Of a stretch of 64,000 nt of DNA, positions 1 to 64,000 are shown one piece after another. A program made the translations under genes and the position numbers. Where the stretch lies: positions 1,320,957 through 1,384,956 of the forward strand of contig NZ_LN869529.1 in assembly GCF_001244995.1 (NCBI RefSeq). The letters run 5' to 3'. The notes below the pieces were generated by a model. It did not search any database and was not told the origin of the DNA. It saw only the letters and a list, made by a program, of their open reading frames with translations. Source of the stretch: Intestinimonas massiliensis (ex Afouda et al. 2020) (GTDB lineage: Bacteria; Bacillota; Clostridia; Oscillospirales; Oscillospiraceae). Numbering within the stretch: position 1 is the stretch's first letter; each line of letters begins with the position of its first letter.

Positions 1-110
1 ACCCCGTCCGGGTGCATCACTAGATAAGGGATTGTCTGCTGGGCAGACAACGCAGCTTTCCGGTTAGCGGCCTTTCCGGGGCCGCGCTTTGGGCTTTTTA
101 CTTTTTGCAA
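1..110 (-). CDS. VirB4-like conjugation ATPase, N-terminus only
   Basis: Only the first ~37 codons are in the window; the gene runs off the left edge. The frame is open through the 3' end of prgI. It contains QQTIPY followed by VMHPDG, which resembles the N-terminus of VirB4/TraE ATPases that follow prgI in Tn1549-like elements. I chose the TTG at 110 because AGGAGG lies six bases upstream; an in-frame ATG at 116 is too close to that Shine-Dalgarno. It overlaps prgI by 47 bases, which implies translational coupling. VirB4 would power the type IV secretion channel. The identity rests on context and a short stretch of residues. Confidence 0.6.
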   Translation of the reverse strand, partial: MQKVKSPKRGPGKAANRKAALSAQQTIPYLVMHPDG

Positions 111-459
111 TCGCATCCTCCTTTCTCACAGCGCCCCGCTGGGTAAACGGGGCATAGATATTTTCCGTCTGGTAGGGCCTCACCCCAGGCCGCAGGAAAC
201 GGGCCCGCAGGACGTTCCGCACCACCTTTTCAAAGGGGAGCCCGTCTTTTTCGTACATCGCCAGCAGGAACGCCGGGAGCGCCACCGCCATCATCAGGAA
301 CATGGCTCCCGTGTTGCCGATGGCACTCCGGGCCAGCAGATAGGACGGGATGCCCACCGCTGCCGCGATCCCGAAACACACAAGCTGGCGTTTCGTCAGG
401 TTAAAGGCCAGCTTGGTCTTGATTTTGGATAAGTCGTTGGGAACATTCACATAGGGCAT
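64..459 (-). CDS. prgI: PrgI family conjugation membrane protein (VirB3-like)
   Basis: A 131-aa protein beginning MPYVNVPNDLSKIKTK. Two hydrophobic segments lie at about residues 28-45 and 50-68, and the C-terminal tail is rich in Lys and Arg. This layout and the N-terminal VPxDLSKIK pattern are typical of PrgI/VirB3-like proteins of Gram-positive type IV secretion systems, which sit in the inner membrane and dock with VirB4. The gene lies directly upstream of the virB4 start and downstream of the MT-A70 gene, in the leftward transfer operon of ICE A. Confidence 0.88.
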   Translation of the reverse strand: MPYVNVPNDLSKIKTKLAFNLTKRQLVCFGIAAAVGIPSYLLARSAIGNTGAMFLMMAVALPAFLLAMYEKDGLPFEKVVRNVLRARFLRPGVRPYQTENIYAPFTQRGAVRKEDAIAKSKKPKARPRKGR

Positions 460-462
460 GGA

Positions 463-1020
463 TCAACCTCCTTTCGCGCCCACCTCTGGACACTTTGTCC
501 AGAAGTCCGGGACGGTGCTTTCCACCTCGTTCCCCCACACATCCCAACCGGGCGGGGACTGCCGGGCGAACAGCTCCACCCTGGGCACGTCGCCCATGAG
601 GGCCACGATCTTATCACGGGCCTCGTCCGGCTTTCGGCTGTGCTCCTGGATCGGGGCAATAATGAATTGATGGACGTTTGCCGCCTGCCGTTTTGGGTGT
701 CCCCGTGTTGCCAGCAGGCAAACCTCCGCGTTGCCCCTCGTCCAAAAGCCCAGGCTATAAAACCAGCTCTCGGACTTTCGGTTTTTCTTCAGCCAGACGA
801 AAGCCACGGATTTATATTGAAAGCCCCACGCACTGATTAGCCGCAGGGCCTCCGGGAGCTGTGGGAACGTGGCCCACAAAAAAAGCACGCTGTCCGGGGC
901 TGCCAGATCAGCCACCGGGAGCGTGCATAACTCGTCAATCCCCATTGTGGGGTAATGTTTTTCCGCCGCCCCCTGCAAGCCCTTTTGCGTGTAGCGCCAG
1001 GGGGGATCGGCATAGATCAC
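463..1020 (-). CDS. MT-A70 family adenine methyltransferase
   Basis: A 185-aa protein starting GTG (MIYADPPW). The DPPW catalytic motif at residues 5-8 and the FLWATFPQLPEAL and FVWLKKN segments are diagnostic of MT-A70 family N6-adenine methyltransferases. Such orphan enzymes are common in Tn1549-like ICEs and are thought to modify element or host DNA, protecting it from restriction after transfer. The GTG at 1020 has no ideal Shine-Dalgarno; an AGGAG lies about 20 bases upstream, so the true start could be slightly different. The last residues (WTKCPEV) are encoded by a palindromic repeat at 485-503, so the C-terminus is a non-family tail. Confidence 0.85.
   Translation of the reverse strand: MIYADPPWRYTQKGLQGAAEKHYPTMGIDELCTLPVADLAAPDSVLFLWATFPQLPEALRLISAWGFQYKSVAFVWLKKNRKSESWFYSLGFWTRGNAEVCLLATRGHPKRQAANVHQFIIAPIQEHSRKPDEARDKIVALMGDVPRVELFARQSPPGWDVWGNEVESTVPDFWTKCPEVGAKGG
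485..503. repeat. GGACA-N3-TGTCC palindrome, CTGG class (site 1)
   Basis: TCTGGACA-CTT-TGTCCAGA, perfect 8-bp arms. It lies in the last codons of the MT-A70 gene, just before prgI. Confidence 0.85.
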
Positions 1021-1037
1021 AGAATACTGTCCGATAG

Positions 1038-1832
1038 TTACACTCCTTTCTCCCCGGCCTCCAACGCTGCCCGCGCCAGACGGATGCGCTCTGTGGCGGC
1101 TGCGTAATAGGCGGGGACGGTTTCAAAACAGATGAAGCGGCGGCCCGTGTTGAGGGCGGCCACCGCTGTTGTGGCAGAGCCCGCGCAGATGTCCGCCACC
1201 ACCTCGCCGGGCCGGGTGTAGGTTTTGATGAAATACTCGCACAGGGCCACCGGCTTCTGCGTGGGGTGGACGGTGCGCTGGACGGCTGGAAAGGTCAGCA
1301 CATTTCCGGGAAAGCGCAGGCCGTCCTCCGATCCGCTGCCGGAACGGGTGAATTTCCCGTAGTTGGTGCTGTTCCCGTTATTGCCCGCAATTTTCTTATA
1401 GGGCTTGCCCTGTTCAAACTGCGGACTGTAAAGAGGGAGCTTCTGATAGAACACCAGAATATTCTCCGTCTTTTTCAGCGGAGCGCGGCGGGCGTTGAGA
1501 AAGCCTGTGCAGCGGCTTTTGTACCATACCCACTCATAGCGGAGCATGGACAGGTTGGATGCCCCCAGCACCTTGTCATAGGGGCATTGTGCAAAGAACA
1601 GTACAGCGCCGTCCGGCTTGACCGCCCACTTAACCGCCTCCCACAGCTCCGGGAGCGGCAGGGGCACATCCCAAAAGTTCCGGGTGGTGCCGTAGGGCGG
1701 ATCGGTCAAGAGCATATCCACCGAATGACGGGGCAGGGAGCGCAAGCCCTCGATGCCATCCATAAGGAACAGGCCCTCCGGGAGCTCCGGGGACTTCTGG
1801 ATACTTTGTCCAGAGGTGCCCTTATCGGTCAT
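1038..1832 (-). CDS. DNA N6-adenine methyltransferase, DPPY type
   Basis: About 264 aa from the ATG at 1832, which overlaps the stop of the upstream small gene (ATGA-type overlap); a longer in-frame ORF to 1880 exists but is less likely. LLTDPPYGTT at roughly residues 40-49 is motif IV. A C-terminal segment with DICAGSATTAVAAL is motif I, so the order is of the beta class. No restriction enzyme gene adjoins, so this is probably an orphan ICE methylase working beside the MT-A70 enzyme in epigenetic protection. The N-terminal GQSIQKSP stretch is encoded by palindrome site 2 and precedes the family-like domain. Confidence 0.86.
   Translation of the reverse strand: MTDKGTSGQSIQKSPELPEGLFLMDGIEGLRSLPRHSVDMLLTDPPYGTTRNFWDVPLPLPELWEAVKWAVKPDGAVLFFAQCPYDKVLGASNLSMLRYEWVWYKSRCTGFLNARRAPLKKTENILVFYQKLPLYSPQFEQGKPYKKIAGNNGNSTNYGKFTRSGSGSEDGLRFPGNVLTFPAVQRTVHPTQKPVALCEYFIKTYTRPGEVVADICAGSATTAVAALNTGRRFICFETVPAYYAAATERIRLARAALEAGEKGV
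1796..1814. repeat. GGACA-N3-TGTCC palindrome, CTGG class (site 2)
   Basis: TCTGGATA-CTT-TGTCCAGA; one arm has a single mismatch. It lies in the first codons of the DPPY methyltransferase, next to the boundary with the preceding gene. Confidence 0.82.
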
Positions 1833-2073
1833 CCCTGGCCTCCTTGCCCTTTGCCGGGGCGGGCCGGGCGGCGTTTTCACGGGCGGCCTGCGCCCGCTCC
1901 TCGGCTAACTGCTGGGCAATCGTCTTTGCGTCATCCCTGCCGCCCAGCAATTCCTGCTTTTGCAAAACGGCCTCTGTTTCCGCCATAAAACGGTAAACAT
2001 CGGCCTGGTTGAAGTCCTCCGGCGCTTTCCCGTTCCGCAGGCGCGACCCGTCGGGCCCATATCTTCTCGGCAT
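1822..2073 (-). CDS. small hydrophilic ICE protein of unknown function
   Basis: 83 aa from MPRRYGPDG (ATG at 2073; six extra residues are possible upstream). It is rich in Ala, Gln, Glu and Arg, with a likely helix around residues 25-75 and no membrane segment. It sits between the VirB6-like gene and the methyltransferase in the transfer operon and overlaps the latter's start by a few bases. I do not recognise the family; a small accessory protein at this place is usual in Tn1549-like elements. Confidence 0.65.
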   Translation of the reverse strand: MPRRYGPDGSRLRNGKAPEDFNQADVYRFMAETEAVLQKQELLGGRDDAKTIAQQLAEERAQAARENAARPAPAKGKEARDDR

Positions 2074-2087
2074 ATAACACCCCTTTC

Positions 2088-2954
2088 TCAATGTGCGCTA
2101 AAGATACTTCGCGCAATCGTCCCGGTTTTGAACAGCATGAAGCAGAGCAAAACCGTATAGCCCACGGTGCCCCATATCGCCCCGATGGGATCTCCGCCCG
2201 TGGCAATTCCCTGGATCAGCACCGCATAAATCGCAACACACACCAGAATGAGCAACCCCTGGAAGCCTACGGCAAACAGGGAGCGCAGATAGTTCTGCCC
2301 GATCTGTCCCACTTCCCGGTGGGAGATCGTTGCCATCGGGATGGGGGCCAAACTGGTGAGCAAATAGATTTCCAACATTCTGCCATACACCAACACAAAA
2401 ATGACGATGCCCAGCGCCCACATGGTAACGCCAATGATAGAGGACTGGAGCCACAGGCCCAAAAGCAGCCCTAAATCCATCCCCTCCAGGGTGGTTTCCA
2501 GCTCCGCCATCATATCCGGCGTGATGTCCGTGGAGCCCTGGATCAGGCCGCCCGCCTGGGCGATCACCCTCTGCGACACGTCAAAGACGGCCATCACAAT
2601 GTTAAAGGTGTTTGAGAGAATGAAGATGGCACAAGCCGTTTTGAATATCCATTTGTAGATATTCGCCACGTCAAACTCGTGCATATTGTTTTTTTCCAAA
2701 AGCATCTGAATGAGCTCATAGGTGGCAACAAAGGTCAGCACCAGCCCGGCAATCGGCAAGATCACCGTTTCGGAAAGCTGGCGGATGAGGGAAAATACCC
2801 CGGCGTTCCACGCCGCCGGGGTAGTCCCCACCTGTACCGCAATCTCTCCGACTTGGGTATTGACGTAATCAAAGAGCCCCTCCAAGTTCCCCATGATCCC
2901 GCCAATCAGCAGCTCTTTGAGCCAGTCCGTGAGCCAGTCGGTGAGAAAATCCAT
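2088..2954 (-). CDS. VirB6/TrbL-like conjugation membrane protein
   Basis: 288 aa with about six hydrophobic segments (for example around residues 68-88, 107-125, 170-190, 240-260 and 265-282). Segments such as IFILSNTFNIVMAVFDV and LAPIPMATISHRE are typical of the polytopic TrbL/VirB6 component of Tn1549-like systems, which forms the inner-membrane channel. It lies immediately downstream of the maff2 remnant, the canonical order. The start is MDFLTDW at 2954. Confidence 0.85.
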   Translation of the reverse strand: MDFLTDWLTDWLKELLIGGIMGNLEGLFDYVNTQVGEIAVQVGTTPAAWNAGVFSLIRQLSETVILPIAGLVLTFVATYELIQMLLEKNNMHEFDVANIYKWIFKTACAIFILSNTFNIVMAVFDVSQRVIAQAGGLIQGSTDITPDMMAELETTLEGMDLGLLLGLWLQSSIIGVTMWALGIVIFVLVYGRMLEIYLLTSLAPIPMATISHREVGQIGQNYLRSLFAVGFQGLLILVCVAIYAVLIQGIATGGDPIGAIWGTVGYTVLLCFMLFKTGTIARSIFSAH

Positions 2955-2965
2955 AAGCCGCTACC

Positions 2966-3037
2966 TTAAAACAGGCCGGACAGCAGAGGGATCAGGGTGG
3001 TGCCCAGCAGGATGATGCCGCCGCCCGCCATGAGCTG
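2966..3037 (-). pseudogene. maff2, 3' fragment
   Basis: Reading leftwards from the junction, the frame gives QLMAGGG, then IILLGTTLIPLLSGLF and a stop at 2966-2968. This is the hydrophobic C-terminal half of a Maff2-type protein. The N-terminal half is 10.6 kb away at 13605-13763, and the two halves overlap at QLMA. The nested mobilizable element therefore split this gene. Loss of the second membrane helix probably inactivates Maff2. Confidence 0.85.
3027..3037. repeat. left junction repeat of nested element
   Basis: GCCATGAGCTG, matched with one mismatch by GCCATAAGCTG at 13612-13622. These mark the two ends of the element inserted in maff2 and probably contain the recombinase crossover core. 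Confidence 0.7.
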
Positions 3038-3135
3038 TTTTATCCCCAAATAGGAGTAAAACCTTGCTCGATGGCAGGCGGCGGCGTGTCAAAAAATATA
3101 TGGAATTGTTTTAGAACCGCCCCGGAGGGGACAGG

Positions 3136-4800
3136 TCAGCCCTTGACCTGTTCCACCTCCGGGATGGGTTTGAGATTGAAGTGAATTTCGATAGAAATGT
3201 GTCGTGTCTTATCGCTGTCGATGTGTTCATGGACAACGATTTCTTTAATCAGGCGGTTTAAGGTGGCGGCGTCCAACTCCGTGATGTCGGCATATTCCTG
3301 AATGGCGTCCACCCATTGTTTGGCGTCCATCGCCAGCCGCATTTCATCAGCCAGCTTCTTGCGTCCCTGTGCAACCCGTTCTTTCAACTCGGCCTGTTCC
3401 TTCTGCGTCTTGTCCAGCATGAGATTGAAGTTGGCTTCGCTGATCCGCCCGGCAACCATGTCCTCATAGAGCCGCAGCACCATCTTTTCCAGCACCTCAA
3501 TCCGTTCCTCGTCTTTTGTCAGGGAACGCTCCAACGCTTCCCGTTGGCCTTTCTGTTCGGCTTCGCAGGTGTCGGTCAGCTTCCCGGCAATGGCTTCCCC
3601 ATCGGTCAGGGCAGCCTTGGCGCAATCCCGGATTTTGTTCAGGACAAGGTGGTAAAGGGTGTCGTACTCCACCCGGTGCTGGGTGCAATGGTTCTTGCCA
3701 AACGCCCCATAGGTCTTACAGGCGTAAATCTGCTGCGGGTGCTTGGCGTGGGTGGTGCGGATGGTCAACGACTTGCCGCACTCGCCGCACTTGATAAGCC
3801 CGGCAAACAGGCTGGTTTCCCCGTCCTGCCGGGGGCGCTGGCGGGATTTCAGCTTGTCCTGCACGATGGCAAAACTTTTGCTGTCAATCAACGGTTCGTG
3901 CCGTTCCTCCACCACAATCCAGTCCTGCGGCTTCTTCTCGCCAATGGTTCCAATTTTGAAGCGGTAGTCCTTCTTTTGGGAAGCTATCGCCCCAGTATAA
4001 ACGGGATTCATCAGGATGTCTTTTATCACAGAGAAGTCCCACATATACCGCCCGTTTTCCGGGTCTTTCTTTTCCCATTTGGTGCGGACATTGCGGAAGC
4101 CCCGTTCCCGGTTCCACCATGTAGGGCAAGGCACCTTCTGTTCTTCCAGCCTGCGCCGGATGAAGTTGGGGCCGTGTCCTTCCAGCGCCCAAAGGAAGAT
4201 TTGCCGGACAATGGGGGCGGTTTCCTCGTCCACCAGCAGGTGGTTTTTGTCCTCTGGGTCTTTCCGATACCCAAAGGGAGCCACACAGCCGGTAAACTGG
4301 CCTTGCTGGGCTTTCAGAAGATACGAGGAATGTACCTTCTTGGAAATATCCTTGCTGTACATCTCATTCAGGATGTTCTTGAACGGCGCAATGTCGTTGT
4401 TGTCCCGCATGGTGTCGATACCGTCATTCATGGCGATATAGCGGACGCCGTGACGGGGGAAGAAGTCCTCGATCAGTGTGCCGGTCTGCAAGTAATTTCG
4501 GCCCAACCTCGATAAATCTTTCGTTATCACAAGATTTATCTGCCTGCGCTCGATGGCTTTTAACATCCGTTTCAGGTCGGGGCGCTCCATGTTCAGCCCC
4601 GTGTAGCCATCGTCCTGATAGACTGCCACAACCTCCCATCCCTGCTTTTCGCAGTAGCTTTCCAGCATATCCCGCTGGTTGGCAATACTGGCGCTCTCCC
4701 CGTCAAGGTCATCGTCTTTTGAAAGCCTGCAATAGATGGCCGCCCGGAAGCTGCCCGCCAGAATTGCGTCCATGCCTGTGTATTCGTATCCGTTCATCAT
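3136..4800 (-). CDS. large serine recombinase (TndX/TnpX-like) of nested element
   Basis: 554 aa. N-terminal resolvase domain with AIYCRLSKDD (catalytic Ser at about residue 27) and KDLSRLGRN. It is followed by a recombinase domain, a zinc-ribbon with CGECG near residue 347, a coiled coil at about 420-490 and a C-terminal EIHFN segment. This is the architecture of TndX-like integrases that excise and insert clostridial mobile elements without host factors. It is the leftmost gene of the nested element, next to its left junction, as expected. Other starts (internal Met) are possible within the first 10 residues. Confidence 0.93.
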   Translation of the reverse strand: MMNGYEYTGMDAILAGSFRAAIYCRLSKDDDLDGESASIANQRDMLESYCEKQGWEVVAVYQDDGYTGLNMERPDLKRMLKAIERRQINLVITKDLSRLGRNYLQTGTLIEDFFPRHGVRYIAMNDGIDTMRDNNDIAPFKNILNEMYSKDISKKVHSSYLLKAQQGQFTGCVAPFGYRKDPEDKNHLLVDEETAPIVRQIFLWALEGHGPNFIRRRLEEQKVPCPTWWNRERGFRNVRTKWEKKDPENGRYMWDFSVIKDILMNPVYTGAIASQKKDYRFKIGTIGEKKPQDWIVVEERHEPLIDSKSFAIVQDKLKSRQRPRQDGETSLFAGLIKCGECGKSLTIRTTHAKHPQQIYACKTYGAFGKNHCTQHRVEYDTLYHLVLNKIRDCAKAALTDGEAIAGKLTDTCEAEQKGQREALERSLTKDEERIEVLEKMVLRLYEDMVAGRISEANFNLMLDKTQKEQAELKERVAQGRKKLADEMRLAMDAKQWVDAIQEYADITELDAATLNRLIKEIVVHEHIDSDKTRHISIEIHFNLKPIPEVEQVKG

Positions 4801-4806
4801 AACCGT

Positions 4807-5004
4807 TTACCCGCACAATCCAGACGGAACACGGTTCTTCTGAACCTCGTCTCTATTATATCCTAAATCTTGTGTTTTCACAAGATTTTCCTCGCCGGTA
4901 TTCTGCCCATACTTTTGGGCAATCAGGCTTACAAAGACATCCGCTGCGTCCAGCTCGCCGTCAAAAACTGTGGTAACATGAATCTCTGTTTTCGTTTTTG
5001 CCAT
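4807..5004 (-). CDS. small recombinase-linked protein
   Basis: 65 aa, MAKTKTEIHVTTVFDGELDA, ending PSGLCG. It is immediately upstream of the serine recombinase and separated by six bases, so co-transcribed. I recognise the protein as a conserved companion of recombinases in Tn916-like clostridial elements but know no assigned function. It may act as a recombination directionality or expression-coupling factor; that is inference. Confidence 0.75.
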   Translation of the reverse strand: MAKTKTEIHVTTVFDGELDAADVFVSLIAQKYGQNTGEENLVKTQDLGYNRDEVQKNRVPSGLCG

Positions 5005-5030
5005 AGGCAGTTATCCTCCATAATAGAATA

Positions 5031-5104
5031 GCCAGACAAGGAGAAGGTCGGCAACGAAGTCCGGCAACGGGCTTCAAAAAACCTCAAAACCTTCTCTGTC
5101 TGGC
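5031..5104. terminator. stem-loop upstream of recombinase operon
   Basis: GCCAGACAAGGAGAAGGT (5031-5048) pairs imperfectly with ACCTTCTCTGTCTGGC region (5089-5104). It lies downstream of the helicase gene and before the recombinase unit and may insulate the two. Confidence 0.45.
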
Positions 5105-5245
5105 GGTTTGGTTACGATTTATATTTTCTTTTATTTTTCTGTTGCTTTGGTTGCTGATAGGGGAAAAAGCCCGCAGTTACGGGGCTTTCCCCGGCAACCA
5201 GCCCGGCAACGGGAGTGCAACAAAGTCGGCAACGGGGTGGGATTT

Positions 5246-6640
5246 TCAGAAAGGAAGCTCCATCTGCTCTGTGACTTCCACAAATCCCTCCAGGATTTTT
5301 CCGGCTCCGTTGCTGGTATCCGTTGCCGGGTTTTCACGCTCCCAGCCCTTTTGCCTGCCGTATTCCGGGAACATCCGGGGATTGGAAAAGTAGTGCCAGC
5401 CTGTGACACAATGGTTCATAATGTCGTTGATCTCCCGGATTTCCCATTGTTTCGGCTCGTCAAAGGGGTGGTTCAGGGCTTCCCGGAAAAGCTGCTTGGA
5501 ACACACTATGCTGCCGGTATAGCGGTCAAGGTAGGCTTGGATCATCCCGGCCTTGGTGTCCTCCGGCATGAAATCCCGCTGGTGTTCTTTGAGATAGCGC
5601 ACCATTTCGGGGCTGAAAGACAGCTTAAAATCCCCACTGCGGTAAATGGTCATGGCTTCCGCCCATAGCTGCTCCATGTAGGCTCTGGAAGCGGCTTCAT
5701 CGTCCAAAATATGAACTTCCGCCTGTTCCGGGTACACCATGACCGGCAGAAAGCGCCGGTTGCCGGAACGGTCAAGGGGCAGGAAGTCCAGGGCATTGGA
5801 AGTGCCGCCGAACACGCATTGCCGCAGCCTGTCCTCCGGGTGGGTTTCGTATGGGATTTTATAGACCTCCTTCTGTCGGCTCAAAAAAGACTTGATTTCC
5901 TCAATGCTCTTGGCGTTTGCGGTGGCGATCATCTCCGACATCTCAATAATCCAGTGGCCTTGCAGCTTGCGGTACACATTGTCATCGTCCAGCTTGCGAA
6001 GGTCATCGGAAAACCACTCGTCTTTCACGGCCAGCAGCCGGAAAAAGGTGGATTTTCCGGCGCCCTGGCCGCCCACCAGACAGAGCATGACCTCAAACTT
6101 GCAGCCGGGATGAAATGCCCGGTGGATGGCTCCCAGCAGAAACAGCCGCAGGGCTTCATAGGTGTACTGGTCGCTGTCGGCTCCTAAAAAGTGGTGCAGA
6201 CAGGTGCGGATACGCTCGGTTCCGTCCCATGAAAGGCCGTTCAGGTAGTCCCGGATGGGGTGATAGCCGTTTTCGTTGGCAACGATCCCGATGGCGGCGG
6301 CAATCTTCTTTTCGCTGGTCAGCCCATAGGTTTCTTCCAGATACAAAAGCAGATAGTTCATATCCGTGTCCGTGATGGCGGTGCCGGTACGGTGGTAGCC
6401 GATGGGCTTGATGATGTCGATGCGCTCGGTCAGCAGATTTTTTGCGATTGCCCCGGAAAGCAGCGGGTCATTCTGAAAGACGGTCAGGCAGTTGCGGATA
6501 CTGTTGCGGACGCCGCCTTTCTCGGTGCTTTCCAACATGGCTTTGACTTCACGGGCGTTCCGGGGCGGCGGTGTTTCTTGCATGGTCTGTTCTGCGGCCT
6601 GCCGTATCTCCGGCGGTAAGCTCTGCCATTCGTCTTTCAA
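5246..6640 (-). CDS. VapE/VirE-like replicative helicase
   Basis: 464 aa. Central P-loop GGQGAGKSTFF at about residue 180 and a Walker-B-like hydrophobic strand with WIIEMSEM around 222-229. SFLSRQKEVYKIPYE and GTSNALDFLPLDRSGNRRFLP follow, all hallmarks of the virulence-associated E superfamily of SF3-related helicases found in phage satellites and mobilizable elements. It follows the CHC2 primase gene and overlaps it by 92 bases if the start at 6640 is right, so the pair probably replicates the excised element. The true start may be a little further in. Confidence 0.87.
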   Translation of the reverse strand: MKDEWQSLPPEIRQAAEQTMQETPPPRNAREVKAMLESTEKGGVRNSIRNCLTVFQNDPLLSGAIAKNLLTERIDIIKPIGYHRTGTAITDTDMNYLLLYLEETYGLTSEKKIAAAIGIVANENGYHPIRDYLNGLSWDGTERIRTCLHHFLGADSDQYTYEALRLFLLGAIHRAFHPGCKFEVMLCLVGGQGAGKSTFFRLLAVKDEWFSDDLRKLDDDNVYRKLQGHWIIEMSEMIATANAKSIEEIKSFLSRQKEVYKIPYETHPEDRLRQCVFGGTSNALDFLPLDRSGNRRFLPVMVYPEQAEVHILDDEAASRAYMEQLWAEAMTIYRSGDFKLSFSPEMVRYLKEHQRDFMPEDTKAGMIQAYLDRYTGSIVCSKQLFREALNHPFDEPKQWEIREINDIMNHCVTGWHYFSNPRMFPEYGRQKGWERENPATDTSNGAGKILEGFVEVTEQMELPF

Positions 6641-7187
6641 GATTGCTCACTTCCTTTCCACAGTCGATGATAAGGGCTGCCCGTTCCTCCATGTCCGGGG
6701 AGAGCAGCACATCCAGCAAATAGTCCACATAGTCCTGCTTTTGCAGGGCTTCCACAAACAAAGGGTGGAAATCCTCGTCTGGCGTCTTGGGGGCATAGTC
6801 CCGTTTCCAGCGGCGCAGCAGGTTTCGATAGTCGCACAGCACCCGGAAGCAGTACCGTTCCATACGGCGGAACCGCTGTTCCGGGTTTTCCTGCGGTGGT
6901 TTCCTGTGGCTGGGCGGCTCCTTGTCCTCATAGGGGACGGAAAACGCCTGCGCCAGCATGAGGGCGGCTTCCTTGGGGCTGACAGCTTCCAGACGGGAAA
7001 CAAAGTCGATCACATCCCCGTCTGCCTGACAGCCGAAACAGTGAAAGCGCCGGTCAACCTTCATGCTTGGCTTTTTGTCGGCATGGAAGGGACAGACGCA
7101 CATCCCGTTTCGTCCCACCCGGACGCCGTAACGCTCGGCGGCCTGCCGGGTGGTAACAGACTGCTTGACAGCTTCAAATACATTCAA
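6549..7187 (-). CDS. CHC2 zinc-finger primase-like protein
   Basis: 212 aa from a TTG at 7187 preceded by AGGAGG at a six-base spacing. CPFHADKKPSM and FHCFGCQADGDVIDF at about residues 31-60 form the CHC2 zinc finger of DnaG-type primases. The rest is helical and lacks a recognisable Toprim domain, so it probably works with the downstream VapE-like helicase as the element's replication primase module. Confidence 0.87.
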   Translation of the reverse strand: MNVFEAVKQSVTTRQAAERYGVRVGRNGMCVCPFHADKKPSMKVDRRFHCFGCQADGDVIDFVSRLEAVSPKEAALMLAQAFSVPYEDKEPPSHRKPPQENPEQRFRRMERYCFRVLCDYRNLLRRWKRDYAPKTPDEDFHPLFVEALQKQDYVDYLLDVLLSPDMEERAALIIDCGKEVSNLERRMAELTAGDTAGRRTDHARNTAAPERP

Positions 7188-7250
7188 CTCAATCCTCCTG
7201 AACATAAGAAAAGCGCCTGTCATTCTCGAAAAGAAAATGGCAAGCGCCTG

Positions 7251-8840
7251 TTAAAGTTCTATATCCTGTTTTTTCTCTGTGCGGGGCTGCTGGCGTTTCT
7301 CGGCTTGTTCCTCCCGGATACGCTGCGCCCGACCTTTGACTGCCTGCTGGATGGACGGTTTCTTGCCCGGCTCGGCGGTCTGGCGGTACTGCTCGGACGG
7401 AAGCACCTGATTGAGCCAGTGGCGCACATCCCGGAGAATCTTCACATCCTCCTGCACCGCTGACAGGCGTTCCCTGTACTCGGCCATCTCTCCGGCAAGC
7501 TGCGTCCGTTCCTCGTTCAATTTCTTGGTGCTGTACTTGGTTCCCTCCAAATGCACCTTGAAATAGCGGACAGCGGCATTGTAGGCGTCCAGCTCGTCCC
7601 GATGGGCGGCGGCAAACTGTTCCTCTGGCTTCTTAAACCGGATGGCGGCATATTCCGCATGAACCGGCTTGTGGGCTTCAAAGTTGGCGATATGGGAAAG
7701 CATGGTGTCGATCTCCTTCATGCGTTTTTCCTTCGGCTTCATCTCTGCCCGGATGGAAACGGCCTGCTCGCTGACGGTATCCAGATAGGTGTCAAGGCTC
7801 TCCACGGTGGACAGCTCCTTTTCCCGCAGATAGCGGATAGCGTCCATTACTTTGTTGAAGTCATTTACAGTGCCTTTGAGCTGGCCTTTGCTCGTCCAGC
7901 CGGTGCGCTCCTCCCGGCGCAAATCCAGATATTTGCCCAGCAGCTCCGGCAGGATGGGTTCCTTCGCTTCCTGCAAGGCTTCCAGCAGAGCGGCCTTTTT
8001 CTCCTTCAGGTCTGCGATCCAGCCTTTCAGGTGACGCACCATCTGACGGATGGACTGCATAAGCCGGTTGGCAGCGGTAATATCCCGGTTGAGATTGCCG
8101 ATGTTGGTCTGTATCCCTCGTTTCTCCATCTGGCTGACCGCTGGCCCCATGTGGACGGTGGGGATTTTATCAAGCCCCTGCCGTTCATAGGAACGAAGGT
8201 CAAGGCGTTCCGGGCGGTCATTGGCTTCCAGATAGCGATTGGCGATAGCCGCCCAGCCCTGCCGCCATATCTCGGCGTACTTCTGGTCGTTCCAGTCTAC
8301 GGTGTCCTCCTTGTGGCTTTTCCAGTTCCCGGACGGGAGCCGGATACGCTCGCCGTTCTTGTCAAGGTCATAAACCTTCCGGCTCTTGGGAAGCCATTTC
8401 CCGGTTTCGTCCATTGCCCGCATGGTCAGCAAGATGTGGGCGTGGGGATTCCCGTCCCCCTTATCGTGAATGGCAAAATCGGCAATCATGCCTTTGGAAA
8501 CAAAAAACTCCCGGCAATAGTCCCGGATCAGGTCGGCGTGTTGCTCCGAGGGGATTTCCCTCGGTATGGCAAGTACGATCCTGCGGGCAAGCTGGGAGTT
8601 CCATTGTTTTTCTTGTGTCTCGGCAGCGTTCCACAAGATGTTGCGGTCTGCGTACTCCGGCGGTGCGTGGGGCGGCAGCATGATTTCCGTGTGGACAATT
8701 CCTCGTTTCTCGGAATAGTATTTCTGCTTCTGGTCGTACTCAGAAAACAGCCGTTCGCCGCTCTGGTAAGCTGCGGCGGCTACGGCTGACTGGCGGTTGC
8801 TGCGCTGGACGATTTTTATATCGTGGTGGGGACAGGGCAT
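7251..8840 (-). CDS. mobA: MobA/MobL family relaxase
   Basis: 529 aa from MPCPHHDIKIVQRS (ATG at 8840). The N-terminal MobA/MobL domain shows SAVAAAAYQSGE, and the HIHDK-like metal site appears as DFAIHDKGDGNPHAHILLT (HxH of the relaxase). A long Glu/Lys-rich coiled coil runs from about residue 270 to the end. The protein would nick oriT and pilot the single strand of the nested element through a helper secretion channel. A non-coding hairpin-rich stretch about 0.8 kb upstream is a candidate oriT. Confidence 0.93.
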   Translation of the reverse strand: MPCPHHDIKIVQRSNRQSAVAAAAYQSGERLFSEYDQKQKYYSEKRGIVHTEIMLPPHAPPEYADRNILWNAAETQEKQWNSQLARRIVLAIPREIPSEQHADLIRDYCREFFVSKGMIADFAIHDKGDGNPHAHILLTMRAMDETGKWLPKSRKVYDLDKNGERIRLPSGNWKSHKEDTVDWNDQKYAEIWRQGWAAIANRYLEANDRPERLDLRSYERQGLDKIPTVHMGPAVSQMEKRGIQTNIGNLNRDITAANRLMQSIRQMVRHLKGWIADLKEKKAALLEALQEAKEPILPELLGKYLDLRREERTGWTSKGQLKGTVNDFNKVMDAIRYLREKELSTVESLDTYLDTVSEQAVSIRAEMKPKEKRMKEIDTMLSHIANFEAHKPVHAEYAAIRFKKPEEQFAAAHRDELDAYNAAVRYFKVHLEGTKYSTKKLNEERTQLAGEMAEYRERLSAVQEDVKILRDVRHWLNQVLPSEQYRQTAEPGKKPSIQQAVKGRAQRIREEQAEKRQQPRTEKKQDIEL

Positions 8841-8969
8841 AACGGCTTCCTCCTTCCTGTGGGTGATTGGATGAGGTGGTGGTTTGCCACCGCATTTTGG
8901 GTAAAAGAAAAGCAGGAAACCGTTCAATGATTTCCTGCTCGGTGGTGCCGGTGGGCGGCTAATGTTTAG

Positions 8970-9179
8970 TTAATCAAAATAGAATAGTTCTTCAAACTTC
9001 TTGTCAAGGGCAATACATAAAATGAGTGCAAGTTTGGCGGTAGGGTTGAACTGACCTGTTTCAATCGAACTAATGGTGTTGCGGGAGACACCTACCATTT
9101 CTGCCAATGCCGCCTGCGATAGATTTTTTTCAACACGGGCTTCTTTGAGATGATTTTTAAGTGTCAATTCACCATTCAT
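8970..9179 (-). CDS. small XRE-family HTH repressor
   Basis: 69 aa starting MNGELTLKNHLKEARVEK at 9179. The helix-turn-helix reads LSQAALAEMVGVSRNTISSIE. Its ATG overlaps the stop of the membrane-protein gene (ATGA), so the two are translationally coupled. Pairs of short XRE regulator plus a two-helix membrane protein are common in Firmicutes and the regulator is usually autoregulatory. Confidence 0.87.
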   Translation of the reverse strand: MNGELTLKNHLKEARVEKNLSQAALAEMVGVSRNTISSIETGQFNPTAKLALILCIALDKKFEELFYFD

Positions 9180-9508
9180 AGAGCTACTCCAAACATACTG
9201 CAAGCAACCCCAATTAAAGCTAAAATAGTCGTAAAGCTCGCAGCAATCGATAAAAGCAAAAACACCTTACTCTTTTTGAATCTCCATTCTATAAATGTTT
9301 CTCCTGCAAGATATCCCAAAAACATTGCACGCACCCCATAGTCAATCTCGCTCTTGGTAATTATAGCAAGAAGCGCAATTATGACAAACACGAAACTGAA
9401 CATTGCTTGACCAATCAATCTCCCTTGATTTTTCATCTGTTTCGTTCCCTCATCAATGCCAAGCATACCTTCTTTTTGCGCCTTTGACAAAATATCTTCT
9501 TTTTTCAT
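9176..9508 (-). CDS. small membrane protein paired with XRE regulator (DUF6442-like)
   Basis: 110 aa. Hydrophilic N-terminus MKKEDILSKAQKEG, then hydrophobic segments at about 32-50, 58-72 and 83-108. It resembles the DUF6442 group of short membrane proteins that precede a Cro/CI-like regulator in Firmicutes. Function unknown. Upstream, the A+T-rich stretch 9530-9600 with repeated AAGTATACTTGGTA-like half-sites may be the operator of the regulator. Confidence 0.72.
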   Translation of the reverse strand: MKKEDILSKAQKEGMLGIDEGTKQMKNQGRLIGQAMFSFVFVIIALLAIITKSEIDYGVRAMFLGYLAGETFIEWRFKKSKVFLLLSIAASFTTILALIGVACSMFGVAL

Positions 9509-9529
9509 AAATTCATCTCCTTACTTGTT

Positions 9530-9580
9530 ATCGCCAAGTATACTTGGTATCTTTAGAATAGCATTACCAAGTTTACTTGT
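9530..9580. promoter_or_regulatory. operator-like repeats upstream of XRE pair
   Basis: Three spaced copies of a motif close to CCAAGTATACTTGG (CCAAGTATACTTGG near 9534-9547; ACCAAGTTTACTTG near 9564-9577) lie just upstream of the leftward membrane-protein/XRE pair. A palindromic site in this place suggests an autoregulatory operator. Confidence 0.55.
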
Positions 9581-9634
9581 CAATAGATTGTGCAAAGTTT
9601 TCTGTGCAAACTTTGCGGGCGGCATATTCGTAAA

Positions 9635-9805
9635 GGGGTAGCTGGCGGCAGCCAGCGCAGGGGGAAGTGTAGCTTCCCCCTGTGATGATTGGAAGCAGCC
9701 GCAAGTGTGCTGTCAATCATCTGCTTTCCGCAGGAAGCCCCCGGCAGGGCACAACACACCAGCTTGACCGGTGTATAGTTGCGCCCTTACTCCGTAAGGG
9801 GTTCC
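9635..9805. other. candidate oriT / hairpin cluster
   Basis: No gene. Several inverted repeats occur: AGGGGGAAG/CTTCCCCCT around 9660-9682, CTGGCGGCAGCCAG near 9641, and CCCTTAC-TCC-GTAAGGG at about 9784-9800, overlapping the end of the next gene. Repeats next to a GCGCCCTTAC stretch recall origins of transfer used by MobA/MobL relaxases. Assignment is by position and structure only. Confidence 0.4.
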
Positions 9806-10086
9806 CCAGCTACCCGACCTTTCACGCTTTCCGCAACAACTTCTTTCATGTCAGTTTGGGAAAATGCCTGTTTCAGAATGTCCATCACGTCATCGTCCGT
9901 CAGCACTTCCGGCCTTATCAGGAAACTTTCCAGCATAGCTCCTCTGGTACAAAGCCGGTGCGTCCGTTCTTTCCGGGTAAGCTGTTTTATCTGGTGTGCC
10001 AGTATCTTTTCTTCGTGCTGCGCCCGCCGCAGTCTGGCTTCGCCTTTGGCAAGCTCCCGGTTGAGTTTTTCCAGCTTTTCATTCAT
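9787..10086 (-). CDS. DUF3847-like small protein
   Basis: 99 aa from MNEKLEKLNRELAKGEARLR (ATG at 10086). A coiled-coil N-terminal half carries LTRKERTHRLCTRGAMLES, a pattern I associate with DUF3847 proteins encoded next to replication initiators in clostridial mobilizable elements. Its start overlaps the stop of the upstream initiator-like gene. Function unknown. Confidence 0.75.
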   Translation of the reverse strand: MNEKLEKLNRELAKGEARLRRAQHEEKILAHQIKQLTRKERTHRLCTRGAMLESFLIRPEVLTDDDVMDILKQAFSQTDMKEVVAESVKGRVAGEPLTE

Positions 10087-10420
10087 CACGGCAGCCCTCC
10101 TTCTTGGGGAGCAGCGTGTAAATACGGTTCGGTTCTCCCACACCCCGGCGCACCCGCAGGATCAGTCCGGCGTCCTCCAATTCTTTCAAGGAACGCTTGA
10201 CGGTTACGGAGCTTCGGGACAAGGCCGCCGCCAGCTCCACAATGGGGAAACGGACAAACAGTATCCCGTTGGTATCCTCCGTACCCACCGTAAGGGTGGC
10301 GTCCAGCAGGCGGGCATACATGACCTTTGCGGTGCTGCTGACCGGCAGCCGCAACATGGCGGGGGGAAGTGGCATACAGGGCGGCAGAACGGTATCTGCG
10401 GTCATAAATTCAAATTCCAT
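10079..10420 (-). CDS. winged-helix replication-initiator-like protein
   Basis: 113 aa. LSSTAKVMYARLLDA-like and SRSSVTVKRSLKELEDAGLILRV segments match the N-terminal winged helix of RepA-type initiators and DnaD-like proteins; the C-terminus is short. In comparable elements this gene is called a replication initiator, but only the DNA-binding domain is present here, so it could equally be a regulator of the primase/helicase genes. Confidence 0.65.
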   Translation of the reverse strand: MEFEFMTADTVLPPCMPLPPAMLRLPVSSTAKVMYARLLDATLTVGTEDTNGILFVRFPIVELAAALSRSSVTVKRSLKELEDAGLILRVRRGVGEPNRIYTLLPKKEGCRDE

Positions 10421-10606
10421 TTAGTCGGTTTTCTCCTTTCGCTTGGCTCGTTTGGACAGGTAACAGGGGCAGTCGATCACGACAGCCCGGAAGCTCTGTT
10501 TGCACTCATGCTGACACTTCCGGCACAGGTCGTTGTAGGTCACACGCCCCCGGTCATTGAGGAAGAAGGACAGCTCCAACTTCCGTTTCTTGCTCATTCT
10601 CGGCAT
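10421..10606 (-). CDS. small cysteine-containing protein
   Basis: 61 aa from MPRMSKKRKLELSFF (ATG at 10606, GGAGG four bases upstream). Four cysteines in CRKCQHECK and DCPCYL suggest a zinc knuckle. It starts the leftward replication operon of the nested element. No function recognised. Confidence 0.65.
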   Translation of the reverse strand: MPRMSKKRKLELSFFLNDRGRVTYNDLCRKCQHECKQSFRAVVIDCPCYLSKRAKRKEKTD

Positions 10607-11138
10607 GGTGCCTCCTATCATAGAAAATCCGCCCATTTCAGCCGTAACGGTAGAGATGGGCGGATAGCGGTTTTTGGTGTCATGTTTCGGGGCGATTTTC
10701 AAGGAAAATACGGCCATAGAGCCGCTTGGAAAAGCCCCATAGTATCACGGACAGGGCAGACTACGCCCCGCCGATTTGTCATGTTTGGGTAGCGTTTTGG
10801 TGTCAGTTCTGCCGGGTTTCCCTGATGTCGTTCCTGCCCCTGAATCTCACAGCAGCGTTTCGTTCCCGTTGGTACGCTCGCTGCGGTCAAGGTTCCTCCA
10901 ACTCCTTGCCGCAGGTCGTTGCGCTACATCGCCGGGGAGCATATCCCATCAGGCCGGTCATTCGATTGGAATAATCCATCGATGAACTGACTTAATCATA
11001 GCTCATTTTTGAACCCTTTCCCGTATGTCCAGAAAGTAGGAATACCGCCCCAAAATCGAAAATTTCCACGATTTCGGAACGGTATGGTATAATGGCTATA
11101 TATGCTCGAAAACCACATGGAAAGGAAGTGGCAAACCG
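10607..11138. other. 532-bp intergenic region between divergent units
   Basis: No convincing gene. It holds a hairpin ATCCGCCCAT/ATGGGCGGAT (10627-10665) and a stretch 10740-10980 without coding character. Near the right end, AAATCGAAAATTTCCACGAT-like inverted half-sites (CGAAAT/ATTTCG, about 11057-11076) are followed by TATAAT at 11088-11093, which probably drives the rightward XRE gene. Confidence 0.5.
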
Positions 11139-11960
11139 ATGAAAGACCATGTTTCCTTACAGGAACGCTTGAAAGATTTACGGGTGGAAAAGGGCTTGAA
11201 GCTGGAAGAACTGGCGGAAAAGACCGGCATTTCAAAATCTGCTTTGGCAAGCTATGAAAATGAAGAAAACCGAAATAAGGAAATCAATCACGGCAACCTT
11301 ATCACACTGGCAGACTTTTATGAGGTGTCCATTGACTATCTGTTCTGCCGGACAGAAAACCGGGAGCAGATCAACACCCCGCTGTCTGAACTGCATTTGA
11401 CCGATGAAGCCGTGGCGCTTCTGAAAAGCGGACGGATCAATACCCGGCTGCTGTGCGAGATGATGTCCCACGAAAAATTTGCGGAACTGATGGCTGACGC
11501 AGAAATCTATGTGGATGGAATGGCTACCATGCGGTTCCATGACCTCAACAGTGCGCTGGCCGCTGTCCGGGTAATGATACTGGAAGAGCATCCCGAAGCC
11601 GCCGCAGACCGTTCCCTGAAAATTCTGGAAGCCGGTCAGATAGAGGAAGAAGATTTTTTCTGCCATGTGACACACAAAACATGGGACACAATCCTTCACG
11701 ATATACGCAAAGCCCATGAGAACGACATGGAGAGTGCGCCGGATACCACGCCCGCCGATGAACTAATAAAGGCAGTCCGAAAGGCCATGCAGTCCACCGG
11801 CGATAGGGTGCAGGAATTTTTGGAAATCTTCTGCAAGGCGTTCCAGCTGAAATACAAGCGGCTCACAGACGAGGAAAGAGTGACCCTGAAAAGACTGTTC
11901 AAAAGATCGCCACTGATTAAAAATTCCGGGATCAACTTCCGGCGCAGGCCGTGGAAATGA
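11139..11960 (+). CDS. XRE-family regulator of nested element
   Basis: 273 aa. The N-terminal HTH is LKLEELAEKTGISKSALASYE at about residues 22-42, followed by IDYLFCRTEN, typical of Cro/CI regulators. A long alpha-helical C-terminal region has no recognised motif. It is divergent from the replication operon, with GGAAGTGGCAAACCG upstream, and probably controls the element's excision or replication genes from the shared intergenic region. Confidence 0.88.
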   Translation: MKDHVSLQERLKDLRVEKGLKLEELAEKTGISKSALASYENEENRNKEINHGNLITLADFYEVSIDYLFCRTENREQINTPLSELHLTDEAVALLKSGRINTRLLCEMMSHEKFAELMADAEIYVDGMATMRFHDLNSALAAVRVMILEEHPEAAADRSLKILEAGQIEEEDFFCHVTHKTWDTILHDIRKAHENDMESAPDTTPADELIKAVRKAMQSTGDRVQEFLEIFCKAFQLKYKRLTDEERVTLKRLFKRSPLIKNSGINFRRRPWK

Positions 11961-12003
11961 AAACTGCCGTTGTGGGAACGGGTGTTCCTGCAACGGCAGT
12001 TTT
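11960..12003. terminator. bidirectional terminator
   Basis: AAAACTGCCGTTG (11960-11972) pairs with CAACGGCAGTTTT (11991-12003). It lies between two convergent genes, with T-runs on both strands. Confidence 0.85.
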
Positions 12004-12006
12004 GAA

Positions 12007-12771
12007 TCATATATGAATTTGGAAGTCTCGAAACTCAAACAATCCATTTCCCTGTTTGAGTTTTCCGGCTCTCGATAATTGTGCAAATCCGGCTTCAATG
12101 TCACCTATCAAAGAAACAGGAATATCCAACTGGTGGTGTCCGGGCAGAACTTTTTTTATTTTGTATTTCTGTATCCGCCTTATGGATTGATAAAATAGTT
12201 GCGGATCAGTAGTTGGGTAAAATGCGTCAAGGCTTCCTTTGTATATCAAATCCCCGGAATACAAGTAATTTCTTTCTGGCTCGTAAAAGCAACAATGTCC
12301 GGGAGAATGTCCCGGCGTGTGAATAACCTGAATTTCCCGTCCGCCTAAATTCAGAAAATCTCCATCCTGCAAGATTCTTTGTGGCATACCTTGAAATATC
12401 TGATAGGCGTTAATATCAAAATCTCTTGGAAAATTACAAGGAAGTCTTGTTAAATTGTTCTTTACAACTTGCAACGGTATCGGAAACCTGACTGATAACC
12501 AGTCCTTTTCCGCTTCATATACAGCGATATTATCAAAATACTTATGCCCGCCGATGTGATCCCAATGAACATGAGTAGTAATTGCCATAACAGGCAGCTC
12601 TGTTAGACTGTCCACAATTTTTCTGATGTTGGAAACGCCTAAGCCTGTATCAATGAGAATAGCGCATTTTTCTCCACATAATAGATAGCAATGTGTTTCT
12701 TCCCAGTGTTTGTATTCGCTAATAGAGAATGTATCACGGTCTATTTGCTCAATGGTAAACCAATTATCCAT
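12007..12771 (-). CDS. MBL-fold metallo-hydrolase
   Basis: 254 aa. The metal-binding motif HVHWDHIGGH is near residue 87, a further His is in HTPGHSPGHCC near 157-167, and an Asp is in YSGDLIYKG, the normal metallo-beta-lactamase-fold set. The class includes glyoxalase II-like and lactonase enzymes; the substrate is not readable. It is followed upstream by an NTF2-like protein and an XRE regulator, suggesting a small cargo cassette of the nested element. Confidence 0.87.
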   Translation of the reverse strand: MDNWFTIEQIDRDTFSISEYKHWEETHCYLLCGEKCAILIDTGLGVSNIRKIVDSLTELPVMAITTHVHWDHIGGHKYFDNIAVYEAEKDWLSVRFPIPLQVVKNNLTRLPCNFPRDFDINAYQIFQGMPQRILQDGDFLNLGGREIQVIHTPGHSPGHCCFYEPERNYLYSGDLIYKGSLDAFYPTTDPQLFYQSIRRIQKYKIKKVLPGHHQLDIPVSLIGDIEAGFAQLSRAGKLKQGNGLFEFRDFQIHI

Positions 12772-12806
12772 TCTGCATAATTACCTCCAACAACTAAATT
12801 TCCCGG

Positions 12807-13226
12807 CTAAAACCACTTTGCGTTTTCATCTCTGAAATGTGGTATAGTGCCATCTTTATAAGGGTCATATCGATTTTCATTGCAACCAAATTCTTTTAAG
12901 AGGGCAATCTTGTCATCTGGTGTCCATTCAATCAGTGATATTCCATCAAACGCTTCTACATTACCGTCGTCCATTTTATTCTTAAAATACCATTCAACGA
13001 TAGTCTGATTGTCTTTATGGAAAAACTGTTTGATGTCCCATTGTAAGACGGTTCCCCGGGTATTCCATTCCTCAAACCAAAGTATTATCTTCTTTATTCC
13101 GTGATATTCCGGCCCCCAGCTTTCAATATAGATGGCATTATTTGAAAAAATATCGGATATACCTAAATCTTTCTTTGTAAGCCACATATCAAACCAAAGT
13201 CTGATAATTCTTTCTCTATTGTCCAT
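12807..13226 (-). CDS. NTF2-like / SnoaL-like protein
   Basis: 139 aa. RIIRLWFDMWLTKKD, GIKKIILWFEEWNTRGTVL and WYFKNKMDDGNVEAFDGISLIEW match the cone-shaped NTF2-like fold used by small-molecule-binding enzymes and unknown stress proteins. Probably co-transcribed with the MBL hydrolase 36 bases downstream. No catalytic role can be assigned. Confidence 0.72.
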   Translation of the reverse strand: MDNRERIIRLWFDMWLTKKDLGISDIFSNNAIYIESWGPEYHGIKKIILWFEEWNTRGTVLQWDIKQFFHKDNQTIVEWYFKNKMDDGNVEAFDGISLIEWTPDDKIALLKEFGCNENRYDPYKDGTIPHFRDENAKWF

Positions 13227-13244
13227 TTCGCAGAACCTTCCTTG

Positions 13245-13469
13245 TTAATTTGATATTTCAGCTTCTTCGTCATGCTCTAATTCAATCACATTCAAAATTC
13301 CACAGTTCAATGCTTTGCAGATACGCAGTAGTGTTTCCATACTGATATGCTTTCCCTTGCCCATGTTGGCAATCATATTGGTGGTCAGACCGGCGGACAG
13401 CCGCAAGTCCTCTTTCCTCATGCCACGCTCTTTCAAAGTGTCCCATAGCGGTTGATAGCTGATGTGCAT
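13245..13469 (-). CDS. short XRE-family regulator
   Basis: 74 aa. LSAGLTTNMIANMGKGKHIS and LLRICKALNCGILNVIE make up a YozG-type HTH protein of a single domain. It precedes the NTF2-like and MBL genes by 18 bases and is the probable regulator of that cargo operon. Confidence 0.85.
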   Translation of the reverse strand: MHISYQPLWDTLKERGMRKEDLRLSAGLTTNMIANMGKGKHISMETLLRICKALNCGILNVIELEHDEEAEISN

Positions 13470-13604
13470 AGGCTCCCGCCTCTCTTTCCATCGTCAAATG
13501 TTCTGTACCCATTATAGCAGAAATCTTGCGTTTCCACAATATTTCTTGACCGCACCGCCGGTTCCGTCTGGATTGTGCTTTTCCTTTCTTCACTTTTATT
13601 ACAT

Positions 13605-13763
13605 TTAATTAGCCATAAGCTGCTTCATGCCCTGGCTTTTGGAACCAGGGTTGTCCGAGCCGTAGCCCTCAAGCAAATTGACAACGCCCCACACGCCCAG
13701 ACCAGCGCCGAGAGCCACAACAAGGGTCTGCAAAGTATCAATAGCGGAAGAAAAGAACTGCAT
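13605..13763 (-). pseudogene. maff2, 5' fragment
   Basis: 52 codons from MQFFSSAIDTLQTLVVALG (ATG at 13763, GGAGG upstream), ending GMKQLMAN and a stop contributed by the nested element. The first transmembrane helix and the SKSQG loop are of the Maff2 family, which follows virD4 in Tn1549-like elements. The C-terminal half is at 2966-3037. Confidence 0.87.
13612..13622. repeat. right junction repeat of nested element
   Basis: GCCATAAGCTG; partner of 3027-3037, one mismatch. Confidence 0.7.
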
Positions 13764-13834
13764 ATAGCCTCCATTTCTCCGGGGTTTTTCCCGGCCATGA
13801 AAAAAGCCGCCCATGCAGGCGGCAGGTTACGACC

Positions 13835-13853
13835 TCTGGACACTTTGTCCAGA
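13835..13853. repeat. GGACA-N3-TGTCC palindrome, CTGG class (site 3)
   Basis: TCTGGACA-CTT-TGTCCAGA, perfect arms. It is intergenic between the old virD4 3' remnant and maff2. Confidence 0.85.
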
Positions 13854-13861
13854 AGTGCTGT

Positions 13862-13918
13862 TTATACAAAGGCGTCCGGGTCATCGAGATCGTCATAGTC
13901 GAGGATGTCCTCGTCCTC
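13862..13918 (-). pseudogene. orphan 3' end of virD4 (displaced copy)
   Basis: Read leftwards this encodes EDEDILDYDDLDDPDAFV and a stop, nearly the same as the C-terminus of the intact virD4 at 15140-15208 (EDEDILNYDDVDDPDAFI). Codons differ at many third positions. The two share an exact 18-bp run at 13901-13918 and 15179-15196. This is the original 3' end, cut off when the HNH insertion brought in a replacement. Confidence 0.85.
13901..13918. repeat. left direct repeat of HNH insertion
   Basis: GAGGATGTCCTCGTCCTC, identical to 15179-15196. Confidence 0.85.
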
Positions 13919-14028
13919 TTATATGAGTACAATGCCTACATGTACGCTTTGCATAACTTTTGATTGTGCGATTTCGATTTATTTGATATTATTGATATAA
14001 ATAATAAGGCTTTAATAGAGGTGTTTCG

Positions 14029-14790
14029 ATGAGTTTTCCAGAAAATGTTGCGATTGAAGCGTTGACATTATGTGGCCGCTGCTGTTGTATCTGCCACAAG
14101 TTTTGCGGAACAAAAATTGAGTTGCATCACATAGAGCAAAAGGCCTATGGGGGCAAGGATACTTTAGAGAATTGCATTCCACTATGTTTTGATTGTCATT
14201 CCGAGATGGGCAAAGCTGACCCAAAACATCCTAAAGGAAAAAGATATTCTACGGAAGAACTGAAACGCCATAGGGATAATTGGTATAGAAAAGTAAATAG
14301 TGATGGAATTTCTGTAAATAATAGCGAAAAGACTATATTTACAGAAGATATTGAATCATTTCAAACAATATGTGCTCTGTTTACTCCAACCGTCAAGTGT
14401 TGGCTTATTGAAGAAGATATTGGGGGAACTCACCCATACAATGTGTTTGATGGGTTAGCCAAATATCTAAATGATACTTATGATGATCCTTTTTCAGAAT
14501 TTATAAATCCAGAACTAGAGAAAATGCGAGGTAATTTGATTAATTCTATTAAAGCATTTTTGAATTACAAATCCATGAACACATTTGTAAAGGATGTTTT
14601 TGGGCAAGAATTGTGTGTAACTCGCGCGTGGATGATTAGTCATGAAGATTGGATTCCACATTCCATGAGTTATGAAGAATGCTCAATACAGTATGCCAAA
14701 GAGTCTCAAACCCTAAATGATCTGGCAACAAAAGTTTGGAAAACTTACTGTGAATTTGTTCGCCAATGTCGTTTTTTGCTAGCTCAATAG
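14029..14790 (+). CDS. HNH endonuclease
   Basis: 253 aa. The N-terminal HNH domain has CGRCCCICHKFC (about 15-26), LHHI (32-35), Asn in ENCIPLC (48-53) and FDCHSE, the second zinc pair plus His. Residues 90-253 form a helical domain of unknown type with FTPTVKCWLIEED. The gene is much richer in A+T than its neighbours and oriented opposite to the transfer operon. It could be a homing-type nuclease that moves the segment or a defence nuclease carried as cargo. Confidence 0.87.
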   Translation: MSFPENVAIEALTLCGRCCCICHKFCGTKIELHHIEQKAYGGKDTLENCIPLCFDCHSEMGKADPKHPKGKRYSTEELKRHRDNWYRKVNSDGISVNNSEKTIFTEDIESFQTICALFTPTVKCWLIEEDIGGTHPYNVFDGLAKYLNDTYDDPFSEFINPELEKMRGNLINSIKAFLNYKSMNTFVKDVFGQELCVTRAWMISHEDWIPHSMSYEECSIQYAKESQTLNDLATKVWKTYCEFVRQCRFLLAQ

Positions 14791-14859
14791 CAGTATCACA
14801 AATAATGCTAAAATGAATTATCAATAGACTTTGAATATTTATAAAAAGGGAGAATTGTT

Positions 14860-15096
14860 ATGAGAAAAGAGTTAACACCGGAGCTGAAAAAATGCAAAGA
14901 AGAATTTGATTTTCTTCATAAAAAAATTGGTGAACTAGAGTGGGAACTTGCAACAGTATATTATGGCCGCGAGGCAGTCCTCAGATCACAAATTGAATTG
15001 TTAGAAACACAAATTGAGAATTATAGAGTTAATATTGCAATTTTAGTAGATAAAGTTCGAGACGAGGTGTCAAAAGCAAACCATAAATCGCGATAG
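14860..15096 (+). CDS. small coiled-coil protein
   Basis: 78 aa, MRKELTPELKKCKEEFD, strongly helical and charged with heptad-like Leu/Ile spacing from residue 10 to 70. GGGAG lies upstream. It follows the HNH gene by 70 bases in the same orientation and is probably its partner or inhibitor. No homologue recognised. Confidence 0.6.
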   Translation: MRKELTPELKKCKEEFDFLHKKIGELEWELATVYYGREAVLRSQIELLETQIENYRVNIAILVDKVRDEVSKANHKSR

Positions 15097-15105
15097 ATTT
15101 TATGC

Positions 15106-15135
15106 CCCCATTCCGGTTGTTAAACTGGAATGGGG
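15106..15135. terminator. terminator of HNH operon
   Basis: CCCCATTCC-GGTT pairs with AAACT-GGAATGGGG and is followed by a T-run. It separates the HNH unit from the convergent virD4 gene. Confidence 0.8.
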
Positions 15136-15139
15136 ATTT

Positions 15140-16975
15140 TTATATAAAGGCATCCGGATCGTCCACATCATCGTAGTTGAGGATGTCCTCGTCCTCGCTT
15201 ACGGGCCCCGCGTCCGATACGTCTACCTCGTACACCTCACAAGCCTCATTCAGCCCAGGCCGCCTGCGGCGGTTAATGAGTTTATCAAGGTCAAAGGCGT
15301 TTTTCTTTTTATCGGCCTCAGCCGTGTACTTGTAGTTCGGGTGCTGCTTCAAATCGTATTTGGACGAGAAGAACGGGGGCAGGCCCCGCAGCTGCAAAAT
15401 GCACTTATCGCCCGGCATGGTAGCCAGCTCACTGGGGGTCATCAGCTCCCGGCCCAGCCGCTGGGTGTTTTGGTTGTAGCTTTCCGACTGCCCACGGGAG
15501 CGGCCCTCGGTCTGCATGGAGATCGTGGCCTTGCCCAGCCAGTTTTCGGAAATTTCCTTGATGGTGGAGCTTTCCCGCCCGCCCAGGAAAACCACGCTGT
15601 CCATGTTTCCCAGGATTGTTTCGGCGTTGTCCTTGTATATGGCCTTGCATTGAGCGTACTGCTGGTAGAACAGGCACAGACTTACCTCACGAGAACGGAT
15701 CACGGCCACCAGCTTCTCCAGCGAGGGCACCTGGCCCGTGTTGGCCGCCTCGTCCCACAGCACCCGCACATGATGGGGCAGGCGGCCACCGTGAACATTG
15801 TCCGCCCGTTCACACAAGAGATTGAACATCTGCGAAAAGGCCAGGGCAACAATGAAGTTATAAGTGGGGGTTGTGTCGGAAATCGTGAAGAAAACCGCCG
15901 TTTTCCGATCCCCGATGCGGTCAAGCTCCAGCTCGTCATAGCTCATGATCTCCCGGAGTTGGGGGATGTCAAAGGGGGCCAGTCGGGAGCCGCAGGAAAT
16001 CAAAATGCTTTTTGCGGTCTTGCCGCTTGCCAGCTTATATTTCTTGTACTGCTTCACGGCAAAGCAATCCGGCTTGCGCTTTTCCAGGCCCTTAAACATA
16101 TAGTCCACCGCGTTCATATAGGACTCGTCATCCTCTTTCACGTCCATGCCGGAAATGATATCCACCAGGGTATTGATGTTCCGATCCTCGGCGGGGGCCT
16201 CGAAAATGATATAGGCAATCAGGGCGCAGTACAAAAGCGTTTCCGCCTTCGTCCAAAATGGATCGCCCTCCTTGCCCTCGCCTTTGGTGTTGGCTATGAG
16301 GGTGTCCACGAATTTGAGGATGTCCGCCTCGTTGTGAATGTAGGACAACGGATTGTAGTGCATGGATTTTGAAAAATCTATGCTGTTGAACACTTTGACC
16401 TGATACCCCCGGCGTTGCAGAAAAGCCCCCACCTGGGAGAGTACCCCGCCTTTCGGATCGACGCATACATAGGAGCTGTGCGCCTGGAGCAGTTGGGGCG
16501 TGAGCCAGAAACGGGTTTTGCCGGAGCCGGACGAGCCGATGATACAGGCGTTGAGATTGCGGGCGTTGGCGGGATTTTTGGGCCGGGTGTTCATAGTGAG
16601 AAACTCCGTCTTTGTCAAAATGACGTTGTTCTCAAACTTCGGATCGACAAAGGGCTTGATGTCTTTTTCGGTGCCCCAGCGGGCCGACCCGTATTCCTCA
16701 TCCCGCCGAAATTTCTTTGCGTTCTTGCTTTTGAAGTAGATCAGCAGGCGAAAGCCCACCGCGCCCACAATGCCTATGAGCCAGTCAAAGGAGGCCAGCC
16801 CCGGCGCAAAGTCAGCAAAGGCCGGGCCGATGCTCTGCCCCAGGCCCATGAGCTTGTGAGCAAAGTCTGCTCCGGGGGCCAGACGGTAGGCCGTCCCCAG
16901 CTTTAGGCAGGCCCACAGAATAAATAGGTACGGGATATTGGGTATCACATACTTTTTGACGCTATCTGTCCTCAT
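15140..16975 (-). CDS. virD4: VirD4/TraG-family type IV coupling protein
   Basis: 611 aa from MRTDSVKKYVIPNIP (ATG at 16975). Two N-terminal membrane segments (about 12-30 and 64-82), P-loop GSSGSGKT at 147-154, Walker B in VRVLWDEAANTG, and VFLGGRESSTIKEISENWLG near the C-terminus. It couples the relaxosome to the secretion channel. Its last ~19 codons, from the acidic DEDILNYDDVDD stretch on, were supplied by the HNH insertion; a displaced older 3' end lies at 13862-13918. It overlaps pcfB by 14 bases. Confidence 0.95.
   Translation of the reverse strand: MRTDSVKKYVIPNIPYLFILWACLKLGTAYRLAPGADFAHKLMGLGQSIGPAFADFAPGLASFDWLIGIVGAVGFRLLIYFKSKNAKKFRRDEEYGSARWGTEKDIKPFVDPKFENNVILTKTEFLTMNTRPKNPANARNLNACIIGSSGSGKTRFWLTPQLLQAHSSYVCVDPKGGVLSQVGAFLQRRGYQVKVFNSIDFSKSMHYNPLSYIHNEADILKFVDTLIANTKGEGKEGDPFWTKAETLLYCALIAYIIFEAPAEDRNINTLVDIISGMDVKEDDESYMNAVDYMFKGLEKRKPDCFAVKQYKKYKLASGKTAKSILISCGSRLAPFDIPQLREIMSYDELELDRIGDRKTAVFFTISDTTPTYNFIVALAFSQMFNLLCERADNVHGGRLPHHVRVLWDEAANTGQVPSLEKLVAVIRSREVSLCLFYQQYAQCKAIYKDNAETILGNMDSVVFLGGRESSTIKEISENWLGKATISMQTEGRSRGQSESYNQNTQRLGRELMTPSELATMPGDKCILQLRGLPPFFSSKYDLKQHPNYKYTAEADKKKNAFDLDKLINRRRRPGLNEACEVYEVDVSDAGPVSEDEDILNYDDVDDPDAFI
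15179..15196. repeat. right direct repeat of HNH insertion
   Basis: GAGGATGTCCTCGTCCTC, identical to 13901-13918, here inside virD4. Confidence 0.85.
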
Positions 16976-17438
16976 GCACCGCCTCCCTTGCACGTTCTCT
17001 CTTGTGGGACGGCTGGCGGGCCAGTTCAACGGCAGCCCGTTTGAGCTGTTCCCGGATGGGAACACGCTGGGACTTGGAACGCTTCATCACACGCCGGGAA
17101 TACTCCGAAAAGCAAGTGGTGATGGCGTCGGCCTGCCCGCTCTTGAAAAACAACAGGTATTTGTCCGGCCCGGTCTTATAAAAGGCATAGTCCACATTCC
17201 AACGCCGGGCCACCCGGTCAAAATCCTTTGGGGACTCCACCTCGATGCTGTTCGTGGCGGCCCCGTGGCCCATGAGCTGGCGCACCGTCTGTTTTCCGTG
17301 AGGTGTCTGGCGGGCACGGTACGTTTTCTTAATCTTCCGGCCCACCGCCAGACACGCCTGGGCCAGCACCCGGCCCGTGAGCTTTGTCGCCTTGATCGAA
17401 ACTGCTATGGTACGTCTGGAAACGTCCTCGTCAATCAG
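16962..17438 (-). CDS. pcfB: PcfB family conjugation protein
   Basis: About 158 aa. SIKATKLTGRVLAQACLAVGRKIKK near the N-terminus and the VRQLMGHGAATNSIEV segment are typical of PcfB/DUF3801 proteins, which accompany the VirD4 coupling protein and bind relaxosome components. The family start aligns with a CTG codon at 17438 placed six bases after AAAGGAGG; the only conventional upstream codon in frame (GTG, 17468) precedes the Shine-Dalgarno. A CTG start is unusual and unproved. Confidence 0.85.
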   Translation of the reverse strand: MIDEDVSRRTIAVSIKATKLTGRVLAQACLAVGRKIKKTYRARQTPHGKQTVRQLMGHGAATNSIEVESPKDFDRVARRWNVDYAFYKTGPDKYLLFFKSGQADAITTCFSEYSRRVMKRSKSQRVPIREQLKRAAVELARQPSHKRERAREAVHEDR

Positions 17439-17469
17439 CCGTATCCCTCCTTTCCATGAAAAAAACACC

Positions 17470-17488
17470 TCTGGACAAAACGTCCAGA
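17470..17488. repeat. GGACA-N3-TGTCC palindrome, CTGG class (site 4)
   Basis: TCTGGACA-AAA-CGTCCAGA; one mismatch beside the spacer. Located between ardA and pcfB. Confidence 0.85.
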
Positions 17489-17495
17489 AGTGCTG

Positions 17496-18209
17496 TTATC
17501 GCTCCTCGTGTTCCTTTGCGGCAATCTTCCGATAGCCCTCCAGGGAGGAACCGTCAATGATTTCTTTGTAGGCCGCCATTTGCTCCCGCACCGTGAGCTG
17601 GGGAAAGGCAAAGACTTTGTGCTCGTCGGGAATGTCCTCGATCCCGTGATAGTGCTCGATAAATTGACCGCCATTGTTCCGCACATAGCCGCCGGGGGCA
17701 AAGTGGCCGTCCTCGTTGATCCTGATGTCCCGCCCGTATGCCTCATAGTCAAAGTAATTCAGCAGGTGCTCCGGCACCTCGATGGCCTCCATATCTTCCA
17801 CATAGATGCGGCCCAGGGTTTCATCGTCCTCAACGCCGGGATAAAACTCGTAGCAATCCAGGTTTTGCGCCAGATTGATGAGATCGGCCACGCTGGAAGT
17901 ATGTTCGCCGTTATCAATGACGGCCTCAAATTTCTCCAACTCACCTTGATCCAGCTCGGAGAGCAGACAGGCCAGATGATTGAGCTCGTCCAGATTTTCA
18001 TATTCCGTCAGATAGTCGTAGAGCCCCAGCACATCACCGTCAAAGCTGGTAATGAAAAACTCCTCATAACGCACCCCATCCACACCAATGCGTTTCAGCA
18101 GTCCTTGCACCTCCTCCGTGGTGGTGGGGAATTTCAGCGTTTCGCCAACCAGCTCACCCTCGTTGTACTTTCCCAGGTTGGTGATGTAGGCTTCAAACAG
18201 AGACGTCAT
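17496..18209 (-). CDS. ardA: antirestriction protein ArdA
   Basis: 237 aa from MTSLFEAYITNLGKYNEG (18209). It is highly acidic. Three ArdA-like domains include YDYLTEYENLDELNHLACLL and a C-terminal QLTVREQMAAYKEI, as in Tn916 ORF18 ArdA. ArdA mimics B-form DNA and blocks type I restriction enzymes when the element enters a new host. It overlaps the upstream gene (TGATG). Confidence 0.88.
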   Translation of the reverse strand: MTSLFEAYITNLGKYNEGELVGETLKFPTTTEEVQGLLKRIGVDGVRYEEFFITSFDGDVLGLYDYLTEYENLDELNHLACLLSELDQGELEKFEAVIDNGEHTSSVADLINLAQNLDCYEFYPGVEDDETLGRIYVEDMEAIEVPEHLLNYFDYEAYGRDIRINEDGHFAPGGYVRNNGGQFIEHYHGIEDIPDEHKVFAFPQLTVREQMAAYKEIIDGSSLEGYRKIAAKEHEER

Positions 18210-18550
18210 CAACACCGCCCCTGGCCCTTGACGGTCAGGATGCCCTCAAGCGTAGTCGCGGTGATCCCCAGGCGCTGGGCCACAGCAATATCATTTTTCA
18301 TGGCCTCGGTCACGGAATGGCCGCACACCACCAGCACACGGGAACGCCGGAGCAGATCGCGGCCCATGTCGATGCCGTTCTTGTGCTCCTCCGGCACCGC
18401 GTCATTGAGGAACAGCGGCAGATAGAGCATAGGGCAGATGGGGGAATAGCCCGCATCGTAGACCACGCGGCAGTAATGCGCCGCCTGCTCCATATCCACC
18501 GCAGGATCGCCGCGCCACGCAGCGGTGATATAAGCAAGGGATCGTTTCAT
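18209..18550 (-). CDS. DUF4406/DUF7768-like nucleoside-hydrolase-fold protein
   Basis: 113 aa from MKRSLAYITAAWRGDP (ATG at 18550, GGAGGTG at six bases). The layout AYITAAWRG, YSPICPMLYLPLFL, MGRDLLRRSRVLVVCG, GI.A..LEG resembles nucleoside 2-deoxyribosyltransferase-like folds found in phages and ICEs. It might act on modified nucleotides or in counter-defence, but the substrate is unknown. Confidence 0.7.
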   Translation of the reverse strand: MKRSLAYITAAWRGDPAVDMEQAAHYCRVVYDAGYSPICPMLYLPLFLNDAVPEEHKNGIDMGRDLLRRSRVLVVCGHSVTEAMKNDIAVAQRLGITATTLEGILTVKGQGRC

Positions 18551-18773
18551 TATCACACCTCCGATATTTAATAGGTAGTTCAACCCTATCCCCCCGCCCT
18601 TTCCCATTCATGGGAAAGGGGGCGGCTCTGGAGGATATACCCCCGCCGCCTTGCCGGAAATAGCACGGCCGGGCCAGGCCGTCAAGGGCAAGCCGCCGCA
18701 AGCGACGGGCGTTCCGCCCCTTGACTGCCCGTTCCCGGCTGCGCTGCAAAATACCCGGCGCGGGGTGTTTACC

Positions 18774-18792
18774 TCTGGACAAAGTGTCCAGA
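18774..18792. repeat. GGACA-N3-TGTCC palindrome, CTGG class (site 5)
   Basis: TCTGGACA-AAG-TGTCCAGA, perfect arms, 13 bases beyond the stop of the parB-like gene. Confidence 0.85.
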
Positions 18793-18804
18793 AGCGGGGC
18801 CCGG

Positions 18805-20256
18805 TTACTTCTCCAAGTCCTTTTTCCTGTCCGGCTGCGCCAGTTCGGGCGGCTGTTTCTCTTTCCACTCGTCCAGCAGCGCCATGATCTGCTCTTTCAT
18901 TTTGGCAGGAGTGACCTCCTTGCCGAAATACTTAGACAGTTCAGCAGTCGAAATAATCACACCGCGATCCTCCTTTTTTTCTTCACTCAAAATGCCGTCG
19001 ATCACATCACCGTTGAGCTTGCCCTCCTTGTCCAGCTCGTGGAGCCGCTTCGCCTGGGCCACCGAGGGGGAGGACTGCTCTCCGTCAATGGAAACGGCAA
19101 TCAGCCGCTGGTTTTCCGGCCTGATATACGAGATCTCCACCGCAGGCATAAAGCCCATCTGCTTTGTGTCCACCTTATCCAGAAGCTCCGGCACCAGGGA
19201 GTTGAGCCGGATATACCGCATGACCTTTTTATAGTTCATGTCGTGTTCCTTACCCACAATCTCCACCGAGAGCTTACCCAGGGCCTCCGCCTCTTTCTCA
19301 TTTTTCGGGCGGGCCCCCTGGCGTTTGATGGCCTCCACCTCCAAATCCAGCAGCTTTGCCAGTTCGCTGGGGAGAGGATCGCCCCGCTGTTTGTTGCTGT
19401 TCCGCATTTCCCGGACAGCTTCAAGATCGGTCATCTCGCGGACGATACAGGGCATTTCCTCCAGTCCGGCCCGTGTACCACCGTGATGGCGGCGGTGGCC
19501 CGCGATAATCTCATAGCCCTTGCCGTCCTTTTCCGGGCGGACGGTGGCGGGGGTCATAATGCCGTGTTCCTTGATCGTCCCCACCAGATCGTCCATCGCC
19601 TTATCGTCCTGCACCTTGTAGGGGTGCTCCCGGAACGTATGGAACGGATGAAGCTCCGCCATTTTCAGATAGACGATTTTTCCATCTTCCACCGGGCGGG
19701 GCGGCACGTCAGGCGTGGGCGGCAGATTGATCTCCGGCGGCGGGACTGCCGCCTCCTTGACGGGAGCGGCCTTGCCCGGCTTTACCGCCTTAGCGGATTT
19801 AGACACAGGCGCACCGCCGGAGCCCGTTTCCTTGCCCTTGTCAGCTTTCTTACCTCTGGACACTTTGTCCCGAACAGCGGGCGGGGCCTCCTCACGGGCC
19901 GCCTTGTCAACCTTAGACGGGCGGCCTGTGCGGTGCTCCGTCGCTTTCTCCTTTTTTTCCGCAGACACCCCGGCCTGCTCTTTCAGGGGACGGCCACGGC
20001 GCTTTTGATCGGGTACAACCTCCGGCGGCTTGGCAGCCACATCGGCAACGACCTTGACGCCAGATAGATTAATCACTTTACTGGCAGGAGCGGGAGCGTC
20101 CTCAACCATACCGAAGATCACCGCCTGCTCATGCTCAGGTGGCTCGCCAGGGCTTTTGACCGGCTCCGGGGCGGGAGAAATGCTTGTCCTCGGGGGAGCA
20201 GCGGCCTCCGGGGGCTTAATGTTCTTTTGGTCTGGGTTCAGTTTTTCGGCTGCCAT
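18805..20256 (-). CDS. ParB/Spo0J-like DNA-binding protein of ICE A
   Basis: 483 aa. Residues 1-190 are Pro/Ala/Lys-rich and disordered. From about 195 comes a ParB N-terminal domain with KMAELHPFHTF and the AGHRRHHGGTRAGLEEMP box, which corresponds to the CTP-binding GxRR region. An HTH-like segment follows, VGKEHDMNYKKVMRYIRLN, and the C-terminal part is charged. ParB proteins bind palindromic centromere sites and spread; this is the first gene of the leftward transfer operon. One copy of the palindrome lies inside its own disordered region (site 6), giving a DKVSRG peptide. No ParA is seen in the window. Confidence 0.85.
   Translation of the reverse strand: MAAEKLNPDQKNIKPPEAAAPPRTSISPAPEPVKSPGEPPEHEQAVIFGMVEDAPAPASKVINLSGVKVVADVAAKPPEVVPDQKRRGRPLKEQAGVSAEKKEKATEHRTGRPSKVDKAAREEAPPAVRDKVSRGKKADKGKETGSGGAPVSKSAKAVKPGKAAPVKEAAVPPPEINLPPTPDVPPRPVEDGKIVYLKMAELHPFHTFREHPYKVQDDKAMDDLVGTIKEHGIMTPATVRPEKDGKGYEIIAGHRRHHGGTRAGLEEMPCIVREMTDLEAVREMRNSNKQRGDPLPSELAKLLDLEVEAIKRQGARPKNEKEAEALGKLSVEIVGKEHDMNYKKVMRYIRLNSLVPELLDKVDTKQMGFMPAVEISYIRPENQRLIAVSIDGEQSSPSVAQAKRLHELDKEGKLNGDVIDGILSEEKKEDRGVIISTAELSKYFGKEVTPAKMKEQIMALLDEWKEKQPPELAQPDRKKDLEK
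19855..19873. repeat. GGACA-N3-TGTCC palindrome, hybrid (site 6)
   Basis: TCTGGACA-CTT-TGTCCCGA: left arm of the CTGG class and right arm of the CCCG class. It lies inside the parB-like reading frame. Confidence 0.8.
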
Positions 20257-20289
20257 TTGCTAACCTCCTTCGTGATGGCATGAAAAAAG

Positions 20290-20305
20290 CCAGCCCAATG
20301 GCTGG
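20290..20305. promoter_or_regulatory. short hairpin in parB leader
   Basis: CCAGCC-CAAT-GGCTGG, about 34 bases before the parB-like start, in the leader of the leftward operon. A role in attenuation is possible. Confidence 0.4.
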
Positions 20306-20416
20306 ACTGCGGGGGAGGGGTATCACTCCTTTCATACTATATTATTCCATATCACCCATAGTCCTGTTAGGTGGTAATCATTACAATAGAGTGGACAAGT
20401 GAAGTATTTTATCAAT

Positions 20417-20446
20417 TTGTTTTTCTAGAGAAAAATATGGTATAAT
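20417..20446 (+). promoter_or_regulatory. promoter of zinc-hook ATPase gene
   Basis: TTGTTT, an 18-base spacer and a consensus TATAAT (20441-20446). It lies 60 bases before the ATPase start in an A+T-rich stretch. Confidence 0.7.
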
Positions 20447-20505
20447 ACAAAATACTGTCAGCAATGATCGCTTTTATGCCCACTATACGAAAGGAATGGC
20501 ATGAT

Positions 20506-22623
20506 ATGAATATAGAAATTAAAAACTGCAATAATATCGATTTGGCTAGGATAACGATTGATCCTGGACGATTAAACATAAAATACGCTATTAACGGCAC
20601 GGGTAAATCAACGATTGCACATGCCATCGAGCTTGCTGCAAACGGCAAGACACTAGAAAAACTAATGCCGTATAAATATCTAGGTGAAGATCCGATTTCT
20701 GAAAAACACACACCGTCTGTACTACTTTCAGAAACAACAGACGGAGTTGCAATTTTCAATGAAGAATATGTTAATCAGTATTTGTTTCGTCCCAATGAAT
20801 TGGTAGAAAATAGTTTTGAAGTTTTTATAAAAACTTCAGATTATGATGAAAGAATGGCTAAAATCCAATTCCTTATAGAGGATATTCAAAAGACATTTAG
20901 AAATAACCCAGAGTTGGACGATCTCATTAATGATCTTACAACTTTCATTACCGGTTTCGGAAAAGCACAAAAGGGATACTCTAAAACGGGTTCTATTGGT
21001 AAAGGAATTGCTAGAGGAAACAAAATAATAAATGTCCCTCCTGTTTTAGCAGGATACACTCCCTATATTCAAAGTGAAAAAAACGCAGCATGGCTTACAT
21101 GGCAAAGTAAAGGCGAAGAATACTTAGATCTTTCGGAACAATGTCCCTATTGCGCAGGAAAACTATCTTCTCCGCAGAAAGAAGTCGTTAAACAGGTTGC
21201 AATAGAATACGATTCGAAATATGTTGCCGAACTTCAAAAAATGGTCAGCGTATTTCAGGCATTGAAAGAATATTTTACAGATGATGTTAAAGTAGTTATT
21301 GATAGACTTGCAAGAAATAGCACTGGGTTTACCAAAGAAGAGATTAACTATTTAATTGAAATAAAAAAACAAGTAGAAATCCTGAACGAGCGTCTTATTG
21401 AGATTAAAAATCTGAATTTTGGCGCGCTAAAGGATGTAGATAAGGTTATTTCTGCACTAAACAGGCAAAAAATTGACTTGGAGTTATTGACACATATTAA
21501 CTCGGTGTATACCGCAAGAAAAATATCACTAGTCAATGGCGCGTTGGATGGTGTAATTGAACAGGCAGGCCAACTGCAAGGAGAAGTAAACAAGCAAAAA
21601 GCGCTTATACAAAGCACAATTAATAAGTATAGCAGTGAGATAAATGGCTTCTTAGAAAGTGCTGGCTACAAATATAATGTGTCGATTGTCGAAGATACTG
21701 GAGCTGACACTTATCGACTTATTCTTTGCAGCACAGACACACTAGCGCCCGTTAACGATGCAAAACTTCATTTAAGCTATGGTGAAAGGAACGCGTTTGC
21801 ACTAGTGCTTTTTATGTATCGGGTACTTAAGGAGAACCCTGCCTTGATTATCTTGGATGATCCCATATCTTCTTTTGATAAAAACAAAAAATATGCAATA
21901 ATGGAGATGCTTTTTCAGGGGAACGGTTCACTTCAAGGTAAGACAGTCATAATGCTGACGCATGACTTTGATCCAATAGTAGATATGATTCATACATCAA
22001 GTATTAGGTGCAGATTTTGCCCAGTACCCGTGGCCGCTTTTCTATACAATGAAAATGGCATTTTAGCAGAGCAAGAAATATTGCCCTCAGATATTCAGTC
22101 GTTTTTTGAAATTGCAAATACCAATATAAATAGCAACATTGATATAATTAACAAACTGATTTATCTGCGCAGACGGGTAGAGGCGTGTGGCGATAAAGGG
22201 CCAGTTTGGCAGTTGTTGTCAAACTTTTTTCACCCCGATAGAGGAACACCTGTTATCCAGGATACGGCAGGAACCCGTAATATGACTAATGAAGAAATAG
22301 AGGCAGCTTCTCGAAAAATCTGCGAGGAGATTCCGGAATTTGATTATCCATCGGCTTATACAAGGGCGCATGATCCGCACCAAATGATAGCGCTATACAA
22401 AACTCTCACAAGCAGCTATGAAAAAATCCAACTTTACCGCATGATTAATCATGGGAAAATATCGGATACTGTTTTCAAAAAATTTGTAGATGAAGCATTT
22501 CATATAGAAAACGATAGTCTTTTCCAACTGAATCCATCCAAGTATTCGACAATACCGTACTACATTATTCAACTGTGTGATAATGGCATCCGAATTTTAG
22601 AAGAGCAACTACGCGAAGATTAA
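20506..22623 (+). CDS. zinc-hook ATPase, RloC/PrrC-like putative defence nuclease
   Basis: 705 aa from MNIEIKNCNNIDLA. P-loop NGTGKST at 30-36 (the usual first Gly is Ala), zinc-hook CPYC near 212 between helical arms, ABC signature LSYGER near 423, Walker B LIILDDPISSFD near 446 and H-loop MLTHDFD. The C-terminal part has YLRRRVEACG then LLSNFFH, an Arg-x3-Glu ... His set like that of ATPase-coupled HEPN or anticodon nucleases such as PrrC/RloC. The Glu-His spacing (17) is shorter than PrrC's, so the nuclease activity is inference. A+T-rich cargo, with its own promoter, at the right end of ICE A. Confidence 0.8.
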   Translation: MNIEIKNCNNIDLARITIDPGRLNIKYAINGTGKSTIAHAIELAANGKTLEKLMPYKYLGEDPISEKHTPSVLLSETTDGVAIFNEEYVNQYLFRPNELVENSFEVFIKTSDYDERMAKIQFLIEDIQKTFRNNPELDDLINDLTTFITGFGKAQKGYSKTGSIGKGIARGNKIINVPPVLAGYTPYIQSEKNAAWLTWQSKGEEYLDLSEQCPYCAGKLSSPQKEVVKQVAIEYDSKYVAELQKMVSVFQALKEYFTDDVKVVIDRLARNSTGFTKEEINYLIEIKKQVEILNERLIEIKNLNFGALKDVDKVISALNRQKIDLELLTHINSVYTARKISLVNGALDGVIEQAGQLQGEVNKQKALIQSTINKYSSEINGFLESAGYKYNVSIVEDTGADTYRLILCSTDTLAPVNDAKLHLSYGERNAFALVLFMYRVLKENPALIILDDPISSFDKNKKYAIMEMLFQGNGSLQGKTVIMLTHDFDPIVDMIHTSSIRCRFCPVPVAAFLYNENGILAEQEILPSDIQSFFEIANTNINSNIDIINKLIYLRRRVEACGDKGPVWQLLSNFFHPDRGTPVIQDTAGTRNMTNEEIEAASRKICEEIPEFDYPSAYTRAHDPHQMIALYKTLTSSYEKIQLYRMINHGKISDTVFKKFVDEAFHIENDSLFQLNPSKYSTIPYYIIQLCDNGIRILEEQLRED

Positions 22624-22642
22624 AGTCCGGTTTAAGGGACTG

Positions 22643-22705
22643 CTATCATGGTATTATCTTTATTAGAGAAGGAATATATCTAGTGAGGAGGTAATACCAT
22701 GATAG
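22643..22705. promoter_or_regulatory. long inverted repeat enclosing a ribosome-binding site
   Basis: CTATCATGGTATTA (22643-22656) and its exact complement TAATACCATGATAG (22692-22705) enclose a 35-base loop with GAGGAGG. The right arm contains the ATG at 22699. In RNA the start codon would be paired; in DNA this is a two-half-site operator. Confidence 0.7.
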
Positions 22706-23055
22706 TTCAATTACAATGCCATTGCCATTGGTCACCTGAAAAGCAAACGCGAATTGCAACCCTAATTGCTGAAAGGGCAGAGCTAATCCTTGGTAATAGT
22801 ATATCACCATTAGTAAGAGATTTAGTTTTCGTAGATAAACTTCAACCACCGTCTCAACTAGCCTTACTCCTTTTTCAGAAAAGCCAAAAGGGTGTTTTTT
22901 TAGACAAAAGAAGCGATAATACATATAGACTGGTATTAGGTTCTGAGACATTATTTTCTATGGTTAATCCTGGGGCAGGGCAAGCTCACTTTGATGAACT
23001 TATTTTTTTCGCAAAAAAAGCAATATGTGAATTGCAGATTTGTAATGGCACTTAG
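22699..23055 (+). CDS. 118-aa protein of unknown function
   Basis: MIVQLQCHCHWSPEKQTRI. There is a Cys-His cluster (CHCHW) at residues 7-11, no membrane segment, and a GLU-poor, mixed alpha/beta composition. Only 75 bases follow the ATPase stop, so the two may share a transcript, with translation controlled by the inverted repeat across its start. I do not recognise it; it could be a regulator or immunity partner of the ATPase. Confidence 0.68.
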   Translation: MIVQLQCHCHWSPEKQTRIATLIAERAELILGNSISPLVRDLVFVDKLQPPSQLALLLFQKSQKGVFLDKRSDNTYRLVLGSETLFSMVNPGAGQAHFDELIFFAKKAICELQICNGT

Positions 23056-23069
23056 TTTTCGAATCTTAA

Positions 23070-23103
23070 AAGGACGTCCCTCTGATTCCAGAGTGACGTC
23101 CTT
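23070..23103. terminator. terminator after cargo operon
   Basis: AAGGACGTC (23070-23078) pairs with GACGTCCTT (23095-23103). Confidence 0.7.
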
Positions 23104-23144
23104 AGGATAAAGCCTCTTGCTTGACTGCTTAGCAAAATATTAAA

Positions 23145-23318
23145 TTATTCTTCTTTATGAGTTTCGTTCCACATTTCATCTTCTATGTCGGCCATCATTA
23201 ACTTGAACAAGATGTCCGCCATACTTTCGCCGTTCTTGTTATAGTATGGCTCCACGATAAAAACACGCTTTCCGATTTGGTATCGCTGCGGCTCACCGGG
23301 TACATACTCTTTTTCCAT
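23145..23318 (-). CDS. TnpW-like small transposon protein
   Basis: 57 aa, MEKEYVPGEPQRYQIGKRVF, then IVEPYYNKNGESMADILFKL. The pattern 'IGKxxFIVEPYY...ESMADIL.KLM..D' matches small TnpW-type proteins that accompany recombinases in clostridial elements. A Shine-Dalgarno (AAAGGGGGTG) lies upstream of the ATG at 23318. It is near the right end of ICE A, far from that element's recombinase. Confidence 0.7.
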   Translation of the reverse strand: MEKEYVPGEPQRYQIGKRVFIVEPYYNKNGESMADILFKLMMADIEDEMWNETHKEE

Positions 23319-23419
23319 ATCACACCCCCTTTCTACTGTGGAACGTAAGAATTATATCATGTGCAGAAAGAACTGTCTTTGAAAAGAGCATATAGTATTG
23401 CTACGTAACTATTTTTTAG

Positions 23420-24178
23420 GTGGTGGTTCTCACGAGACTTAAGCCAAAACTATTATGGATATTTTTTGCCATTGAATCTTTTGCTTTAATTGTATTTTTA
23501 ATCTTTTGGCTACTTGGATATAGATTAGTTCCAATCAATGATAGCACTATTGATTGGGAAGCGATCAATAGTGTTACATCCTGGGTGCTTCCAACTATGG
23601 TTTCAGTTGTTGCTATTTTTATAACATTATACATTGCCAGTAGACAGGAAAAACTTTCTCTTTTTCCCGAAAAAGAAAAAATCTATTATCAACTTGAGAG
23701 ATTGAGTATGCATTATGTTTCATATAGAACTGATGCACTCCCATTTTTAGAGAAGAAGCCCTCTTTTGTTTCTCAAGAAGATTTGAGCAATGAAGAAGTT
23801 ATTTTTTTGAAGGCGGAATCGTTATTATCAGATAATACCATCCGTCTACTTAAGTCCTTAAAAGATATAAGTACAAAAATCGGTATTTTGAATTTAGAAG
23901 CAGAAATTTATTTTGATGAGTTAGCAGAACAGGGAAAAATGACAATATATAAGCAAATTCAGCTTTTAGCCCTCAGACTCGAAAATAAAGAGAAAAATAA
24001 GAGTGATTTAGAGCATTTAGAGAAATTGTGTGCAGACAATGAAGTTGACCTTAAAAAATGTGGGGGAGAATTGACGAATTATGCTACCCTGCGAAAGCAG
24101 ATAAAAGATTTACAACCCCAATTATATGGGCTGTACTTTGAGTTCAAGAGAGCGTTAGATGACGAACTTCATTTGTGA
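23420..24178 (+). CDS. two-helix membrane protein with coiled-coil domain
   Basis: 252 aa; start GTG at 23420 (AGGTGG upstream). Transmembrane helices at about 10-33 and 50-72, then a 180-residue cytoplasmic helical region with heptad character (for instance LLALRLENKEKNKSDLEHLE). A+T-rich and alone, last gene before the attachment repeat. No family recognised; such cargo is often a phage-defence or envelope-sensing protein, but nothing here shows that. Confidence 0.7.
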   Translation: MVVLTRLKPKLLWIFFAIESFALIVFLIFWLLGYRLVPINDSTIDWEAINSVTSWVLPTMVSVVAIFITLYIASRQEKLSLFPEKEKIYYQLERLSMHYVSYRTDALPFLEKKPSFVSQEDLSNEEVIFLKAESLLSDNTIRLLKSLKDISTKIGILNLEAEIYFDELAEQGKMTIYKQIQLLALRLENKEKNKSDLEHLEKLCADNEVDLKKCGGELTNYATLRKQIKDLQPQLYGLYFEFKRALDDELHL

Positions 24179-24269
24179 GTTTTTCTCGTTATAGCGCTGC
24201 CTGAAAAGTTCCCGCGCACAAAAAGCACTCTCCCCACCCCCTTTAGGGGGTTCGCTACACGCTTGTACG

Positions 24270-24329
<60 letters not shown>

Positions 24330-24349
24330 ATCAAGGGAAAGTGCTTTTT

Positions 24350-24371
24350 CCTCGCCTCGCTTGAGGCGAGG
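24350..24371. terminator. terminator at left end of ICE B
   Basis: CCTCGCCTC-GCTT-GAGGCGAGG followed by TTTTGTTTT, just outside the recombinase stop. A similar hairpin stands at the same place in element D (about 54190-54211). Confidence 0.8.
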
Positions 24372-24378
24372 TTTTGTT

Positions 24379-25983
24379 TTATGCGGCGATAGCGTCAAGG
24401 TCGATCCCGAGGCTGAACTGCTCAAAGTCGATGTTAAAGTCGATATGCAGCTTGTAGTCCCGGTAAACCTCAATCCGCTTGATAAGGCAGTTGACAATCA
24501 TTTTCTTTGCCTCCATGCTGGCCGTGTCGTACATATCGGCCCATGAAATGATGTCGTCGTATTGCGCGTTGAGCGCGGCCATGATCTCCTGCCCCTCTTC
24601 ATAGGCGGCCTGGGCAGCGTCAAGCTGTTCCTTCACTTTGAGACAATTTGTCTCAGAGTCGGCAATCAGAGAGGAAAGCAGTTCCTGACTGAAACTGCTT
24701 TCCCCACGGAGGGATTTTACCACCTCGGCCTTCAGCATCGCCAGATCAGCAGACGCTTTGTTATAGTCGGCCCGTACAGCCTGCAGCAGCGCCTTCCGCT
24801 CCTTCATCTTTTCCTGATACCTGACGCCGACGATCTCGCTTTTGGGAATAGCCCTCATGCGCTCAAAGATCTGTCGGATCAACTTATCAATAATACCGTC
24901 GAGAACGCTGGCCGTGTAGCCTGTTTGCCCGTCGCACACGGTCTGCTTGCGGGTTTTCCCATAGCAGATATACCGTACCCGCTTGACGATCCGGCTGGGA
25001 TCATCTTTACAGGGATATGCTTTTCCGTTTGTCGTGCGGGACAGGCGGGAGCCGCAATGACCACAAAAGATATTTCCGGCCAGAAGCGTACTGCCCTTTG
25101 TGTTCATCGGCACGCGGTTTTCCAAAGCAACGGAATTTGCCCGTGAAGTGCGGATAGTCTGCGCCGCTTCAAAGAGCTCCGGCTCAATGATTTGCAACTG
25201 CGGCAATACCTCGGAGCGGCTTTCCCCGCAGCGGAGGACGCCGGTATAAGTCAGGTTGCAGAGGATACCCCGGATCGTGGCGTGGTGCCACGGCTTACCC
25301 GTTCTTGCCCGATAGCCGAGGTCGTTCAGATAGGTTGCGATCCGCTGAGCGCCGAAGCCCTCCTGTACGTACTTTTCAAAAATGATGCGCACGACAGGAG
25401 CTTCGGCTTCGTTGACCGCCAACATAAAGAGCTCATGCTTGCGCTTGTTGAAACGCCCGCTTTTTACAAGGTCATAGCCATAGGGAGCGTTCCCGCCCTT
25501 AAAGCCACCGTCTGCCACAATCTGGCCGAGGGCGGTTTTTGTGCGGATAGAGGTTTTCTCGCTTTCTCCGTCGGCCTGCCAGAAGCGGATATAGTTGGTG
25601 AGCTTGTCGGTGTGATTATCAAACCGTTGCTCGCCCTCCTGGGTACTCCATACCCGGATGCCGTTCTTTACAAACCATTCCACCACAAATGGCGTTTCGT
25701 CAGCGATACGCCCGATGCGGTCAAACATGAACACCAGCAGAATATCAAATTTACCTTGCTTTGCGTGTTCTTTGATGGTCTGTATCTTATCGCGGTTTTC
25801 AGCCCGTACCTTATGGCCGGAAACACCGTCCTCCTGTTCCTCATGGATGATCGTCCAGCCTTTTTCATCAGCGAAGCGGTGGCACTCTTTACGCTGCATG
25901 GGAATATCTGCTTGATTTCTCTCGTCGTAATCTACCTGTTTATCAGAAGAAACGCGATATAAGCAATAAACTCGGTTTTCCAT
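24379..25983 (-). CDS. serine recombinase of ICE B
   Basis: 534 aa. MENRVYCLYRVSSDKQ carries the catalytic Ser at about residue 12; DRIGRI, GNAPYGYDLV, YLNDLGYRARTG and CGHCG (zinc ribbon, ~310) give the large serine recombinase layout, with a coiled coil at 390-480. It is about 50 bases from attachment repeat 1, so it probably recombines at the tRNA-Ala 3' end. It is closely similar over ~490 residues to the recombinase of element D, which has lost its C-terminus through a frameshift. Confidence 0.93.
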   Translation of the reverse strand: MENRVYCLYRVSSDKQVDYDERNQADIPMQRKECHRFADEKGWTIIHEEQEDGVSGHKVRAENRDKIQTIKEHAKQGKFDILLVFMFDRIGRIADETPFVVEWFVKNGIRVWSTQEGEQRFDNHTDKLTNYIRFWQADGESEKTSIRTKTALGQIVADGGFKGGNAPYGYDLVKSGRFNKRKHELFMLAVNEAEAPVVRIIFEKYVQEGFGAQRIATYLNDLGYRARTGKPWHHATIRGILCNLTYTGVLRCGESRSEVLPQLQIIEPELFEAAQTIRTSRANSVALENRVPMNTKGSTLLAGNIFCGHCGSRLSRTTNGKAYPCKDDPSRIVKRVRYICYGKTRKQTVCDGQTGYTASVLDGIIDKLIRQIFERMRAIPKSEIVGVRYQEKMKERKALLQAVRADYNKASADLAMLKAEVVKSLRGESSFSQELLSSLIADSETNCLKVKEQLDAAQAAYEEGQEIMAALNAQYDDIISWADMYDTASMEAKKMIVNCLIKRIEVYRDYKLHIDFNIDFEQFSLGIDLDAIAA

Positions 25984-26061
25984 AATTGATCCGTCCTTTC
26001 ATATTGTCCGAGCAATATGGAGGTGCAGATCAATACACAAAGATAGAACGATATGCAGTTT

Positions 26062-26274
26062 TCAAGGTACACGGTGTCCTTCACCACTATCATTATACCT
26101 CTGCGCAGCAGGCACCTCAAGGATGTCGCCGGAACGCTTTTTGGGCGTATCTGCGGCATAGGAAGTCAGCAGGATATGTTTCAAGTGTCTGCTTATATCG
26201 GAGTTTCGGCTTTCCGCAAAGGTGGCGGAAATCTCGTAACCGTCCACACGAAACGCAGCCGTTTTCTGTTTCAT
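26062..26274 (-). CDS. small recombinase-linked protein of ICE B
   Basis: 70 aa from MKQKTAAFRVDGYEISATFA (ATG at 26274), followed by KHILLTSYAADTPKK. A clear homologue sits at the same place in element D (55898-56128), sharing FxVDGYEISATFA. It is conserved upstream of this recombinase type, hence a candidate directionality factor or regulator; that is inference. Confidence 0.75.
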   Translation of the reverse strand: MKQKTAAFRVDGYEISATFAESRNSDISRHLKHILLTSYAADTPKKRSGDILEVPAAQRYNDSGEGHRVP

Positions 26275-26718
26275 CAAATAACCTCCCTCCCATAACGCTG
26301 GCCTTGTTGAGCAAGTTTCCCGTTGTCCGGTGGGGAAACAAGAATGGGCGACACCCGAGAGGATGCCGCCCATTCTTGCGGCTCCACCTTGGGACAAATT
26401 GTCCCGAAGTAGAAAAGCAGAAGCGCCGCGCTCATTTCCTTGGCCTGTCGTAGGACAGCTATACTCGGCACGAGCCCCTGCAAGGGTGCGGCGGCTCCGG
26501 GGGACAGGCTGCCGGCCTGCCTCGCGGATCGTGGCCGTGGGATGGCAAGGCCCCACTTGCGGCGTTGGTGTTGTTCGCTCGTTCTCATGGGAGAAGTCTC
26601 GGCGCACCCGCCACCCGGCTCCCCGCATAGCACCCGGAGCCGCCGCTATTCAGTTGTCGAGAGGATCAACTCCTCTCATATACCAAGGACAAAAAACGGC
26701 CAAATGCGGGGGTAGAAA
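26275..26718. other. intergenic region with palindrome site 7
   Basis: 444 bases. Open frames on both strands have no family character. The right part (26640-26718) is A+T-richer and holds the end of the sigma-like operon. Apart from the palindrome at 26389 I see no gene. Confidence 0.5.
26389..26407. repeat. GGACA-N3-TGTCC palindrome, GGG class (site 7)
   Basis: TTGGGACA-AAT-TGTCCCGA, intergenic, one mismatch at the outer edge. Confidence 0.85.
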
Positions 26719-27138
26719 TTAAAAATTTTTCAAAAACTTTCTCATGTTCTCTATACCAAGACGAACCGACTCCCGCACTGAACTCTCATTGACACCTTCT
26801 TCCAGAGCCACCTCCCGGTAGCTCTTGCCGAGGATCACGCAAGCCTCCACACGGCGGCCCTGCGCTTCCGGCAGGGAGTTAAGCGCGTGGCAAAGTGCGA
26901 TGAAGGTTTCCTTCCGTTCCAGCAACTGTTGGGGCGTGGGCTCGGACAGGCAAGCCGAATACTCGATCCCATCGTCCAAATCCAGAGAGTACTGCGCCTT
27001 GTTGCGGATGACCGTGCGCTGGTGAGCAGCCTCATACAACTTATCCGCCCGTAGCTCGGCAGCCACTTCATCGGAAACCTCGATATATTCATCCTGGGTG
27101 TACCACGGGTAATAGTCCCGCAAATTGATGGTTGTCAT
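26719..27138 (-). CDS. sigma-70-like factor of ICE B
   Basis: 139 aa from MTTINLRDYYPWYTQDE. It ends with a sigma region-4-type HTH: LPEAQGRRVEACVILGKSYREVALEEGVNESSVRESV. A region 2 core is not obvious, as in the ORF7-type sigma-like factors of Tn916 relatives, which control excision genes. It lies upstream of the small gene and recombinase in the same orientation and is flanked by palindromes 7 and 8. Confidence 0.83.
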   Translation of the reverse strand: MTTINLRDYYPWYTQDEYIEVSDEVAAELRADKLYEAAHQRTVIRNKAQYSLDLDDGIEYSACLSEPTPQQLLERKETFIALCHALNSLPEAQGRRVEACVILGKSYREVALEEGVNESSVRESVRLGIENMRKFLKNF

Positions 27139-27216
27139 TTGTTCCTCCATTCAGATCTCGGGTTGACAAGCGATCTGAATGGAGGGGGCGGGGATCGGCA
27201 GCCGGGGCTACCGACC

Positions 27217-27235
27217 TTGGGACAAATTGTCCCAA
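27217..27235. repeat. GGACA-N3-TGTCC palindrome, GGG class (site 8)
   Basis: TTGGGACA-AAT-TGTCCCAA, a perfect palindrome of the arms. It forms the left border of the uptake cassette. Confidence 0.85.
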
Positions 27236-27248
27236 AGATATGAAAAAT

Positions 27249-27275
27249 GCCCGCACAGAGTAAAACTGTGTGGGC
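27249..27275. terminator. stem-loop between cassette and sigma-like gene
   Basis: GCCCGCACAG-N7-CTGTGTGGGC. It may end leftward transcription from the uptake cassette. Confidence 0.55.
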
Positions 27276-27462
27276 AGAGAAAAGACTGTATTTGCAAAAA
27301 GGGTAAAACGATCCACTCCTGCGGAAATGCAGAAAAGAAATATCATTGCAGTTTATAGTTTTATATCAACAGCAACATCCTTTCATGCTGCCACCTCCAC
27401 GGTACAAAACCGTTCACCGCAGGAAAAGAACGACGCAGAGATGAAATCCTTTTAAGGAATTA

Positions 27463-27651
27463 TCAGCTCTGCGTCTTTGCGTCTGGCTTATCAATAACCG
27501 TTATTCTCTTTTGCTCAAAACTTATAAGTATCTCCTTTTTGCACTTTGGACAGAATAAGGGGAAGTTATTTAACGTTGTATTCTCATATATTTTTGTTCT
27601 TGTCTTTTTGTGACATACAGGGCATAAGAGCCATTCACTTCTCCCTTTCAT
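27463..27651 (-). CDS. cysteine-rich KTR-type protein
   Basis: 62 aa. LLCPVCHKKTRTKIYENT and FPLFCPKCKKE form two CxxC pairs with the KTR signature, the known small 'cysteine-rich KTR' protein that rides with cargo genes in Firmicutes ICEs. It probably binds zinc. It follows the ABC ATPase by one base and ends the uptake operon. Confidence 0.85.
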   Translation of the reverse strand: MKGRSEWLLCPVCHKKTRTKIYENTTLNNFPLFCPKCKKEILISFEQKRITVIDKPDAKTQS

Positions 27652-27652
27652 A

Positions 27653-28447
27653 TTATGTAAAAACTTTGACTTCCTCCAAAAAGGAGAAAGAAGTTATCAT
27701 TTCATCCTTGTATTGAAATTGCACAGATTGTGAATATACGCCGAAATACGTCTGTATATTCTTATCTGTCATTACCTCTTTTGCAGAGCCCACGATATAC
27801 CCTTGCTCGCCAAGCAGGAAGCATTGATCGGCAATTCTCAGCGCGTGGTTGGGGTAATGTGTATTGATGATACAAGCAATTTCCTTTTCCAACGCAACTT
27901 TTTTTATCATTTTTAGCAGGCGGATTTGATTGCGAAAATCCAAGTGTGACTCCGGCTCATCCAGCACAAGTAATTTTGGGGCGTTTATCAAAGCGCGTGC
28001 AATATATACAAGTTGGAGTTGCCCCCCGCTTAACTCGTTGCAAGGATGATCCTTCAGCTCATATATTCCAACCTGCTGCAATACATTTTCCGCCAGCGCG
28101 TAGTCCTGTTTGCTTGGCGTCGCAAAATATGAGCTGTGGCCGACCTTTCCAAACACCACCATATCGCAGACTGAATAAGGGAAAGAAACCTTGTGTGCCT
28201 GTGGCACGTATCCGATTTCCTTCATGGCCCCTGTGCTTTTACTCTCTTTCCCGTTGATATAGGAATAACCGCTGTTCCATTTCAGCAGACCAACAACGCA
28301 CTTAATCAGCGTGGTTTTCCCGATCCCGTTCCGGCCCATGACGGCCATGACCTTTCCAGCATCGAGCGAAAAAGAAATATCTTTTAAGACCTCATGGCCT
28401 GTGAAGTAAGAAAAGCAGCCACTTTTCACTTCTATTGCGTGTCCCAT
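27653..28447 (-). CDS. FecE-type ABC transporter ATPase
   Basis: 264 aa from MGHAIEVKSGCFSYF (ATG at 28447). P-loop GRNGIGKTT at 38-46, signature LSGGQLQLVYIARAL, Walker B LLVLDEPESHLD and a late switch His. Family: ATPases of iron-siderophore, haem and cobalamin importers. It overlaps nothing but follows the permease by two bases. It would energise the FecCD-like permease encoded upstream. Confidence 0.92.
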   Translation of the reverse strand: MGHAIEVKSGCFSYFTGHEVLKDISFSLDAGKVMAVMGRNGIGKTTLIKCVVGLLKWNSGYSYINGKESKSTGAMKEIGYVPQAHKVSFPYSVCDMVVFGKVGHSSYFATPSKQDYALAENVLQQVGIYELKDHPCNELSGGQLQLVYIARALINAPKLLVLDEPESHLDFRNQIRLLKMIKKVALEKEIACIINTHYPNHALRIADQCFLLGEQGYIVGSAKEVMTDKNIQTYFGVYSQSVQFQYKDEMITSFSFLEEVKVFT

Positions 28448-28449
28448 TT

Positions 28450-29466
28450 TCAAAGCCTCCTTCTGCGACGATATATTGCTGCAAAAAACGGGGCACCGAT
28501 TAAAGCGGTGAGTATTCCGATAGGAACCTCTGCGGCGGTCAGATTTCTCGCCAATGTATCTACAAGGATCATAAAAATAGCTCCGATCAGACCAGAGGCC
28601 GGTAAAAGCTCTCCGTGGTTGACGCCCACCAATTTGCGGCAAATATGGGGGATCACAAGCCCAATCCAACCAATGACACCGGAAACCGTTACGCACCCGG
28701 CGGTTGTGATAGTAGCAAAAAGAATGATGATCCAGCGGGTTTTCACGGGGTCAACACCCAATGTGTGGCAATCCTCGTCACCGAGCGACAGCAAGTTGAT
28801 TTTCCAGCGAAACAGATAAAGGCCGAACATTCCCCCGATAACGGGCACCGCCGCGATTTGTATATGGTCGTATGTTCTATTCGCAAAGCTCCCCATCTGC
28901 CAAAAGGTAATGGCAGGCAGTGTTTCCGAGCTGTCTGCGGTATATTTTATCAGCGCGATCAATGCTGCAAAGATTGACGAAACAACAATCCCGCCCAATA
29001 CAACGGATAATGTTTCGGTATTATTTCTCCGCCCCGCGAAAAAGAACACCAGCAGGACGCTGAACAATCCGAATGTCAAGGACAGCACGGGGGTAAAAAT
29101 TCCTGCCCCGCCGAACAATAAAATTCCTAACGCTGCGCCAAAGCCTGCGCCGGAGCATACGCCCAAAAGGTCAGGGCTTACCAATGGATTTTGAAACACC
29201 CCCTGCAAGGCGGAGCCGGACATGGATAGTCCGGCTCCTACCATAGCAGTTAATATCACACGAGGGATACGAACATTAAAAATTACAAAGGATGCTGTTT
29301 CCAAAGGGGACGCCGTTGCTGTTATTTTAGATTTTATGATCGCCAAAAAATCAGAAAGCGTGATTGTATATTGCCCAATCAATATTGCACAGAGGGAAAT
29401 CGCAGCAATAACGGCAAATCCGCCAAGCATGACAGCGCGATACCTCTTGCTTGTTTTGTTCCTCAT
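28450..29466 (-). CDS. FecCD-type ABC permease
   Basis: 338 aa with about nine or ten membrane helices. IRIPRVILTAMVGAGLSMSGSALQGVFQNPL-type sequence (residues ~70-100) and GxxxPHICRKLVG are hallmarks of BtuC/FecCD permeases. Overlaps the binding-protein gene by four bases. It imports a metal-chelate or corrinoid; the ligand is not readable. Confidence 0.93.
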   Translation of the reverse strand: MRNKTSKRYRAVMLGGFAVIAAISLCAILIGQYTITLSDFLAIIKSKITATASPLETASFVIFNVRIPRVILTAMVGAGLSMSGSALQGVFQNPLVSPDLLGVCSGAGFGAALGILLFGGAGIFTPVLSLTFGLFSVLLVFFFAGRRNNTETLSVVLGGIVVSSIFAALIALIKYTADSSETLPAITFWQMGSFANRTYDHIQIAAVPVIGGMFGLYLFRWKINLLSLGDEDCHTLGVDPVKTRWIIILFATITTAGCVTVSGVIGWIGLVIPHICRKLVGVNHGELLPASGLIGAIFMILVDTLARNLTAAEVPIGILTALIGAPFFAAIYRRRRRL

Positions 29467-30587
29467 GATCCTTTCGCTACACGATAGTCCAAAATGCTGT
29501 CTATATCGGTATCGGACAGCGTAATACCATAGTTGGTTTTATAGTACTCCATGATTTCCGTCCGCATTTCCTGTTCGCTGAACAAGTCGGGATATGCTTT
29601 TGAAACGAGCCAAAGCGGGGTCAAAGCGGCATCTGCGGAGGGAACGATCCAAGAAAATGTAGTACGGGGAACATCGTACACAGCACCGTTTTTCCACGCA
29701 GTCAAGATAGACCAATCCTGCCCTTCAATCGAATTGCCGATAATCGCTTTTGCCGGCGCATCCTGAAATACAATAATCATATCGGGGTCCCATTCATAAA
29801 TCTGCTCCATGCTGACTTCGGCAGTCCCGTCGATCCCAACGGCAGCGTTCCTAATTCCGGCCATTTCAAAGAAGCTCTGTGCATAAGCATCAAAGGCATT
29901 TGTGCCGCAAACCGTGATTGCACCTGCAAGATTTGAAAACACGCAAAGCGCCGTCTTTTCTTCCGTTTGGTTCGCCAAAAGCGCCCCGAGCTTTTCGTTT
30001 GTTCTGTCCCAAGCGGCCTGCTGTCCGCCAGAGGTAGGAAGATCAAATATCTCCCGGAGAAGATTATCCCAAGCAATAGATACATCTTGAGGGTCGTTAG
30101 ACTCCGCTCGAAAATCTATACTGGGAATTGCAACCTCTCCGAGCCCTTGCTTCTGCATATTTCCGTAATAAAAGATAATGTCGGGGTTAAGTTTTAGTAA
30201 AGCCTCTTTGTTCACAGTAAAACTCGCGTCAATGAAAGATGTATCTGCGGTCTGCCAATTTGGAAAGACTTTTTCAACGATTTGCGTATTGGAGGTCGAA
30301 AAAGAGCGAGAATTGATCCCTACGATCATTTCTGTGCTGGGGATCGTTTCCACCACAAACGACATCACGGGTGGGGCAATAATCACAACGCGTTTAATAT
30401 CTGCTGCCGCAGGGATCTCAACCTCGTTTCCGGCAAGGTCGATAATCTGCCTGCGATCTGCAGATGTTTCAACCGGATTTGAAGAGTCGGGGTTATCGGG
30501 ATTTGTCACATTTGAATTTGTTTGCCTGCAAGCTGTAATAGCCATGCACAAAATGGCAGCTAAAATAAGGGATACGATTTTTTTCAT
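29463..30587 (-). CDS. FepB/BtuF-like substrate-binding lipoprotein
   Basis: 374 aa. Lipoprotein signal MKKIVSLILAAILCMAITAC with Cys20. A two-lobe class III binding protein follows (RQIIDLAGNEVEIP, then LKLNPDIIFYYGN and EWDPDMIIVFQDAP). It captures the ligand outside the membrane for the FecCD-type permease. The operon order methyltransferase-binding protein-permease-ATPase is compact, with overlaps or gaps of at most 10 bases. Confidence 0.93.
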   Translation of the reverse strand: MKKIVSLILAAILCMAITACRQTNSNVTNPDNPDSSNPVETSADRRQIIDLAGNEVEIPAAADIKRVVIIAPPVMSFVVETIPSTEMIVGINSRSFSTSNTQIVEKVFPNWQTADTSFIDASFTVNKEALLKLNPDIIFYYGNMQKQGLGEVAIPSIDFRAESNDPQDVSIAWDNLLREIFDLPTSGGQQAAWDRTNEKLGALLANQTEEKTALCVFSNLAGAITVCGTNAFDAYAQSFFEMAGIRNAAVGIDGTAEVSMEQIYEWDPDMIIVFQDAPAKAIIGNSIEGQDWSILTAWKNGAVYDVPRTTFSWIVPSADAALTPLWLVSKAYPDLFSEQEMRTEIMEYYKTNYGITLSDTDIDSILDYRVAKGS

Positions 30588-30597
30588 TTTTACCTCC

Positions 30598-32052
30598 TTA
30601 TGCGTGGTTTTGAATCAGATTGATGGCACGCTCCAAAAAGCCCAGGATGGCCGTGAGTTGATCGTCATTCATATCCGATAAGTATGAAAAGAGGGCTTTG
30701 TCGTATTTATCGTGATATTCAGCGTGATAACGATAGGCAAGTTTGCCTTTGTCTGTCAAATATAAACAATGCAGTTTTTTGTTGTCGGCAACAGCCTCCT
30801 TTCTAATTAAGTCGCGTTCTATCAGCTTTTGGAGTGTCTTATGGACAACCGGGCGGGTAATGCCGAATTTTCTTGCAAGCTCTGCGCTGTGGATACCGGG
30901 GAAATCTCCGATCATCTTTACAAGGTGTATCTCCCCACGATAAAAGGTCATATCCTTGCTTCCAAAGTCAAGGACATTTGTTTTGCTGTTGGCAATCCTT
31001 TCGGTCAACTCGATAAATGAACGGATAACATCGTCGGAGTAAATGCCGCCCTTTTGATATATTTTCCCCTGAAATAAACCGCTGTTCAGTTGGACTCCCA
31101 AGCAGGACAGACCGCATTTTCTCTCGGTTTCTCTCAACCCTGCGTTTTTTAATGCCTGGTTGAGTACATCGCTGCTTGGAGGAAGCGGAACCCCGTCAAG
31201 AAATCCGGACAGCCAACTTATCATGTTTTGAGGAACATCGTAGTTGTGATCTGAAAATTGACCTACAATAAGCAAATATCCGCCTTCATTCAAAGAACTC
31301 GACAACTTCTTCATAAATGCTGACATATCGCCGCGCACAAAATTCAAAATACCGGAGGCTATAATCAGGTCATAGCTGCCGCCTAAATCATCTGAATTAA
31401 AATCCCCGGCAAGCACGTCTACTTGTTTTTCTGCGTGATACTGCAAAATGATTTCTTTTGTAACCGTGGCAACATCGGGCCGCTCAAATACTACGGCAGA
31501 ACTATTCGGAAAGTGTTTTGAAAATTCAATCGCTAAAATCCCTGTACCACCTCCGAGATCAAGGATACGCAACTGTTTGTTTTTGTCGGGATATAATCCC
31601 TGCATCCCCTCAATAAAAGATTGCACTCGTCCCGCATACATTTCCGGGATCGTTACTCGCGCAAGTTCTTCAAAATCATACCCCTGTTGCTTGCTGCCGC
31701 TTGTCTCTTCCAGCCGTTCTTTCAGATCCGAAAGAGAAGTCATTTTCTCGCGGAAAAGGATATTCTCACCTAAATAGACGGGGCTGTGACGGGAGAGATA
31801 CTTTCTTGTGTTTTCCGTATTCACAAAAAAATCGCCTTGTTTTTCAATCAACCCGCAAGAGGTAAGTGCAAATAATAGCAGTTCAACTTTATTTGGAGGA
31901 CAGGATATTCTTTCAGCTATCATGTCAACCGTTGCCGGAGCATCCAAAAAAGAGAAGATGTCCATTTGAATAGCAGTAAAGAGGAGTTGCGTTTCTTGAT
32001 AGTCTCGTATCGCTTGATAAAACCGCGCTGGCCCGCTCATTTCTTTTTTCAT
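30598..32052 (-). CDS. O-methyltransferase fused to a MarR-like domain
   Basis: 484 aa from MKKEMSGPARFYQ (ATG at 32052). An N-terminal dimerisation winged helix (about 20-80) and a class I SAM-binding domain with ILDLGGGTGILAIEF near 165 are as in plant-type/CrtF-like O-methyltransferases. From about 380 comes a second domain, GIHSAELARKFGITRPVVHKTLQKLIERDLIRKEA with YLTDKGKLAYRY, which is a MarR-type winged helix. First gene of the uptake operon. The fusion suggests a ligand-sensing autoregulator or an enzyme that modifies the transported chelator; which one is unknown. Confidence 0.85.
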   Translation of the reverse strand: MKKEMSGPARFYQAIRDYQETQLLFTAIQMDIFSFLDAPATVDMIAERISCPPNKVELLLFALTSCGLIEKQGDFFVNTENTRKYLSRHSPVYLGENILFREKMTSLSDLKERLEETSGSKQQGYDFEELARVTIPEMYAGRVQSFIEGMQGLYPDKNKQLRILDLGGGTGILAIEFSKHFPNSSAVVFERPDVATVTKEIILQYHAEKQVDVLAGDFNSDDLGGSYDLIIASGILNFVRGDMSAFMKKLSSSLNEGGYLLIVGQFSDHNYDVPQNMISWLSGFLDGVPLPPSSDVLNQALKNAGLRETERKCGLSCLGVQLNSGLFQGKIYQKGGIYSDDVIRSFIELTERIANSKTNVLDFGSKDMTFYRGEIHLVKMIGDFPGIHSAELARKFGITRPVVHKTLQKLIERDLIRKEAVADNKKLHCLYLTDKGKLAYRYHAEYHDKYDKALFSYLSDMNDDQLTAILGFLERAINLIQNHA

Positions 32053-32087
32053 AAACAACCAAAACCTTTCCAAAACACCAGAGTTGA

Positions 32088-32141
32088 GTTAGCGGTTCCT
32101 AACCTATCGTTAGCATAGCATACGATAATGATGTTTGTCAA
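32088..32141 (-). promoter_or_regulatory. promoter and operator of uptake operon
   Basis: Leftward TTGACA (complement of 32136-32141), an 18-base spacer and TATGCT (32112-32117). Just downstream lies the palindrome GTTAG-N6-CTAAC (32088-32103) at the transcript start, a natural operator for the MarR-like domain encoded by the first gene. Confidence 0.75.
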
Positions 32142-32267
32142 GAAAACTATTTGCTTTTGGCCTGCGCACTACCGGCAAGCAGGGCAAGTGTGGCCACACT
32201 TGCTATTTTTGCACCCCGGAGGGGTCGCAAAAATGCTTGTTGGGGAGCCTCCCCAAACCCGGCAACT

Positions 32268-32286
32268 TCGGGACAAAATGTCCCAA
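32268..32286. repeat. GGACA-N3-TGTCC palindrome, GGG class (site 9)
   Basis: TCGGGACA-AAA-TGTCCCAA, between the relaxase stop and the uptake cassette; right border of that cassette. Confidence 0.85.
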
Positions 32287-32311
32287 AGTCCTGCTGGCTG
32301 CGTCACAGGAG

Positions 32312-33745
32312 CTACCGCTCCTGTTCCTTATGATCCCGGTCACCCGTGGCCCCAATCAGATGGTCGATGTTGGTCTTGACCGCCACGGCCTCCCGCATAT
32401 CCCGCTGGGCCGCCCGGTACTCTGTATAGAGCGCCTTCTTCCGTGCCGCCAGCTTGCGGCGCTGTTCTTTTAGCGCGTCCATTTTCGGGAGCTTTGCGCC
32501 GCCCAGCAGATCGTTGATTGCTGCCTTTGCCGCCCGGTAATCGGCCAGTTCCTGCCCATGCTCGGCCAGATACTTCTTGCTGTATCGGGCGGCCTTGTAT
32601 CCGTCGAACACGGGCCGTGTCTTTGCGTATTGCACCACCGCGCCCATAAGCTCGGAGGTTTTGGAGAGCTCGGCTTCTGTCTGCCGGATCTGCGCGGTCA
32701 GCGTATGAAAACGCCCGGCGGCCTGATCCGCCATAGCCGCAAGGCTGTCATAATCGGTCAGGTTATGCTCCTGCAAATACTGGAGCGCCGCGGCCATTTG
32801 TTTCAGATTATAGACCTTTGCCCAGCGTTCATAGCCCGGCCCATTGCCCTCGGCCATGCGCTGCTGAATGTCAACAATGAGCTCGACACGATGGGGAACT
32901 GGTGCCGCCTCGCGGGACACCTGGGGGATAGGACGTTTCCCGGCAATCACGGCCTGAATGTCCTCGGGATCGTAGCCTTCCCCGAGGACAGAAGCCCGGA
33001 GCCGTGTCGCCCGATCCTGGCCGGGAGCAAGGAAAGAGATCACGCCGCCGCGCCCATGCTTCACCGTATAGCCGGACTCCTCCATGAGCCGCAGAAAGGC
33101 GTCAAAGTCGGTGGGCTTTTTGGCAAGAGCGGCGTTTATCGCAAGCCGCAGCCGCTCCTGGTAAGAGGGCTGCCGATCCGCGCCCAGCCATGCCCCATAG
33201 TGGAGAAAACGGCCCTTGCTGTGCAGCTTGGGGTTGAGAATGACGGACAGATCATTTTCCAGACATACCCGGTCAGAGAGCCGCCGGAGAGCCCGGGCCG
33301 ATCCGATGAAATCCCGGAACTTGTGCGTACAGTCCAGCGAGGTGGAATTGTAGTAAATGTGATTGTGAATGTGCGCCCGGTCTGTATGCGTTGCCACAAA
33401 AAAAGCGTACTTTCCCTTTGTCCAGCGCATAGCTGTTTCATAACCGACACGATTTGCCTCCTCGGGCGTAATCTCTCCGGGCTTGAATGACTGGCGGATC
33501 TGATAGCAAAGCACGTCCGCGTCCCGCCGCTGTTCCCGACCTGTGACAGTCTTGTACTTTGCTTTGGTAAGCAGAAATTCGGCGTCAGCGGTCACAGGGT
33601 CGCACTCATAGGCGGAAAGAAGCTCACCGCCCTGCGTTTTGTCCGGGTTTTGCCCGTAGTCAAAACGATCCCGCAGCGATTGAGCGATGGTCTGGCCTTT
33701 GCTGATCTTATGCGTTTTGAGGTATGTCGTTGCCGTAGGCGACAC
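32312..33745 (-). CDS. MobP-type relaxase of ICE B
   Basis: About 477 aa. ISKGQTIAQSLRDRFDYGQNP, then GREQRRDADVLCYQIRQSF and the metal site FVATHTDRAHIHNHIYYNS (HxHxH) mark a Tn1549/MobP relaxase; a long helical C-terminus follows. It nicks oriT and leads transfer. The start is uncertain: AAGGAGG overlaps the GTG at 33745, and the codon at normal spacing is ACG (33736). The N-terminal third is duplicated at 40264-40620. Stops 44 bases from palindrome 9. Confidence 0.88.
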   Translation of the reverse strand: MSPTATTYLKTHKISKGQTIAQSLRDRFDYGQNPDKTQGGELLSAYECDPVTADAEFLLTKAKYKTVTGREQRRDADVLCYQIRQSFKPGEITPEEANRVGYETAMRWTKGKYAFFVATHTDRAHIHNHIYYNSTSLDCTHKFRDFIGSARALRRLSDRVCLENDLSVILNPKLHSKGRFLHYGAWLGADRQPSYQERLRLAINAALAKKPTDFDAFLRLMEESGYTVKHGRGGVISFLAPGQDRATRLRASVLGEGYDPEDIQAVIAGKRPIPQVSREAAPVPHRVELIVDIQQRMAEGNGPGYERWAKVYNLKQMAAALQYLQEHNLTDYDSLAAMADQAAGRFHTLTAQIRQTEAELSKTSELMGAVVQYAKTRPVFDGYKAARYSKKYLAEHGQELADYRAAKAAINDLLGGAKLPKMDALKEQRRKLAARKKALYTEYRAAQRDMREAVAVKTNIDHLIGATGDRDHKEQER

Positions 33746-33797
33746 CTCCTTCCCATATGACAAACGGCGGCTATATCAGCCGCCGTTATGCTTCACC

Positions 33798-33816
33798 TTG
33801 GGACAAATTGTCCCGA
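33798..33816. repeat. GGACA-N3-TGTCC palindrome, GGG class (site 10)
   Basis: TTGGGACA-AAT-TGTCCCGA, between the CD1845-like gene and the relaxase. Confidence 0.85.
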
Positions 33817-33820
33817 AGTA

Positions 33821-34108
33821 TCAGCTTGTTATAAAGTCCTTCAAATTCTCTTTCAGATCATTCAACTTCAACACCAGCCACTCAGCGATAGCCGGAATAC
33901 CAAAGGGAGAGAATAGGAAGGCCAAAATGATGAACACAATGCCGCCAGTTGTCTCTCCGGTTATAAACAGTAGTACAGACAGGATAACCAATATCACGCA
34001 GATGACATAGCAAAATGCGTATGCTACACAAAAGAGGAAGTTTATCAAAGCAGCTAAAATCATGGCTATAACCATAACAGGGGCTGCAAGGATTTTCAGA
34101 ACAATCAT
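33821..34108 (-). CDS. CD1845-like membrane protein, copy 1
   Basis: 95 aa, almost wholly hydrophobic in residues 3-75 (two to three helices), ending with LVLKLNDLKENLKDFITS. It belongs to the small membrane protein family encoded just before relaxases in Tn1549-like elements (CD1845 type). Paralogue at 40670-40957 with the same SPFGxPAIxEWLxLKL motif. Function unknown. Confidence 0.82.
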   Translation of the reverse strand: MIVLKILAAPVMVIAMILAALINFLFCVAYAFCYVICVILVILSVLLFITGETTGGIVFIILAFLFSPFGIPAIAEWLVLKLNDLKENLKDFITS

Positions 34109-34207
34109 GGCGGCACCTCCAATCTGTCCGGCTGTTGTGGTTTCCTCCTATATTACTATCATATCTCTGTTCCGGCACACATGCAAGGATGTCGATTGCT
34201 GCCCACC

Positions 34208-34226
34208 TTGGGACAAAGTGTCCCGA
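34208..34226. repeat. GGACA-N3-TGTCC palindrome, GGG class (site 11)
   Basis: TTGGGACA-AAG-TGTCCCGA, upstream of the CD1845-like gene and at the left border of the ImmA/IrrE cassette. Confidence 0.85.
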
Positions 34227-34324
34227 AGTGCGAAAAGCAGGGGAGCGGCGCAGGGCCATTTTTATTACAACTCAGCTAACATAGGCTAAAGAGATACCGA
34301 AATCTCCTGTATTCAGAAAAGGGG

Positions 34325-34353
34325 TTGACAAAATCTCTTAAAAACTGTAAAAT
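34325..34353 (+). promoter_or_regulatory. promoter of the two-gene ImmA/IrrE cassette
   Basis: TTGACA (34325-34330), a 17-base spacer and TAAAAT (34348-34353), 36 bases before the first start codon. Confidence 0.8.
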
Positions 34354-34388
34354 AGGCTCAAGATAAATTTGCGCTTGGAGGACATGTT

Positions 34389-35018
34389 ATGCCGGAACGG
34401 TTTCAAAACCTTTTCACTCCCCGTGAGCTAATGACCTTGGCATCCATCGTGCAAGTTGGCGATGCTACATATCGAGAGTTGATGGAAACGCAACGTCCAA
34501 TGTTTGGCCATCCTTACTTTGCCGACACACGAGGCCGTCTTAGAACAAAGCTTGTGCAAATGCAGTGTGAAATTGAGAGTCACGACTCAAAATTCCCATT
34601 TGAGTTTGTGCAACGCGAATTCCAGTACAAGCAGTTGATACCGGAATTGAGAAACAAAAGCGTTATTCTGCATGTTGCGCGCAGTTCTTCTCCAAATGAT
34701 CTGCCGTATGCATCGAAATATAAGATCAGGCTCTCAAACAACAATCACGCCTTACAGCGGCAGATGGTTATTGATCTTGACCAGACACCTCCATACGGAG
34801 ATGAACCCTATTACGGCATACTGACCTTTGGCGGGCGAGGCCAAACTTTCTCTGTCGTTCAGTTCCCAGAGCCTGGCTATACAGGAGTTGCTGAGCAGCT
34901 CCTACTTCCGCAAATTGTTCTGAATGATGAAAGCGAAAACACAAAGGTGTTTGAGCGTAAAAAGGCCGTCCTGAAAAGAGAATTTTTGGCACACGGTATT
35001 GAGGAGGATATTTCATGA
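34389..35018 (+). CDS. 209-aa partner of HTH-ImmA/IrrE protein
   Basis: MPERFQNLFTPRELMTLASI. Soluble, mixed alpha/beta; central ILHVARSSSPNDLPYASKYK and a later YGILTFGGRGQTFSVVQFPEP. It overlaps the following gene by four bases (ATGA), so they form one translational unit. Pairs of an unknown soluble protein with an ImmA/IrrE protein are seen in toxin-antitoxin-like phage-defence pairs such as RosmerTA. By that analogy this would be the toxin, but I cannot show homology. Confidence 0.7.
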   Translation: MPERFQNLFTPRELMTLASIVQVGDATYRELMETQRPMFGHPYFADTRGRLRTKLVQMQCEIESHDSKFPFEFVQREFQYKQLIPELRNKSVILHVARSSSPNDLPYASKYKIRLSNNNHALQRQMVIDLDQTPPYGDEPYYGILTFGGRGQTFSVVQFPEPGYTGVAEQLLLPQIVLNDESENTKVFERKKAVLKREFLAHGIEEDIS

Positions 35019-36169
35019 CCAGCCCAATTATTCCCTCTCGAATAACGGAGGCTCGCGAGGCTCGTGCCATGTCTATGGAGGATTTAGCAGAAGATATTGG
35101 CGTCACCAGACAATCTGTTTCAAAATATGAGAGGGGCATTGTAAGCCCCTCTCCTGAAGTGCTGCAAGCGGTTTCTTTTAGCCTTGGCTTCCCAACAGAG
35201 TTTTTTTATAAAGCTGAAGAAAACACCAGTGCAGGAAGCAGTCCACTTTTTTTTCGCTCAAAGTCTAATATTGCAAAAAAGGTTAAGACAGCATGCAAGT
35301 ACCAAATAAAGTGGACAGATGAAATCAAAAAGCAACTTGAAGAATATGTTGATTTTGTTGATCTGGATTTGCCCACGATTGATAAAGAGTACGAGGATTT
35401 ATCATTTGAGGACATCGAAGAATTAGCTTTATCAGTGAGAAAAAAATGGGGCTTAAATGATGATCCCATTGGAGACTTAATAGGCTTGTTAGAAAACCAT
35501 GGTATCATTGTAACCCAATTTTCCACGAGCAATTTTTGTGCATTTAAAGGGATAGATGCTTTTTCTTGTTGGACAGATGGAACGCCATATATACTATACC
35601 ATTCTGTCCAAAAGAGCGCAGTTCGTACTCGGTTCAGCATTTTACATGAACTTGGACATTTGATTATGCATAGCGCAATTGTCGAAGATGATTCCGTAAA
35701 AAAAGAGATAGTAGATTTTGCTGATATGCAGGCAGATCGATTTGCTGCGGCTTTTCTGCTTCCTGCAACATCTTTCCCTAAAGATGTCCGAAGCTCTTCT
35801 TTAGTTTCTCTGGAAATAGTTAAGCGGAAATGGGGCGCAGCCATGTCCACTATAATTAGGCGTTGTGAAACATTGGAGTTGTTAACCGAAAACCAAATCA
35901 ACTATTTGAAGCGTCAGATGACGACTCAAAAATACTGGCATAAAGAACCGTTGGATGATGTTTTAACTGTTGCTGATCCAGAAATGATACGTGACGCAAT
36001 TTATCTTTTAGTCGATAACCAGATCATTACCAAAGCGGCTTTTATTAACTCATCTGCGCTACCTGTTCAAGACCTTAAGCATATCTGTGGATTGCCGGAT
36101 GAATTCTTTGATGAATTCAATCGACGGAAGAAGCCTGCATTGCGATTGATAAAAGCCGGTGAAGTATAA
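35015..36169 (+). CDS. HTH plus ImmA/IrrE metallopeptidase protein
   Basis: 384 aa. N-terminal XRE HTH (MSMEDLAEDIGVTRQSVSKYE, about 18-38), linker, then a COG2856 peptidase domain with HELGHLIMH (zinc HExxH near 210) and QADRFAAAFLLP as the third-ligand helix. Such proteins cleave a repressor or antitoxin upon a stress or phage signal and also bind DNA. Operonic with the 209-aa gene; the pair is inserted between mobC and the CD1845-like gene, opposite to the mob operon and A+T-richer. Confidence 0.88.
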   Translation: MTSPIIPSRITEAREARAMSMEDLAEDIGVTRQSVSKYERGIVSPSPEVLQAVSFSLGFPTEFFYKAEENTSAGSSPLFFRSKSNIAKKVKTACKYQIKWTDEIKKQLEEYVDFVDLDLPTIDKEYEDLSFEDIEELALSVRKKWGLNDDPIGDLIGLLENHGIIVTQFSTSNFCAFKGIDAFSCWTDGTPYILYHSVQKSAVRTRFSILHELGHLIMHSAIVEDDSVKKEIVDFADMQADRFAAAFLLPATSFPKDVRSSSLVSLEIVKRKWGAAMSTIIRRCETLELLTENQINYLKRQMTTQKYWHKEPLDDVLTVADPEMIRDAIYLLVDNQIITKAAFINSSALPVQDLKHICGLPDEFFDEFNRRKKPALRLIKAGEV

Positions 36170-36212
36170 GTAAAATGTAAGTACGATAAAAGGTTTAGTT
36201 TGTTGTAAAAAT

Positions 36213-36240
36213 AGACGGAGAGGACCTGGCCTCTCCGTCT
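36213..36240. terminator. bidirectional terminator
   Basis: AGACGGAGAGG-N6-CCTCTCCGTCT with T and A runs outside, between convergent HTH-ImmA/IrrE and mobC genes. Confidence 0.85.
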
Positions 36241-36245
36241 ATTTT

Positions 36246-36593
36246 TCATAGCTCCAGCAAGGCGGACAGCTTTTTCAGCAGCTCGGACAGCGGCCCCCAT
36301 AGGGCCGCATAGTCCTTTTGCAGCGCGGCAATCTCCTCGGGATAAACACCGTAGGTGTTGGCGTGGATCGCCACCTGATTGAGATTGTTCGCGCAGCGCC
36401 GCTGCAAGGAAACAAGCTCCCGGACAGAGGACAGATCGACATGGAGCACATAGCCGTTGAGTGCCATCTTCCGCATATATGCGCCCATGTTTCGGATGCC
36501 CGCCTCGGCCATGCGCTCCTGAATGAGCGCCTGCTCCTCCTCGGACACCATGACGTGCAGGTGGATGGGGCGGCGGCGCTTACCGCTCCTCAC
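36246..36593 (-). CDS. mobC: MobC relaxosome protein, copy 1
   Basis: 115 aa. HLHVMVSEEEQALIQERMAEAG (ribbon-helix-helix) and ANNLNQVAIHANT, the classic MobC signature, with a helical tail. MobC assists relaxase at oriT. The copy at 41558-41905 shares most residues. Its start overlaps the preceding gene's stop by 14 bases. Confidence 0.92.
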   Translation of the reverse strand: MRSGKRRRPIHLHVMVSEEEQALIQERMAEAGIRNMGAYMRKMALNGYVLHVDLSSVRELVSLQRRCANNLNQVAIHANTYGVYPEEIAALQKDYAALWGPLSELLKKLSALLEL

Positions 36594-37041
36594 GATCCCG
36601 GCCCCGGTGCTTCTTCGGCGGCTCCAGCACCTTGTCCTTGGGCTTCTCCTCCGGGATCGTCAGGTTGTTGATGATCCCGTCGATCTGATTGAAGTTCTGC
36701 TCCAACGCCATTTCCGCGTTTCTCAAAGGATTGTCTTTCTCTTGCATCTTCTCCTCCTTTGCCAGCATCCTGGCCTCCGCAAGCTGTTGTTTGATCGGGC
36801 GCATGACCTCATGGACGCCGAAGCGCCGCTTGTAGTCCTCGATCCTGGCGGCAAAGTCTTTTTCGGCGGCGGCCCTGTCGCCGTGGTAATGGCCCCAATA
36901 GTAATCCCGCCGCCCCTTTTCCTCGGTAAACTGCCATGTGACAAAGGGAGCCGGAGCCCTGGGAGACTCGCCCAGCGCAAAGCCCCGGCCATTGTCGAAC
37001 AGAACAGACTGCCGGATGATATAATCCGCGTTGACCTCCAC
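36580..37041 (-). CDS. mob-operon protein of unknown function (fused form)
   Basis: 153 aa from a GTG at 37041 with GGGAGG at five bases. It has VTWQFTEEKGRRDYYWGHYH in the middle, and a C-terminal region NAEMALEQNFNQIDGIINNL. In the second mob block the same sequence is split into two separate reading frames (42089-42360 and 41902-42075), so this copy is a natural fusion of the two. Conserved upstream of mobC in this ICE type. Confidence 0.75.
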   Translation of the reverse strand: MEVNADYIIRQSVLFDNGRGFALGESPRAPAPFVTWQFTEEKGRRDYYWGHYHGDRAAAEKDFAARIEDYKRRFGVHEVMRPIKQQLAEARMLAKEEKMQEKDNPLRNAEMALEQNFNQIDGIINNLTIPEEKPKDKVLEPPKKHRGRDREER

Positions 37042-37083
37042 GGTATGACCTCCCTTCAAAATGTTGAAAGCATTTTTGAAAAA

Positions 37084-37117
37084 CGGGGTAGGACGTAAAA
37101 TCATACGTCCTGCCCCG
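37084..37117. terminator. stem-loop downstream of VLP gene
   Basis: CGGGG-T-AGGACGT pairs with ACGTCCT-G-CCCCG around an eight-base loop. It separates the cysteine-rich gene from the mob operon. Confidence 0.6.
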
Positions 37118-37176
37118 AAAGTGGGCCGGAAAAGTCTTGAAAACAGGGTCTTTTCTCCGGCCTTATTTTCAACAGT

Positions 37177-37530
37177 TCAGCCCCGCTTTTTCCTCATGTA
37201 TTCCCGCTGCTGCCGCCGCTGGGCGGCGCGGGAACAGGCCGCCGAGCAGTAGCGCGTCCTGCCGTCAGGCAAGAAGGGCTTGCCGCAGACGGGACAGGGC
37301 CGTGTGTCCGGCTCGCCGTCCTCGCTGAACAGGGACGCCTCCAGCACCGGATCGTTTGGCAGTACGGCCTCCCGGAAATAGCGGCAATAGGCCCCCGTCC
37401 AGCATTTGCCGAGCATATAACATTCACAATCCAAAGGCAGGCATCCGTATTCCTTATCGTAGTTGGCACAGAGCGTCACCACCAGCCTGCGGATCGCCGC
37501 CTTTTCCTTGCGCGTCAGCTCACGGCTCAT
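37177..37530 (-). CDS. cysteine-rich VLP-type protein
   Basis: 117 aa. Ten cysteines: CANYDKEYGCLPLDCECYMLGK and CPVCGKPFLPDGRTRYCSAAC (a zinc finger), ending in a basic tail YMRKKRG. This is the cysteine-rich VLP protein of Tn1549-like elements, usually between DUF4366 and mob genes. The role is unknown, possibly DNA binding at the relaxosome. It overlaps the DUF4366 gene by four bases. Confidence 0.87.
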   Translation of the reverse strand: MSRELTRKEKAAIRRLVVTLCANYDKEYGCLPLDCECYMLGKCWTGAYCRYFREAVLPNDPVLEASLFSEDGEPDTRPCPVCGKPFLPDGRTRYCSAACSRAAQRRQQREYMRKKRG

Positions 37531-38315
37531 TCATCCCCGTCCTCATCCCAGGGCGGGCCGTCGTCCTCGTCAAGATAATCCTCCGCGTCCTCATAGGCGG
37601 CGGGATCGTCCACATACTCCTCGGCGTCCGCGGCGGCCTGCTGCTGTTTCGGGCGATAAATCTTAACGTACCACGCGCCTACCCCGGCAATCACGGCAAG
37701 GACAAGGATCAGCACCAGCGCCCCGCCGTTGCCTGCCCTGGCGGGCTCCGGTTCCACCGTGGGTTCCACTTGCGGCTCGGGCGTCACCGTGGGCGCGGGC
37801 TCCGCGCCCGTACACTCGCTCATGTTTTTGGAGCACACCGGGCAATCCATGTTGACTGCGCCGGGCATACACTTTTCCTTGCAGATGCACCAGGGCAGTT
37901 CCACGCCCGCGGACTGCGCGAGGGCCAGCAGGTCGGCCTCGTCCACAAGGCTCAGAAAGTAGGTTTCGTACCGCTCTCCGGCCTCGTCGATGGGCTTGTC
38001 GTAGTCGATGATGATGTAAAAGAGATTGCCGCCCGCGGTTTCCACGGTAATAAACTGCTTGTTGGCGTACTTGTCATAGAGCAGATCGCGGGTAGCCAGA
38101 TTGCCGTCCTCGGAAAAGCCCTGGCCGGGCAGCAGCTCAAAATGCTCCTCCTCGGCCACCGGCTCCGGGGCCGGGGTTTCCGTGACAGCTTCCGCGGGCG
38201 GCTCATAGCCCCCCGTTTCCTCATAGTCCGGCGCTCCGGCGTAGGCCGTCACCGTGACGGCGCACATAAGGGCGGCCACACACAGGGCCGCCATGAGAAT
38301 ACGCAGCTTTTTCAT
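37527..38315 (-). CDS. DUF4366 (CD1107-like) surface protein of the transfer machinery
   Basis: 262 aa. Signal peptide MKKLRILMAALCVAALMCAVTVTAYA region, an extracellular domain with FITVETAGGNLFYIIIDYDKP (about 92-112), a Pro/Glu/Thr-rich stalk, one membrane helix ALVLILVLAVIAGVGAWYV near 205 and an acidic cytoplasmic tail. It probably forms part of the cell-wall-spanning section of the type IV system. Confidence 0.88.
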   Translation of the reverse strand: MKKLRILMAALCVAALMCAVTVTAYAGAPDYEETGGYEPPAEAVTETPAPEPVAEEEHFELLPGQGFSEDGNLATRDLLYDKYANKQFITVETAGGNLFYIIIDYDKPIDEAGERYETYFLSLVDEADLLALAQSAGVELPWCICKEKCMPGAVNMDCPVCSKNMSECTGAEPAPTVTPEPQVEPTVEPEPARAGNGGALVLILVLAVIAGVGAWYVKIYRPKQQQAAADAEEYVDDPAAYEDAEDYLDEDDGPPWDEDGDE

Positions 38316-38581
38316 TCCTTTACCTCCGTTTTCGGCATAGCAGCGTCAGCCTCGGACTTCGGGACAATTTGTCCCAAAGTTTCACCGCTGCGGAGCTTCT
38401 GGAGCAGCACCGGCAGCTCGGAAAGGGAAATGCTCATACCGCGCACGATGTCCACGATCTCGCTGTTTTCCGCCTCCGTCCGGCGCTGTTCCAGCTCCTT
38501 CAGCCGGACCTGCTGCTCCGCGATCTTGCCCTTGACCTTTTCGATCTCGGCCTCGATCTTTGCGCTTTTCGTTGTCGCCAT
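38312..38581 (-). CDS. DUF4315 coiled-coil protein
   Basis: 89 aa from MATTKSAKIEAEIEKVKGKI (38581). A single coiled coil at residues 5-45, then LPVLLQKLRSGE. The C-terminal LGQIVPKSEAD tail comes from palindrome site 12. It overlaps the DUF4366 gene's start and lies between it and the NlpC gene, the standard order. Confidence 0.85.
   Translation of the reverse strand: MATTKSAKIEAEIEKVKGKIAEQQVRLKELEQRRTEAENSEIVDIVRGMSISLSELPVLLQKLRSGETLGQIVPKSEADAAMPKTEVKE
38359..38377. repeat. GGACA-N3-TGTCC palindrome, GGG class (site 12)
   Basis: TCGGGACA-ATT-TGTCCCAA, inside the 3' end of the DUF4315 gene. Confidence 0.85.
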
Positions 38582-38594
38582 GAATGACCTCCTT

Positions 38595-40283
38595 TTACGG
38601 CAGCCGCCCATAGGCGTAAAAATGGGCCTGCCAATAGCTGTTGTTCAGGTTGGTATAGCTGATGGGATCTCCACAATGGAGCATCCAGCCGTCGCCCACA
38701 TAGATGCCCACATGGGAAACGCCCGTCGTGTCATACGTCCCCACGAAGAACACCAGATCGCCGGGGTGGGGATCGCTTGTCGGGGTGCAGATGTTATACA
38801 GGCCCTGCGCCCCCAGCCGTCCCACGTTCCAGCCGCTGTGATTGATGACCCACGACACATAGCCCGAACAGTCAAAGGACGTGGCCGGGCTGGAGCCGCC
38901 CCACACATAGGGATAGCCGATGTATTTCTCCGCCTCCGCCATGATCGCGGCAAAGGTTTCGTCGTTCAGATACTCCCTGGGCACATCGTAGATCAGCGGG
39001 CTGCCGTTGACGTACTTGTTTACATAGCCGGAGGATGGGAACAGATCGGGGCGGTTGCCCAGCGTCGCCATATACAAGGCGTACCGGGAAAGCCGTTCCT
39101 GTCCCATGATGTAAACAGGCAGATGGGACAAGTTGAAGTTTTCCAGCGTGACGGTGCAGATGAAATAGTCATAGGGCACCTCCACCTCGTATTCCTCAAT
39201 CTCCCAATAGCTCTCGCCGGTTTCGGGATCTGTGACAAGGTAGCTGTCCGTCCGGGTTTCCGTCCGGTAGCGGGTTTCCCGCACCACCTCCTCGGTAAGA
39301 ATGTACTGACGGTCAAAGAGCATTTGCAGCGTGCCCTGTACCTCGTCCAGCGTCCACGCGCCCTCGTGCCATGCGCTCAAAATGGAGATCAGCACATAGG
39401 GATCGTGCCCGATGTCGTCCAGATCGTAGTGGTACTCGTCATAGTCGTGGGTACTCTCGTAGGTATTCAGCTTGTTTTGAAGCTCGGCCTCCAGCGCGCA
39501 GTAGGCAGCCTCGGCCCCGTACATATCCGCATCCGAGGCGGTGTAGGTGGAAGCGCCGATAGCCCCCACCGCGCTGCCGCCGAGGGTAGTCATGGAGGAC
39601 ATACAGGATTGCAGCCCCACCACCAGCAGCACAATGAGCAGGGCAAGGATAAAGCCCACGGGATGCCGCTTGACGAACTCCACGGCACGGGCCGCCAGCT
39701 TTTCCGTCGTGACCGCCGTTTCCTCGGCGGCCTTCGCGCTCTTTTTGGCGGCCTCCCGCGCCTGCTTTGCGTATTGCCGTTTGAGCCGCTGCTTCTGCCA
39801 ATAGCGGGACACGGGATTGCCCTGCATTTCCGGGTGCTCCTGTGCCGTCACACGGTATTGGTAATCCGCCGTAGCCTTGACATAGTTTCTCTCGGCGCGG
39901 AGAACAGCCCGCCGGGGGTGCAACCGCACCTGCCGCTTGACAAAGCGTTTCCCGCCCCGTAGCACGGCCTCGCCCGCGAGCTCTGTATGGTGAGCGGCCT
40001 CCACGCCCACATTCTCATGCTCCACCTCGTAGATTTTGCCGTGGACATAGCCGTGGACGCCCCGCCGCACCGCCCGGCCCGTCCGTTTGACGGGGCCGGG
40101 CCTTTTGAGCGGCTTTTGTTTGGAGAGCTTTTGCCGGGCCTTGTCCAGCGTTTCCTCCCGGCGCTCCATGCGGAGCTTGGAGGCCGCCGTTTTCTCCTGT
40201 TGGCTCTTTTGCCGGAACTTGGACTTCGGAGACTTCGGGACATTTTGTCCCGAAGTCCCGGCCTTACGCTCCGGCCCGGTCAT
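38595..40283 (-). CDS. CD1108-like NlpC/P60 peptidoglycan hydrolase of the transfer system
   Basis: 562 aa. A basic, disordered N-terminus; membrane helix FILALLIVLLVVGLQS near 213; an extracellular lysozyme-like helper region; and a C-terminal NlpC/P60 domain with FDCSGYVSW (catalytic Cys) and SHVGIYVGDG (His). It opens the wall for the conjugation channel. Its first ~20 residues (SGQNVPKSP) are encoded by palindrome site 13; a family-like start would be nearer MERREETLDKARQ, about 38 residues in. Confidence 0.9.
   Translation of the reverse strand: MTGPERKAGTSGQNVPKSPKSKFRQKSQQEKTAASKLRMERREETLDKARQKLSKQKPLKRPGPVKRTGRAVRRGVHGYVHGKIYEVEHENVGVEAAHHTELAGEAVLRGGKRFVKRQVRLHPRRAVLRAERNYVKATADYQYRVTAQEHPEMQGNPVSRYWQKQRLKRQYAKQAREAAKKSAKAAEETAVTTEKLAARAVEFVKRHPVGFILALLIVLLVVGLQSCMSSMTTLGGSAVGAIGASTYTASDADMYGAEAAYCALEAELQNKLNTYESTHDYDEYHYDLDDIGHDPYVLISILSAWHEGAWTLDEVQGTLQMLFDRQYILTEEVVRETRYRTETRTDSYLVTDPETGESYWEIEEYEVEVPYDYFICTVTLENFNLSHLPVYIMGQERLSRYALYMATLGNRPDLFPSSGYVNKYVNGSPLIYDVPREYLNDETFAAIMAEAEKYIGYPYVWGGSSPATSFDCSGYVSWVINHSGWNVGRLGAQGLYNICTPTSDPHPGDLVFFVGTYDTTGVSHVGIYVGDGWMLHCGDPISYTNLNNSYWQAHFYAYGRLP
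40235..40253. repeat. GGACA-N3-TGTCC palindrome, GGG class (site 13)
   Basis: TCGGGACA-TTT-TGTCCCGA, perfect arms, inside the 5' end of the NlpC gene. Confidence 0.87.
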
Positions 40284-40620
40284 GGATCATATCCTCCGGG
40301 CGCGTCGTCAGCAGGTCATAGCCCACGCGATTGGCCTCCTCGGGCGTGATCTCCCCGGGCCGAAAGGACTGCCGGATCTGATAGCAGAGCACATCGGCGT
40401 CCCGGCGCTGCTCCCGTCCTGTGGCGGCCTTGTACCTGGCCTTGCTCAAAAGGAACTCCGCATCGGCGGTCTGATGGTCGCAGGCGTAGGAGGAAATGAG
40501 CTCCCCGCCCCCGGTCTTTTCCGGGTTCTGCCCGTAGTCGAAGCGGTCTTTCAGCGATTGCGCCACGCTCTCGCCCTTGCTGATGTGGTGGGTAATCAGT
40601 CGTGTTGTGGCCGTACACAT
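40264..40620 (-). pseudogene. relaxase N-terminus fused to a foreign 3' end
   Basis: 118 codons from MCTATTRL (ATG at 40620, AAAGGGGG upstream). It follows the ICE B relaxase closely up to EEANRVGY, then switches to DLLTTRPEDMIHDRAGA and a stop that overlaps the NlpC start. The metal-binding HxHxH part is lost. The new tail sits where virB4 normally ends, so I infer a deletion from inside this relaxase gene to the last codons of virB4. Confidence 0.8.
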
Positions 40621-40646
40621 GCCCCCTTTCAAAACGGCGCTCCACT

Positions 40647-40665
40647 TCGGGGCAAAGTCTCCCGA
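40647..40665. repeat. GGACA-N3-TGTCC palindrome, degenerate (site 14)
   Basis: TCGGGGCA-AAG-TCTCCCGA: one change in each arm, between the relaxase fragment and the CD1845-like gene. Confidence 0.7.
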
Positions 40666-40669
40666 AGTA

Positions 40670-40957
40670 TCAGCCGGTAATAAAATCCTGTAAGGCGAAC
40701 TTGACCCCGTAGAGCTTGAGCAGCAGCCACTCTCCGATGGCTGGGAGCCCGAAGGGGGAAACAAGGAACGCCAGAACAAGCCCCACAATACCGCCCTGTA
40801 TCATCCCGAAGGACAGCGAAGCGAGGCCCAGCAGCGTCAAGAGGATGCAGGCCACATAGCACAGGACCCCGGCAATACAGGCAAGAAAGGTGATGACTGC
40901 GGCCAGCAGCGTGAGGATCAGCAGAAAAGGCGTGGCAAGGATTTTCAGTAACAACAT
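40670..40957 (-). CDS. CD1845-like membrane protein, copy 2
   Basis: 95 aa, hydrophobic over residues 3-75, ending LLLKLYGVKFALQDFITG. Paralogue of 33821-34108. It is bracketed by palindromes 14 and 15 just as copy 1 is bracketed by 10 and 11. Confidence 0.82.
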   Translation of the reverse strand: MLLLKILATPFLLILTLLAAVITFLACIAGVLCYVACILLTLLGLASLSFGMIQGGIVGLVLAFLVSPFGLPAIGEWLLLKLYGVKFALQDFITG

Positions 40958-41055
40958 AATGAAACCTCCTGTAAAATCTCATCTTTTGGTGTCCTACACT
41001 AATATTTTAACTCCGGCCTGTGGGACAAACAAGGATGCCTTTGACTTTTATCACT

Positions 41056-41074
41056 TCGGGACAAAGTGACCCGA
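41056..41074. repeat. GGACA-N3-TGTCC palindrome, GGG class (site 15)
   Basis: TCGGGACA-AAG-TGACCCGA; one mismatch. Left border of the 108-aa orphan gene. Confidence 0.82.
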
Positions 41075-41141
41075 AGCTCCTTTTTTGTTGTGCGCACACC
41101 TCAAATATGATAAACTGACGCATAGAAAAAGAGGTGTTGAA

Positions 41142-41468
41142 ATGAAAAAACCTATCGAATATTCCAGCAGGATTGATATAGAGAGCTATAACAACCTCCG
41201 CTTTGTTTTAACCGCGCTGGACAGGCGGGAAAAAGATATTGTAATCAGCGCAGACTATGGCCCGTCCCACGATGAGCCCGGCATGATCGTTGCCGATGTG
41301 TGGGCCGGTTTTGCGTACGGCTCCCTTCGCAGCTTCCTCTACACGGCGCATATCGAAAAATGCGCGCTGGAGGACTATGTCGGGATTGCGATGGAGATAC
41401 ATGACAGCCTCGTGTTTCGGAGCAAATTAAGAGATTTTATTCAATGGGCATACCACGGCCCCAACTGA
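41142..41468 (+). CDS. 108-aa orphan protein between two palindromes
   Basis: MKKPIEYSSRIDIESYNNLR from the ATG at 41142 (GAGGTG upstream). It is soluble, with ALDRREKDIVISADYGPSHDEPG and a Trp/Tyr-rich C-terminus FIQWAYHGPN. It runs opposite to the mob operon, so it was probably inserted as cargo. No family recognised. Confidence 0.68.
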   Translation: MKKPIEYSSRIDIESYNNLRFVLTALDRREKDIVISADYGPSHDEPGMIVADVWAGFAYGSLRSFLYTAHIEKCALEDYVGIAMEIHDSLVFRSKLRDFIQWAYHGPN

Positions 41469-41490
41469 TGGCTCGTCAGCTTTTATCACT

Positions 41491-41509
41491 TCGGGACACT
41501 TTGTCCCGA
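41491..41509. repeat. GGACA-N3-TGTCC palindrome, GGG class, extended (site 16)
   Basis: TCGGGACA-CTT-TGTCCCGA. The symmetry continues outward through ACT/AGT and TTTTATC/GATAAAA to 41480-41520, giving 19-bp arms. Confidence 0.88.
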
Positions 41510-41557
41510 AGTGATAAAAGCCGGGGGGAACGGCACAAAGCCGCTCCCCCCGGTAGG

Positions 41558-41905
41558 TCATAGCTCTACAACGGCGGCCAGCCTTTTGAGCAGGTCAGAG
41601 AGCGGTCCCCACAGGGCTTCATAGTCTTTTTGGAGCCGGGCGATCTCCTGCGGGTAAATTCCGCCGTATGTGTTGGCCTGGATCGCCACTTGGTTGAGAT
41701 TGTTTGCGCACCGGCGCTGGAGGGACACCAGCTCCCTGACCGGGGCGAGGTCTACGTTGAGCACATACCCGTTAAGCGCCATTTTGCGCAGGTAGGCGCT
41801 CATGTTACGGATGCCCGCCTCGGCCATGCGCTCCCGGATCAGCGCCAGCTCGTCGGGGCGGAGCCACAGACAGACAGCCTCGCTGCGCACACGCTTTCGC
41901 TTCAT
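41558..41905 (-). CDS. mobC: MobC relaxosome protein, copy 2
   Basis: 115 aa with CLWLRPDELALIRERMAEAG and ANNLNQVAIQANT. Nearly the same as copy 1 at 36246-36593. Its ATG overlaps the preceding stop (ATGA). Intact, though its partner relaxase copy is truncated. Confidence 0.92.
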   Translation of the reverse strand: MKRKRVRSEAVCLWLRPDELALIRERMAEAGIRNMSAYLRKMALNGYVLNVDLAPVRELVSLQRRCANNLNQVAIQANTYGGIYPQEIARLQKDYEALWGPLSDLLKRLAAVVEL

Positions 41906-42075
41906 CGCTCCTCGCGCTCCCGGCTGCGGTGGCAGCGGAGCGGCTCCTTCACCCTGTCCACCGGCTTTTCCTCCGGGGCCGGAATGGGCAGGTTGTTGAT
42001 GAGCCCGTCAATGCAGTTGTAGTTCTGCTCCATGGCAAGCTCCGCGTTTTGGTTCGGATTGTTTTTCTGGTCCAT
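41902..42075 (-). CDS. small mob-operon protein
   Basis: 57 aa, MDQKNNPNQNAELAMEQNYN, then CIDGLINNLPIPAPEEKP; ATG at 42075 with AAGGAG upstream. It equals the C-terminal third of the fused protein at 36580-37041. Function unknown. Confidence 0.75.
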   Translation of the reverse strand: MDQKNNPNQNAELAMEQNYNCIDGLINNLPIPAPEEKPVDRVKEPLRCHRSREREER

Positions 42076-42088
42076 AAACTCCTTCTTG

Positions 42089-42360
42089 TTATCTGTCGCC
42101 CCGGTCGGGGGCGTCCTTTTTGTGGGTATGGCCGTCCCGGTTGGCCTCCACCTTCTTTTGTGCCTCTTTCATCTGCTGGGCAATGGTGGGCTGTCTGGGC
42201 GTGGGCCTTGTATCCCGCACAAGCCGCACACGATATTGCCGCTGGTATTCCAAGGCTCTTTGGGAAAGGTCGGCCTCCGCCTGCCTGCTGTCGGTGTAGT
42301 AGTGACCCCAGAAGTAGTCCCGGTGGCCGTCCTGTTCATTGAATTGCCAAGTGACAAAAG
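42089..42360 (-). pseudogene. mob-operon gene truncated by IS110 remnant
   Basis: The frame reads FVTWQFNEQDGHRDYFWGHY then TIAQQMKEAQKKVEA and a stop at 42089-42091. It matches the first part of 36580-37041 but has no start; upstream it runs into the transposase remnant at about 42360. Confidence 0.8.
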
Positions 42361-42361
42361 T

Positions 42362-43429
42362 CTAGATGGCGAAACTCGTGTGGTAATGGAGTCCACAGGC
42401 AATTACCATGTGCCCGTAGCATGGTTGCTCCAAGATGCAGGCCTTTATGTTTCCGTGGTGAACGCACTTTTAGTGCATGACTATGGGAACAATAGTTTGC
42501 GACGGGCTAAAACTGACAAGAAGGATGCTGTAAAACTAGCTAATTATGGCCTTGACCACTGGCTTACCTTGACTCGCTATGTTCCAGAGGCAAATACTCG
42601 TCTGCTTCTGAAGAACTGCTATCGGCAGTACCAGCAATATTCCAAGGTGCATACTATGTTAAAAAATAATCTAATTTCCTTGCTAGATGCCGTATTCCCG
42701 GAGGTCAATCGCTTGTTCAGTAGCCCTCCGCGTGCTGATGGAAGTGAAAAATGGGTGGATTTCGTCTCGGCCTTCTGGCATTGTCAGTGCATTTCAAGGT
42801 TAACTCTAAAATCATTTTCTGCTAAATACTTGAAATGGTGCAAAAAATACGGGTACAAATTCAGCCAGGAGAAGGCGCTTGAACTTCATACTAAGGCATG
42901 CATCTGTATTGGTGTTATGCCTTCCAATGATACAACCAAGCTTTTAGTACAACAAACAATTGTACAGCTCCAGGCAACCTCTGCCGCATTGGCCTCACTC
43001 AAGCAGGAAATGCAGTCTTTGGCCGCTTCTTTGCCCGAATATCCTGTGGTCATGGGAATGTTCGGCATCGGCCCTATACTCGGCCCACAGCTTATGGCTG
43101 AAATTGGCGATGTGCGCCGGTTCCACTCTAAGAAGGCTTTGGTTGCTTTTGCCGGCATTGACGCTCCTCCTTACCAGTCTGGCCAAATGGATATCCGCAG
43201 CCGCAGTATTTCCAAGCGTGGTTCCGCTGCTTTGCGAAGGACTTTGTTCCTTGTGATGGGCGTTTATCTACAAAATGCTCCTCAGGATGAGCCTGTGTAC
43301 AAATTCATGGACAAAAAGCGTTCTGAAGGAAAACCTTACCGGGTTTATATGATGGCTTCCGCCAACAAATTCCTGCGCATCTACTATGCCTCAGTAACTA
43401 CTTATCTAAACACACTGGCACAAACCTGA
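42362..43429 (+). pseudogene. IS110-family transposase, 5'-truncated
   Basis: About 355 codons remain: VVMESTGNYHVPVAWLLQ, then RAKTDKKDAVKLANYGLDHW, and the C-terminal Tnp_IS116 domain with MFGIGPILGPQLMAEIGDV and FAGIDAPPYQSG. The catalytic Ser region is intact, but the N-terminal DEDD segment (the IDVSK strand, about 60 residues) is gone, as is the left end that encodes the bridge RNA in this subgroup. It cannot move. The reading frame that opens at 42032 is accidental. Confidence 0.88.
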
Positions 43430-43598
43430 TCTCATACCGATCACATTTCTGGCCGACCGCCGTTTCAATTTTGAATTGCTCAGCGGTCTGGCGTTGTATT
43501 GCCTTTTTTCTAAATTGAAATCTCGAAATTTTTACTTGACTTTTGTTAGCAGGTCTACCGAAAAGGCCAAACCAACCGGCTCGGCCTGCGGGGATATA

Positions 43599-43640
43599 TG
43601 AAAAGCGCCGCCCATAGTCTCCATTGGGCGGCGCTTTTCA
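43599..43640. terminator. strong bidirectional terminator
   Basis: TGAAAAGCGCCGCCCA (43599-43614) pairs exactly with TGGGCGGCGCTTTTCA (43625-43640). Confidence 0.85.
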
Positions 43641-43681
43641 TAATGCTTTAAAATTTTCTATATGAGTTTGACGTGAGTTCT

Positions 43682-43689
43682 GCTATAAT
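43682..43689 (+). promoter_or_regulatory. extended -10 promoter of restriction cassette
   Basis: TGCTATAAT at 43681-43689, about 30 bases before the start at 43720; no good -35 at normal spacing. Confidence 0.55.
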
Positions 43690-43719
43690 CAAATTACTAC
43701 ATTTAGGGAGAATATTTAT

Positions 43720-45189
43720 ATGGCGTTTAAAAGGGATTGGAGTTTCTTAGATAAAATAACAATGGGATCTGTAGGGACAAAACGTGTAATTGAAATACTA
43801 AATGCCGAGGGACATCAAATTATTGAGTTAGAGAGATATTGCACCAGTAATAAAATATGGTCAACTAAAATTAAACGCTTACGTATTCCTGATTTGCTTT
43901 GTCTACGTTGTGGGAAACGTATTGAGTCTCGGGCCAAGTCAAAATTGGGGATAATAATGTCTGATTCTAAGAATAATCTTGATCGGCGTTGGTATTCGGG
44001 ATTGCGTAAGTCAGATTTAGTTGCTTTTGTTCAATGCCATAGAAATGTAGAAGGACTTTGGGAGGCGAGTAGAACAATAAATCTTTTTAGCGTAGGCGAT
44101 ATGCTAAGTAAAGAGAGCCTCACCAAACTTAGTGCCCCAAAATCTGTATATGAAGGAGCAGAACGTGATCGTGAATGGAAATGTTATATTCCAGGTTATG
44201 ACTTTAAAGTAGTTGCTATCGAAAAAGGGAAAGACGGAACTCGTATTAAATTTATGACACCGACAGGAAAAAGACACTCAAGAGTTATTGCCAGTGATCA
44301 TTATGTTTACGTCAATGAGGGTGATAATTTTCTTGGAAAAGAAAAAATAGTATCTGGAATTGTGCCTTCAACATACGATTGTCATTGTACGGGGGAACAG
44401 TATGATTTTATTAAAGATTTGAAATCCGAGGAAAATGAAACAAAGTATACTGCTATTAAAGCTTTGGGTTTTTTACCGCCAAATAATTTAGCTATTCATG
44501 AACTTCAATGCATAACAAAAAAAGCAGAGATGGATGCACGAATTAAATTAGAGGCATTTGCTACTTTAATAAAGTTAGGTATTGATTTATGGGACGATAT
44601 GTATAGCTTTGTATTTTCCAGCACAAGCGAAGAAATAAAAATGGAATATGTTCTTATACTTGGATAACTTAATCTTGAAGTAGCAACTACGAAGCTTATC
44701 GAGGTTATTAATAATTCTTCCAATAATCCAGAAGTGCGTGCTGCTGCTGTTTGGTCATTACCAAATGACACTTATACATTGCTTGCAATACTAAATCAAT
44801 GCTTTTCGAGTGAGGAGATTCTCGCAAATCATGCAATAGCTAAAATTGAAAAATACTTTTCACCTGAAATGACGCCCAACTTACTATCTTTATTTGGAGA
44901 GGACGAGCATAACAATGCTATTTGTTCGCACATCCTAGCCATGGCACAAGCCGTAAATAAAAAGGCAATTGTTAAACATTATATTGCAGAAAGACAGATA
45001 AAACTACGGAATTGGATATTATTTTCGATTGGTATTAGCGGTAGGAATGGCTATGAGGAATTAATAAATATGCTTGATATAGACGCCAAAGATACATTAA
45101 ATAAACTTGCTTTGTTATGGGATTGTCATGATAATTTCATGAGCAAAGAACAGCAAGAAGGAATTGAATTTATTAAAAGGCAGAAATAA
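43720..45189 (+). pseudogene. HEAT-like protein with an in-frame stop, linked to PvuII-like system
   Basis: The frame MAFKRDWSFLDKITMGS runs 315 codons to a TAA at 44665-44667, then stays open in the same frame to 45189 for another 173 codons; together about 489 residues. The N-terminal third has a zinc-like LLCLRCGKRIE, and the later part (EIINNSSNNPEVRAAAVWSLPND and similar) looks like HEAT/ARM repeats. CAA to TAA would explain the break. An accessory subunit or unrelated cargo; function unknown. Confidence 0.72.
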
Positions 45190-45213
45190 AATGAATTAAG
45201 GGGAAGTTTTAAA

Positions 45214-45747
45214 ATGGAATTTTACAGTGACGAACACAAAGCTAAAATTGCACGTTTAGAAAAGTTGTGGGAAAATCTGCATGAGTTAGCTGATATGTGT
45301 AAAGAATATGGTATACAAGATATGCTTCAAGATAATGGACTTAAAGTTATGCAGCAGCTTGTATACTTAAATATGGATTTTCTCCCAGGGCGAGAAGGCA
45401 ATGATAGTATTTCTAATTCTGGAACCGAATGGGAGATGAAATCTGTTAATATTTTATTGACATCTGGGTTTAGTACAAATCACCATACAAACCATGATAT
45501 TATTGCAAAATATCGCAAAGTTCCATGGACGTTTTCAATATATGAAGGTATTGTTTTAAAAGAGATTTATGTAATGCGACCTGAACAGTTGGAGCCCATA
45601 TTTAGGCATTGGGAAGATCAACTAGATGATGGACGCTCACATATAAATAATCCGAAAATTCCAGTCAAATTTGTCCGTGAAAATGGACTAAAAGTTTATC
45701 CGATTAATCCTCAGCACCCCATTGATCCTGATTTAATAAATATTTAA
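45214..45747 (+). CDS. PvuII-like type II restriction endonuclease
   Basis: 177 aa. The PvuII fold pattern is plain: LPGREGND with Asp64, then EMK with Glu74 and Lys76. This reproduces the spacing of catalytic Asp58, Glu68 and Lys70 in PvuII. His90-His91 match the recognition histidines, and AKYRKVPWTFSIY and INNPKIPVKFV are conserved. I infer cleavage at CAGCTG. It is about 20 residues longer than PvuII at the ends. It lies 24 bases after the HEAT-like gene and convergent with the methyltransferase. Confidence 0.92.
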   Translation: MEFYSDEHKAKIARLEKLWENLHELADMCKEYGIQDMLQDNGLKVMQQLVYLNMDFLPGREGNDSISNSGTEWEMKSVNILLTSGFSTNHHTNHDIIAKYRKVPWTFSIYEGIVLKEIYVMRPEQLEPIFRHWEDQLDDGRSHINNPKIPVKFVRENGLKVYPINPQHPIDPDLINI

Positions 45748-45754
45748 ACTATAA

Positions 45755-45785
45755 GCAAGGGGCACCGCTCGCTGGTGCCCCTTGC
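45755..45785. terminator. terminator between convergent R and M genes
   Basis: GCAAGGGGCACC-N7-GGTGCCCCTTGC, T-rich on both sides. Confidence 0.88.
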
Positions 45786-45791
45786 TCTTTC

Positions 45792-46766
45792 TTATAAAGA
45801 TAATTGTTCTATTTCGGCTTCCCGCTCAATTGTAATAAATTCCCCAGCCATAATTGAATCATAGCTATCTCGAGCCTGGTCTTTACTTTCGACAAATCGA
45901 AAAGTAGATGCTGCGACGAATTCTTGACAAAGTTCAAAGCACAGCCAACGGCGATCAAGTTTCTCTGCAACATATCCTGTAGTATTAGAACCGCCGAAAA
46001 TGTCTAACACCAAATCATTTTTATCGGTTAAAAATTTAATAAAGAAGTCTGGCAGGGCAGAAGGAAATCTTGCAGGGTGCCCTTTAATCGAAAGCAGCTT
46101 ACAATATCGCAAATATTGACTGTTAGAGTCACTATTAGGATATTGCAATAGATTTGGGGGTATTGCCCCACCGTTATCTCTCGTCCACGATGCTTTGCCC
46201 ATAACATGACCTGAAGGTCGCTTAATTCCTTCTTCTTTTACAAAGTCCTCCGGTTTATTAATTAAGTGTTGCATTCTGGAAGAATACGGTGTAAGTACAT
46301 TTTTTATATTTGATTTAGGCCATTCTGTTTTAGAAAGCCACCATACCGTATTAACACTATTTTTTGCTCTTAATTTACGCTTATTGACCCACTCAATCGG
46401 AGCGGGTAAAGCTGAGGTATTATACCAGTAAAAAGGTTGTGCTAAATGAAAACCAATTTCTTCGCACATTTTTATTAATACTTTAAACTGGTATAAGCTA
46501 TAGGTAGGACTTCCACGGTTATACGCAGCACCTAAATCAATAACAAAACTACCGTCATCCGATAATTTATCAAAGACAAGTTTCCCAAAGGAACAAAGCC
46601 ACGAAATATATTCTTCTTGCTCTAAGTTCCCGTAACTTTTTTGACGTAAAAGTGCAAACGGTGGTGATGTTACTACCAAGTTTACACTGCCATCTTCCAA
46701 GGTTCTGAGAAGTTCAAGAGAATCGCCTACAATGCATTGACCCCTATTTGTGCTATATCCGTTCAT
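45792..46766 (-). CDS. PvuII-like N4-cytosine DNA methyltransferase
   Basis: 324 aa. TSPPF at 33-37 is the N4-cytosine catalytic motif IV. IEWVNKRKLRAKNSVNTVWW, NNGGAIPPNLLQ-like and HPARFPSALPDFFIKFL segments match M.PvuII, and DIFGGSNTTG (255-264) is motif I. It would protect CAGCTG from the nuclease. In PvuII the R and M genes diverge with a C regulator between; here they converge and no C gene is present. Confidence 0.93.
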   Translation of the reverse strand: MNGYSTNRGQCIVGDSLELLRTLEDGSVNLVVTSPPFALLRQKSYGNLEQEEYISWLCSFGKLVFDKLSDDGSFVIDLGAAYNRGSPTYSLYQFKVLIKMCEEIGFHLAQPFYWYNTSALPAPIEWVNKRKLRAKNSVNTVWWLSKTEWPKSNIKNVLTPYSSRMQHLINKPEDFVKEEGIKRPSGHVMGKASWTRDNGGAIPPNLLQYPNSDSNSQYLRYCKLLSIKGHPARFPSALPDFFIKFLTDKNDLVLDIFGGSNTTGYVAEKLDRRWLCFELCQEFVAASTFRFVESKDQARDSYDSIMAGEFITIEREAEIEQLSL

Positions 46767-46929
46767 GAATTTTTTACCTCACATTTTCTCTTGATTAGTA
46801 TATCATAACAATGCACTAATAACAATGGTCGGAATTTACGCCCTATATACCAAATTAAAGTGTTTATTTTCCACGTATACTGAAACGCATCTCCAGTCGT
46901 ACACATAGGGGCGCGTAACCGATGGACTC

Positions 46930-46989
<60 letters not shown>

Positions 46990-47010
46990 CCAAATATGGG
47001 AAGTGCAGAA

Positions 47011-47040
47011 AACCGTTGAAACCACAAGGTTTCAACGGTT
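47011..47040. terminator. terminator at left end of element C
   Basis: AACCGTTGAAACC-N4-GGTTTCAACGGTT followed by a T-run, between the attachment repeat and the integrase. Confidence 0.85.
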
Positions 47041-47125
47041 TTTCTGTTTTCTGAAATCACATTTTCACGGAAAAACTGTCCGCTTGATTTTTGCCGCAAA
47101 AATCTTGAATCAAGGGGACAGAAAA

Positions 47126-48058
47126 ATGAAGAAAATTAAAATGAATCAAGCTGCTACAATGGAAGAAACCTTCAAAGACTTCCTCACTTCCCGGAAAATC
47201 AAAGGCGTTGCCGAAAAAACTTTGCAGACCTATTCTTTCCACCTCCATGCGGTTTCCAAGCACTTGGATATTCAGAAGGACATAGCAGAACTGAACAAGC
47301 GGGACTTGGAGCACATGATAGCAAGCATGAGGGAGCGCGGGCTTTCCGCAAACACGATAAACAGTTACACCCGGACGCTGAAATCTTTCTTTTCTTGGTG
47401 CAATGGAGAAGGACTTACGGCGGTCAATCTGCCGCTCTACAAGGCAGAGGAAACCGTCAAGGAAACCTACACGGACGCAGAATTGAAAGCCCTGCTCAAA
47501 AAGCCCGATGTACGGAAATGTACCTTTGCAGAGTTTCGGGATTGGGCAATCGTAAACTTTCTGCTGAACAGCGGCTGCCGCGCCGCCACGGTCAGAGCTA
47601 TTCAAATACGGGACTTGGATTTGGACAACAGCCTTGTTTACTACCGTCATACCAAGAACAAGAAAGCCCAAGTAATTCCGCTTTGCAGCCCCATGACAGC
47701 CATTCTCCGGGAGTATTTGAGGGTGCGCGGCGGAGCGGCGGCGGATTACCTCTTTTGTACGGAGCGCGGCGAACAACTTACAGAAAACGCCTTGCGTCAA
47801 TCCATTGTCCGATACAATAAGCGGCGGGGCGTGGAGAAAACCAGCATTCATCTGTTTCGCCACACATTCGCCCGGAAATATCTGATTGACTGCGGCGGCG
47901 ACGCTTTTACTCTGCAACGGCTTTTGGGTCACTCCACGCTGAATATGACGAAACATTACTGCGCTATCTTTGACACGGATATTACAAAGAACTATGACAG
48001 CCTTTCACCGCTGGCCCAGTTGAAGGGCGGCGAAAACAGAATCAAGATGGAGCCATGA
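47126..48058 (+). CDS. tyrosine integrase of element C
   Basis: 310 aa from MKKIKMNQAATMEE. N-terminal SAM-like core-binding domain (about 15-95); catalytic domain with Arg in NSGCRAATVRA, Lys in YYRHTKNKKAQ, HLFRHTFAR (His-x-x-Arg), LLGHSTL and nucleophile Tyr in TKHYCAIF. It is 137 bases from attachment repeat 2 and so presumably acts on the tRNA-Ala 3' end, the same site used by the serine recombinases of B and D. Confidence 0.93.
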   Translation: MKKIKMNQAATMEETFKDFLTSRKIKGVAEKTLQTYSFHLHAVSKHLDIQKDIAELNKRDLEHMIASMRERGLSANTINSYTRTLKSFFSWCNGEGLTAVNLPLYKAEETVKETYTDAELKALLKKPDVRKCTFAEFRDWAIVNFLLNSGCRAATVRAIQIRDLDLDNSLVYYRHTKNKKAQVIPLCSPMTAILREYLRVRGGAAADYLFCTERGEQLTENALRQSIVRYNKRRGVEKTSIHLFRHTFARKYLIDCGGDAFTLQRLLGHSTLNMTKHYCAIFDTDITKNYDSLSPLAQLKGGENRIKMEP

Positions 48059-48060
48059 AT

Positions 48061-48189
48061 ATGTGGGATTTGCCAGACTTACCCCTTGCTCTCATCATGG
48101 AGGAAATACTGGAATGGGAAAAGCCAGCGGAGCGGGACACGAACACCGAGCGGGAGCGGGAAAACGATAAGCAATCCAAAGAGCGTTAA
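48061..48189 (+). CDS. 42-aa protein after integrase
   Basis: MWDLPDLPLALIMEEILEWE and a charged tail rich in Glu, Arg and Lys. It starts two bases after the integrase stop and is closed by the hairpin GCGGCGGAGG/CCTCCGCCGC. It might be an excisionase-like helper, but nothing proves it. Confidence 0.5.
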   Translation: MWDLPDLPLALIMEEILEWEKPAERDTNTERERENDKQSKER

Positions 48190-48194
48190 AAGAC

Positions 48195-48221
48195 GCGGCG
48201 GAGGCATTAGACCTCCGCCGC
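48195..48221. terminator. bidirectional terminator
   Basis: GCGGCGGAGG-N7-CCTCCGCCGC, between the convergent integrase unit and the next leftward gene. Confidence 0.85.
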
Positions 48222-48226
48222 ATATT

Positions 48227-48523
48227 TTATTTCAATCCCTTTTGTACCGCGTCCACAGCCTCTTGTACCGCTTTTTCAGCGGCGGGCCATATCATCTCTT
48301 TTATTGCTTCATCGGACGGGAAAACGCGGCGGAGGGCGCGGCGCAATGCCTCCCGCTGTGTACTGTTTGTCCTGTTCCTGTGCGTCTGACGGGTGTATGC
48401 TTGCATGGGAGAGGGCGGATTGCCGCCGTAAATTTCCGCCAAAATCTCCCCGCGCTCTGCGGTACTCATTTCATCGTCAAAAGCGGAAAGGATTTGCTCA
48501 ATTACGCTTTCATGTTCAGTCAT
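48227..48523 (-). CDS. 98-aa protein of unknown function
   Basis: MTEHESVIEQILSAFDDEMS, acidic start, basic middle (NRTNSTQREALRRALRRVF) and helical C-terminus. No domain recognised. Leftward, 30 bases upstream hold AAGGTGAAG. It lies between integrase and the 379-aa gene. Confidence 0.6.
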   Translation of the reverse strand: MTEHESVIEQILSAFDDEMSTAERGEILAEIYGGNPPSPMQAYTRQTHRNRTNSTQREALRRALRRVFPSDEAIKEMIWPAAEKAVQEAVDAVQKGLK

Positions 48524-48577
48524 TTCTTCACCTTCTTTCTCTGTCAGTATTGTTTTTCTTGTACCGCCCAGCGGCTA

Positions 48578-48636
48578 TTTACCTGCCCCCGACCGTCTTA
48601 TATTCTTTTCTTTTATAATGGCCGGGGTCAGGTAAA
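48578..48636. terminator. imperfect long stem-loop
   Basis: TTTACCTGCCCCCGACC pairs with GGCCGGGGTCAGGTAAA (15 of 17) around 25 bases, downstream of the leftward 379-aa gene. Confidence 0.6.
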
Positions 48637-48648
48637 CAGCGCCAGCGG

Positions 48649-49788
48649 TTACACGGATTTTCTCACATAATGGCCCCGCTTGACCCGCTCAATCAGGCCG
48701 TGCTCCACAAACTTATCCAGCGTCTTACGGCTGAAACCCTGTGCATAGATTTCCTGCGTTGTCCATGCGTCACCTTCCAACTGCTCAAAGCGTTTTTCAG
48801 TCTGACGGCGGCCCATATCCTTGTTGTGCTCGGCGTTGTGTTCTGCATTGTATGCGCCCATTTCTTCTTTCAAATACGGCGCAGCCACGATTTCAACATC
48901 CTTTTCAAAGTCGATGGTAAACTCATAATTGCCGTCTGGTATTTCTCCATGATAAGGGAGCGGCGCGGTTCCTGTGCGGAAATACTGATACACCCATTCT
49001 TTCAGTGTCCGGTATTCCTCCCCCGGAAGGGTCATGTATTGCCCCGACTGGTAAGATAACATCATCATGGCATTATCGTAGGTGCTGCCTCTGAAACGGG
49101 AGCGTTCGCTCTGGCTCATGGTTTTGGATATTTCCAGAGTTGCGCGGCGGTCATTCAGATAGTCCATAATAGGCTGTGCCCATCTCTCCCAAGTCATGGG
49201 AATACCGCGATAGGTTGCGCTGTGCGCCTCCATTTGCCCCATGTAGCACCAAACGCCTTTGACCGTCCCGCGCACTTCCAATGAAACCCCGAAGGTTATC
49301 ATTTTTTCCAGACCGTCAGGCCATTGCATACGGTTTAACCACCGCTGGGCGCTCTCCGTCTTTTGGGCGCGGCAAAGGGCCAGCAAATCCCATTTGTCTT
49401 GTTCTGAAACATGCACCAGCGGAAACCGCTGGGCAAGAATATGATATTGCAGTTTAGACCGCTGATTTCCGCTCAATCGGAAAATATCATCGGTGAGAAA
49501 TTGCACCTTGTAGGGGTACATTCTGTATTCATCAAATTCGCATTTCAAAAAATCCCTCCTTGTCAAATGATTGCCCTTATAGGCAATTAGATAGTTGTTA
49601 TATTCTATATCTCTGGTATCATCCTCACCCTCAAAGGCGCTGACTGATACAAGGATTGTTTTCGTTTTTTGCGCTGCTGCCCATGTGATAGGCAAGCCGC
49701 GAAAGAGAAGCGGCGCGGCGGCGCTCTGGTCTTGCTGTGGCTCTAAACCGTCGAGCGGGAGCGGGACAATCGGTTCAAAGTCAATCAA
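48649..49788 (-). CDS. 379-aa element C protein, replication-type context
   Basis: MIDFEPIVPLPLDGLEPQQD. An internal region with RLNRMQWPDGLEKMITFGVSLE and a C-terminal winged-helix-like stretch (EGDAWTTQEIYAQGFSRKTLDKFVEHGLIERVKRGHYV). It follows the primase gene by three bases, so it probably takes part in element replication or its control. Family not recognised. Confidence 0.68.
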   Translation of the reverse strand: MIDFEPIVPLPLDGLEPQQDQSAAAPLLFRGLPITWAAAQKTKTILVSVSAFEGEDDTRDIEYNNYLIAYKGNHLTRRDFLKCEFDEYRMYPYKVQFLTDDIFRLSGNQRSKLQYHILAQRFPLVHVSEQDKWDLLALCRAQKTESAQRWLNRMQWPDGLEKMITFGVSLEVRGTVKGVWCYMGQMEAHSATYRGIPMTWERWAQPIMDYLNDRRATLEISKTMSQSERSRFRGSTYDNAMMMLSYQSGQYMTLPGEEYRTLKEWVYQYFRTGTAPLPYHGEIPDGNYEFTIDFEKDVEIVAAPYLKEEMGAYNAEHNAEHNKDMGRRQTEKRFEQLEGDAWTTQEIYAQGFSRKTLDKFVEHGLIERVKRGHYVRKSV

Positions 49789-49791
49789 TGC

Positions 49792-51012
49792 TTACCCCTT
49801 GGCCGTCAGCGTTTCCCGCTGGGCAAAGAGCGTATCAAAGGCCCACTGTCCTTGGTCAATGGGTGCGTCCTTGTAATCCAGCCAAAGGCCCACTTTATCA
49901 CAAATGCGGCTCACGGACACATGAGCGCCCACCCGCTCGGCAAGCCCCTTTGTTTTCCGCTCGTATAACTCCCATTCCAGACCTGTGTTGTCCTTGTATT
50001 GCTTATCAAAAGCAAGAATGATTTCCTTTGCGCCCGCCTGCATGAGCATGGCAATGTGGTTTGTATGTGCGCCAAAGGTGTGTGTTGCCACAGCGTAAGG
50101 ATAACCGTAGGTGTGGGCCAGCATAACGCTTTTTGCGCCCTCAAATACGATGGCTTTTCCCGTTTCACGGATGGCCGCTTTTGCTTTGTGCAAGCCGTAG
50201 AGATTTCGGGTGTTTGGAAAGCTCCAACACGGTTTACCGTTCTTGTAGTATTGTCCCCCTTTATACAGAGGCATATATTTCGCCGTTGGAAACTGGTATA
50301 AATCTTTGGGTGAAAAGTCTGGGAAACAGGCTTTTGCCTCTTGCCGCAGCATGGAAAAATTGCGTTCATACAGACCGACAATTTCCCCATCGGCGTTGTG
50401 GTGCGGCAGAATGATGGTTTTTCTTTTGGGATAATACGCAACTTGGAATGCCTGCAACTGTTCAACGGGAATACCGTCCCCGCCCTGTTCCCGACTTTTG
50501 CACCATACCAGCCGGGAAAGCGTTTCCCGTCATGTGTCAAACTGCGAATACAATTCTTGTATGGTGTTGGGGTCAATGCCCTGCACCATTTCAATTTCTA
50601 CATTTGGGTCAAACGGCTTTTCAGAATACGAAAATTCAATATCTTCCTGTGGTATTCTATTCTCAAAGTCGATTTCCTGCCCATCCATCCACTTCTCAAG
50701 CATCTTTTTGGCATGGTATGGACTGTCTAAATCCAAGGACCGCATGACCCATGTATGCAGCATCATTCCGCCGCCGCACGCGCTGAAACAATTTACTTTC
50801 AATGTTTCCGGGTCGAACAATGCGCTGTGGTTCTCTCCGTGGTGACAAAGGCCCAAAATTTGAATAGACCGTTTCCCGCCGCTGTTCACCCAGCGCGGCG
50901 CAGCATTGAAATGTTCAAAGAGGGAGAAAAATTCCTCTTTGTTCAACCGTGTAATTTTATCTTCATATATCGGCTCATAAGCCAACTCAAAAGGCACTTC
51001 CATGTTACTCAT
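49792..51012 (-). pseudogene. CHC2/Toprim primase interrupted by an in-frame TGA
   Basis: From MSNMEVPFELAYEPIY (ATG at 51012, AAGGAG upstream) the frame has a CHC2 finger (LCHHGENHSALF...CFSACGG) and meets TGA at 50530-50532. The same frame continues with RETLSRLVWCKSREQGGDG into a Toprim part (KAIVFEGAKSVMLAH, EIILAFDKQY). All else is intact, so TGG to TGA is the simplest change. Without readthrough the primase is lost. A re-start at a TTG (50457) is possible. Confidence 0.82.
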
Positions 51013-51630
51013 GGCAAAACTCCTTTTTATCAAATTAGAAAGTCTTTGGAGAGATTTTTTCATCTCTCTCACTTTCTATAATAATTATACTATAAAAATT
51101 TTTTTGACTCAAATTAGCAGAATTATGAAAGAAAATGAGTAAAACAAGAACATTACAAAGCATTTCTTGCAGGAGCCGAGGCAGAACAAAACTTCCCATC
51201 GGACAGCAGGAAGGGAGCGCCGGGGGGATAGTATTAGGAAAAAGAACAAGGTACGCGCGGCGGCGGATTTTCCCGGCGATTGTCCCGACCGCTGATAAAT
51301 TACGGGAAACACGGACGAACACGGCGGAAACGACAAAAAGCAGAGCGGAACAAAGAGAATTGCATGAAAAACGGCGCATAATTCAAGAAATCCACGCCAT
51401 TTCATATCGTATTCGATTGAAAATAAGAAAAAACACACCGAAATCGCGCGTTTTCCAGTCGAAACGCGGCAATTTCATGTGTGTCATGCGGAACAGCAAT
51501 ATTTTCAACTATTTTCGATAAATTTTGCGAAAGCTCTTGACAATATATATATATATATATGATAGATTGTACGAAATGCTGTCAGATTGCACAGTATTCG
51601 TACATTTTTTATTTGCAAGGAGGAATTGCT
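51013..51630. other. 617-bp region between divergent units of element C
   Basis: No convincing gene. A rightward 128-codon frame (51135-51521) is Arg/Lys-rich without family features. A TA-rich tract lies at 51545-51561. It probably holds the divergent promoters and perhaps an origin. Confidence 0.45.
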
Positions 51631-51861
51631 ATGCGTATCATTTTGGACACGGACAAGAAAACCATCACCGTACCTTGGAACTATCAGCAAAAGTTGGAGG
51701 AATACAATGCTATGGTTATGGAAATCTCCGGTGATGCAAGCAAGAAAAAGACTTTTAAGAGTTTCATTGATGATATTTGGAGAGAGTGCATGGAGGACAG
51801 CGACAAGCACTTAATCACCGGGAAAAAGCCCGCCTCCGTCAAATCCTCCCCCCAGGGCTGA
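51631..51861 (+). CDS. 76-aa small mobile-element protein
   Basis: MRIILDTDKKTITVPWNYQQ from 51631 with AAGGAGG at seven bases. The pattern IILDTxKKTITVPWNY recurs in small proteins of clostridial and streptococcal elements; function unknown. It is followed by the HTH gene after one base. Confidence 0.78.
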   Translation: MRIILDTDKKTITVPWNYQQKLEEYNAMVMEISGDASKKKTFKSFIDDIWRECMEDSDKHLITGKKPASVKSSPQG

Positions 51862-51862
51862 T

Positions 51863-52063
51863 ATGGGTGCGCCGCGTGTAACCCCGGCGGAAATCGTTGA
51901 AATGCACCGCCTGTATGCCAAACTCGGCAACTATGCGGCGGTGGGCCGTGAAATGGGGCGAAGCGGGACAACGGTTGCAAAGTACATCAAATTGAAAGAT
52001 ACACCCCAAATTATTAAGCACACCTTTGTTGAGGTCGTGCGGGAAGGAGATAAGAGAAAATGA
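51863..52063 (+). CDS. small HTH protein
   Basis: 66 aa. ITPAEIVEMHRLYAKLGNYAAVGREMGRSGTTVAKYIK-like sequence gives a resolvase-type HTH (about 6-43). Overlaps the lipoprotein start by four bases. Probably a local regulator or DNA-binding accessory. Confidence 0.78.
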   Translation: MGAPRVTPAEIVEMHRLYAKLGNYAAVGREMGRSGTTVAKYIKLKDTPQIIKHTFVEVVREGDKRK

Positions 52064-53151
52064 AGAAGGTTTTGGCCCTTATGCTTGCGGCGGCGCTTAT
52101 GCTGTCCTTGACGGCTTGCGGAAGCAAAAAGAGTGACGCCGCAAAGGCGGCGGATGAACAGATTTTGGCTATCGGCGAAGTAACATTGGAAAGTGAAAAC
52201 CAAATTTCTGCGGCGGAAGCAACTGTAGAAGCTTTGGCTGAAGAAGATAAAGAACAATTAGATAATTTGAACGTTCTGACTGAGGCCCGGAGTGCCTATG
52301 ATACCCTGGTACTGGAAAGTAAAGCAAGTGAAATTGAAGCCGCTATTTCTGCAATTGGTACGGTTACTCTGGACAGCGAAGCTGCTATTTCCGCCGCTGA
52401 GGAAGCTTATGGCAACGCCTCGCTTGAGGTGCAAGCATTAGTGGAAAACACTTCTGTTTTGGATGAGGCCACAGGGGCTTTGAGTGGTCTGCGGGTTGCC
52501 AAGGCGGAGGAACTGATTTCTGCAATTGGCGAAGTCACTCCGGAGCGGGCCGATGCTATTCGCCAGGCTCAAGATTTCTATAGTGCCCTGTCCGCCAGCG
52601 ATAAGGAGAAGGTGACGAACGCCGATGTACTGGACGCCGCTACTACCTGCCTCAAGGAATTGACAAAGGCGGAGGCGGAAAAACTTTTAGCTGGGATGCG
52701 GCTGGACGAGGACAAGATTCAAAGAATGCAGTTTTATACTCCAAAGGTGGTAAAGCATTATTCAGACGGCAGTTGGGCCGCTGATATTCGGTGCTTTGTG
52801 GTGCCCTACCTCGGCCGGGATACTAATAGCGTTTGGCTTCGTCTAATTTGCAATTACACTGGGGATGACTGGGTGTTTTGGAAGAAGCTCACCTTTGCTG
52901 TAGATGATGAACGCTACACGAAAACTTTTAGTTATTATGATATCGTTCGTAATAACGGCGGTGGTGTTGTGTGGGAATATATTGACACCGATGTATCCGA
53001 CTCTGATGTCGAAATGCTCTGGGCCATCGCAAATTCTACCGAAACAATCGTTCGTTTTGAAGGCGATGATTACACACATGACTTCACCGTAAATTCGGCC
53101 GATAAGCAGGCGATTCGGGATGTGCTGACTGCATACGAAGCATTAAAATAA
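52060..53151 (+). CDS. lipoprotein with three helical repeats
   Basis: 363 aa. Lipoprotein signal MKKVLALMLAAALMLSLTAC, Cys20. Three repeats of about 50 residues follow, each beginning with AIGEVTLESE- or SAIGTVTLDSE-like sequence and a bundle of short helices (about 33-85, 88-140, 145-197). The C-terminal ~150 residues form a beta-rich domain (WLRLICNYTGDDWVFWKKL, IDTDVSDSDVEM). Such cell-surface lipoproteins on small elements may block entry of other elements or phages; no evidence for this here. Confidence 0.82.
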   Translation: MKKVLALMLAAALMLSLTACGSKKSDAAKAADEQILAIGEVTLESENQISAAEATVEALAEEDKEQLDNLNVLTEARSAYDTLVLESKASEIEAAISAIGTVTLDSEAAISAAEEAYGNASLEVQALVENTSVLDEATGALSGLRVAKAEELISAIGEVTPERADAIRQAQDFYSALSASDKEKVTNADVLDAATTCLKELTKAEAEKLLAGMRLDEDKIQRMQFYTPKVVKHYSDGSWAADIRCFVVPYLGRDTNSVWLRLICNYTGDDWVFWKKLTFAVDDERYTKTFSYYDIVRNNGGGVVWEYIDTDVSDSDVEMLWAIANSTETIVRFEGDDYTHDFTVNSADKQAIRDVLTAYEALK

Positions 53152-53160
53152 CACATCAAG

Positions 53161-53198
53161 ACATGTGGGGGCAATACTAAAATATTGCCCCCACATGT
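53161..53198. terminator. terminator after lipoprotein operon
   Basis: ACATGTGGGGGCAATA pairs with TATTGCCCCCACATGT. Confidence 0.9.
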
Positions 53199-53360
53199 CA
53201 ATAGGGTATACCCAATTGACATATTGAAACAGCAGTGAATTGTGTGTCACACAAGCCGTTTTTCTATATCTGAAATATTTCAAAATATAATATAATTCTA
53301 TTGATATACTTTCGATTGTGTGGTATCATTATATCAGACAAAGCGAAAGGGTGTGAAACA

Positions 53361-53921
53361 ATGCGGGTCGGTTATGTACGGTGTTCCACCATCGAACAGA
53401 ACGAGGCGCGGCAACTGAAAATGATGGAGGAACAAAAGGCCGAAAAACTATTCATCGACAAGGCCAGCGGCAAGAATACAGACCGCAAGGCGTTCAAAGA
53501 AATGATGGCTTTTGTCCGCGCTGGGGACATGGTAATTGTGGAAAGCATTTCCCGTATCGCCCGCAACACCCGCGACCTTCTCTCCATCGTGTCGGAACTG
53601 ACGGAGAAACAGGTGGAGTTTGTCAGTCTGAAAGAGAGTATCGACACCACCACCCCGCAGGGCCGTTTCATGCTGACGGTGTTCGGCGCTCTGGCGGAGC
53701 TGGAACGGGAGAACATCTTGGAGCGGCAACGGGAGGGCATAGAGATTGCAAAGAGCGAGGGCAAGTATAAGGGCCGCAAGCCCTTGGAGGTGGACGAAAC
53801 CCAATTCAAAGACGCTTGCAAGCGGTGGAGGGCCGGGGAGATAACGGCCACCGCCGCCATGCAGGAGGTTGGCTTGAAGCCGAATACCTTTTACAGAAGG
53901 GTCAAAGAAATGGGCCTGTAA
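53361..53921 (+). CDS. small serine resolvase/invertase
   Basis: 186 aa from MRVGYVRCSTIEQNEARQL: catalytic Ser at residue 9, DMVIVESISRIARNTRDLL, GRFMLTVFGALAELERENI and a C-terminal HTH (GEITATAAMQEVGLKPNTFYRRV). A Hin/Tn3 resolvase-size enzyme. It may resolve multimers of the circular element or invert a segment; no inverted crossover sites were noticed. Confidence 0.92.
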   Translation: MRVGYVRCSTIEQNEARQLKMMEEQKAEKLFIDKASGKNTDRKAFKEMMAFVRAGDMVIVESISRIARNTRDLLSIVSELTEKQVEFVSLKESIDTTTPQGRFMLTVFGALAELERENILERQREGIEIAKSEGKYKGRKPLEVDETQFKDACKRWRAGEITATAAMQEVGLKPNTFYRRVKEMGL

Positions 53922-54118
53922 TGGCCCATTTCTCTCCCGAAAAGGTTGCAGAAAAATTGACTTTTCAAGGGAAATCTGCTATACTTAGCATAGTAAATTT
54001 TAAGCGCACAGGTTTCGGAAAAATCAAGCAGACACCCAAAGGGTGAACGGCGGAAACCCCTGTGTTTCAATGGTTTTTATATTGTCCCCGGCCGGAGCCG
54101 CAACGCGGCGTGAGGTCA
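53922..54118. other. right end of element C
   Basis: No gene. It includes a TTGACT box near 53956 and a TATACTTAG-like -10, which may drive an unknown short transcript towards the attachment repeat. Confidence 0.4.
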
Positions 54119-54169
54119 CTTGAATGGCATTCAAGAGGTCAGCGGTTCGATCCCGCTTATCTCCACCAT
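54119..54169 (+). repeat. attachment repeat, copy 3 (tRNA-Ala 3' half)
   Basis: 51 bp identical to copies 1 and 2 from CTTGAATGG to CCACCAT. After it, ATCAAGGGAAAG is shared with copy 1, in keeping with the similar recombinase ends of B and D. Confidence 0.9.
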
Positions 54170-54221
54170 ATCAAGGGAAAGAGCTTTTCCTCGCTTCTGA
54201 AAAGGAGCGAGGTTTTTTGTT

Positions 54222-55825
54222 TTATGCGGCGATGGCAACGATGTCCATGCCCATGCTGAACTGCTCAAAGTCAACGTTAAAGTCGATATGCAGCTTGTAG
54301 TCCCGGTAGACCTCCACCCGCTTGATTAAGCAGTTGACGATCATTTTTTTGCCTCCATACTGGCCGTGTCGTACATTTCCGCCCATGAGATTATATCGTC
54401 ATATTGGGCGTTCAGCGAAGCAAGCACCGTTTTCCCCTCGTCATAAGCCGCCTGTGCCGTTTCCATGTTCTCTTGAAGCTCTTGGCATTTGGCCTCGGCC
54501 TCGGCAATCAGAGAGCTTAACAGCTCCTTGGAAAAGGTGCTCTCCCCACGGATAGTCTTGATAACCTCGCCTTTCAGCGTTTCAAGGTCAGCAGCGGCCT
54601 TGGTATATTCCGCCCGCACGCTATGGAGCAGGCTTTTCCGTTCCTCCATCTTTTCCCGGTAGCGGATATTGACTATATCGCTTTTGGGGATTGCTTTCAT
54701 GCGCTCAAAGATCTGGCGCACCAGCTTATCAATGATCCCGTCAAGGATATGGGCCGTGTAGCCCGTCTGTCCGTCACAATCCGTCTGCTTGCGGGTTTTC
54801 CCGTAGCAGACATACCGCACACGCTTCACCACCCGATTGGGATCTTCCTTGCAGGGATAAGCCTTGCCGCTGGTGGTCAGGGACAGCCGGGAGCCACAAT
54901 GCCCACAGAAAACATTTCCGGCCAGCAGGGCGCTGCCCCTGGTGTTCAGGGGGACGGTGCGCTCCTGTTCGGCGGAGTTGGCGCGGGCGGTGCGTATCTT
55001 TTGGGCGGCCTCAAACAGTTCAGGCGGGATAATCTGCAAATGGGGCTGGACGGGGGAACGGCTATCGCCGCTGCGAAGTACGCCGGTATAGGTGAGATTG
55101 CAAATGATACCCCGGATGCTGGCGTGGTGCCACTTCTTGCCCGTCCTGGCCCGGTAGCCCTGATTATTCAGGTAGGAGGCGATCCGCTGGGCCCCGTAGC
55201 CCTCATGCACGTATTTGGCAAAGATAATCCGCACCACAGCGGCCTCGGCCTCGTTGACGGCCAAATCGAAAACCTCGTGCTTGCGCTTGTTGATCCGCCC
55301 GCTCTTTACGAGGTCGTAGCCATAGGGGGCGTTACCGCCCTTGTAATGCCCATCCTCCACCATCTGGCCCAGTCTTGTCCGGGTGCGGATCGAGGTTTTT
55401 TCGCTTTCCCCGTCCGCTTGCCAAAAGCGGATGTAATTGGTGAGCTTGTCGGTGTGATTGTCAAACCGCTGCTCCCCCTCCTGGGTGCTCCATACCCGGA
55501 TGCCGTTTTTGACGAACCACTCCACCACAAAGGGGGTTTCGTCCGCGATCCGCCCGATGCGGTCAAACATGAACACAAGCAGAATGTCAAACTTGCTCTG
55601 CTTGGCGTGTTCCTTGATAATCTGCACCTTGTCCCGGTTTTCCGCCCGTACCTTGTGGCCGGAAACGCCGTCCTCCTGTTCCTCGTGGATAATCGTCCAG
55701 CCCTTTTCCTCGCAGAAGCGGTGGCAGGCTTTACGCTGCATGGGAATGTCCGCCTGGTTTTTATCGTCGTGATCCACCTGCTTGTCGGTGGAAACCCTGT
55801 ATAAACAATAAACCCGATTTTCCAT
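54222..55825 (-). pseudogene. serine recombinase of element D, frameshifted
   Basis: From MENRVYCLYRVSTDKQ (ATG at 55825) the sequence tracks the ICE B recombinase for about 490 residues up to SMEAKK, then a run of seven A (54346-54352 region) lacks one base relative to it and TGA follows. Continuing in the shifted frame restores a tail like the B enzyme's (KSTLTLTST-type basic strand, ending in AIAA) to the stop at 54222-54224. It might be inactive, rescued by slippage on the A-run, or a sequencing error. Confidence 0.85.
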
Positions 55826-55897
55826 ATTGATTTGTCCTTTCTCAATCATACGTTGTTAAATTGAGATGTAAATCAATACGTGGATAATATGCACTTT

Positions 55898-56128
55898 TCA
55901 AGGTACATGGGGAGTACCCCCACTTATATTATCCCTCTGTCCGGGGTGAATTTCAAGGATGCCTCCGGCCCTATTTTTAGGGGTGTTGCTGGCAAAAGAC
56001 GATAGCAAAATCTGTTTCACTTGGCCCAGGGCCGCCGCGTTTTCACTGTCCGCGAAGGTGGCCGATATTTCGTAGCCGTCAACGGCAAACGTCGCCCTGC
56101 GCCTTGTATCGGTTGTAATTGACTGCAT
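55898..56128 (-). CDS. small recombinase-linked protein of element D
   Basis: 76 aa from MQSITTDTRRRATFAVDGYE (ATG at 56128). Homologue of 26062-26274 (shared VDGYEISATFA and QILLSSFASNTPK). It is transcribed towards the recombinase. Confidence 0.75.
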   Translation of the reverse strand: MQSITTDTRRRATFAVDGYEISATFADSENAAALGQVKQILLSSFASNTPKNRAGGILEIHPGQRDNISGGTPHVP

Positions 56129-56237
56129 GAAAGACCTCCTTAGTCCAAAAATGAAAGAACCAATCAGCCTCCCCCGTGTCCCGTGGGGAAACGTGAAAGG
56201 GCGGCGCGAGAGCGCCGCCCTTTGACCTTCCCCCACC

Positions 56238-56250
56238 TCTGGACACTTTG
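56238..56250. repeat. GGACA palindrome cut by IS (site 17)
   Basis: TCTGGACA-CTT-TG: the left arm and spacer of a CTGG-class copy; the right arm is replaced by the IS left end GGAGCTGTTGACAAAG. Confidence 0.82.
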
Positions 56251-57751
56251 GAGCTGTTGACAAAGTGCCTGATCATTTATTACGAGCGGGAAAATGGCAA
56301 TAAAAAAGACGCCTATCGGCGTCATCCCATGTACTTTATCATCCTTTTTAGGTTTAAGGCCGTGGCTGAAAGGAGACAGTGGTCTTCCGCTGCCTCTAAA
56401 CCCCGCCGCAAGACGCGTGTTAAGTTATGCCCCCACTTCTGAGCGGCAAACGTGCCCTCGCACCAGATCTGCCGCTTGCGCAGCGCATCCAGATCGTCCG
56501 GCTCGTTTTGCCGGGCGAGATGCCGTCGAACCGTGGGACGGAAGTAGGTGTCCAGCAGCCTTCGCGCACCGCGCTGATCATTTTCGCTCAAACATTTCTC
56601 CCGGCAAGGACAGCTCCGGCAGTCTCCGCGGTCTGCCCAATACTCCCAGTACACACCGCTGGCGCTGCGGTACAGCCCCTTCACGCGAAGTTCTTTCCCA
56701 TTGGGGCATTGATAAACATCGTTCTCCGCATCATAAGAAAAGGCATCCCGCTTGAATTCCACCTTGGTCCGATCGGCAAAAGGCTGCGGCCTGACATAAA
56801 AAGAGATTCCCTGCTCCTCCAGCACACGGTGAGCCAGAGGGAAATCGTAAGCGGCGTCCGCTGTGGCTGCCTGAATGGGGAAGACATTTCGATGGATCTG
56901 CTCCAGGTGGTCCAGGTATGGCACGGAATCATGCACATCACCCGGTGTTACTGTCACGCCCAGGATCACACCGTGGTCCGTGTCCAAGGTCTGGTGGCTC
57001 AGGTAATATTGGCCCTCCGGTTTCCCCGGCCGTTTCATATGCCCTGCCTCCGGATCCGTTCGGCTCACCCGCTTGTGGCTGCGGCGGCTATCCCGCTTGA
57101 TCTGCTTTGTCCGCTTCTTCCGGCGGTGTCCAGTCCGTTTCTCCAGTGCCTGCAGTCCTTCTTCCTCGTAGCTGTCCAGCCGTTCCCAGTATGCGCCCGG
57201 TTCCTCCAGCATTTCCACCAGATGCTCCGACGCCCGGGAGGCATTGGCCTTTACATGGGTGGAGTCAGTGGCTGCCAGCCGCCCGCTGACCAGACCTTTC
57301 TCGATGCACTGACGCACCACTTCCTCAAACAGCCGGCGGAAAACCTTGCGGAAAGAAGGCTTGCGGCGACGAAGCTGTGAGATGGTGCTGTGGTCCGGTA
57401 CCCGGTCAAACAGATCCAGGCCCAGATACCACCGCAGGGCCACATCTGTCTGGATACGCTGTTCGATCTGCCGTTCCGATGGAATCCCGTACAGGTATCC
57501 TACCAGCAGATACTTCACCAACATCACTGGGTCGATGGGCGGGCGGCCATACCTGGGGCTGTACAGATGGGCTGTTTCTTCACGCACGAAGGACAAGTCC
57601 AGCGTGGCTTCCAGTTTTCGCAGAAAGTGTCCCTCCGGGACCAGATCTTCTATCGTTACCATGTGCAGTTTTAGTTGCATTCCCATCCCCCCACTGCTCT
57701 TTTTTCATTATATCATATTTCCAGTGATACATGGGCTTTGTCAACAGCCCC
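56250..57751. mobile_element. IS1182-family insertion sequence
   Basis: Bounded by inverted repeats GGAGCTGTTGACAAAG (56250-56265) and CTTTGTCAACAGCCCC (57736-57751), one mismatch in 16. Single leftward transposase. No clear target duplication, so the flanks (ICE stump on the left, phage side on the right) may have been joined by deletion. Confidence 0.85.
56322..57686 (-). CDS. IS1182-family transposase
   Basis: 454 aa. LKLHMVTIEDLVPEGHFLRK start, YSPRYGRPPIDPVMLVKYLL (DUF772-like N-domain), ATDSTHVKANAS with the first catalytic Asp, ADAAYDFPLAH and a C-terminal zinc-like CPCREKC and GTFAAQKWGHNLTRVLRRGL with the catalytic Glu. Length and order are normal, so it is likely functional. Confidence 0.93.
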   Translation of the reverse strand: MGMQLKLHMVTIEDLVPEGHFLRKLEATLDLSFVREETAHLYSPRYGRPPIDPVMLVKYLLVGYLYGIPSERQIEQRIQTDVALRWYLGLDLFDRVPDHSTISQLRRRKPSFRKVFRRLFEEVVRQCIEKGLVSGRLAATDSTHVKANASRASEHLVEMLEEPGAYWERLDSYEEEGLQALEKRTGHRRKKRTKQIKRDSRRSHKRVSRTDPEAGHMKRPGKPEGQYYLSHQTLDTDHGVILGVTVTPGDVHDSVPYLDHLEQIHRNVFPIQAATADAAYDFPLAHRVLEEQGISFYVRPQPFADRTKVEFKRDAFSYDAENDVYQCPNGKELRVKGLYRSASGVYWEYWADRGDCRSCPCREKCLSENDQRGARRLLDTYFRPTVRRHLARQNEPDDLDALRKRQIWCEGTFAAQKWGHNLTRVLRRGLEAAEDHCLLSATALNLKRMIKYMG

Positions 57752-58238
57752 AAAGAGTGCAAAAGAGTGCAACGTAACTGTTTTTCACTCTTTTGCCTTT
57801 CTCCAATTATCGCAGATGGGTTTGCTCGTATCAATCCGCCCAATTATTTGACGGTTACGCTTGTTGCACAGAATAATGATAAAAAGAAAAAGAGAGCTAA
57901 CTGATTACTCAAAATCAGTTAGCTCTCTTTTTATGAATAATGAAAAAGTGTTGCCAAATCGTTGCCACGGAGGGCCTTAACCCTTCAAAAACCCAGTCAT
58001 ATCAGGCTTTTTCGGGCCTCTGAAATCATTCCCACTCTGTTTCGGCTTACACTGAACAAGGCTAAAAAGTGCTTCTTTTTCGCTGAATATGTAGCGAATT
58101 TGAACAATTTTTCAGTGATATTCAGGGTAAAATGAACTATTCAAGCGTACTCTGAACCGCTATTAGTACGATTTTAGTACGCCCATTTTTTCAATTCATT
58201 GAACAGCCTTTTTCTTGAAAATTAACTTTCAATTCCCA
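57752..58238. other. non-coding junction between IS and phage cluster
   Basis: No gene seen. Contains a terminator at 57891-57928. The stretch 57945-58200 may be the remains of an attachment region or of an integrase gene end, but no repeat partner was found. Confidence 0.4.
57891..57928. terminator. strong terminator
   Basis: AGAGAGCTAACTGATT pairs with AATCAGTTAGCTCTCT and a T-run follows. Confidence 0.9.
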
Positions 58239-60212
58239 TTACTCATGCACCCCTTCTTCAGAAACATCCAGTTTTTCCGCAAAGTCATTGGCCCAAGCGT
58301 CCATGATCCCATCCAGATCAGTTTCCTTGTCAATGTAATTGGTGTTGTTCTGTTCAACCTTGATTTCAGCGGTGGTGAACCGGTTGATTGCTTCCCGTTC
58401 CGCAATATCACGCAGATAGGACAAATCTTCTTCAGTAATGTCAAGGGCATCACTCATAGCGGCGGTATTTCCCGCCGTATCACCGGTGTTGCCATAGATA
58501 CCATCAAGGGTGTTGCCAAGATTGAAGGCTTCAACACCGCCCAAATTAAAGGCCCCGGAAATTTTATCGGCAATTCCTTTGCCGAAATCATATCCAGCGG
58601 AAGCGGCTTCAGAATAATCAATGAAGTCCATCTTCTGAACATATTCAACCCAACCGGCTTCATCTTTAACTTTTTGCTGGGCCTGTTCCAACCCTGCATA
58701 AAAGCTATCAAGGCCGCTTGTAATGTCCACGGTTACGCCGGGGATCTTATTCAGCAAATTTTCAATGGCATGGGCCAATTTGGTGATATAGCCAATCACG
58801 GTAAGGCACATATCATAGAAAGCAACCTTCACAGCGGCAATGGGGTTATTGAACACATTGCCAAGGAAGTTGGCGATCATAGCAAAGCCATTCTGAAGGG
58901 GAACAATGAAGCTGTTGATCAGGAAAGCGCCCAACACAGCAAAGGCCCCGCCAATAATGCCGGTTGCAGAAACACCAGCACCGGTGAACTTGTTATAAGC
59001 GGCTACACCGGCATACAATGCACCGATCAGCGCCATGATCAGCATTATCACCCAAACAATGGGGTTGGCCAACAGCGCAGAATTGAAGGTGAACACCGCC
59101 GCAGAAGCCGCCGCTGTGTTGCCGGTCAGAACGCCAAAGCCGATGGAAAGGAAGTTCACCACACCATGATAAATAGCCGTTGCCGCCGCCGCAATCTGCG
59201 TCCAATGGGCGGCAATCTGGAACACCGCAAAGGCACCGGCCAAACCCAAAACAGCGGGGCCAATGATAGAAATGTTGTTTGCAAGCCAGTTGATTCCGTT
59301 CAAAAGGGGCTGAAGCACCTGAAGGGCCTTGTTCTTCATGCCCGTCCAAATCTGTCCCCAAGTTTTGGGCATATTTGAAAAGGTTCTTTCAATATCACCA
59401 GCCGCTTCAAACATGGCGTTCTTTACAATATTGGCGGTAATCTGCCCTTCAGAAGCCATTGTTCTGATCTGACCAATGGGAACATCCAAGTATTTTGCAA
59501 TGCTCTGAATAATTCCGGGGGCAGTTTCAAAAATGCTGTTCAGTTCTTCACCACGGAGAACCCCGGAAGCCATTGCCTGTGTAAGCTGAAGCATTGCGGC
59601 GGATTGCTCTTGGGCACCGGCACCACCGATAACAAAAGACTTGTTCACCAATTCGGAAAAAGCAATTACTTCATCCATGTTGGTGAATGCGTCCCTTGCG
59701 TTCATGCCCAACTTGGCAACAGCGGCGGCGGTGTCCATGTAATAAGAACGGGAACGCTGTGCCGAAGCCATTACCTTTGCTTGCAGTTCTTCAAGGCTCC
59801 CGCCATCATCAAAATTCACCATGGCATTGTTCAACCGGGCATTGGTGCTTGTAAGCTGGTCAGAAACCCCAAGCACCTTATTCAGTCCAGCAATACCACC
59901 CACGGTGGCCGCAATTCCCTTCAGCTTGTTCCAAAGGCCATCAGCGGCGGAAGAACCGGCCCGAATGGAATCGTTAAACTGGTCTTGGGCGTGATCCGAT
60001 TGCCTGATATTCTGTTCCATCCGATCAAATCCAACGGTTGCTTCCGCTATATCTTCTCTGACCTGCTGAAGAACAGTGGAATCAAATCCACGGTCAAAGG
60101 TTCCTTGGGCATTTTCCATAGCGTTAATCAGGGTATTCATGCCCCGGCTCATTGCCTGAAGGGGGCGGGTCATGCCGTCATAGATTTGAATTGCAGTTTT
60201 AATGGTTGCCAT
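58239..60212 (-). CDS. phage tape measure protein
   Basis: 657 aa. The tape-measure core (ELNSIFETAPGIIQSIAKYL, then GQIRTMASEGQITANIVKNAM, about 225-270) is recognisable. Hydrophobic segments follow at 310-330, 345-375, 385-420 and 430-460, with an N-terminal helical region. It would set tail length and help DNA entry. Short for a long-tailed phage. Last gene of the leftward cluster; no tail tube, chaperones or baseplate genes adjoin. Confidence 0.92.
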   Translation of the reverse strand: MATIKTAIQIYDGMTRPLQAMSRGMNTLINAMENAQGTFDRGFDSTVLQQVREDIAEATVGFDRMEQNIRQSDHAQDQFNDSIRAGSSAADGLWNKLKGIAATVGGIAGLNKVLGVSDQLTSTNARLNNAMVNFDDGGSLEELQAKVMASAQRSRSYYMDTAAAVAKLGMNARDAFTNMDEVIAFSELVNKSFVIGGAGAQEQSAAMLQLTQAMASGVLRGEELNSIFETAPGIIQSIAKYLDVPIGQIRTMASEGQITANIVKNAMFEAAGDIERTFSNMPKTWGQIWTGMKNKALQVLQPLLNGINWLANNISIIGPAVLGLAGAFAVFQIAAHWTQIAAAATAIYHGVVNFLSIGFGVLTGNTAAASAAVFTFNSALLANPIVWVIMLIMALIGALYAGVAAYNKFTGAGVSATGIIGGAFAVLGAFLINSFIVPLQNGFAMIANFLGNVFNNPIAAVKVAFYDMCLTVIGYITKLAHAIENLLNKIPGVTVDITSGLDSFYAGLEQAQQKVKDEAGWVEYVQKMDFIDYSEAASAGYDFGKGIADKISGAFNLGGVEAFNLGNTLDGIYGNTGDTAGNTAAMSDALDITEEDLSYLRDIAEREAINRFTTAEIKVEQNNTNYIDKETDLDGIMDAWANDFAEKLDVSEEGVHE

Positions 60213-60561
60213 GATTTTTCACCACCTTTCGGCGCTCCAGTTCCGCCAATAAGCAGTAACGATAAATGACCTGAAGCGGTTGGTTTGCGGGTGAATGGTG
60301 CAAGGAATCAAGTTCCTTATTGATCTGCCGGGATTTCAGCTTCATCACCGCTTCCGTGGCCTTCTTTACCAGTTCATAATGTTTGAAATCCTTGTTCAGA
60401 ATCATGATCCCATCCGGGCCAAACTGCCCCGGAACCTGTTCCAGCGGAATAGATGGATCAGGATTATAGCTGATCTGCGGAATGAAGGGGATCAATGAAA
60501 ACCGAACCGCCCACAGATTTTTGTTGATAATATCAATATTAGGGTTTTCATGCTTCAGCAT
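60199..60561 (-). CDS. phage protein of unknown function (120 aa)
   Basis: Starts MLKHENPNIDIINKN (ATG at 60561; GTG at 60570 possible). Contains WAVRFSLIPFIPQISYNPDP and a helical end. Directly upstream of the tape-measure gene, overlapping by 14 bases. This is where tail assembly chaperones usually lie, but I see no resemblance. Confidence 0.68.
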   Translation of the reverse strand: MLKHENPNIDIINKNLWAVRFSLIPFIPQISYNPDPSIPLEQVPGQFGPDGIMILNKDFKHYELVKKATEAVMKLKSRQINKELDSLHHSPANQPLQVIYRYCLLAELERRKVVKNHGNH

Positions 60562-60566
60562 ATTTT

Positions 60567-60785
60567 TCACCGCCCTTCCATAGTGGCTAACAGCCCTTCC
60601 AGTTCCACCAGCTTCTTTTCATATTCGTCTGTCTTAATGGCCGCAAGAGCGGCGTTACAGGCGTAAAGAAGGGTGTTGGCTCTTTTGGGGTCAATTTCAT
60701 TGTTCAGGGTCATATTTGCAACCCTTGAAATGGCCCGGCGTATATCTGCCGGGGTAGATAACTTTAGTGTTTTGCGCCGGGGCAT
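60567..60785 (-). CDS. small phage protein (72 aa)
   Basis: MPRRKTLKLSTPADIRRAIS and LNNEIDPKRANTLLYACNAALAAIKTDE. Basic N-terminus and helical body. I recall similar small proteins in Firmicutes phages, without an assigned role. It is close to overlapping the next gene. Confidence 0.68.
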   Translation of the reverse strand: MPRRKTLKLSTPADIRRAISRVANMTLNNEIDPKRANTLLYACNAALAAIKTDEYEKKLVELEGLLATMEGR

Positions 60786-60791
60786 GGTGTT

Positions 60792-60986
60792 TCACTTCCT
60801 TTCCAAAAGATGAAGGCCATCCACAGAAGCAAAGATTTCTATGATCCTTTCTTCAGACGGATTCCCATAGGCCAATTCTTTTAACTGGTCAATGGTCATT
60901 CGGTCATATATGGCTGCTTCCATTTGTTTGCTTCTTTGTATGGCCTGTTTCTTTGCTGTTGAAATTAACTTTTCAAGTTTGTTCAT
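60792..60986 (-). CDS. small phage protein (64 aa)
   Basis: MNKLEKLISTAKKQAIQRSK, then IYDRMTIDQLKELAYG. Similar in start and size to its neighbour's N-terminus (both begin with a Met-x-(K/R)-(I/L)-x-x-LI basic helix), as if one derives from duplication. Overlaps the upstream gene by four bases. Confidence 0.65.
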   Translation of the reverse strand: MNKLEKLISTAKKQAIQRSKQMEAAIYDRMTIDQLKELAYGNPSEERIIEIFASVDGLHLLERK

Positions 60987-61276
60987 ATGTCATCATCTTC
61001 CCCCTGATTCATATCATCGTAGAAAATGGGGGAATCTTCTTGGGTATTGGGGTACTCATCAGCAAGGGAATATAGGGCATCCATAGCGGCATCCGGGGAA
61101 TCATGCCATGAAACTATATACCGACATCCAGCGCCCTTCTTGCCGCTCCACAGGTGGCCACAGGCCCGGTATTGGCCCCTATCTGGGGCATAGGTCACAG
61201 AACCCATAATAAACCGCTCAGATTTGGCTTGTGCGGCCTTTTTCGCTTTAATAATCAGTCGGTCTATCCGATCCAT
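60983..61276 (-). CDS. small phage protein (97 aa)
   Basis: MDRIDRLIIKAKKAAQAKSE, then CGHLWSGKKGAGCRYIVSWHDSPD and an acidic tail. Its start is at 61276 with GGGAGG upstream. Unknown. Confidence 0.68.
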   Translation of the reverse strand: MDRIDRLIIKAKKAAQAKSERFIMGSVTYAPDRGQYRACGHLWSGKKGAGCRYIVSWHDSPDAAMDALYSLADEYPNTQEDSPIFYDDMNQGEDDDI

Positions 61277-61339
61277 AAAAACCTCCCACAAGTCAAATAC
61301 GGGGCGCATAGGCCACGCCCACACGCCCCGCATCAGATA

Positions 61340-62191
61340 TTAGCCCTCGGTAACGGCCTGATAGTAGATTGCCTTTGCCTTGTTTTCCAGAACAAAGGCA
61401 TCGTAACAGATACGGCCTTCCACCAGATCACCGGAAATGCCGGGCGGGTCTTGGTGTACTCGGTAATCCTCCAACTTGGTAGGGGCCACGGTTGCCACAG
61501 GATGGGCAATCATAAAGCCAAAGTCAGAGGGAAGGCGGTTGGCGGGAACCTTGATGATCTGCGCCCCGTCAAGCTGGGCGATCACGCCCCGAAGCCGCAT
61601 ATTTTCCGCCACATCAGTTTCCAAGAAAATATCCTTGGACTGCTTCATCAGAAGGTAAGTATCAGGCGTTACCACGATAATACGCCCGGTTTCTGGAACC
61701 TCGGCATTATCAAGGGCGGTATTTGCCTTGAAAATCTCACCACAGATGTTTTCAGCGGTAAGGGCAATAGCGGCGGGTTTGGTGCCAGCACCGGCACACA
61801 TCACGCCATAGGTGTAAGTGTCCACCTCCGGGATCACCACTTCCCGAAGCTGACGGGCCAATGCACCAGCGGCCTGAAGCTGTCCTGCGGTTTCGTCCGT
61901 GTCCAGCTTGTCAATGGCGAAGGTGAAGGAACGATCCTTCTTCAGGGTCATTTCCTCTGTAGTGGCATCCAGACCGGCCACGGGGCCAAACCTGCTCCAA
62001 TTTGTGGCGGTGTTTGCACCGGGGCGGTCATAGTCGTTCATGGCCGAAGTGCTGACCTTATAAACCTTGATGGAATGCGCCCCAGTCCAATCAAAGTCAT
62101 TGTTGGTCAACAGGGATTTGCGGGATTCCGTGGTAAACTTTTCATCCACCAGCGGAAGGAATGTAGTAACAAGATTAACAGTATTAGCCAT
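61340..62191 (-). CDS. phage major capsid protein (HK97-like)
   Basis: 283 aa. MANTVNLVTTFLPLVDEKFT, KLDTDETAGQLQAAGALARQL and TGRIIVVTPDTYLLMKQSK with a basic loop; length, position after the scaffold gene and the GVMCAGAGTKPAA segment fit an HK97-fold coat protein. It would assemble the head shell. GAAAGGAAG lies upstream. Confidence 0.87.
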   Translation of the reverse strand: MANTVNLVTTFLPLVDEKFTTESRKSLLTNNDFDWTGAHSIKVYKVSTSAMNDYDRPGANTATNWSRFGPVAGLDATTEEMTLKKDRSFTFAIDKLDTDETAGQLQAAGALARQLREVVIPEVDTYTYGVMCAGAGTKPAAIALTAENICGEIFKANTALDNAEVPETGRIIVVTPDTYLLMKQSKDIFLETDVAENMRLRGVIAQLDGAQIIKVPANRLPSDFGFMIAHPVATVAPTKLEDYRVHQDPPGISGDLVEGRICYDAFVLENKAKAIYYQAVTEG

Positions 62192-62208
62192 TTATGGCAC
62201 TTCCTTTC

Positions 62209-62625
62209 TTATTCGGGAAGCCCCATAGCCTTTCTAAGTGAACTGTCACCGGTATTTTTTGCACGGGACAGACTTTCAGCCGGTTTAGCCCCGCTGAACT
62301 TGATAGGGTGGGCTTCCGCTTTGTGTTTGTCCATAACCGTTTTCACGATGGACAGGGCCTTTTCCAATGCTTTAGGGCTGGACACATTCAGAGCGTCCAC
62401 CAGTTCAGCGGGAAGGCCCATTTCACTGATCTTCTCTTTTGCGGTCAACAGCAATTCACGCTGGGCCAACTGCTGTTCCCTTTCAGCAAGAGCGGCTTCC
62501 CCCTTTGCCTTCTCTTTGGCAAGGCGTTCACCCACAATGCGGTTCACATCGTCCTGACTGAAGGTTTTTGCCCCGGCTCCATCCGGGTTCTGATTGTTGT
62601 TCATAGTGGCCTTGATTTCATCCAT
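62209..62625 (-). CDS. phage scaffold protein (DUF4355/gp20-like)
   Basis: 138 aa. FSQDDVNRIVGERLAKEKAK, a long coiled coil with AEREQQLAQRELLLTAKEKI, and a C-terminal AKNTGDSSLRKAMGLPE. Charged, helical scaffolds of this type stand before the capsid gene. It is followed by the capsid after 18 bases. A second start at MNNNQ is possible. Confidence 0.85.
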   Translation of the reverse strand: MDEIKATMNNNQNPDGAGAKTFSQDDVNRIVGERLAKEKAKGEAALAEREQQLAQRELLLTAKEKISEMGLPAELVDALNVSSPKALEKALSIVKTVMDKHKAEAHPIKFSGAKPAESLSRAKNTGDSSLRKAMGLPE

Positions 62626-62672
62626 CTTTCATACCTCCGTTTAACGCCCGAAGTAGGCTAAATATAGAAAAA

Positions 62673-62708
62673 GCGTGGGAACCGTCCCAAAAAGAACGAT
62701 TCCCACGC
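62673..62708 (-). terminator. terminator before phage structural genes
   Basis: GCGTGGGAA pairs with TTCCCACGC; on the minus strand a T-run follows. It separates the upstream early-type genes from scaffold and capsid, which must have their own promoter in 62630-62670 or rely on read-through. Confidence 0.75.
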
Positions 62709-62796
62709 CGTTTTCTCACAGCTTCCACCCGGTAAGGGGGTGGGGTACTATATTAAGATTATACCATATATGGGGGTGTAGGTCAAGGAAAATCAC

Positions 62797-62970
62797 CTAT
62801 TTCGTGTGTTTTTCGCTTTTCGTAGGTATGAAATACAGATGATTATAGGGGGGTGTACCTGTGCTTTTCTTGACCTTATGACGGGGCAAAAGCGACTTCA
62901 GAAGGGCTTCAAGCCGGGGTATTTTCGCTTCCTCGTCCGGGGTGTAGCTGATTTTGACTTTGACCGACAT
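62797..62970 (-). CDS. small phage-region protein (57 aa)
   Basis: MSVKVKISYTPDEEAKIPRL and a basic end YFIPTKSEKHTK; ATG at 62970 overlaps the upstream stop (TGATG). It resembles small proteins encoded near primases of mobile elements. Function unknown. Confidence 0.65.
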   Translation of the reverse strand: MSVKVKISYTPDEEAKIPRLEALLKSLLPRHKVKKSTGTPPYNHLYFIPTKSEKHTK

Positions 62971-63140
62971 CAGCGATCACCAGCCTTCTGCCCTTGATGG
63001 AAGCCAATCTTGAACGCCCAAGAAATCATCCTGAACACATCCCCATGGGCTCCATTGTAAATGGCTTCCAAATCCCTTTCCCGAAGTTCGTACTTCTCAG
63101 GAACCTTGGTGGCCTTGGCGGTTTCGATCAGATTTTTCAT
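62970..63140 (-). CDS. small phage-region protein (56 aa)
   Basis: MKNLIETAKATKVPEKYELR, then MISWAFKIGFHQGQKAG. ATG at 63140 with GGACGGAAT upstream. A helical protein overlapping the next gene by one base. No family known to me. Confidence 0.65.
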   Translation of the reverse strand: MKNLIETAKATKVPEKYELRERDLEAIYNGAHGDVFRMISWAFKIGFHQGQKAGDR

Positions 63141-63233
63141 ATGTAATTCCGTCCTTTCTTGATTTCCGGGCGGATCATGTGTTATACTATCCACAAGCCG
63201 CCCTTTTGGGTTGGTGGTTTCGGCTCCCTTGTG

Positions 63234-63605
63234 TCAGAGTTTGCAGACGGTGACGCAAGGGGGCTTTTTTCTTCTGTCATTGTGCTTCAGGATCACATAG
63301 TTCTTAATGTTGGGTGTAAAACAATGTGGGCATCGTGGGCCTTCATAATGGCCTTTGTCGTTTCCGTGAATATGGATTTGTTGGCAATAAGGGCAAACGA
63401 TGTAAACATGAAATGAATCAATCGCTATTGGGTATATGTTCCAGCATCCTTCCGAATCCAAAAAGGAACGATGATCCACGGCATGGGTTTTCCGCTTTTT
63501 ATTGGCCGGTAGCAATTCCAACTGATCCAAGGGTAACAACAGCTTTACCGGGTCTTGACCTTTACCCCATTTCTTTGCATACTGCCTAAATTCACTTATC
63601 GTCAA
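63234..63605 (-). CDS. zinc-binding phage protein (123 aa)
   Basis: Starts at TTG 63605 (LTISEFRQYAKKWG) after AGGAGAGG; a longer frame to 63647 exists. The zinc ribbon CPYCQQIH and CPHC is near the C-terminus, with VDHRSFLDSEGCWNIYP in the middle. Unknown function; DNA-binding is likely. Confidence 0.68.
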   Translation of the reverse strand: MTISEFRQYAKKWGKGQDPVKLLLPLDQLELLPANKKRKTHAVDHRSFLDSEGCWNIYPIAIDSFHVYIVCPYCQQIHIHGNDKGHYEGPRCPHCFTPNIKNYVILKHNDRRKKPPCVTVCKL

Positions 63606-63730
63606 TGGGTATCCTCTCCTTTCGGCCTGTCCGTCTGTCCTTCTCAAAGTAGTATTTTATATACTTTTTTCCTATCAAAAAACTTTTTAGAAAAATATTT
63701 TCCCTATATACAAGGTTGTAAAATGGGATT

Positions 63731-64000
63731 TCAGAAGGACAGGCAGACAGTTATTTTTTTCCGAAACATGGGCATCCGTTTACCCTCTATGCGTTTGATA
63801 TAGCTCTCATATCCATAGCGGGTTTTAATAATCCGGGTGAAATCCTTTTGATCCTTTGCCCTTTCTCCGCTGGCGTTACAATAGATTTCATACGCTTTAT
63901 AAAGCCCTTCCGGGCCGCTTATCGGCTCCCGCTCCAAAATGCCGACATCATCAAGGCTTTCCACCCACGCAACAACGGAATCATTTTCCGACACAAAAGC
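63731..64000 (-). CDS. C-terminal part of a D5-type primase/helicase
   Basis: 90 codons, open to the window edge: EGLYKAYEIYCNASGERAKD, then QKDFTRIIKTRYG, a winged-helix tail as in D5/P4-family replication proteins of phages and satellites. The catalytic part is outside. Its presence next to capsid and tape-measure genes, without terminase or portal, is notable. Confidence 0.72.
   Translation of the reverse strand, partial: AFVSENDSVVAWVESLDDVGILEREPISGPEGLYKAYEIYCNASGERAKDQKDFTRIIKTRYGYESYIKRIEGKRMPMFRKKITVCLSF

What the first reader, a model, noticed from the sequence alone, without database searches (positions are those of the whole stretch)
13862..15208. HNH insertion that gives virD4 a recoded 3' end
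An A+T-rich 1.28-kb block with an HNH nuclease and a small protein sits at the 3' end of virD4. The old 3' end (13862-13918) remains on the far side; the new one encodes nearly the same peptide with other codons. There is an 18-bp direct repeat. This is the logic of mobile elements that enter gene ends without harm, but here the only candidate enzyme is an HNH protein. It may be a homing unit of a conjugation gene.
Basis: partly seen in the sequence, partly recalled or inferred. Interest (0 to 1): 0.75.

Follow-up and report, generated by a model that had tools for sequence, protein, structure and literature searches.

The report
Defence-gene slot at virD4's end
In a family of gut-bacterial conjugative elements, the end of the DNA-export gene virD4 is a recurrent landing spot for small, mostly defence-type genes, each flanked by a second copy of virD4's last 50-130 bases; the HNH nuclease gene in this window is one such cargo, and no evidence singles it out as a homing gene.

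Summary
A 1.22-kb A+T-rich block (13919-15139) with an HNH gene and a small coiled-coil gene lies between two 57-bp copies of the virD4 3' end (48/57 identical, 18 bp perfect). A relative (G061, 71% HNH) sits at the same spot, and uninterrupted relatives exist. The interpretation needs two corrections. (1) The copy now ending virD4 is not recoded. At the 9 sites where the copies differ, the two closest empty relatives (93.6% and 89.8% identical upstream) match virD4's own copy at 7. The displaced copy is the foreign one. (2) The block is not HNH-specific. Of 19 surveyed elements with this tail, 5 have it duplicated around an insert at this place. The cargo is HNH (twice), AbiO/Nhi, a DUF4145 protein (PD-T7-4-like) and a 703-aa protein of no known family. 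The duplications are nested (about 54-129 bp), all ending at the proximal virD4 stop, with no recombinase inside. HNH relatives often sit in restriction-modification loci. Best reading: a recurrent cargo slot, mostly for defence-type genes, filled by recombination that duplicates the target end, as in 'insertion with long target duplication' of restriction systems. Homing by the HNH protein is unproven and not needed.

The parts
15140..17065 (-). virD4/TcpA-type coupling protein gene, CD1115 family, intact reading frame
   Evidence: NCBIfam NF045973 9e-160; Pfam PF02534
15140..15196 (-). proximal copy of the virD4 3' end (last 18 codons and stop), native-like
   Evidence: 53/57 to empty relative G200 and 51/57 to G339
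13862..13918 (-). distal, displaced copy of the virD4 3' end; foreign-like, no longer part of a gene
   Evidence: 48/57 to G200 and 46/57 to G339; preceded by an in-frame stop
13901..13918 (.). 18-bp perfect direct repeat, distal copy
15179..15196 (.). 18-bp perfect direct repeat, proximal copy
13919..15139 (.). inserted A+T-rich cargo block
   Evidence: absent in G200, G339, G232, G237 and other relatives, where virD4 is followed at once by the intergenic hairpin and maff2
14029..14790 (+). HNH nuclease gene, 253 aa; conserved Zn/HNH N-terminal domain and a helical C-terminal domain of unknown fold
14860..15096 (+). 78-aa predicted coiled-coil protein, no family; absent from the G061 version of the block
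15106..15135 (+). intrinsic terminator of the cargo, abutting the virD4 stop
   Evidence: fold z = -4.2
13605..13814 (-). maff2 5' part, the gene that follows virD4 in empty relatives
   Evidence: PF12750 4e-31
13806..13853 (.). native intergenic hairpins between virD4 and maff2; sequence after the distal stop is native-like (intergenic 90-92% to G200/G339)

Best explanation
The virD4 3' end of this ICE clade is a recurrent acquisition slot for small genes, mostly defence-type. A cargo cassette (gene, promoter, terminator) is joined to the virD4 stop codon, and the last about 54-129 bp of virD4 are duplicated on its far side, so neither virD4 nor maff2 is broken. SHOWN: the duplication, its recurrence with unrelated cargo, the common end at the virD4 stop with variable starts, empty alleles, and absence of recombinase families. 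INFERRED: cassettes are captured when conjugated ICE DNA carrying some virD4-end homology recombines with a resident ICE, by single crossover of a circularised fragment or by homology on one side and illegitimate joining on the other. They then spread between ICEs by ordinary recombination in virD4/maff2. INFERRED: the HNH protein acts as a restriction-type or other defence nuclease and is cargo.
For: Five of 19 tail-bearing ICEs have the tail twice at this place, with different cargo: HNH+coiled-coil (window), HNH (G061), 295 aa + AbiO/Nhi (G078, 9e-149), DUF4145/PD-T7-4-like (G381, 3.8e-9), 703-aa protein of no family (G370). The repeats end at the proximal stop and start at about -129, -99, -93, -57 and -54 nt; inserts in two other virD4 lineages have none. 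G305 is a near-isogenic empty allele of G370 (97% on both sides; distal tail 56/57). HNH-domain relatives lie in RM loci: L026, L030, L035 by PADLOC and L037 by its similar flanking methyltransferase. The window HNH and distal tail join in the same register as in G061, so the module has one origin. In E. coli conjugation, one-end-homologous DNA gave duplications in 56 of 60 clones (PMC3240628).
Against: Five occupied sites only. The native/foreign call in the window rests on nine sites. The G370 duplication is nearly perfect except the last 13 nt, which a simple single crossover with a diverged donor does not explain. Defence function of the HNH and of the 703-aa cargo is not shown. A full-length HNH relative (L026) is also flanked by a gene-end duplication, of the hsdR 5' end, so a special role of the HNH is not excluded.
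Confidence: 0.62

Rival explanations
1. Homing unit: the HNH protein cuts uninterrupted virD4 3' ends; repair from the occupied ICE copies the block together with a protected virD4 end, as in fungal mitochondrial mobile ORFs.
For: HNH catalytic residues intact. Two ICE lineages carry the HNH at the same site with the same junction. A third full-length relative (L026) is flanked by a duplicated hsdR start. Fungal mtDNA units have the same anatomy (PMC3630166).
Against: Three of five blocks at the site have no HNH but the same duplication. In the window the end on virD4 is native and the displaced end foreign, the reverse of the fungal case. HNH and flanks differ by similar amounts between window and G061 (about 73%), no sign of a recent sweep. 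HNH-domain relatives sit in RM loci.
Confidence: 0.12
2. Site-specific integration (or a decayed remnant of it) with the virD4 3' end as attachment site, the recombinase acting in trans.
For: Recurrent site, gene end preserved, direct repeats; integrative elements use gene ends in this way. In the window and in G381 the pattern of matches to empty relatives fits one reciprocal switch inside the tail (1 exception each).
Against: No recombinase family in any of the five blocks. Repeat starts vary over 75 bp. Inferred switch points conflict (window after nt 45, G370 before 45, G381 between 8 and 42), so no fixed core is seen.
Confidence: 0.1
3. Old cargo inherited by descent, with the duplication produced once and the two copies diverging in place.
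For: HNH, distal tail and maff2 diverge to a similar extent between window and G061 (about 73%).
Against: Window and G061 flanks are no closer to each other than to empty ICEs; the closest relatives of the window ICE are empty; the distal copy changes are almost all synonymous or conservative, although it is no longer coding.
Confidence: 0.12

Closest known systems
Insertion with long target duplication of restriction-modification units (Nobusato 2000 and Furuta 2010, as cited in PMC3031569)
   Same: Cargo of restriction/defence type, long and variable direct duplication of the target, empty alleles in relatives, no transposase in the insert
   Different: Here one gene end is used repeatedly, all duplications share one end (the virD4 stop), the host is an ICE, and the copies in the window are from different lineages. 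The two original papers were not held and were not read.
Fungal mitochondrial mobile ORFs (Allomyces/Glomus atp6, atp9, cox2, nad3; PMC3630166)
   Same: Nuclease ORF at a gene's 3' end, duplicated end on the far side, hybrid gene intact
   Different: There every unit carries an endonuclease and the displaced copy is native; here three of five carry no such enzyme and in the window the displaced copy is the foreign one
Homology-facilitated illegitimate recombination and displaced effector/immunity or Rhs gene ends (PMC3240628, PMC5361080)
   Same: Homology anchor in a conserved gene end, foreign cargo joined to it, old gene end left downstream
   Different: Here the replaced end codes for nearly the same peptide and the cargo is transcribed convergently on its own promoter (promoter inferred)
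IMEs in conserved ICE genes (virD4/traG, maff2; PMC5704250)
   Same: Conserved ICE conjugation genes used as landing sites; such elements occur in this very ICE and its relatives
   Different: IMEs carry a serine recombinase and disrupt the gene; these blocks do neither

Membership tests
Homing endonuclease unit (fungal mtDNA mORF type) | Each inserted unit encodes the endonuclease | tested here: not met
   G078, G370 and G381 blocks lack an HNH and encode AbiO/Nhi, a 703-aa protein and DUF4145
Homing endonuclease unit (fungal mtDNA mORF type) | New gene end is foreign, displaced end is native | tested here: not met
   Window: reverse at 7 of 9 informative sites. G370 alone fits, in its last 13 nt
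Homing endonuclease unit (fungal mtDNA mORF type) | Enzyme cuts the empty but not the occupied site | not testable with these tools
   Needs protein
Insertion with long target duplication | Long, variable direct duplication of target DNA flanks the insert | tested here: met
   about 54-129 bp in five ICEs
Insertion with long target duplication | Related genome holds a single-copy empty site | tested here: met
   G200, G339, G305 and others
Insertion with long target duplication | Both copies derive from the same target | tested here: inconclusive
   Clear in G370 (near-perfect 129 bp apart from the last 13 nt); in the window the distal copy is of another lineage
Insertion with long target duplication | Insert carries a restriction/defence gene | tested here: inconclusive
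   AbiO/Nhi and PD-T7-4-like by PADLOC; HNH only by weak profile match (mREase_IV 4e-5) and by neighbourhood of relatives
Site-specific integrative element or CIME | Recombinase, or fixed attachment core at both ends | tested here: not met
   No recombinase found; variable repeat starts and conflicting switch points
Group I/II intron or other known RNA element | Structured RNA around the insertion point | tested here: not met
   No Rfam match up to E=1 in 13600-15400
Anti-phage defence nuclease (RM-associated HNH) | Protects against phage | not testable with these tools
   Only context: HNH-domain relatives next to type I and type II RM genes

The most novel reading that the evidence does not exclude
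A cassette system not yet described: small genes, mostly of defence type, travel as units that carry a copy of virD4's 3' end and insert by a single crossover (or an unknown recombinase in trans) at the virD4 stop of conjugative elements. The HNH family may itself promote such gene-end insertions, since three full-length clostridial relatives (window, G061, L026) are all flanked by gene-end duplications, at two unrelated genes.
Probability: 0.13. Interest if true: 0.75.

Novelty: new variant of a known kind. Interest (0 to 1): 0.45.

Why it matters
It names a definite slot in a common family of gut ICEs where small, mostly defence-type genes are gained without breaking conjugation, with empty and filled alleles side by side, one pair 97% identical on both flanks. 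That makes a long-standing question, how restriction and abortive-infection genes insert with long target duplications and no transposase, testable on natural allele pairs. It also warns that a nuclease inside a gene-end duplication is not by itself evidence of homing.

Tried and rejected
Fold search of the HNH model: N-terminal part poorly predicted (mean pLDDT 67.5), best PDB hits E > 0.04, not used. Rfam: nothing. Plasmid collection for the virD4 region: only distant virD4/Maff2 loci, no closer occupied site in the records listed. Small protein: no relatives in plasmids. HNH in phages: none. DNA repeats around the more distant HNH relatives (L027-L039): none clearly above shuffles; L030 scored only marginally above. 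Class-wide tail survey: three more single-copy ICEs, no further duplication. Assembly artefact: unlikely, since duplications occur in five genomes, two in single-contig assemblies (G370, G078). The reciprocal-switch test is suggestive but has too few sites to prove a single crossover.

Full report
OBSERVATION. The window is part of a 3.1-Mb, 7-contig genome (G000). virD4 (minus strand, 17065-15140) is a complete CD1115-family coupling protein. Its last 57 nt (15140-15196) recur at 13862-13918 with 48 of 57 identities and an 18-bp perfect stretch, 1278 bp away; the local alignment score is 71 against at most 24 in shuffles. Between them lie an HNH gene (14029-14790), a 78-aa gene (14860-15096) and a terminator on the cargo strand at 15106-15135. 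The block is 31-40% GC, virD4 about 55%.

EMPTY AND FILLED RELATIVES. In 400 genomes of the family, virD4 relatives without the block go straight from the virD4 stop to a short hairpin-containing spacer and maff2. A scan for the degenerate tail found 19 elements, five of which have the tail twice, about 1.0-2.6 kb apart: the window, G061, G078, G370 and G381. All five are at the same place, and all cargos are convergent to virD4. Cargo: HNH plus coiled coil (window); HNH, 71% identical (G061); a 295-aa protein plus AbiO/Nhi (G078, PADLOC 9e-149); a DUF4145 protein similar to PD-T7-4 (G381, 3.8e-9); a 703-aa protein without family matches (G370). None encodes a recognisable recombinase. Three more tail-bearing elements outside the family have one copy. 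Two inserts in other virD4 lineages lack a repeat.

ANATOMY. The duplications form a nested set: they share an end at the virD4 stop of the proximal copy and start at about -129 (G370), -99 (G381), -93 (G078), -57 (window) and -54 (G061). A hairpin that can end cargo transcripts lies just inside the cargo in the window, G061, G078 and G381, folding far better than shuffles; the G370 hairpin was cut off by the stretch folded and was only read by eye.

WHICH END IS NATIVE. The closest empty relatives, G200 and G339 (93.6% and 89.8% over the 800 bp upstream), agree with the proximal copy at 7 of the 9 sites where the copies differ; the whole tail is 53/57 and 51/57 identical proximally against 48/57 and 46/57 distally. 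The spacer after the distal stop is again native-like (90-92%). So virD4 kept its own end, apart perhaps from the last codons, and the displaced 57 bp are foreign. In G370 the opposite holds for a short stretch: against G305 (97% on both flanks) the distal tail is native (56/57) and only the last 13 nt of the proximal end are foreign. Both patterns fit recombination inside or next to the tail. A P-to-D switch explains the window with one exception of nine sites, G381 with one of five, and G370 with none, but the sites are too few to prove a single crossover. The switch points disagree, which speaks against a fixed attachment core.

THE HNH PROTEIN. Its N-terminal HNH/zinc domain is conserved with diverse C-terminal parts. 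HNH-domain relatives sit inside restriction-modification loci: L026 (hsdS, a TIR gene, HNH, hsdR), L030 (after a type II methyltransferase and restriction gene), L035 (next to type II/IIG methyltransferases), and L037, whose flanking gene resembles that of L035. No relative was found in 50,697 phage records. Profile matches are to McrA-like and IscB-type HNH domains, all weak. This favours a restriction-type or defence nuclease, by inference only. L026 deserves attention: the HNH gene lies between a 147-bp partial copy of the hsdR start and the intact hsdR. The intact start is closer to the empty relative (129/144) than the partial copy (115/140). So the same protein family is flanked by a gene-end duplication at an unrelated gene. 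That is either another case of the general phenomenon or a hint that the HNH matters.

DESCENT. Window and G061 HNH, promoter region, distal tail and maff2 align collinearly at 73% with the tail junction in the same register, so that module formed once. Their flanks are no closer to each other than to empty elements.

MECHANISM. Most likely, conjugated element DNA carrying cargo and some virD4-end homology integrates in a resident element. Such DNA with homology at one end gave mainly single-crossover duplications in an E. coli test (56 of 60 clones; PMC3240628). Formed cassettes then move by ordinary recombination. The capture step itself is inferred. The nearest published phenomenon is insertion of restriction systems with long and variable target duplication (PMC3031569, citing Nobusato 2000 and Furuta 2010, which I could not read). 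The nearest look-alike is the fungal mitochondrial mobile ORF (PMC3630166), whose defining features, an endonuclease in every unit and a native displaced end, are not met here.

VERDICT. Real and recurrent; a cargo slot rather than a demonstrated homing unit.

Noticed in passing
window 2955-13610: Between TrbL_2 (2088-2954) and the maff2 5' part (13605-13814) lie a serine recombinase (3136-4800), VapE, CHC2 primase-like, MobA/MobL relaxase and XRE genes: an integrative mobilizable element sitting in or next to maff2, a known kind of site (PMC5704250). Part of it (10162-12013) is 95% identical to DNA beside the maff2 of a second ICE in the same genome.
   Followed up: partly
window about 16024 (virD4 internal), in relatives G031, G078, G082, G143, G155, G128: virD4 is split at the same point by inserts of about 9-65 kb, most likely IMEs in the internal traG site described in PMC5704250.
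   Followed up: no
L026:5761-6912: HNH relative between a 147-bp partial copy of the hsdR 5' end and the intact hsdR in a type I restriction locus; the partial copy looks foreign.
   Followed up: partly
L102:4516-6627: 703-aa protein in the G370 virD4 block with no Pfam, NCBIfam or PADLOC match; it looks by eye like a GHKL-type ATPase and is a candidate new defence gene.
   Followed up: no
window 12007-13469: Metallo-beta-lactamase-fold, SnoaL-like and XRE genes downstream of maff2, absent (apart from XRE) beside the second ICE copy: possible cargo of the IME.
   Followed up: no
L105 after the distal tail (L105:6660-6800) and L108 after the virD4 stop: Palindromic repeat-like sequences in the virD4-maff2 spacer of G381 and G082 that lengthen the spacer.
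   Followed up: no
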